24,045 nucleotides of DNA. Source: a virus. Of this stretch, positions 1 to 24,045 are shown piece after piece. Positions within the stretch are counted from its first letter, which is position 1; the number at the start of each line of letters is the position of its first letter. A program made the translations under genes and the position numbers. Below the pieces are notes generated by a model. The model was not told where the DNA came from. It searched no databases and saw only the letters and a list, made by a program, of their open reading frames with translations. Where the stretch lies: positions 1-24,045 of IMG/VR virus record IMGVR_UViG_3300046009_000079; one strand, 5' to 3'.

Positions 1-406
1 GAACGGGTACTCCCACTGCTGGGATACCAAGAACTCCTGAGACTATGACTGTATCTAACTCACCTTCGCAGACAACGATGTGTCTACTCAGGATTGTAGT
101 GTCAGTGACGTTGTAGAGATGTGCCTTCTGTCCAGTAGGTGAGCCATACTTAGGCTTACCATCATCTAACCTGCGAAACTTAAAGCCTACACAGCTACCC
201 ATTGCGGTGATGTATGGAATAGATATCCAACCATCGTGCAGTTCGTGACCATTCATAGGATCGGTAACAGTACCGAGCATATAAAGGGCTGCTACCTCTT
301 CAGATATCCCACGTTCTGAGAGCGCGACGAGAGCCTCTGGACTTATTTGCTGAGCGTATCTCTGCGCCGCTTCCAGCAGCAATTTCGATTGCACGTTTGA
401 GGCCAT
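1..406 (-). CDS. DNA primase, TOPRIM-domain subunit (C-terminus cut by window edge)
   Basis: Reading from ATG 406-404, the frame stays open to base 1, so at least 135 residues are present and the C-terminus is missing. Residues about 109-135 form a TOPRIM start: a hydrophobic strand, CEGELD with Glu114 and Asp118, then a Gly-Val-Leu-Gly strand and VGVP. This is the metal-binding catalytic fold of DnaG-type primases, which lay down RNA primers at the fork. The preceding part (GWISIPY, VGFKFRR, KYGSPTGQKAHLYN) matches the RNA polymerase-like region that precedes TOPRIM in phage primases. The gene overlaps the upstream CHC2 zinc-finger gene by 107 bp in another frame, so one primase seems to be carried as two polypeptides. 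The start is the first ATG after the CHC2 domain; a start further upstream is possible. Confidence 0.85.
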   Translation of the reverse strand, partial: MASNVQSKLLLEAAQRYAQQISPEALVALSERGISEEVAALYMLGTVTDPMNGHELHDGWISIPYITAMGSCVGFKFRRLDDGKPKYGSPTGQKAHLYNVTDTTILSRHIVVCEGELDTVIVSGVLGIPAVGVPV

Positions 407-677
407 CGTTAAACTCCAAATTCTCTATGAGGCAAACAATGTTTGCGGCATTGCCTCCTTTACCGCAGGTATGGCAGAAGTACAGGTTGTCATAGGTGTT
501 AATAACAGCTGACCTTCTACTATCAGAATGCAAACAGCACCGCACTGATGCTGACTTACCTTCTCTTACTTCTCCTCCGAAGAATCTAATGATTACATCT
601 ATGGGGATTGAGTTTGCATCAACGGAACCTTTGTACCTGCCCGCCTTACGTACCCTGGACCAGTCTTGTGCTGGCAT
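300..677 (-). CDS. DNA primase CHC2 zinc-finger subunit
   Basis: This 125-residue protein carries a CHC2-type zinc finger: Cys47-x2-His50, 17 residues, then Cys68-x2-Cys71 (motifs RCCLH and FCHTCGKGG). This is the DNA-binding module at the N-terminus of DnaG-like primases. The following helix (NIVCLIENLEFNDGLKRAIE) is also typical of the domain. The protein ends after a short basic tail and lacks the catalytic domain, which is encoded by the overlapping next gene. ATG 677 was chosen because AAAGGGG lies five bases upstream; a GTG at 698 in the same frame has no comparable ribosome-binding site. It overlaps the small zinc-binding gene upstream by 79 bp. Zinc binding is predicted from spacing alone. 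Confidence 0.85.
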   Translation of the reverse strand: MPAQDWSRVRKAGRYKGSVDANSIPIDVIIRFFGGEVREGKSASVRCCLHSDSRRSAVINTYDNLYFCHTCGKGGNAANIVCLIENLEFNDGLKRAIEIAAGSGAEIRSANKSRGSRRALRTWDI

Positions 678-778
678 ACACACCCCTTTATGTCGCACTT
701 ATCGTGCCAGTGTGCAGCACGCTTTAGATGTCCTACGCTGTTCTCTTCTCCTGCCCTAGTGCAGTATGTACAGATCAT
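599..778 (-). CDS. Small Cys/His protein, probable zinc binder
   Basis: This 59-residue protein starts at ATG 778, which overlaps the stop of the upstream gene as ATGA, a typical coupling junction. It has a CTYC pair at residues 3-6, then HWHDKC and CVCQH, that is CxxC plus a His/Cys-rich second half. This arrangement suits a small zinc finger. Short proteins with an HxxHWHDKC-like centre occur in replication regions of actinobacterial phages as far as I recall; the function is unknown to me. Its last third overlaps the CHC2 primase gene in another frame. A DNA- or protein-binding accessory role in replication is plausible from position only. Confidence 0.7.
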   Translation of the reverse strand: MICTYCTRAGEENSVGHLKRAAHWHDKCDIKGCVCQHKTGPGYVRRAGTKVPLMQTQSP

Positions 779-993
779 CCTTCGTACCAATCCTCGTTCA
801 TAGCCTGAGCAATGCGTTGGTATCGCTCTTCCTGAGACAGTCTCCACTTAGGACTTGCATAGAAGAAACTAATATCAATGAACAATAGTGACAGTTGTAT
901 GCCACGCTTGTGAATAGTAAAGCCTACTGATACTGCTGTGAAGTACCAGGATACATCAATGTCAAGCCTGTTCAGTATCGTCAGAGTCTTCAT
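775..993 (-). CDS. Small conserved-type phage protein, 72 residues
   Basis: I do not recognise a function. The first two thirds alternate hydrophobic and polar residues like a beta-hairpin (WYFTAVSVGFTIHK, GIQLSLLFIDISFFY), and the last third is a polar helix ending in NEDWYEG. ATG 993 lies 30 bases inside the preceding gene and has GAGGAAG five bases or so upstream, which supports it; there is no internal ATG before the C-terminal helix. The gene is joined by a TGA/ATG overlap to the small Cys/His gene. It belongs to the chain of tiny genes between the nuclease and the primase. No signal peptide or clear membrane segment is visible. Confidence 0.65.
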   Translation of the reverse strand: MKTLTILNRLDIDVSWYFTAVSVGFTIHKRGIQLSLLFIDISFFYASPKWRLSQEERYQRIAQAMNEDWYEG

Positions 994-1075
994 CTGCTAC
1001 TTCCTCTACTACTTCTTCTGCTGGAGCTTCGCTCCACGTCTCTGTGCTAGTGATATCACCTTGTGGTGTTGGCAT
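962..1075 (-). CDS. Very acidic 37-residue peptide
   Basis: ATG 1075 overlaps the TAA stop of the upstream nuclease gene (TAATG) and the frame runs to TGA 964-962. After a polar start containing STETW, nearly all residues are Glu, Asp, Ala or Val (AEEVVEEVADEDSDD). There is no fold to recognise. Such acidic tails can mimic DNA or bind basic proteins, but that is speculation. The tight stop-start junction and the lack of other coding in this stretch support it being translated. The following 72-residue gene starts inside it, using a ribosome-binding site within this gene. Confidence 0.55.
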   Translation of the reverse strand: MPTPQGDITSTETWSEAPAEEVVEEVADEDSDDTEQA

Positions 1076-1431
1076 TACTGTTTCTCCTTTAACCATTGCT
1101 CTAAGTCTTGGACCACCCAAGCCTTCTCTATACCAGAGTTGCGACGCTTAACCACAACGTAATGCAGTGGCACTTCCCCAATACCACGAGCCTTAGCGTA
1201 GTTAAGCGCCTCAACCTCTGCCTGCCTCCAGAACTCCGGTAAGTCTAGTCTTGCCGTGTTCTTGAGTTCTAGTATGTATGTCTGTCCCGCGACCACAACT
1301 ACTAGATCTCCTTCGTCGTCTTTGCCTGCCAAGCGCAACCTCTCAGCGAGGACACCAAGACCACGAAACCATTTCATTACATCAATCTCAAAGGCTGCGC
1401 CTTTTGCTTTGTTGTACTTAGGACTACTCAT
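1075..1431 (-). CDS. PD-(D/E)XK nuclease, Holliday-junction-resolvase-like
   Basis: This 118-residue protein has the core of a small PD-(D/E)XK nuclease: Glu15 in GAAFEIDVMKWF, Asp42 in KDDEGDLVVV, and ELK at residues 55-57 in YILELKN. The GDL to ExK spacing is that of archaeal Hjc-like resolvases and phage counterparts that cleave branched DNA. ATG 1431 was preferred because it forms an ATGAGTAG overlap with the upstream gene's stop and leaves a short N-terminus. A TTG-ATG pair at 1470/1467 would add 12-13 residues but overlaps the upstream gene more. It lies between the helicase and primase genes, so a role in resolving replication or recombination intermediates fits. The exact substrate cannot be told. 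Confidence 0.75.
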   Translation of the reverse strand: MSSPKYNKAKGAAFEIDVMKWFRGLGVLAERLRLAGKDDEGDLVVVVAGQTYILELKNTARLDLPEFWRQAEVEALNYAKARGIGEVPLHYVVVKRRNSGIEKAWVVQDLEQWLKEKQ

Positions 1432-1579
1432 CTTTACCAGTATCGTAAACAGCTTGGCCGTTCTCATCAACCTTTACCTTAAGAATCTTCAAGTCAATCA
1501 GCACCATCAACAGGTTAGTCATATCCTGCTTGAGTTGCTTAATCTCTTTTCTTAGATACTGAATCTCTGTATTAGCCAT
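1424..1579 (-). CDS. Short coiled-coil protein, 51 residues
   Basis: ATG 1579 overlaps the TGA stop of the helicase gene (TGATG). Residues about 5-33 form an amphipathic helix with leucine and isoleucine at heptad-like spacing (EIQYLRKEIKQLKQD, then a more hydrophobic NLLMVLIDLKIL), followed by a short polar tail. It could be an oligomerising adaptor for the neighbouring helicase or nuclease, but this is only suggested by position. I do not recognise the family. It overlaps the nuclease start by eight bases. Confidence 0.65.
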   Translation of the reverse strand: MANTEIQYLRKEIKQLKQDMTNLLMVLIDLKILKVKVDENGQAVYDTGKDE

Positions 1580-2454
1580 CACGCTATCTCTCTTCCGTAT
1601 TCATCTTCAGCAACGTAGTCACCAGTATAACCTGCACGTGCATCTCTTGCGAGCATAGCGCCATACGAGTTTCCATCTGATATCTGACAAGCACCATAGT
1701 TCACATACAAAGTGGCATAGTCCTTGCCATCTGCTGCGTGTGGACCAAAGCGGTTCTTCACCGCTGCTACCTTTAACTCACCTTGTACTGGGTGATAGCC
1801 CAGTGTCAGGATAAGTGCAGGCAACTGGCTTACCTTGCCGTGAATAGCACGGCGTGCTGGTGGTTCTGTCGGACTGCCATACTCTGATTGCTCAGAGACG
1901 TGGTGAAGGACTAGTACACAGGCTTCAGTCTTACGTGCCATATCGTGTAACTCCATCATAATTGCACGAAGCCCAGCCCATTCGTTGTCTGTCTCAGCAG
2001 CTACATTCATAAGGTTATCTATGATAATCAACTCAGGGGCCAGCCCGTACAACTCTACGTATGCCTTTATCTCCAACTCGATATCATCGAGTGACGGACT
2101 GGAGTCAAAGACCCACTTAATATGACTTAACTTATCAAAATGCTTGTCGTAGTAATGAGAGTCTGCAGATAGATTCTGCTCGACTGTTACTTGATTGTGA
2201 CCGCTAGTATGCGCTGCTGCTCTCATCATTACAGTTGTTGTATCTGTATCAGCTGAGAAGAACAACGTAGGTACTTGTGCTTTAACCGCGTAAATCAAAG
2301 CGAACATAGACTTACCAGCGTTAGGTGCAGCAGCAACCATACAGACTTGTCCTCGTCTGAACTTAATCTGTTTAGCTGCTAGCCCAGTCCAGGCATCAGG
2401 AAGAGGTGTTGCTTTGGTGAGGACAGTTCCCCACGCACGCTGTAAATCAAGCAA
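1579..2454 (-). CDS. DnaB/RecA-like replicative helicase ATPase
   Basis: This 291-residue protein has a RecA-type ATPase core. Walker A is APNAGKS at residues 43-49, followed by a strand ending FFSADTD, Walker B LIIIDN at 142-147, and a sensor-type strand VLVLHHVSE at 180-188. This order fits the C-terminal helicase domain of DnaB-like proteins; the N-terminal primase-interaction domain is absent, so the protein is shorter than full DnaB. It presumably unwinds DNA at the fork with the split primase downstream. The start is TTG 2454 with AAGGGGAG just upstream; no ATG precedes Walker A. It overlaps the WhiB gene by eight bases. A RecA/Sak4-like recombinase is the alternative. Confidence 0.85.
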   Translation of the reverse strand: MLDLQRAWGTVLTKATPLPDAWTGLAAKQIKFRRGQVCMVAAAPNAGKSMFALIYAVKAQVPTLFFSADTDTTTVMMRAAAHTSGHNQVTVEQNLSADSHYYDKHFDKLSHIKWVFDSSPSLDDIELEIKAYVELYGLAPELIIIDNLMNVAAETDNEWAGLRAIMMELHDMARKTEACVLVLHHVSEQSEYGSPTEPPARRAIHGKVSQLPALILTLGYHPVQGELKVAAVKNRFGPHAADGKDYATLYVNYGACQISDGNSYGAMLARDARAGYTGDYVAEDEYGREIA

Positions 2455-2713
2455 CGCTCTCCCCTTTGATTGTAATGTTTAATTGTCTTTGGATTGGTCT
2501 ACGATCTTGTTGTGTTAGACCGCCCCAGATTCCGTGTACTTCGTTATGTATTCCCCACTCTGCACATTCAGCTTTGTGTGGACAGGTATGACAAATAGAC
2601 TTTGCCATCACCATCTCTACGGTGTTCATCAGACCATCGGCTTTTTCCGGAAACCAAAAGTCACCACCTATCTCAGCGCAGGCAGGGTTCTCATAGAACC
2701 TTGGCTCGCGCAT
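2447..2713 (-). CDS. whiB: WhiB-family iron-sulfur transcription regulator
   Basis: The 88-residue protein has the full WhiB pattern: Cys12, then Cys41-x2-Cys44-x5-Cys50, binding a [4Fe-4S] cluster in this family, followed by the GIWGG turn at residues 61-65 and a basic segment (QQDRRPIQRQ) that contacts DNA. WhiB proteins are confined to Actinobacteria and their phages, where they act with the primary sigma factor. This gene is the best host marker in the window. It sits inside the replication operon, starts three bases after the preceding stop region and overlaps the helicase start. No strong ribosome-binding site precedes it. It could redirect host transcription early in infection. Confidence 0.95.
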   Translation of the reverse strand: MREPRFYENPACAEIGGDFWFPEKADGLMNTVEMVMAKSICHTCPHKAECAEWGIHNEVHGIWGGLTQQDRRPIQRQLNITIKGESVA

Positions 2714-2716
2714 ACA

Positions 2717-3103
2717 TTAACGAACCCAGATAGTCTCGCACTTATCTGCTGCACCCTTAGGTGCTGCACACATATAACCCTGCCAAGGTCCACGTGCTGA
2801 TGTGCCTGTCTTAAAGGCCATCACTCCGTGCTTACAGGTCTTGTTTGCTGATGCTGCATCCTGTCCAGTACTGGTTACAGCAACTGGTGATGCGTTGAAT
2901 GCTGCTTGGATATTAGATACTGCAGCAGCTGTGGCGTTGCCACCTGATAGTTCAGCAGATGTTGACTTGATAAGAGCAGACACCATTGATAGGTCTACTA
3001 GCCCTGTCTCAAGATCCTTTACATCTGCAGCGTAAAGATTGATGAGTGTTCCATCTGCCAACTTGTAGTTGATTTGGAACTTTGTGTTCTCGTTTGCAGC
3101 CAT
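2717..3103 (-). CDS. Replication-region protein with C-terminal Cys/His motif
   Basis: I do not recognise this 128-residue protein by name. The first about 50 residues look like beta strands and a helix (NYKLADGTLINLYAADVKDL). The middle is an Ala/Ser/Thr-rich linker. The C-terminus has Cys90, His92, Cys112 and Cys122 around GPWQGYMC and ETIW, suggesting a small zinc-ribbon-like unit. ATG 3103 follows GGAGGAAAG and the stop of the nuclease gene by a base or so. Lying between a Cas4-like nuclease and WhiB, it could be a single-strand DNA-binding or recombination accessory protein, but the sequence does not prove this. Confidence 0.75.
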   Translation of the reverse strand: MAANENTKFQINYKLADGTLINLYAADVKDLETGLVDLSMVSALIKSTSAELSGGNATAAAVSNIQAAFNASPVAVTSTGQDAASANKTCKHGVMAFKTGTSARGPWQGYMCAAPKGAADKCETIWVR

Positions 3104-4063
3104 TTACTTTCCTCCACTTGGTTTGATGTTTAGTCTTACTGATTCGTTACCAACAATCTTGGGAACAAACCCTAGAAGTTTCTCAACTTCCTTTGCGTCT
3201 ACAGTCTCACGACCTTTAACTGTTGTCCAACTGATTTCTACACCACTAGCAGTAACTCCAGTAGCACCTTCTAGTGAAGCCTTCAAGGAATCCCGTTCCT
3301 TCTCCAGCTCTTTTATCTTGCCATCTAACTGTAAGTAATGCAGTGCGTGCTTGTCAACTTCTACGTCCTCAATCACGACTTCACTAAGGACGATACGTTC
3401 TTTCTTTAGACCACCGCAACCCATCTGCTCTGTTGCATCGTAGTACTGGCAGTAGTCTTTACAGAAACTAGCATCCTTCTCAGGTGCCGGTAACTCCTTA
3501 GATGCCTTGACATTCTCTAGCCAGGCAAGAGCTGCCAACGCCATCGTCTCATCGTAAGGTTCTGTATGTACCTTGACATCCTTCTCGTTACCATCACGTG
3601 CTATTGCTACTAGGTTAACTGTCTTAACTTCATAGCCATTCTTAGATAGCAAGTAGCCATAGACCTGCACCTGCCAGCGTTGCTGGTTAGATGGGAAGTA
3701 TGAAAGGTTTTTAATCTTTGATGTCTTCCAGTCAATGACTGCTCCAGTACTAGGTACGAATAAGTCCACGTGTGCTTTCATATCACCATAAGCAACCTGT
3801 GTTTCCACTAGGTATTCTTTGCCTTCAGGATCAAGTGTGCCGATAGCCTCTTCGATAGCTGCGTGAATAGCAGTACCCATAATGGCAGCCAACTTAGATT
3901 GGTTCTCATTGGTATGTGGTTGTGCGTTCAGTCTGTACCAGACCTTACGACGACAACCACCAATCTCTGATGGACCTACCTCAGTCTGCATACTTCTATC
4001 ACGAGACGCATCTTGTGCGTGCAGTACGTGCAGCAGTAATTCCTTTGGGTCTTCTATCGCCAT
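3104..4063 (-). CDS. RecB/Cas4-like PD-(D/E)XK nuclease with four-cysteine cluster
   Basis: This 319-residue protein shows the RecB-family nuclease order: GTAIH at residues 63-67, Asp100 in AHVDLFV, DWK at 111-113, and the QxxxY motif at 131-135. Cysteines at 37, 201, 205 and 216 bracket the nuclease core, the one-plus-three layout used by Cas4 and AddB for a 4Fe-4S cluster. A polar coiled coil (about 246-266) and a short C-terminal domain follow. It probably processes DNA ends in phage recombination or host DNA degradation. It overlaps a tiny membrane-protein gene by ten bases at its start and abuts the next gene. Cluster and metal binding are predicted from motifs only. Confidence 0.85.
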   Translation of the reverse strand: MAIEDPKELLLHVLHAQDASRDRSMQTEVGPSEIGGCRRKVWYRLNAQPHTNENQSKLAAIMGTAIHAAIEEAIGTLDPEGKEYLVETQVAYGDMKAHVDLFVPSTGAVIDWKTSKIKNLSYFPSNQQRWQVQVYGYLLSKNGYEVKTVNLVAIARDGNEKDVKVHTEPYDETMALAALAWLENVKASKELPAPEKDASFCKDYCQYYDATEQMGCGGLKKERIVLSEVVIEDVEVDKHALHYLQLDGKIKELEKERDSLKASLEGATGVTASGVEISWTTVKGRETVDAKEVEKLLGFVPKIVGNESVRLNIKPSGGK

Positions 4064-4161
4064 CTGCGTTCATCCCTCCACTGTAGCCAAGCATCAAATC
4101 CGTATGCGGTAACAAAGCCAATCAAGAATGCTATACCGCAGTATGCAATCAACTCTTTCAT
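4054..4161 (-). CDS. 35-residue single-pass membrane peptide
   Basis: ATG 4161 overlaps the TGA stop of the HslV-like gene (ATGA) and the frame ends at TAG 4056-4054, ten bases inside the nuclease gene. Residues 4-22 are hydrophobic (LIAYCGIAFLIGFVTAYGF) and the C-terminus is charged (WRDERRWR), which predicts one membrane helix with the basic tail inside the cell. Proteins this small are usual in phage early regions, but no function is known to me. The double stop-start overlap is good evidence that it is translated. Confidence 0.65.
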   Translation of the reverse strand: MKELIAYCGIAFLIGFVTAYGFDAWLQWRDERRWR

Positions 4162-4718
4162 TTGTAAACCCTTTCCTGTACTACTACTTGTATCGGTGGT
4201 GATGTGTTGATATCTAAGATGGATGCAATCTGCACTGCCTTCTCAGCTACCACACTTGCCGTGAGTACCTTATTGTAATTCTTAGGTGGCAAGGAATACA
4301 AGTACCCAAGAGCATAATTTCCACCAGAGCCTGCCGCGAATAACCCACGCTCGGATGTGTTAAAGGACAGGTCGCCACCGATAGAGAACAGGTTGCCATT
4401 GAACCCGATAAGGAACGAGAAGTTCATCTCCTTGTTATCTATCTCGTAGTTACCTTCCTTGAAGGCAGCTGAGATACTAGGCAGAATCTTGCTACCCATA
4501 AACTTCGTTGGGTCCTCACCGCGATAGAGCGGTGGCTTCCACGCATAGGCAAGGATATCTCCTGGACGTGAGTCACCAGTAAGACCGAGCAGGTATCTAC
4601 CAGTGCTGATTATCTTCGGAGTTTCTACTGAGATGATGCGTTGATCTCCGTCAGTTATCTGCGAATCCGCAGCCATTAGAATGAAGTCAGGTCCTTGGAC
4701 CCCTACTAAGGTTGTGAT
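4158..4718 (-). CDS. HslV/20S-proteasome-beta-like Ntn protease with apparent ATC start
   Basis: Taken from ATC 4718-4716, the protein is 186 residues and begins Met(ATC)-Thr-Thr-Leu-Val-Gly-Val, matching the start of HslV. Numbering after the initiator gives Thr1, Asp17 in AADSQ and Lys34 in PKI, the nucleophile, Asp and Lys set of HslV-type Ntn proteases. A GSGG motif (AAGSGGNYALGYL) and the C-terminal helix/strand of the fold follow. The first ATG (4676) would remove Thr1 and the first strand. No ATG, GTG, TTG or CTG exists between the upstream in-frame stop and ATC, and GAGG lies six bases before ATC. The gene overlaps the endonuclease VII gene. The ATC start is inference; an unusual fusion or a sequence error are the alternatives. 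Confidence 0.8.
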   Translation of the reverse strand: MTTLVGVQGPDFILMAADSQITDGDQRIISVETPKIISTGRYLLGLTGDSRPGDILAYAWKPPLYRGEDPTKFMGSKILPSISAAFKEGNYEIDNKEMNFSFLIGFNGNLFSIGGDLSFNTSERGLFAAGSGGNYALGYLYSLPPKNYNKVLTASVVAEKAVQIASILDINTSPPIQVVVQERVYK

Positions 4719-5128
4719 GGTTCGCCTCTTTCCTCTAAATACTTCACAGCTTCAAGGAGTAAGATTTTATTATCCTTTGCATAACCCAATAGTAGGTTAC
4801 AATCGTTACAAAGTAAACCGCGTACTTTCCCTGTATTGTGGTCGTGGTCTATGTATAGCGTAGGGTGATTTCTACCAGGCTTATCTGTTCCACAGATAGC
4901 ACACAACCCACCTTGGTCTGTATTAAATTTATCATAATCTTCTTTTGTTATACCGTAACGTCTAAACCGAGAGTATGTTCTGCCACGTTCAGGCTTGGAA
5001 TACCTAGCAGTGCGTGCTAAATCAGCACGGCACTGTAAACAATACACAGATTTACCATCTTTGCGTGATTTATCAGAACCGAAAGCATCTACTGGGCGTT
5101 CTGTTTTGCAGTTGTGGCAATATTTCAT
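4706..5128 (-). CDS. Recombination endonuclease VII-like HNH nuclease
   Basis: This 140-residue protein combines an N-terminal zinc module (Cys4-x2-Cys7, Cys30-x2-Cys33) with the endonuclease VII fold: YGITKEDYDKF, then CAICG (Cys76, Cys79), DHDHNTGKVRGLLC (residues 94-107) and CNDCN (Cys107, Cys110, Asn111). T4 gp49, the type member, resolves Holliday junctions and branched DNA before packaging. It is the first gene of the left minus-strand operon. No ribosome-binding site precedes ATG 5128; instead an extended -10 element ends six bases upstream, so its mRNA is probably leaderless. Its 3' end overlaps the HslV-like gene. Confidence 0.9.
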   Translation of the reverse strand: MKYCHNCKTERPVDAFGSDKSRKDGKSVYCLQCRADLARTARYSKPERGRTYSRFRRYGITKEDYDKFNTDQGGLCAICGTDKPGRNHPTLYIDHDHNTGKVRGLLCNDCNLLLGYAKDNKILLLEAVKYLEERGEPSQP

Positions 5129-5143
5129 ATAACAAGTATAACA
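5129..5143 (-). promoter_or_regulatory. Extended -10 promoter for a leaderless transcript
   Basis: On the minus strand TGT-TATACT is followed by six bases and then ATG 5128. The distance puts the transcription start on or next to the A of the start codon. TGnTATAnT is the extended -10 consensus and leaderless mRNAs are common in Actinobacteria. No convincing -35 is seen. The same layout recurs before the glycosyltransferase gene. Confidence 0.65.
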
Positions 5144-5151
5144 AAATATCG

Positions 5152-5173
5152 GCGTGTCGTACCAGAGACACGC
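5152..5173. promoter_or_regulatory. Perfect 7-bp inverted repeat, candidate shared operator
   Basis: GCGTGTC (5152-5158) and GACACGC (5167-5173) are perfect arms around an 8-base centre. The site covers the -35 zone of the minus-strand promoter and of the possible plus-strand promoter, so one regulator could control both. No regulator has been assigned. Confidence 0.45.
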
Positions 5174-5184
5174 TTACTAGGCGC

Positions 5185-5190
5185 TACAAT
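5185..5190 (+). promoter_or_regulatory. Possible -10 box for the plus-strand HNH operon
   Basis: TACAAT matches the -10 consensus at five of six positions and lies 60 bases before GTG 5251, facing the two plus-strand genes. No good -35 is visible at 16-18 bases upstream, so the assignment is weak. Confidence 0.35.
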
Positions 5191-5215
5191 ATGAGCGTTA
5201 GCGAATAACAGTAAG

Positions 5216-5231
5216 CAGCCCTCACGGGCTG
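5216..5231 (+). other. Hairpin in the 5' leader of the plus-strand operon
   Basis: CAGCCC and GGGCTG form a perfect 6-bp stem with a TCAC loop, just upstream of the GGAG-like ribosome-binding stretch (5234-5243). No U-run follows, so it is not a standard terminator. It could affect translation of the 5251 gene. Confidence 0.4.
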
Positions 5232-5250
5232 TAGGGAGTGAGGCCAGACA

Positions 5251-5520
5251 GTGCGAAGGCTCCGTCTACCAACCCTGCAAAAGTTCAGGTCCTATCGTAA
5301 CCCATACAATGGCCTTCCTGAGCCTTACGGGACCGATTTAAGGGACTTAGGCCCAGTACACGTCTGTCCGTGTGGCTCTCAGGTCTTCAACGCTATGGTG
5401 TCCTTTGATGACTACGAGATATCCTGGTACTTCCTAGACGGAACCTGCGTCAGCTGTGGCAATCTAGTAAAACTACCTTGTCCTCCAGATCGTGATGAAG
5501 CACAGACTTTCGGAAGTTAA
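5251..5520 (+). CDS. Zinc-ribbon-like phage protein, 89 residues
   Basis: GTG 5251 follows a GGAGTGAGG stretch. The protein has Cys39-x-Cys41 (CPCG) and Cys66-x2-Cys69 (CVSCG) separated by a beta-rich stretch rich in aromatics (YEISWYFLDG), which suggests a zinc ribbon. The N-terminus is basic with a Pro/Tyr-rich segment. I do not know a function. It is the first of two overlapping plus-strand genes that face away from the replication operon, and its 3' end overlaps the HNH nuclease gene. Similar ribbons often bind nucleic acid or RNA polymerase, but no such role can be shown here. Confidence 0.7.
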   Translation: MRRLRLPTLQKFRSYRNPYNGLPEPYGTDLRDLGPVHVCPCGSQVFNAMVSFDDYEISWYFLDGTCVSCGNLVKLPCPPDRDEAQTFGS

Positions 5521-5848
5521 TGAAACCCTACGGACGGGTGTATGTTCAATCTGTGGACCTACAAAAGTCAAGATACGCGACGGCAGACTCAAGTCCGTTA
5601 CCAGTAAGTACAGATGCTACGCAGTCTACAAGCGCACCATCATCAAGAATAGATACCCATACGCAGTCCACAAGAAGGACTACTGCGAACACTGCAACTT
5701 CAAGCCAGTCCATATCAGTCAGCTCGACGTGGACCACATTGACGGCAACAGCCGGAACAACGACCCGTCTAACCTACAGACGCTCTGTGCAAACTGTCAC
5801 CGCCTCAAGACTCACTTGAACGGCGATAGTAACTCCGGCATATTTTAG
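5495..5848 (+). CDS. HNH homing-type endonuclease
   Basis: From ATG 5495 (GTG 5492 is directly upstream) the protein has 117 residues. It has an N-terminal Cys pair (CSICG) that may bind zinc, then CEHC, then the HNH core LDVDHIDGNSRNN, SNLQTLCANCH with the second zinc pair CxxCH at the end. The DH, N and H positions match the beta-beta-alpha metal nuclease motif. Small HNH proteins are frequent in phages, either as selfish genes or as packaging nucleases. This one is not next to terminase genes here, which favours a homing or freestanding role. It overlaps the preceding gene and has no clear ribosome-binding site, suggesting coupled translation. Confidence 0.85.
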   Translation: MKHRLSEVNETLRTGVCSICGPTKVKIRDGRLKSVTSKYRCYAVYKRTIIKNRYPYAVHKKDYCEHCNFKPVHISQLDVDHIDGNSRNNDPSNLQTLCANCHRLKTHLNGDSNSGIF

Positions 5849-5850
5849 GC

Positions 5851-5889
5851 ATAAAAAAATAGGCCCCCACTCCCGAAGGAGCAGGGGCC
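5851..5889 (-). terminator. Intrinsic terminator closing the late operon
   Basis: On the minus strand a GC-rich hairpin (stem GGCCCC/GGGGCC, two mismatches, then CTCC/GGAG, loop CGAA or its complement) is followed by TATTTTTTTAT. It lies 20 bases beyond the last lysis gene. The plus-strand side has no T-run after the stem, so plus-strand termination here would be inefficient. Confidence 0.85.
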
Positions 5890-5908
5890 ATTGCCTCGCG
5901 CTTATGGG

Positions 5909-6097
5909 TTACTTAGACCCACGACCAAACTCTGTAGCCTTTGGGTCTAGCCACTTAAGGACTGGACCTGCGATAGCAGCAACTGCTGCAGCGCCTAGCT
6001 TCTTTGGATCAGTCTCACCTGCAAGATAGAGAGCAAGTACTGCTGCCACTCCTGCACGTAGATATGTTGCGAGTACTGCTTTTGTCTTTGCGTTCAT
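5909..6097 (-). CDS. Holin-like small membrane protein
   Basis: This 62-residue protein starts at ATG 6097, overlapping the endolysin stop (ATGA). Two hydrophobic stretches, about 8-25 (LATYLRAGVAAVLALYLA) and 34-48 (LGAAAVAAIAGPVLKWL), are separated by a charged turn (GETDPKK), and the tail is charged. This is the usual form of small actinobacteriophage holins with two membrane helices. It would make the membrane lesion that lets the endolysin reach the wall. It is the last gene of the late operon, directly before the terminator. The call rests on topology and on its place beside the endolysin. Confidence 0.75.
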   Translation of the reverse strand: MNAKTKAVLATYLRAGVAAVLALYLAGETDPKKLGAAAVAAIAGPVLKWLDPKATEFGRGSK

Positions 6098-6549
6098 TTG
6101 GTTTCCTTTTTCTTAGGTAAAGGTTTAGGGAAGTTAGCCTTTACTTTATTGATTGCCTTTGGCTTTGGTACCCAAGGAAACCAAGGTGATGTATCGTCAC
6201 CGCAGTTGTCCTTGATGGAAATATGAAGATGTGTGTTGTGCTTGTTAAGACCTGTGTAGATCTGCTCGCCATTCTTGGCAGACCAAATCTTTCCCTTGAA
6301 TATCAGGTACTTAACTCTCTTGTCCTTCTGTAACTCGGTATAGATAACCGAGCAGTTGACACCGTGAGATGGGTCATTGGTTAGGTCTACTGCGTATCCT
6401 GAGTTATGGTCAGAGTTTGGGTTCTGCTTGACGTGTGCCTTACTAGGCAGCAGTCCATCACTTGCTTTCTTACGCTTTGGCCATAGCGCTGTTGCTTGAC
6501 GCAACACAGCGATAGCTGCAGGCGTTGCTCTCTTTGCCAATGGAATCAC
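6094..6549 (-). CDS. M15-family peptidase endolysin
   Basis: This 151-residue protein has the zinc-peptidase signature of the M15 (VanY/L,D-endolysin) group: SDHNSGYAVDL with His48 and Asp55, and THLHIS with His109 as third ligand. Enzymes of the group cut peptide bonds of peptidoglycan stems. There is no signal peptide, so export should depend on a holin. The last 25 residues are Pro/Lys-rich (KPLPKKKETK) and may bind the wall electrostatically; no other cell-wall-binding domain is present. The start is GTG 6549, overlapping the stop of the upstream holin-like gene (GTGA). Flanking membrane-protein genes support the lysis role. Confidence 0.85.
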   Translation of the reverse strand: MIPLAKRATPAAIAVLRQATALWPKRKKASDGLLPSKAHVKQNPNSDHNSGYAVDLTNDPSHGVNCSVIYTELQKDKRVKYLIFKGKIWSAKNGEQIYTGLNKHNTHLHISIKDNCGDDTSPWFPWVPKPKAINKVKANFPKPLPKKKETK

Positions 6550-6749
6550 TTGCCACCTCGTTGAATCATAATCTGGTAGAGAATCTCAACCTTTTCCTCA
6601 AGCCTTGTAACGGAGTCTTTGAGACTTGAGCCTGAGTTCGGCTTAAGTTCATTCAAGTAGTGCTTAACTAGCCAGCGTACTGCTGCTGTAAAGCCACCAA
6701 TTACTGTGCATACTGCGACAGCAATAGCCGCGTAGTCTTCTGCCTGCAT
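6546..6749 (-). CDS. Holin-like protein with membrane helix and coiled coil
   Basis: ATG 6749 overlaps the TAA stop of the large tail-protein gene. The 67-residue product has one hydrophobic helix (about 5-28, YAAIAVAVCTVIGGFTAAVRWL), a polar turn, and a helix with heptad spacing (VTRLEEKVEILYQIM). One membrane span plus coiled coil is common for phage holin-like or antiholin proteins upstream of endolysins. With a second membrane protein just downstream, one of the two may be the holin and the other a regulator. A tail-associated membrane anchor is less likely. Confidence 0.65.
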   Translation of the reverse strand: MQAEDYAAIAVAVCTVIGGFTAAVRWLVKHYLNELKPNSGSSLKDSVTRLEEKVEILYQIMIQRGGK

Positions 6750-8944
6750 TACACGCTCCGGATGGTTACTAAGAGCAAGCCTCCGTACCCGGAGAATCGC
6801 TTATCTGATGGGGTTTTGTTAATAAAGTCCAACTCTTCGATAAGTCCGATATAGGACTCACCAGTTCTAAAGTCTTGTACGCGGATGGTGTCACCGATAT
6901 TCTCAACTGCTTCGAGCTGAGACATACGGGCATACGCTGATCCTTCATATCCAACTTCGTTGTTGAACTTATCCATCTCGTGGTCGTAGCACATCAGTGG
7001 ATACTGGATTAAACGCTGACGTGGAATAGCAGGTAACGCCTTAACCTGGTAGCCAGTAAAGAGTGGCCCAAGGGATGAATCATCTGCATCACGGAACATC
7101 TCAAACTTAAAGGCTACGTACTGGTTAGCACCGATTGGGTAGTTGACGTTTACCTCAGGGACGGCATCGCCCTGTGCAAAGGTACCGATGTTTGCCTCAA
7201 CGCCTTCAGCGCTGATGGAGTACATATTGAATGCACCCTGCAAGGTATCAATGCGAGGTTGTACCAACTTAAAGATTTTATTCTCAAGAGTGTTGTAACG
7301 GATAAAGCCTGTACGTAGGTATCCGCTAGGTAGCAGTTCATCTGCTGACTGGATATAGATAGTTCCGTCTGAGCCATTGCCAGCGTTGCAGAATGCAATG
7401 CGTGGGGTATCTCCCATAAAGGCGCAGGTAGTTGTGTAGTGACCTAACGTGTCATCTGGATCGTACACATCCCAGACGTAGGCAAAGACTAACTGGCTAA
7501 TCTCTGTACCAAGATTGACGCGGGTAAGTCCTGCCTGTCCATCTACGCCAGTAGTAGCCCAGATGTACTTATCACGAAATGCAAAGTCATAGACAGGCTG
7601 AGTGGACTCAAAGAGTAGCGGGCCGTAGGCAATAGAGCCATCTTGGTCTGAGGTCTGCGCTACACGCATACCCTTACTGGTACCGATAGCCATATAGCCA
7701 AGGTAGTAACTAATCTTAAAGCAACGCTCACCTACTGGTAGTTCAGCTGCTGTAATAGCAGATGTCAGCGTAGGCATAGCGCCTGTGTTCTCAAGGGTAA
7801 ACTTGTAAATGTTAGATTGGATACCAGAGTAGCCTGCAACATAGATTGCAGCACCGCTTGAGGTAATGCTGGTAAATACGTGGTTTGGGTCATTATGTGA
7901 ATAGACCGCAGTAGGCATTGATGTTGTTGTTGTTGAGAACTCATAGACGCTATCGTTGACACACATAACGATACGCTCTTTGGTATACTCAATAACTGCG
8001 TTGGCTACTGTAATACCAGGAGTGGTAAACATTTCAACGGCTGCTGTGCTTGAATCTAGTGGTCGCTTATTGACCTGTAGTTTGCCAGTGCCTGTCTTGT
8101 TGGTAACCCAGTAAGCGTTTACGCCATCATCGCAGATAGCAAAGACTGGTCCATCTGTGCCTGAGTTGTAGTCCACAAAGTGGATAACCTCAGCAACACC
8201 TGTACCTACTGGTGATACTGGAGTAGATACTACGTTGGTTGCAGTCTTGGCGTAGGTAAAGGTAGTTGTAGTTGGTACGCCTGTGATGGTGTACTCACCG
8301 TTAAAGGTAGCATCTACGCCAGTAATGGTAATAACCATACCTGTACATAAGCCGTGCGCTGTTGTAGTTGTCAGCGTTGCTACGTTAGATGTAAGAGCCT
8401 TGTTGTTAATAGAGACAGTAATAGCAGGAAAGACTTTATCTACGTCATACTCATCAGCTAGCAGTATGCCATCGTAGGTAATGTTGTTAGTTGTCCACTG
8501 AATAGATCGTGCAATCTGCCAAGGACGACCATCTGTTCTAATGCCACCAGTTATTGTGTGCTGGCTGTTACAGGATGGAAGCAGTGTTGCTTGTCCCTTA
8601 GTCCATACATCCAAGCCCTTAGACTCTGTGTACTGAAAGCGAAGGGATTCATCCTGTGCTGGCTCAAAGAACTTGATGCCTTGACCAAAGTGGAATGATG
8701 ACTGTGAACGTAGCCACCAACCTGTGAGCGTCTGCTCACCTGGCTCACGGCTTGTATCAAACTGGTTCTTGCGATACTGGGCTGTGACACGACGATAAGG
8801 TGAGTCATCTAAAGGGGATGCAAAGAATGGCAGACCTGCGATAGCGATATCATAGGCATACCCAGTAGGTGTGTATGTTGTACTGCCTGCTGGATTCGAT
8901 AAGACCGCCGGTAAGCGCTCACTGATATCACTTCCATAAGCCAT
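6749..8944 (-). CDS. Large tail protein, tail-tube-B/tail-hub-like, 731 residues
   Basis: This is the largest complete gene in the window. The N-terminus (GYAYDIAIAGLPFFAS, YRRVTAQYRKNQFDTSREPGEQ) leads into repeated short beta segments with turns, as in a beta-propeller or jelly-roll tail protein. Residues about 183-250 form a module of the type ATLTTTTAHGL, GVDATFNGEYTIT, TTFTYAKTATN, seen in many phage tail proteins (FCCH-like). The C-terminal 100 residues (RVQDFRTGESYIGLIEELDF) look like a fixed attachment domain. It lies between fibre-associated genes and the lysis genes. Given the neck-type protein upstream and the absence of tape-measure and sheath genes, a podovirus tail-nozzle or hub is my best reading. 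ATG 8944 follows AAGGAG. Confidence 0.7.
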   Translation of the reverse strand: MAYGSDISERLPAVLSNPAGSTTYTPTGYAYDIAIAGLPFFASPLDDSPYRRVTAQYRKNQFDTSREPGEQTLTGWWLRSQSSFHFGQGIKFFEPAQDESLRFQYTESKGLDVWTKGQATLLPSCNSQHTITGGIRTDGRPWQIARSIQWTTNNITYDGILLADEYDVDKVFPAITVSINNKALTSNVATLTTTTAHGLCTGMVITITGVDATFNGEYTITGVPTTTTFTYAKTATNVVSTPVSPVGTGVAEVIHFVDYNSGTDGPVFAICDDGVNAYWVTNKTGTGKLQVNKRPLDSSTAAVEMFTTPGITVANAVIEYTKERIVMCVNDSVYEFSTTTTSMPTAVYSHNDPNHVFTSITSSGAAIYVAGYSGIQSNIYKFTLENTGAMPTLTSAITAAELPVGERCFKISYYLGYMAIGTSKGMRVAQTSDQDGSIAYGPLLFESTQPVYDFAFRDKYIWATTGVDGQAGLTRVNLGTEISQLVFAYVWDVYDPDDTLGHYTTTCAFMGDTPRIAFCNAGNGSDGTIYIQSADELLPSGYLRTGFIRYNTLENKIFKLVQPRIDTLQGAFNMYSISAEGVEANIGTFAQGDAVPEVNVNYPIGANQYVAFKFEMFRDADDSSLGPLFTGYQVKALPAIPRQRLIQYPLMCYDHEMDKFNNEVGYEGSAYARMSQLEAVENIGDTIRVQDFRTGESYIGLIEELDFINKTPSDKRFSGYGGLLLVTIRSV

Positions 8945-8959
8945 TTACTTCTCCTTAAA

Positions 8960-9187
8960 TTATTCGGTAAGTGCTGCTACTTCTTCGCCTGTCAATCCCA
9001 GTGCTGCTAGCTTTGCCTGTGCAGATAGCTTCGCATCTGCCTTAGCCTGCTCTGCTGCTTCACGCTCTTGGCGCTCTAACTCTGCAGCGGCAGCGTCAAT
9101 GCGACGCTGTTCAATCTCATCAGGGGTAAGGTCCACATAGGTCTGTGTTCCCTTAGCCAGATCAACGATTAGTTTCTTATCAGACAT
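8960..9187 (-). CDS. Small helical protein, possible fibre-assembly chaperone
   Basis: The 75-residue product begins KKLIVDLAKGTQTYVDLTPDEIEQRR, followed by a long Ala/Glu/Gln-rich helix and a short end, LGLTGEEVAAL. The N-terminal strand-turn followed by a helical DUF-like tail is common in small genes next to phage tail fibres, where some act as assembly chaperones. ATG 9187 has GGAGAAG upstream and overlaps the preceding gene by eight bases. Function is inferred from position and shape. Confidence 0.65.
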   Translation of the reverse strand: MSDKKLIVDLAKGTQTYVDLTPDEIEQRRIDAAAAELERQEREAAEQAKADAKLSAQAKLAALGLTGEEVAALTE

Positions 9188-9497
9188 TTTCTTCTCCTAT
9201 GATGATTACGTGTGAAGCATCTGGACAAGACCAGGTGCAAGTCTCTTCGTCGAATGCGACCTTATCTGGGTGGCACTCTGGCTTAGGTGCGATGAACGCA
9301 TCGCGGTTTGCATCGTATGTATAACCAATACCTGCATAGTTCTTACGGATGCGTGCGTTGTAACTGGTCTGTACCCAAGTACCACCAAGTCCCAACTCGT
9401 TAGCCAAGTAATCTTGGATACGATGTTCCTGCTCATCCGGTACTACTAGTACACGAACGACTGTGTTGTTGCTATCTACTTCTGCTGCGTGAGCCAT
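9180..9497 (-). CDS. Conserved fibre-associated phage protein, 105 residues
   Basis: The protein starts with AEVDSNNTVVRVLVV and has the segment WVQTSYNARIRKNYAGIGYTYD, then FDEETCTWSCP. This pattern (N-terminal sheet, WVQTSYN, NYAGIGYTYD, and a Trp/Pro end) belongs to a widespread small protein found next to tail-fibre genes in cyanophages and other environmental phages. Its function is unknown. It may sit on the virion or assist fibre folding. AAGGAAAA lies before ATG 9497, and the gene follows the second glycine-rich adhesin by ten bases. Confidence 0.75.
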   Translation of the reverse strand: MAHAAEVDSNNTVVRVLVVPDEQEHRIQDYLANELGLGGTWVQTSYNARIRKNYAGIGYTYDANRDAFIAPKPECHPDKVAFDEETCTWSCPDASHVIIIGEENV

Positions 9498-9507
9498 TTG
9501 TTTTCCT

Positions 9508-10857
9508 TTACGCTATTGGATATCTAATAATAACAATTCCTGAACCACCATTACCGCCGTTATATGCACTAGCGTCACTTCTTCCTGCACCACCGCCGCC
9601 ACCACCTGTATTAGCAGTTCCTGAAGTTGCGTTGGCATTTATAGCACCAGCTCCACCGCCACCAGTACCACCTGTTCCTTGAGTGGTTGAACCTGTACCA
9701 GTAAAGCAACCACCTCCGCCACCACCGGCGTAAGTTACAGCTGAACCTGAATAGGAGTTAGATGTTCCATTACCGCCATTACCAGCGCTGATTGTGGCGC
9801 TGTCTGATGCACTTCCAGTTCCGTTGCCACCTGCTGCACCAGCACCACCACCACCTCCACCGCCGTTAGTATTTAAGGCAACTGAAGTTCCACCGTTATT
9901 ACCCTGTGACGGAGAAGTTGAAGGTGTGTTACCAGAACCAGCAGTGCCGCTATAACGCGCACCACCGCCTGAACCACCGTTAGCGCCATTGTTATTTCCA
10001 CCAGCACCACCACCTGTTGATGTAATGGTTGAGAAGATAGAGTCTGTTCCGCTGCTAATTGCACCTGATCCAATTCCACCTGCACCACCTGCACCAACTG
10101 TAATTGTATATGCAGTTCCAGATGCAGCAGATAAGCCTGTAGTAGTTCTAAATCCACCTGCACCGCCGCCAGCTCCACCTGCACCACCGTTTGATGCAAT
10201 GCCACCACCACCGCCACCACCTGCTACTACTAGCGCATCACAAGACAATCCCTGTAGCGGAGTAAAGGTTCCTGTAGTACGGAATGTGTGAATCCAGTAA
10301 GTGCCGTCGCTAGTGATGCTTCCACCGGTAGCCTTAGGAGCGATAACAGGTGTAGTGCCTGTTGCTGCTAGGCCGTATAGTGAGAAGGTGCTGTACTGGA
10401 CAAAATTACTAGAATTGGATGTTAATGTGACTGAAGTAATTGCGGCTGTACTTGACCAAAGACCTGCTGTTAGCCAATCGTAACCTTCTGTTGCATTATT
10501 TTCAGCAACAGCATCAGCAGATACGGACTTGTAATTACTTGAAGTATAATTTGGTATGTAAAATTCTACATTACCAAAAGTTGAAGCAGTCGCACCAGAC
10601 CAATCACTTTGAACTGGTATTGTTGAAGCAGGAGAAGTTGAACCCGCAGCACTTCCACTTCCGTATACAGTTTTACCTGATAAATTAGAAGTTACTCCAT
10701 TAAAAGAAAGATTGATTACCCCACTTCCAGTATCTCCGCGAGTGGATGCAACAATCTTCAAATCGGTATAGCCCGACTGTGGGATGTTAGTAAAAGTTAT
10801 AGAGCTGGCCGAAGCGTTTAACTCAATGCGTTGTAAAAGTACATAGTTGGCTGGCAT
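9508..10857 (-). CDS. Glycine-rich tail adhesin B (449 residues)
   Basis: Residues 1-165 form a beta-rich domain (SITFTNIPQSGYTDLKIVAS, WSSTAAITSVTLTS, FSLYGL) shared with the two upstream genes. A linker strand (GGSITSDGTYWIHTFRTTGTFTP) follows, then a stretch of about 230 residues dominated by Gly with Ala, Asn, Ser and Thr, ending GGSGIVIIRYPIA. This glycine-rich type forms polyglycine-helix sandwiches in phage receptor-binding tips such as gp38 of T-even-like phages. It likely binds the host surface. ATG 10857 follows AAGGAG. It is the last of three tandem paralogs; the glycine-rich region is low-complexity and may evolve fast. Confidence 0.8.
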   Translation of the reverse strand: MPANYVLLQRIELNASASSITFTNIPQSGYTDLKIVASTRGDTGSGVINLSFNGVTSNLSGKTVYGSGSAAGSTSPASTIPVQSDWSGATASTFGNVEFYIPNYTSSNYKSVSADAVAENNATEGYDWLTAGLWSSTAAITSVTLTSNSSNFVQYSTFSLYGLAATGTTPVIAPKATGGSITSDGTYWIHTFRTTGTFTPLQGLSCDALVVAGGGGGGGIASNGGAGGAGGGAGGFRTTTGLSAASGTAYTITVGAGGAGGIGSGAISSGTDSIFSTITSTGGGAGGNNNGANGGSGGGARYSGTAGSGNTPSTSPSQGNNGGTSVALNTNGGGGGGGAGAAGGNGTGSASDSATISAGNGGNGTSNSYSGSAVTYAGGGGGGCFTGTGSTTQGTGGTGGGGAGAINANATSGTANTGGGGGGAGRSDASAYNGGNGGSGIVIIRYPIA

Positions 10858-10866
10858 TAGATCTCC

Positions 10867-12150
10867 TTAAGCACTTGCATATCGAATAATGACAACACCT
10901 GAGCCGCCTGAACCTGAGTTGTAAACACCGTCCCAAGGCGCTCCACCTGCACCTGTATTAGCGACGCCATTCATTACGGCTTGAGAGATGCCTTGTCGCC
11001 CAGCGCCCCAAGTTGTTACACCTGGATAACCTGAACCACCAGCACGACCAACTGGCAACCCTGTAATAAATGAAAGAAGTCCGACTCCACCTTCGCCATT
11101 AACTGGTGTACCACCTGCTCCACCGCCAGCAAATGCAAGTCCATTGTAACCTTCGTTAGCAGTACCTGTTCCTGGGCCTGAACCACTACCACCGTTACCA
11201 CCACCAGAGCCACCATTGGCTCCGCCAGTTCCGTAGCCACCACCACCGCCACCACCCGTAGTTGTGATTGTAGTAAAACCAGTTCCAGTAATTGAAGAAG
11301 AAGTACCACTAGCGCCTTGTCTTGCTGCGCTGTTATAACCACCTGCACCGCCACCGCCAACGGTTACTGTGTAACCAGTTCCGCTTGCAAAACTAACTCT
11401 GCTTTGTGCGCTTGCTCCACCACCTGAAAGTTCTCCGACAACTGATGAGCGATAACCGCCAGCACCACCGCCAGCACCTTGGTTAACACCACCTGCACCA
11501 CCACCTGCAATTACCAAATACTCTGCATTAGAAATTGCTGTTGTTGGGGTAAATGTTCCTGTTGAAGTAAACATATGATAGGTGTATCCATCTGCTGTGT
11601 AACCAATAGTTCCACCAGTTGCTTTAGCAGTTGGGTTAGATCCTGTAGCTGCGATTCCATACAAAGAGAAGGTGGAGCCAATTCTAAAGTTTGCTGTTTG
11701 TGGAAGGATTGTAATTGAAGTAATTGCAGCAGTTGAACGCCACATTGAAACAATAGCTTCAGCCGCTACCGCGCTGTTATTACCGCGAGACACAACAGTT
11801 TTATTCGTGGTCGTGTTTGCATAATTCATTACATTTATTATTGTTGTAGGGAATGTGGTGGTAGCACTTGTACCAGCGCTGTTTCCAATTCTGCAATATA
11901 CCGTAGATGTTCCTCGGCTTGATGTGGCAGTTGTGCCATTTCCAAAGAGACGAGTCCAAGAATAGTTTGATCCTGTATCGCCATTAAAGCGCATATACAA
12001 ATCATCATCACCAGTTGAGCCAGTTGTATTTGTATTAGCAACAATAACTAAATCGGTATATGTACCAGGAATAGAGCTGAAAGTAATTGATGGCGTAGCA
12101 GTTCCTACCGTAATTTTATCAAGTGCGACGTATGTATTGTTATATGCCAT
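10867..12150 (-). CDS. Glycine-rich tail adhesin A (427 residues)
   Basis: ATG 12150 is preferred: it overlaps the TAA of the upstream paralog (TAATG) and has GGAG eight bases upstream. The longer frame starting at 12249 only adds a stretch read out of frame from the paralog. Layout matches the next gene: beta domain (SITFSSIPGTYTDLVIVANT, WRSTAAITSITILP, FSLYGI), linker strand (TYHMFTSTGTFTP), a glycine-rich part from about residue 215, and the ending GGSGVVIIRYASA. The role is probably receptor binding at the tail tip. Divergence between the two glycine-rich tips, with conserved ends, suggests that they recognise different surface features. Confidence 0.8.
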   Translation of the reverse strand: MAYNNTYVALDKITVGTATPSITFSSIPGTYTDLVIVANTNTTGSTGDDDLYMRFNGDTGSNYSWTRLFGNGTTATSSRGTSTVYCRIGNSAGTSATTTFPTTIINVMNYANTTTNKTVVSRGNNSAVAAEAIVSMWRSTAAITSITILPQTANFRIGSTFSLYGIAATGSNPTAKATGGTIGYTADGYTYHMFTSTGTFTPTTAISNAEYLVIAGGGAGGVNQGAGGGAGGYRSSVVGELSGGGASAQSRVSFASGTGYTVTVGGGGAGGYNSAARQGASGTSSSITGTGFTTITTTGGGGGGGYGTGGANGGSGGGNGGSGSGPGTGTANEGYNGLAFAGGGAGGTPVNGEGGVGLLSFITGLPVGRAGGSGYPGVTTWGAGRQGISQAVMNGVANTGAGGAPWDGVYNSGSGGSGVVIIRYASA

Positions 12151-12719
12151 TATTTTACTCCGTATAATGCGAACTGTGAGTACTGTGCAAACGCTGTCCC
12201 ATAGGTAGGAATAATTGTTATAGAGGTAATAGCGGCTGTGTTTTGCCATAAGTTAGACATAAAATAAATTCGACCAGTAGTAGAGTTTTGATCTGTACCA
12301 CTAAGAAGTTTAGTTGTCTTGTATTTTGTAGTTGCAGAATAATCCAGCACGTCTACAACCGAAGCACCAAAAATAGAAGCAGTTGCATTACCACCTGCTG
12401 TAACACCAGACCAAGGAGTACCTGTTGATGTTCCAGTGTCATTGCCATTTGCACTTGAACCATTGCCGTAAAGTGAATGATAAGCGTATACAGAACTTGA
12501 ATCACTGTTAAAACGGATAGTCATAAAATCGTTAGTATCTGCTCGGTTAGTACGAGTCAAAAGACGTAATTGCAAATGCTTATATCCGCTAGGAATACCA
12601 GAAAAAGTTACAGATGCGACCCCGCCAGCTCCAACAGTTGTTGAAGCCAAAGAATCATAGGCACCTTCAGGACCTGCAGCGCTACGATAGGATGAAGCTA
12701 TAATCCCTAGGATTGGCAT
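12150..12719 (-). CDS. Fibre protein paralog without glycine-rich tip (189 residues)
   Basis: The product begins PILGIIASSYRSA and then has the same beta domain as the two downstream genes (SVTFSGIPSGYKHLQLRLLT, WQNTAAITSITIIP, FALYGVK), where it stops. It thus equals the N-terminal half of the adhesins plus its own N-terminal anchor. It could be the base to which a glycine-rich tip is attached, or a shortened sister copy. ATG 12719 overlaps the upstream stop (TAATG). A tail-fibre role is inferred from the shared domain and position. Confidence 0.75.
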   Translation of the reverse strand: MPILGIIASSYRSAAGPEGAYDSLASTTVGAGGVASVTFSGIPSGYKHLQLRLLTRTNRADTNDFMTIRFNSDSSSVYAYHSLYGNGSSANGNDTGTSTGTPWSGVTAGGNATASIFGASVVDVLDYSATTKYKTTKLLSGTDQNSTTGRIYFMSNLWQNTAAITSITIIPTYGTAFAQYSQFALYGVK

Positions 12720-13531
12720 TAGCTCAGATCCCCAATCACGGTGAAGTTATTGCTTGAGGTGCAGACGATTGTGCAAGCAGAGTACTGCGCTCTTAACTTA
12801 GGGGCAGTTGATGTTGCACCTGTTGAGGTAAGTACTGTTGTTCCATCACTTGCGACAGTGACCTGTCCTGCACCGATTTGCTGGCAGTGAATCTGCTGGC
12901 CTGTGGTAAAGACACCGTTAGGTACAGTCAAGGTAATAGCGCTAGCGTTGTTTAAGGTAACTAACTTGTTAACATCTCCTGCTACTAAGCTGTATGTTGT
13001 GCCAGTCTGAGCGTTGATTGTTAGGTTTAGCGTTGGTGTTGCAGGAGCAGCCCAAGCAATACCCATTGCCTGTGTGCTATCTGCAGTAAGGACATAACCG
13101 TTAGTTCCAACCGCTAGGTTGTCTACAGTTGAAGCAGTAGTTGCGGCGATGATATCGCCCTTAGCAGTAACCAAGCTCTTCTGGATTGCTCCATCTGCTG
13201 TGGCAACTCCTGCCGTAAAGAATGTTGCATCATCTCCAGTAAAGACGTGCTTAACTGATGCGCCTGCTGTATGTGCAATCGCTGTGGTTCCTGCCTCAGC
13301 GCGGATTACTGTTAGCACATCTCCAGAGATGTTAGTGACCCATACGATTTCTTCATTAATTGTGTCGTAGTCAAGGGCAACAGCGAATGAGTCTACGTTG
13401 CCAGCACCTAGTGTGACGCCACCCATAAGGGCTGCACCTGTACCAGATGCTACCGAGATACTCAAGGCAGAACTGTTAACACCTGCCGCTAGTGTTGTGG
13501 CAACCGAAGTTGAACTATATTTTCTGGTCAC
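12719..13531 (-). CDS. Tail fibre with phage linker and conserved C-terminal tip domain
   Basis: Three parts are visible in 270 residues. Residues 1-105 form a beta module ending EEIVWVTN, AEAGTTAIAHTAG, VKHVFTGDDATFF. Residues about 118-162 carry the common fibre linker SLVTAKGDIIAATTA, NLAVGTNGYVLTADS, GIAWAAP. Residues about 170-270 form a C-terminal domain nearly shared with the collagen-like protein at 15505 (VTVP, GAGQVT, STGAT-TAPKLR, GDLS). The linker and tip are frequent in phage tail fibres. Start is GTG 13531 with GAGGAA upstream. A structural fibre attached near the neck or tail is likely. Confidence 0.8.
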   Translation of the reverse strand: MTRKYSSTSVATTLAAGVNSSALSISVASGTGAALMGGVTLGAGNVDSFAVALDYDTINEEIVWVTNISGDVLTVIRAEAGTTAIAHTAGASVKHVFTGDDATFFTAGVATADGAIQKSLVTAKGDIIAATTASTVDNLAVGTNGYVLTADSTQAMGIAWAAPATPTLNLTINAQTGTTYSLVAGDVNKLVTLNNASAITLTVPNGVFTTGQQIHCQQIGAGQVTVASDGTTVLTSTGATSTAPKLRAQYSACTIVCTSSNNFTVIGDLS

Positions 13532-13541
13532 TTGCTATTCC

Positions 13542-14438
13542 TCACTTCGTGTAGTGTAAACGCACTGGGTAGATGTTTGTAAGTTTGAGTGATTCATCCT
13601 GCAACCTCTGGTTATAGAGTGCATAGATGTAACGAGAAGCATTACCGCCTGCTGCCCCTGGTACCTTGCTATCTGCAAGATCTGCTTCAGCAGAGGTCAA
13701 GTTGATACGGCCTGGGTCTACGAATGAGAGCAGACGATAGGCAGCGCCATAGACGATTACATCTCGGCAGGATTCTGGTAGACCAGTAACTGCACTGAAC
13801 TCATCAGTACCACTTGTCATAGTTTGTGGCTTAGCCATATACCAAACCTGTACGGTTCTACCAGGCTGGATGTTCTCATAGATGTTGATTGTCTTCTGTG
13901 TGTTAAATGTTGCAACGTTAGCCATCAAGTCTTGACGCCAACGGTTAATTGGTAGCCACTCACGGCTTGAACCAGTAGTCTGCCAAGACATATACAAAAT
14001 ATTGTCGGCATCATCTGGTAGCGCATAGGTTGTCTGGCTTGCGTTAAATGTAAAGGTAGTTGAGTAAACAGCCCAGAGCTTAGGATAGACAGAGTTGATT
14101 GTGTCGTTGATAGCCTGCTGGATGTTGGTACGTGGAAACGATGGAGTAAGAATTACTTGTGAGTTGACTGCGTGTGGTGCAGCTGAGGTTCCCTGATATC
14201 CGCGACCAAACCCAGGAGCCGCGTTCATTGTGTTGCTTGCTTGTGTGAAGTTGTCAATCCAGATGAGTTCATCATCAATTTCGATAATACCTTTAGCAAG
14301 GTTGGCTGATGAGCCAATCTGAATAGCGGTATCAGTCGTATTTATTGCGCCGGTCAGATATGTGATTCGGTCTTGTCGCAGGGTAAATCCTGCAAGTGAG
14401 GAACGAATCTCACTGATGATGTCGTTAAGTGTTGCCAT
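13542..14438 (-). CDS. Neck/tail-tube-A-like connector protein (298 residues)
   Basis: The protein starts ATLNDIISEIRSSLAGF and has an inserted beta module at about 24-104 (IEIDDELIWIDN, GFGRGYQGTSAAPHAV). A helical and strand part follows (IQQAINDTINSVYPKLW, TTYALPDDADNILYMSW, VWYMAKP, LPESCRDVIVYGAAYRLL, and a long helix ending NQRLQDESL). This mix, with YGAAYRLL and the final helix, is typical of gatekeeper or tail-tube-A-type proteins that join portal and tail in podoviruses. It overlaps the glycosyltransferase gene end by 14 bases and has AAGGTAG upstream. Exact family membership needs a profile search. Confidence 0.65.
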   Translation of the reverse strand: MATLNDIISEIRSSLAGFTLRQDRITYLTGAINTTDTAIQIGSSANLAKGIIEIDDELIWIDNFTQASNTMNAAPGFGRGYQGTSAAPHAVNSQVILTPSFPRTNIQQAINDTINSVYPKLWAVYSTTFTFNASQTTYALPDDADNILYMSWQTTGSSREWLPINRWRQDLMANVATFNTQKTINIYENIQPGRTVQVWYMAKPQTMTSGTDEFSAVTGLPESCRDVIVYGAAYRLLSFVDPGRINLTSAEADLADSKVPGAAGGNASRYIYALYNQRLQDESLKLTNIYPVRLHYTK

Positions 14439-15486
14439 CGTCTACCTTACTCTTATAGAACTCAAGGTTTTTAACCAAGCGTTCATCATTTGGGTTTATC
14501 TCTACTGCTTTAGTACCGTGTATTACTGCTGTCTTAAAGTCTCCAAGTTGCCAACTACTAATTGCTACTAGGTCATCGGCCATTGATCCCCACGCCCAAG
14601 ACTCCGACAAAAAGGACATTGGCTTCTTGTCATACTCCAGCGCCTTCTTTGCTACCAGTAAGCACGCATCCCACTCTTGGTTTACGTAATACAGGTTTGC
14701 TAGCGCTAGTATGGATTCTCTGCACGGGTACTCTTCAGTACCTCTAGTGAGCCACTCTTCAGCATTCTTAGGTTCGCACTTAGATAAGATGCGACAAGCT
14801 GCACTGCGCTCTTCTGGGAAGATACTTAACTCTAAGTACTTCTTTAAGTTAACCGCAGACTCCTTGTACTGGTTATGGTAGGACTGTTCTCTACCAAGGT
14901 AGTACAAATTTCTAGCATCTGGATTCTCACGCACTGCATTCTCTAGTAGCGTTAGATACTGCGCCCTAGACTTTGTTTTATCCTGCAGGTGGTGCGTTTC
15001 AAAACCTTCAATGCGACCTTTAACTTCAGGCTCTTCTTTGTACCATTCTGGTACTTCGTGGATTGGGTACTTCCACCTGATGCCTTGTCTGCGGTGTACC
15101 TTAAATCCATCAAACTCTGAAGCAACGCTTCCGTCTTCGTGGAATGCTTCGATTCTTCTATACGAAGGTCTATCTATACCTGCAGCAAGGGGCGCTTCTA
15201 GCGCCTGCTTCCAACCGGGTGTGAGTACCTCATCAACATCAAGGGCTATGCAGTAATCAAAGTCTGGTGGTAGTAAGGCTAGCGACGCATTCCTTGCGTC
15301 ATCAAACCTAAAGGGTACGACAGATATTTCATAAACAACGATACCAAGACTTCTAGCAATCTCGACTGTTCTATCTGTTGATCCTGTATCTGCGAGGAGG
15401 TGGTAGTCAGCTTCCTTTGTGGAGTTGTACCAACGCTCAACGTGCTTCTCCTCGTTCTTGCTTATCGTATAAACGGCTACTTTCAT
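14425..15486 (-). CDS. Family-2-type glycosyltransferase with C-terminal TPR-like repeats
   Basis: The N-terminus is a GT-A fold: VAVYTISKNEEKHVERW, then DTGSTDRT at residues 33-40 (nucleotide-sugar binding) and the DxD-type metal motif ALDVDE at 81-86, followed by ASEFDGFKVHRR and GFETHHLQD. Residues about 167-340 are helical repeats (NLYYLGREQ, LALANLYYVNQEWD, AISSWQLGDFKTAV) resembling tetratricopeptides, often linked with protein acceptors. It could add sugar to virion proteins, the host surface or a fibre. It sits within the late operon but has its own leaderless promoter, which marks it as an independently expressed gene. Confidence 0.85.
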   Translation of the reverse strand: MKVAVYTISKNEEKHVERWYNSTKEADYHLLADTGSTDRTVEIARSLGIVVYEISVVPFRFDDARNASLALLPPDFDYCIALDVDEVLTPGWKQALEAPLAAGIDRPSYRRIEAFHEDGSVASEFDGFKVHRRQGIRWKYPIHEVPEWYKEEPEVKGRIEGFETHHLQDKTKSRAQYLTLLENAVRENPDARNLYYLGREQSYHNQYKESAVNLKKYLELSIFPEERSAACRILSKCEPKNAEEWLTRGTEEYPCRESILALANLYYVNQEWDACLLVAKKALEYDKKPMSFLSESWAWGSMADDLVAISSWQLGDFKTAVIHGTKAVEINPNDERLVKNLEFYKSKVDDGNT

Positions 15487-15494
15487 TTTGACAG

Positions 15495-15501
<7 letters not shown>
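15487..15501 (-). promoter_or_regulatory. Extended -10 promoter for leaderless glycosyltransferase mRNA
   Basis: On the minus strand TGC-TATACT is followed by exactly six bases and then ATG 15486, the same arrangement as at 5128. No ribosome-binding site is present in this gap. The promoter lies in the last codons and just after the collagen-like gene. Confidence 0.65.
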
Positions 15502-16984
<1,483 letters not shown>

Positions 16985-16985
<1 letters not shown>

Positions 16986-17281
16986 CAAGCACCTTCATCA
17001 ATGCTTTGGAGTGCTGCATTTGCAGTAAGGCCAGTAGTACCAGCGATGTAGTTACATACGCCAGTGTAGTCAAGGCGCCCATCCGCACCATCCGGGATAC
17101 CCGCAATGTCATTGAGAACTCCTACTGTATCTGTGTGATAAATAGTTATTGAGCGTGCTGCAGCCCAAGCACGGGCTGCGCCCGCCTCATCAAGATATGA
17201 AGTAATTGGAGGATAGGTGCCACCATTAGCAAGCCTGTTGAGTTCTGCTACTAGAGTTGTTCCTGGATTACCTGTTGGCAC
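16985..17281 (-). CDS. Minor structural protein, 98 residues
   Basis: GTG 17281 is preceded by AAGAGGTAG. The product contains LVAELNRLANGGTYP, AARAWAAARSI and LNDIAGIPDGADGRLDYTGVCNYIAG, Gly/Ala-rich helices of the kind found in small phage virion proteins near the fibre genes. I do not recognise the family. Overlap with the next small beta protein suggests that the two are made together, possibly as parts of the same fibre base. Confidence 0.65.
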
Positions 17282-17294
17282 CGTCTACCTCTTT

Positions 17295-17558
17295 CTACCA
17301 TTTAACCTTGTTGGCCCAATACGCTGCAGACATCTTGCCTTTGGCAATGTTCTTTGCGTGGCGAGCTTTGAATGATGCTTGTCTTGCTGTTGGCTGTCTA
17401 TCGCCAGTAACGCCTTGTTGTCCAAAGCGGATTGTTTTTACGTTATCGCCTTCTTTAGCAACGACAACGTGTGACTTTGTTGGATGGCTTGGTGTGCGCT
17501 TTGGCTTGTTAAAGCCTGCTACTCCTGCTCGCTCTAAGCGAGGATCTTTCTTAGCCAT
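17295..17558 (-). CDS. Small basic phage protein with conserved SAAYWANKVKW end
   Basis: The 87-residue product is rich in Lys and Arg, with GFNKPKRTPSHPTKSHVVVA, IRFGQQGV and FKARHAKNIAKGKMSAAYWANKVKW at the C-terminus. This ending is a hallmark of a widespread small phage protein (I recall DUF6321, not verified here). No enzymatic motif is visible. It could bind DNA or be a minor capsid component. It abuts the next small basic gene, with ATG 17558 one base from the preceding stop. Confidence 0.75.
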   Translation of the reverse strand: MAKKDPRLERAGVAGFNKPKRTPSHPTKSHVVVAKEGDNVKTIRFGQQGVTGDRQPTARQASFKARHAKNIAKGKMSAAYWANKVKW

Positions 17559-17720
17559 TTACTTCTTCTTTCTTGCGGCTGCTGCGTTATCTACTAGGTT
17601 TGGATAAGGACGACCTGCTGCCTTGGCCTTAGCCTTGGCTGCAGTCTTCTGAGCAGGAGTGAGTTTGGTAGATGTCTTCTTTGGGTTCTTCTTATCCCAA
17701 AATGCTTTCTTAGCTTTCAT
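17559..17720 (-). CDS. Tiny basic Lys/Ala-rich protein (53 residues)
   Basis: ATG 17720 follows directly after TAG of the preceding gene. The product has FWDKKNPKKTSTKLTPAQKT, a run of Ala/Lys, then GRPYPNLVDNAAA and a KKK end. The PAQK-Ala/Lys run and GRPYPNLVDN segment recur in small proteins of many environmental phages. The role is unknown; the charge suggests nucleic acid contact. Confidence 0.7.
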   Translation of the reverse strand: MKAKKAFWDKKNPKKTSTKLTPAQKTAAKAKAKAAGRPYPNLVDNAAAARKKK

Positions 17721-17882
17721 CTACTTCTTCTTTTTCTTCTTGCTCATACCAGCTTCGCTCAACGCAATAGCGACAGCCTGCTTCTTGCTCTTCACGACTG
17801 GGCCTTTCTTGGACCCAGAGCGGAGGGTGCCAGCCTTGAACTCTGACATTACCTTCTTGACTTTTGCTGGCTTCTTCTTCAT
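17721..17882 (-). CDS. DUF6496-type tiny basic protein (53 residues)
   Basis: ATG 17882 overlaps the stop of the Cys-rich peptide gene (TAATG). After a Lys-rich start the product reads VMSEFKAGTLRSGSKKGPVV, then KSKKQAVAIALSEAG, and ends in six Lys. The VMxEFKxGxLxSG and KxxKQAxAIALSEAG pattern is the one I know as DUF6496, found in phages and bacteria with unknown function. The very high positive charge suggests DNA or RNA binding. Confidence 0.75.
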   Translation of the reverse strand: MKKKPAKVKKVMSEFKAGTLRSGSKKGPVVKSKKQAVAIALSEAGMSKKKKKK

Positions 17883-17977
17883 TACTTCTTCCTAGCATTC
17901 TTACAGGTTGCACAGCTGCACTTGCAGCCCTTTTGTGGCTTGCCTGCCTTGCACTTACATCCGCACTTGGCGCACAT
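17882..17977 (-). CDS. 31-residue metallothionein-like Cys-rich peptide
   Basis: ATG 17977 overlaps the upstream stop and its own TAA overlaps the next ATG (TAATG at both ends). Eight of 31 residues are Cys in a mirror-symmetric pattern, CxxCxCxC, eight residues, CxCxCxxC, with all other residues mostly Lys, Gly and Ala. There are no aromatic residues. This composition is that of metallothionein-type metal-thiolate peptides. A pair of minimal zinc knuckles is another reading. No family is recognised, and translation is supported by the two overlaps. Confidence 0.6.
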   Translation of the reverse strand: MCAKCGCKCKAGKPQKGCKCSCATCKNARKK

Positions 17978-18138
17978 TACTTCTTACCGCCAACACCAGT
18001 AGAGATTGATTCGTAGGTCATATACTTGCGGTTAGATGCAAACTGCTTGTCTGCTAGAGGATAGGCTTCTACTTCTTCAACGTTCTTGACATATTCAAAC
18101 GCTTTGCCGTTTTCTTTAGCGTATGCTTCTTCTTTCAT
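17977..18138 (-). CDS. Small acidic/polar protein (53 residues)
   Basis: The frame from ATG 18138 to TAA 17979-17977 starts three bases after the preceding stop region, with AAGGAG upstream. The product is helical and polar (EEAYAKENGKAFEYVKNVEEVEAYP) and ends NRKYMTYESISTGVGGKK. I do not recognise it. The regular spacing and overlap with the Cys-rich gene support it being real. Confidence 0.6.
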   Translation of the reverse strand: MKEEAYAKENGKAFEYVKNVEEVEAYPLADKQFASNRKYMTYESISTGVGGKK

Positions 18139-18141
18139 TTC

Positions 18142-18408
18142 TTACTCCTTGTATGTTAGGTTGATTCCATCAAAGGCCTTGCCGCCTTCATTACTGATTC
18201 TTACTGCTGCATCAATATCAGGCTGTCTCGTTGAACGAGGTTCAATGCCTTGTCGAACTGCGTCATAGTACGCACCCAACTCTTTATCGTGAGCCTTGGC
18301 AGTCGGAATACCACGACTGCTAGCCGCTCCTGAACTCATCTCTAAGCCCATAATCTTGCAACCAAAGCAATTCTCTACATCTTCAGGATGTACTTCTCTA
18401 TGCTTCAT
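18142..18408 (-). CDS. Small late protein with MKHREVHPE start (88 residues)
   Basis: ATG 18408 overlaps the upstream TAA. The product opens KHREVHPEDVENCFGCKI, a short segment with CxxC that recurs in small late proteins of actinobacterial phages in my memory, then a polar helical part (AKAHDKELGAYYDAVRQG) and EPRSTRQPDIDAAVRISNEGG. The single CxxC with a His nearby could bind zinc. The function is unknown; its place after the capsid gene suggests a minor head protein. Confidence 0.65.
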   Translation of the reverse strand: MKHREVHPEDVENCFGCKIMGLEMSSGAASSRGIPTAKAHDKELGAYYDAVRQGIEPRSTRQPDIDAAVRISNEGGKAFDGINLTYKE

Positions 18409-18731
18409 TAAGCCACCGGTGTTAAGTATTCGCTGTAGCCTGCATCTATTAGAATCTGTGCCTCAGCATCCGATAGTGTGTAGGCGTGACCACCAAGGTA
18501 ATAGGTGTCAGCGTTTGCTAAATCATCCTGATATGGAGTTCTGCTTTCAGTAACGGTTGTACCGTTTACTAGAAGTGTTACACCACGTGGTACATCTGTA
18601 AGGAAAGATGGCACCGCTCCAGTATAAGAACCACCAGCAAGTGGTCGTCCTGCTAAACGTGCATAGGTATTGAAGTATGTGCTATCGCACCAGGTTTCAT
18701 TCTCCCAAGGAGTTACCAAGTTGTACGGCAT
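18408..18731 (-). CDS. Post-capsid structural protein (107 residues)
   Basis: This is the first gene after the capsid gene and hairpin; AAAGGAAG precedes ATG 18731. The product is beta-rich (GVTLLVNGTTVTESRTPYQDDLANADTYYLGGHAYTLS shortened here to key parts LLVNGTTVTES and YYLGGHAYTLS), with a final helix AEAQILIDAGYSEYLT. A small protein next to a major capsid protein is often a head-decoration or head-completion protein. No specific family is recognised. Confidence 0.65.
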   Translation of the reverse strand: MPYNLVTPWENETWCDSTYFNTYARLAGRPLAGGSYTGAVPSFLTDVPRGVTLLVNGTTVTESRTPYQDDLANADTYYLGGHAYTLSDAEAQILIDAGYSEYLTPVA

Positions 18732-18753
18732 TCATCTTCCTTTCTTAAGTGAT

Positions 18754-18777
18754 GGAGGCAGGTTTGACCCTGCCCCC
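18754..18777 (-). other. Strong hairpin between capsid and next gene
   Basis: GGGGGCAGG and CCTGCCTCC (minus strand) form a 9-bp stem with one G-U pair and a six-base loop. No U-run follows, so it is not a standard terminator. It may stabilise the capsid mRNA 3' end or partly block read-through. Confidence 0.55.
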
Positions 18778-18787
18778 ACCGTTGCAC

Positions 18788-19717
18788 TTAGTTGATTGAA
18801 GCTGCTGACTCAATACGATAGAGTGCTGCTTCACGGAGGCGTGCAAAGCCACCCATATAGTACCAACCGATGGTACGGAAGCGACGGAGTGCGTCAATCT
18901 CTGGACCGATAACGGTTGAGATGTCCTGACCCTGTGCTTCAGCGAGTGCTTCACGACCAGCGATAACTGCCTTGTAGACGTTAACTGATCCTGAGTTCGC
19001 AGCGAATGGCACACGAGGTGTCTCTACTACGAATGCACCTTCGATTACGCCGACTGCGCCAGCCACGAATGGTGTGCGGTCTACGTACTGGGTGAGTGCC
19101 TGGAAGCCGCCTGTGCCTGATTCAGCACGGAGGTCAGCTGCCTGACGTGGGTGGAGGTATGCAGCGTACAAGTCATTGATACGTGGCACAGCCTTGTTTG
19201 TGCGAAGCTGTGTTACAGCCTCACGGATATCAGCAACAGCCATTGTCATTGAAGATGTGATGGTGTTGGTTGTGGTTGCAGTTCCTGCGTAGATGACGTT
19301 TGAGCCACCTGTAAGAACTCCAGCAACTACAGCGTCAATAGAGTCTGCTGAGTTGTAGGCGATGATGTCAGCAAGTGCTGAGTCTACATCGTTGAAAGAA
19401 GTTAGGTTTAGCTTCTTTGTTGTTGTTACGGCTGAGCCGTATTCGTTGAGTGTTACTGTAACCTGATTTGGGTTACCAAGTGCAATGCTTGATACATCTG
19501 ATGTTTCTGTCAATGTAGATGTAGCCTGAGCTAGATCTGAATAGATTGAGAATACAACTGATGAACCTGGCATTGCCTGTTGTACTGGCTTGACATCTGC
19601 AATCGCACGCATTACCGGGATGCTACGGAGAGCCATACGAACATATTGATCGTATGCGGTTCTGACGAGGTTGCTAATGTCCGATGTTCCTGTTAAGGAA
19701 CCTGCTGGAATTGCCAT
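18788..19717 (-). CDS. Major capsid protein, N4-gp56 family
   Basis: The 309-residue product shows the N4-gp56-type capsid layout. An N-terminal arm (SNLVRTAYDQYVRMALRSIP) is followed by a beta-rich P-domain (SVVFSIYSDLAQATSTLTET, VTVTLNEYGSAVTTTKKLNL), AVADIREAVTQLRTNKAVP, YAAYLHPRQAADLRAESG, FVAGAVGVIEGAFVVETPRVP, and the closing AVIAGREALAEAQG, IDALRRFRTIGWYYMGGFARL. LHPRQAADL and the final GWYYMGGFARL are strong markers. It forms the capsid shell with an HK97-like fold. AAAGG lies before ATG 19717, a scaffold-like gene precedes it, and a hairpin follows it. Confidence 0.9.
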   Translation of the reverse strand: MAIPAGSLTGTSDISNLVRTAYDQYVRMALRSIPVMRAIADVKPVQQAMPGSSVVFSIYSDLAQATSTLTETSDVSSIALGNPNQVTVTLNEYGSAVTTTKKLNLTSFNDVDSALADIIAYNSADSIDAVVAGVLTGGSNVIYAGTATTTNTITSSMTMAVADIREAVTQLRTNKAVPRINDLYAAYLHPRQAADLRAESGTGGFQALTQYVDRTPFVAGAVGVIEGAFVVETPRVPFAANSGSVNVYKAVIAGREALAEAQGQDISTVIGPEIDALRRFRTIGWYYMGGFARLREAALYRIESAASIN

Positions 19718-19747
19718 TAGGCGCTACCTTTCGTTGTTTGGGTTGAG

Positions 19748-20221
19748 TTAAAGTCCAGACTGACGAATGATGTCGTCCAACTCTTCTTTGCTATTTGCAT
19801 TCATAAGACGGGACATCACGTCTGCGCCTCGTTCTGGTGACAGTCCTGCATCAGCAGTACCAGTCATCTTCTTGTATGCAGCAATATCAGCTGGGTCAAC
19901 ATTCGTAGTTTGGTTTTGGCCAAGGTCAATACCGAATACATCGGCATAGTCCTCAAGCCACTTAGACACAGACTCCTCAGTTGGGTCAATGTCCTGAGGT
20001 ATAAACGAAGCTATCTTCGCATTTACCCCGCGACGTTCGAGGGCATCCTTGATGGATCTCTCGCGCTGGGCCTTGCTTAGTCCATCGAACTTATCGCGGA
20101 GTTCCGCTAGTTCTTTGTCCTTCTGCTTGGCTGCTTTGCGTAGTTGTTTAACAAGGTCATTCGATTGTGTATCACCAGTAGTGATATCGTCGTCTTCATC
20201 CTCGTAGTCGTAATTGGACAT
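19748..20221 (-). CDS. Capsid scaffold/assembly protein
   Basis: This 157-residue protein has a very acidic N-terminus (YDYEDEDDDITTGD), a coiled-coil helix at about 21-52 (LVKQLRKAAKQKDKELAELR), a middle part with WLEDYADVFGIDL, and an end rich in polar helices (SRLMNANSKEELDDIIRQSGL shown here only in part: NSKEELDDIIRQ). It lies 30 bases upstream of the capsid gene, as phage scaffolds do. It presumably guides capsid shell assembly and leaves the head afterwards. ATG 20221 is preceded by GGAGAAGG. No protease motif is seen. Confidence 0.75.
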   Translation of the reverse strand: MSNYDYEDEDDDITTGDTQSNDLVKQLRKAAKQKDKELAELRDKFDGLSKAQRERSIKDALERRGVNAKIASFIPQDIDPTEESVSKWLEDYADVFGIDLGQNQTTNVDPADIAAYKKMTGTADAGLSPERGADVMSRLMNANSKEELDDIIRQSGL

Positions 20222-20347
20222 ATTGGTCCTTCTCCCTATTCTTTTAGTTGAATTGCGCTAGCCTCATATTCGTCTGGGGAAACGGTATGGCTCTAACTAC
20301 CGGGCTTCAAACACTCCTTAGGGCCGGTCGGTCTAAGGTAGGTCTAT
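20222..20347 (-). other. 126-bp gap before scaffold gene with two hairpins
   Basis: This is the longest non-coding gap of the late operon. It holds CGGTA/TACCG (20283-20302) and CCTTAG/CTAAGG (20316-20338), then GGAGAAGG of the scaffold gene. No T-run follows either stem, no clear promoter pair was found, and the region does not fold into a tRNA. It may set the expression level of scaffold and capsid. Confidence 0.4.
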
Positions 20348-21535
20348 TTATATTTGGCCTTGGCCCATTGCTCTTTCTCTGCCAAGTGCGCCTGCTGCTG
20401 CTCCAGTAGTACCGGAGAATGACGCCTTCTCAAGTCCTACAAGTTTCTTACGGCGAGCTGACGCTGCCTCAGAACCTGCTAGACCAAATACTTCTTGTTC
20501 TGCTTCTGTCTGTCCGTATGGTGATTGACCATAAATCTCTGCAAGCTGTGAACCACGTGGCACCACTCCTGCTACAGTCTGGAAGCCTTGCTGTGCTTGT
20601 TCCTTAGTAACGCCGTAGCCTGCTAGTTCCATAGCACGTGCTGCTGAGGTAGATAAATTCTGTCCCATAGCAGCGCCACCGATTTCAGCAGCTGTTACCT
20701 TACGCTTGATTGCCTCAAGACCCTGTGAAGGATCGAGTACATAAGCCAAGATATCGCCGTTGTTAATGTCTGGGTAGAACGCCTTGAGTGCCTGGCTAAC
20801 TTCTGGGTTAGCGTTGATAACGCGCTTTTGTGCTGTAGAGATTCTATCTTCTAACTCTGTAGCAGATACATCGCCAGCAATAAACTTTTCAAATCCTACT
20901 TGCTTGCCTGTCTTATCCTTTGTGTAATAGGTAGCAGGAAGTCCGTAGTTACGCATTACATTCTGGTACTGGTCTTCTAGCGCTACATATTCAGCAGGGC
21001 TGAGCGCTGAAAGACCTGCGGCAATACGTGCTTCGTTAGCCTTAAAGCGGTCTTTATAGGCATCAGTACCACGAAGGCGTAGGCCAAACTCAGATACTGG
21101 AGTATTCTGAATAAGCAAATCTTTAATATCTGTTACTAGGCTACCTAGTCCATACTGCTCGAATTCCATACGAAGAATGTTGTAAGCGCTAAGGCGCTCA
21201 GCGGTTTTTTCTTCTTGGCTCATCTTGCTTAATACATCAGAGGTATAGCTCTTGATAAGGTTCTGAATTTCGTCAGCATTAAGACCAGACTGAGGGATTA
21301 CTGGAGCAGCGGTTCCTGTAGTTTTTGGTTGTTCAGTCTTGGCTGTTGGAGCAGTTGCAGGCGTTGCATTAGGAGATGAAGGTATGCGCCTTCTCAGTCT
21401 CTCATCTGATGCAGCAATATCTGCATCTTGTGCAGAACCTGCTTGTCCAAATGGTGTACCTAGTCTTGTAGCAGCTGCAGAGCCTGCTTGACCGAACGGA
21501 GTACCGAACTCATCTTTTGGTGCTTTAGCCATCAT
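20348..21535 (-). CDS. Virion/internal protein with repeated GTPFGQAGSA (395 residues)
   Basis: ATG 21535 overlaps the upstream stop (TAATG). Residues 11-20 and 26-35 repeat GTPFGQAGSA. The next part is Pro/Thr-rich to about residue 85, then the protein is mainly helical, with LNADEIQNLIKSYTSDVLSK, YNILRMEFEQYGLGSLVTD, YRNYGLPATYY-like NYGLPATYY, FIAGDVSATELEDRIS, and AAEIGGAAMGQNLS, AMELAGYGVTKEQAQQGF. Similar helical proteins lie upstream of the scaffold in other actinobacterial podovirus-like phages as I recall, with virion roles. It is likely an internal or DNA-ejection protein; the family is not certain. Confidence 0.6.
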   Translation of the reverse strand: MMAKAPKDEFGTPFGQAGSAAATRLGTPFGQAGSAQDADIAASDERLRRRIPSSPNATPATAPTAKTEQPKTTGTAAPVIPQSGLNADEIQNLIKSYTSDVLSKMSQEEKTAERLSAYNILRMEFEQYGLGSLVTDIKDLLIQNTPVSEFGLRLRGTDAYKDRFKANEARIAAGLSALSPAEYVALEDQYQNVMRNYGLPATYYTKDKTGKQVGFEKFIAGDVSATELEDRISTAQKRVINANPEVSQALKAFYPDINNGDILAYVLDPSQGLEAIKRKVTAAEIGGAAMGQNLSTSAARAMELAGYGVTKEQAQQGFQTVAGVVPRGSQLAEIYGQSPYGQTEAEQEVFGLAGSEAASARRKKLVGLEKASFSGTTGAAAGALGRERAMGQGQI

Positions 21536-22455
21536 TACCCCATAAATCCGAAGTCTCGGAGGACGGTAGTAGCAACAGATGCTGCTTGCTCACGTGCCTT
21601 ATTTGTATACTGCCAGCGATCATCTTTGCGTAGTTCCTTTTCAAAGTCATAAATTGACTTAGTGCCAACCTTTCCATCTGGAAGGGTATAAGCCATAGCA
21701 CTACGAATCTGTGGGTCAAACAGGTCAATAGCAGTATCTGGTATTTCTAGAATATCGCTCATTGACTGAATGTAAGGGCTAGCAAGAGTCTTAAGGTCTA
21801 AGCCAGCTTTAATTTTATCTGCAAGTGATGGGAATGCTGATGCCGCACTTTCACGGATTGTGTTAAACACAGTGTTCTCATCAACCTGACCAGCAACAAT
21901 CTTATTGGCATAAGATAGTGCGTCATTATCGGATAGTTTAATTCCGTTATCGTAAGCAAGGTTCTTTACTGCTACGAAGTACTTACCAGAAGGACCCTCT
22001 GGAATAGAGAGTTCATTAATCTCCACCTTGCCACTAGCAAGTTGGGTCTTGATTCTTTCCTCAAGAAAGATTGATGGGTCTTCGTTATCTGCAGTAAGGT
22101 ACTCAGTGCTGATAAGTGCGCCGTTTTTGTAAACTTCTTTGACTGTGCTTCTTGAGGCACCAGACTTGGACTTATACTTGGCAAGAATCTGTGGAGTCCA
22201 AGTGGTAATTTCTGTCTCAGAAGCATCACGGCCATAGTACTTTTGAAATACCTTGTTGATAGTATCCTTGATTGAAGATGCTGCAGGTATGTTATTGCTT
22301 GTATAAGTACGAGTAAATGTACCAGACTTAGGCGGCTTCTTTTCTTTCTTGTTAGCCTCTAGTGCTGCTCTTGCTAAAGCAAGTGTCTCTGGGTCTACAA
22401 AGCTGCTTAGGGAAGGTGAAACTGTTGGTGGAGTTGATTGAGGTCCAGTAGTCAT
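21535..22455 (-). CDS. Virion-associated helical protein (306 residues)
   Basis: ATG 22455 overlaps the upstream stop (TAATG). The first 60 residues are Pro/Ser/Lys-rich and disordered. From about 65 on there are helices (SIKDTINKVFQKYYGRDASE, EITTWTPQILAKYKS, DNDALSYANKIVAGQVDENT, IRESAASAFPSLADKI, SPYIQSMSDILEIPD) ending SVATTVLRDFGFMG. The FQKYYGRDASE-type segment and the later helices resemble the 395-residue neighbour in style, so the two may be companions in the virion. No enzyme motif is seen. Function unknown. Confidence 0.6.
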   Translation of the reverse strand: MTTGPQSTPPTVSPSLSSFVDPETLALARAALEANKKEKKPPKSGTFTRTYTSNNIPAASSIKDTINKVFQKYYGRDASETEITTWTPQILAKYKSKSGASRSTVKEVYKNGALISTEYLTADNEDPSIFLEERIKTQLASGKVEINELSIPEGPSGKYFVAVKNLAYDNGIKLSDNDALSYANKIVAGQVDENTVFNTIRESAASAFPSLADKIKAGLDLKTLASPYIQSMSDILEIPDTAIDLFDPQIRSAMAYTLPDGKVGTKSIYDFEKELRKDDRWQYTNKAREQAASVATTVLRDFGFMG

Positions 22456-24045
22456 TATTTAACATCCCTTGGTGTCAGCTGCTTATCTCTTACTAGATCC
22501 TGTGATAAGAACCTGTCGTGGATATAAGCAAAACCTAACTTATCGTCTTTTTTCAATTTATTAACGAAACTGTCAAATATCACTTTAAGGTCAGCATTTG
22601 ACTTTGCTTCGATTGACTTCGCTTCTCTAGTAAGAAGTTCTCGTGCAACAACTTTTCTAAACTCAAGATATCTGTCAACAGATTTCCAAGTTGTACTGTT
22701 CTCATTGTTTTCTAGGAAGGTTGGGTCGCTTAGAATCTTGCTTAGTCCAGCAATAACTCGGTTGGTCTTAGACCCATCTGAATCTAGGTAGTCGTCATAC
22801 CAGGCTGTACGAACATACTCACCTGACTTCTTATCAAACATAGGCTTGCCTTCGGCATCAGTCTGGACTGCTAACTTATTGATAAAGGCATCCTTGATAA
22901 TGGCCAAGTCTTCTGCTCCGCTTTGCTGGATGGAGGTTAGGCCACGAGCAGCAAGTTCTGCATCTAGTGCATCAGCAAACTTATTGTACTGAATCCAACC
23001 CTTTTCAGCATCAGTTTTTTTCTGTGCTTCAGCAGGGCTTTGTGATGAAAGGAATCTATCTGGAGCATCTGCCGATACACGCTTCTTGTAAAGGTAATCG
23101 TATGCAGACTGTGAAAACTCATAACCAGAAGGGTCATTAACAATCAAGCCAACTAACTTAGGATCAATATTAACTACTTCACCAATCAACTTGTCATACT
23201 TCTTGAGGTTGGTTGTAGCAGCTATTGATGACTGAACGCCTGTTGGGTTCTTTGAAAGGCTAGATGTAAACGAGAAGAACTCTGGATAGTCTTCTAGGAA
23301 CTTAGCGTCTGCATTAATTCCATATACTCTTCTGTACTCACGTGTCTTATCAAGATAATACTTGTAAGGAGTATCAAAGCGTGGAGCAAATGGCATAATA
23401 AGGTTTGCAGCAACACGCATATTCCAGTAGTCCTTCGTCATTCTAAGGACCTTATCTGCGCTTACTGGTTCACGTCCGTTGCGCTTTGCACGCATTTGTT
23501 CTGTGTTCCAGATGAGCTGATATGTGCGAGCAAACTGTGGGTCATCTTGACCCTCTCTACGTGTCTGCAATCTTTGTACCCAAGCTGGCAAGAAGCCAGA
23601 TGCAGCATCCTTTGGATACCCGTATGGGAATAACCACTTAAGAGTTTCTCTTGTATCAGGTTGATTCTTGGTGATTTCTGCAACTGGTACCGCTACATAA
23701 GGTCCGGTTGGGAATATATCGCTGAATAGATTTGGATTACCCTTGTTATACAGGGCATCTAATCCACCTTGAAAGATAATATCTAGCGATGCTTTAGGAA
23801 CACCAATTTCTGTAAGTGACCTTAAACCAGGAACTGCTTGTGTTAATCCCTTTGGAAGACTAAACCACATAGTGTCATTACCTGATGTTTGTCCAGGTGG
23901 GACAATATTTCCATCTTGATCTGTGACAAGACCTGCTTCATTTGGAGCCTGCCAAACCATATAGCCACGATTAACAATGGCAGGGTTTGCAACTGCAAAC
24001 TTCATCCAAGTTTTGTAAGAGTTCTCTTGTGCTGAGAAGAATGGC
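22455..24045 (-). CDS. Large virion protein, C-terminal part (N-terminus beyond window)
   Basis: The frame is open through base 24045 (PFFSAQENSYKTW precedes the first ATG at 24005), so this is the C-terminal 529 or so residues of a longer protein and ATG 24005 is probably internal. Segments FAVANPAIVNRGYMVWQAPN, DTMWFSLPKGL, FPTGPYVAVPVAEI, TLKWLFPYGYP, LIMPFAPRFDTPYKYYLDK and long charged helices near the end suggest a large membrane-interacting ejection or internal virion protein, like the polyvalent proteins of podoviruses. The Pro/aromatic stretch PFAPRFDTPYKYY is distinctive. No catalytic domain is recognised in this part. Confidence 0.65.
   Translation of the reverse strand, partial: PFFSAQENSYKTWMKFAVANPAIVNRGYMVWQAPNEAGLVTDQDGNIVPPGQTSGNDTMWFSLPKGLTQAVPGLRSLTEIGVPKASLDIIFQGGLDALYNKGNPNLFSDIFPTGPYVAVPVAEITKNQPDTRETLKWLFPYGYPKDAASGFLPAWVQRLQTRREGQDDPQFARTYQLIWNTEQMRAKRNGREPVSADKVLRMTKDYWNMRVAANLIMPFAPRFDTPYKYYLDKTREYRRVYGINADAKFLEDYPEFFSFTSSLSKNPTGVQSSIAATTNLKKYDKLIGEVVNIDPKLVGLIVNDPSGYEFSQSAYDYLYKKRVSADAPDRFLSSQSPAEAQKKTDAEKGWIQYNKFADALDAELAARGLTSIQQSGAEDLAIIKDAFINKLAVQTDAEGKPMFDKKSGEYVRTAWYDDYLDSDGSKTNRVIAGLSKILSDPTFLENNENSTTWKSVDRYLEFRKVVARELLTREAKSIEAKSNADLKVIFDSFVNKLKKDDKLGFAYIHDRFLSQDLVRDKQLTPRDVK

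Follow-up and report, generated by a model that had tools for sequence, protein, structure and literature searches.

An apparently undescribed family of strictly conserved, metallothionein-like phage peptides with a HypB-type start

Why would a phage encode, among its late head genes, a 31-residue peptide in which eight cysteines are arranged as a mirror image? The peptide, MCAKCGCKCKAGKPQKGCKCSCATCKNARKK, which we call Cys8, is encoded at 17977..17882 of the window, that is, of the whole 24,045-nucleotide stretch of IMG/VR virus record IMGVR_UViG_3300046009_000079 analysed here. The original prediction had placed a 31-residue reading frame at 17882-17977 without naming a strand; these coordinates hold, and the gene lies on the minus strand, the plus strand of the same interval encoding a different peptide. 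The cysteines occupy positions 2, 5, 7, 9, 18, 20, 22 and 25, so translation bears out the predicted order CxxCxCxC-x8-CxCxCxxC, its mirror symmetry and the lack of aromatic residues. An eight-cysteine DNA pattern, with up to three mismatches, has a single match in the window and no match in 100 shuffles of it, which excludes chance for Cys8 in the window.

The eight-cysteine gene and its neighbours

The gene sits in a tight minus-strand run that comprises, in order of transcription, the genes for the probable scaffold, the capsid protein, a 107-residue, an 88-residue and a 53-residue protein, Cys8, DUF6496, phrog_34011 and phrog_7595. The features are as follows.

17882..17977, minus: eight-cysteine peptide gene (reading frame, cysteine pattern and family scans)
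17957..17977, minus: codons of the N-terminal MCAKCGC (Cys2, Cys5, Cys7), with the spacing of the E. coli HypB nickel site (sequence)
17977..18138, minus: upstream coupled reading frame, 53 residues, ending in YMTYESISTGVGGKK; TAATG joint; kept before the slot in capsid-gene relatives
17721..17882, minus: downstream coupled reading frame, 53 residues, Lys-rich, DUF6496 (PF20106, E = 9e-10)
17559..17720, minus: Lys-rich 53-residue protein, phrog_34011 (PHROG match)
17295..17558, minus: basic 87-residue protein, phrog_7595, of the same cassette (PHROG match)
18142..18408, minus: 88-residue protein (phrog_24600 / phrog_10483), between capsid gene and cassette
18408..18731, minus: 107-residue protein (phrog_8987), directly after the capsid gene
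18788..19717, minus: major capsid protein (phrog_1357, E = 1e-75; PF13252)
19748..20221, minus: probable scaffolding protein (resembles the annotated scaffolding gene of Streptomyces phage Dennebes)

At both ends of Cys8 the junction reads TAATG, as predicted, with one base shared with the reading frame at 18138..17977 and one with that at 17882..17721. The capsid gene (19717..18788) precedes Cys8 by 0.8-0.9 kb on the same strand, in agreement with the predicted late-operon position after the capsid region. The products of DUF6496, phrog_34011 and phrog_7595 resemble Cys8 in belonging to the Lys-rich cassette after the head genes; they lack the cysteine pattern and are not homologous to it. 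Elsewhere in the window, a WhiB-like regulator (PF02467, E = 9e-14; 2447-2713, minus) suggests an actinobacterial host, and the late region encodes a 380-residue protein with collagen-like Gly-x-y repeats (15505-16647, minus), similar repeats being found in locus L006.

Family extent, conservation and genomic setting

The original prediction had proposed a database search with the cysteine pattern, and such searches of IMG/VR yielded a family of at least 137 distinct loci (pooled) in which the eight cysteines are strictly conserved. A first pattern scan, in which the middle spacer was free to vary from 5 to 15 residues, returned at least 120 places, nearly all of the same design and with a spacer of exactly eight residues; poly-cysteine low-complexity matches, such as those at L049 and L110, were rejected as family members. 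IMG/VR contigs are redundant (overlapping or near-identical), so raw locus counts are not independent, and counts of distinct sequences were used where possible. To avoid selecting for cysteines, a second scan used the pattern GKPxxKGCKC, which fixes Cys18 and Cys20 only. All eight cysteines occur in exact spacing at 102 of its 104 places; of the remaining two, one runs off a contig end and one is unrelated DNA.

Across 112 distinct 26-codon Cys8 sequences, which encode 83 distinct peptides, synonymous divergence is near saturation (pS 0.83) versus a pN of 0.18. TGC and TGT are used interchangeably for the cysteines; Gly17 never varies, and Lys19, Lys16 and Pro14 almost never do. Between locus L091 and the window, 11 of 13.7 synonymous sites differ with zero amino-acid changes. 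At the level of sequence variation, these comparisons show Cys8 to be a real gene under strong purifying selection, with the eight cysteines and their spacing fixed. The window peptide is 26% cysteine, has a net charge of +10 and contains no histidine, aspartate or glutamate. Stand-alone members measure 28-36 residues, about a quarter of them cysteine, in CxC and CxxC motifs; Phe, Trp, Tyr and His are absent from all 77 short members, and every one of the 77 has a net charge of +8 to +11, with higher values in fusions.

The family appears to be virus-only. One exact form of the cysteine pattern, scanned against the genomes of 84,980 prokaryote species, hit only a (CAA)n repeat, which we discarded as an artefact. 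The peptide and its 84- and 275-residue fused forms gave no tblastn match in 50,697 phage records, a search whose low-complexity filter may hide short members, so that absence from cultured phages is not proven. In Pfam, PHROG, NCBIfam and PDB sequence searches, at lax thresholds too, no meaningful relative was found, and three Cys8 variants matched no PHROGs v4 profile at E <= 10; the original prediction had likewise known of no phage family of this design. Taken at sequence level, Cys8 thus appears to be a previously undescribed, strictly conserved phage family of a metallothionein-like kind, with a HypB-type start and confined to phages. An AlphaFold model of Cys8 is compact and metal-free, with one C-terminal helix (mean pLDDT 86, pTM 0.48), and Foldseek found no meaningful structural match to it in the PDB; containing no metals and lacking such a match, the model adds little.

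At least three phage backgrounds carry Cys8 next to head or head-tail genes. In background A, made up of viruses whose capsid protein shares about 45% identity with those of Streptomyces phages, it follows the capsid gene. Background B consists of contractile-tailed phages in which Cys8 lies about 1.5-3 kb ahead of the sheath and tube genes and whose sheath is closest to that of Streptomyces phage BRock. In background C, Cys8 is fused as the head of longer proteins, several of which are encoded between capsid-region genes and a connector-like gene. The phrog_34011 family is the direct upstream neighbour of Cys8 in about half of the loci. A Lys-rich domain, KKQDAKVMKGM..., stands next to Cys8 as a protein of its own in 59 of 122 loci and forms part of the Cys8 protein in fused members of 80-96 residues; the long fused forms carry glycine-rich hydrophobic stretches. 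Dps/ferritin-like genes (PF00210) stand in the late cassette at L105 (484-1405 after the Cys8 start), L011, L018, L026, L027, L096, L116 and L228.

The original prediction had put forward conservation at the same place as a check, to be failed by a broken frame or by loss of the cysteines in relatives that share the neighbours. It withstands this check with two qualifications, the differing content of the slot and a frameshifted copy. Of the 63 capsid-gene relatives whose sequence extends far enough, 11 have Cys8 intact there, all with eight cysteines; most relatives, some with a capsid protein 98-99% identical, carry other tiny genes in the slot. In background A, loci without Cys8 hold DUF6496, phrog_34011, AWQRKEG and KEFPYTAKG genes in varying combinations, and by its gene content the slot is a swappable cassette of tiny Lys-rich genes. 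The only broken copy in the MCAKCGC scan is a frameshifted Cys8 of identical sequence at L140 and L241, which runs into the downstream DUF6496 gene (from 7746 at L140 and from 10018 at L241, both plus strand) and reflects either natural decay or a sequencing error. Cys8 is dispensable, judging from the close capsid-gene relatives that lack it and from the frameshifted copies.

Possible metal sites and competing readings

At 92 of the 102 places in the GKPxxKGCKC set, methionine directly precedes Cys2; the other 10 (L255-L260, L262, L264, L273 and L277) have ATT or ATC at that codon. In one ATT/ATC group, the gene immediately upstream encodes an HNH endonuclease, as though its insertion had changed the start codon. 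The position of Cys2 after the start also holds where the Cys8 domain heads proteins of 69-352 residues, and this N-terminal lock suggests that a free N-terminus is important. Gly6 is present in 100 of the 112 Cys8 sequences, giving the HypB-type MCxxCGC with Cys2, Cys5 and Cys7 after the start. In E. coli HypB, nickel is bound by Cys2, Cys5, Cys7 and the N-terminal amine as Ni(S)3NH2, with a sub-picomolar Kd (PMC7055735). The CXXCGC site of HypB and Cys8 share MCxxCGC at residues 1-7 with the same three cysteines, always N-terminally; unlike HypB, Cys8 lacks a GTPase domain (31-36 residues when stand-alone) and has an extra Cys9 and a mirrored second half. The NCBIfam HypB_prefix model NF053667 matches a sister phage peptide, MCATCGCGKKTAKK..., at E = 2e-4, below the model cut-off, and neither it nor NF053668 matches Cys8 itself.

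Cys8 also has the sequence features of the metallothionein class, being small, with 20-30% cysteine in CxC and CxxC motifs and few or no aromatics. The bacterial metallothioneins SmtA, PmtA and PflQ2 MT are likewise small and Cys-rich with CxC and CxxC motifs, and metal-thiolate clusters would be expected. Cys8 is about half as long as SmtA, and three members gave no Pfam match at E <= 10 to the SmtA family (PF02069) and none in NCBIfam. PflQ2 MT carries a Cys9His cluster (PMC7387436), whereas Cys8 has eight cysteines in mirror order and no histidine. The original epithet, metallothionein-like, fits the cysteine composition, and no homology to a known metallothionein was found. The first half is a HypB-type CxxCGC and not a classic metallothionein motif; as a label for the probable chemistry, the epithet seems reasonable. 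Our literature search found no paper on phage-encoded metallothioneins. A mention in a paper on phage Ab31 proved to be a gene-list entry from a bacterial genome analysis and was set aside.

We put at roughly 0.5 the probability that Cys8 is a cationic metal-thiolate mini-protein, specific to viruses and produced alongside the head proteins; the identity of the metal, presence in the virion and function we infer. Met-Cys is a normal substrate of methionine aminopeptidase, and removal of the initiator methionine would leave an N-terminal cysteine. The amine and the thiolates of CxxCGCxC would then probably take up a single metal ion of soft or borderline character (Zn, Ni or Cu(I)) in the manner of the HypB Ni(S)3(NH2) site and the mirrored CxCxCxxC half would bind a second, the peptide folding around its metals with GKPxKG as linker. 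More tentatively, and at somewhat less than even odds, the Lys-rich surface and tail may tether the peptide, once folded around its metals, to DNA or the head interior, where it would act in head assembly or ride in the virion as a metal-stapled accessory peptide. A gene may lie next to head genes without its product entering the virion, and a conserved core of cysteines only also fits disulfides or a redox role. If true, this would be the first well-supported phage-coded metallothionein-like peptide family without a match in the searched prokaryote genomes, and the strict conservation makes a metal-thiolate role in late phage development testable with a 31-residue synthetic peptide.

Under the main rival reading, which we consider unlikely, Cys8 would be a phage metallothionein proper, a soluble buffer of metals or redox state that remains in the infected cell at late stages and stays out of the virion; it would catch Zn, Cu or Cd released from host proteins, or quench oxidants, so that assembly and lysis proceed. 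The short stand-alone form, with its share of cysteines in CxC and CxxC motifs and its lack of aromatics, is what such a buffer would look like, and eight loci have ferritin/Dps-like genes (PF00210, phrog_3636) no more than about 1 kb from Cys8. However, when Dps loci were collected independently, only three of 80 had Cys8 within 2.5 kb; the Dps link is therefore weak, and we dropped it as a functional argument. Rigid cysteine spacing and the N-terminal lock likewise exceed the needs of a loose buffer, and fusion to long late proteins is better explained by a fixed site on a structure.

The charge of the peptide admits another reading, a protamine-like or disulfide-locked DNA or capsid peptide whose lysines bind packaged DNA and whose eight cysteines form particle disulfides, with no metal sites. 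A net charge of +10 with zero acidic residues, Lys-rich neighbours and fusions, and the head-gene location all suit it. We nevertheless regard it as improbable: CxC pairs are poor disulfide partners for each other, which counts against it, as do the match of the first half to the known tight metal site of HypB and a pattern kept to the residue at 102 places. The exact HypB motif at the exact position could instead mark a delivery or chaperone head, which would pass Ni or Zn to a phage, host or companion virion protein as HypB does to hydrogenase, and MCxxCGC is indeed a portable head on several tails, EF-hand-like ones included. This is very improbable in our estimate, as no nickel enzyme or GTPase domain is seen and HypB_prefix_1 has no match to Cys8 and only a match below its cut-off to the sister peptide.

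A wider set of MCxxCGC mini-proteins

Matches in the MCAKCGC scan are complete Cys8 sequences or different tiny proteins in which the head alone is retained. A second MCxxC-type reading frame lies within 1.5 kb in 62 of the 137 distinct Cys8 loci, always on the same strand. In a set of 43 tail-sheath loci chosen with no regard to cysteines, at least one MCxxCGC reading frame precedes the sheath in 26, and the opposite strand has none in any of the 43. Over the combined 1.33 Mb of tail-sheath and capsid loci, MCxxCGC starts number 58 on the gene strand, zero on the other strand and zero in a reversed-sequence control. A different MCxxCGC peptide, mostly in the same slot, is found in 13 capsid-gene loci without an intact Cys8 (one being the frameshifted L140), and never together with Cys8 in capsid-gene relatives. 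The slot is held in this way at L160, L165, L169, L178, L182, L189, L192, L193, L197, L198 and L200, where the peptides, such as MCAVCGCGYATYDDIETGAP..., have an acidic tail. Some MCxxCGC tails contain an EF-hand-like loop, LDVDKDGKLEGSDF, which in one member matches Dockerin_1 at E = 8e-4; others carry the Lys-rich domain KKQDAKVMKGM....

From these sequences, Cys8 is best read as belonging to a larger group of late phage peptides headed by MCxxCGC, within which it is the most elaborate. We suggest, with less than even confidence, a virus-only metal-binding mini-protein system, in which a portable MCxxCGC head with Lys-rich or EF-hand-like tails would be exchanged as a cassette beside head genes, Cys8 having two mirrored four-cysteine sites and the product serving as a metal-stapled virion or assembly component. 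The environmental phages that carry it apparently include several of actinobacteria, and the common head offers a handle on unannotated tiny late genes around their head-tail modules. Tiny MCxxCGC proteins with an EF-hand/dockerin-like calcium loop also lie upstream of the tail sheath at L020, L021, L062, L380, L381, L391 and L423, and proteins of this EF-hand/dockerin-like kind (LDVDKDGKLEGSDFAALR, LDMNKNGKLDGADF) either adjoin Cys8 or occupy its slot.
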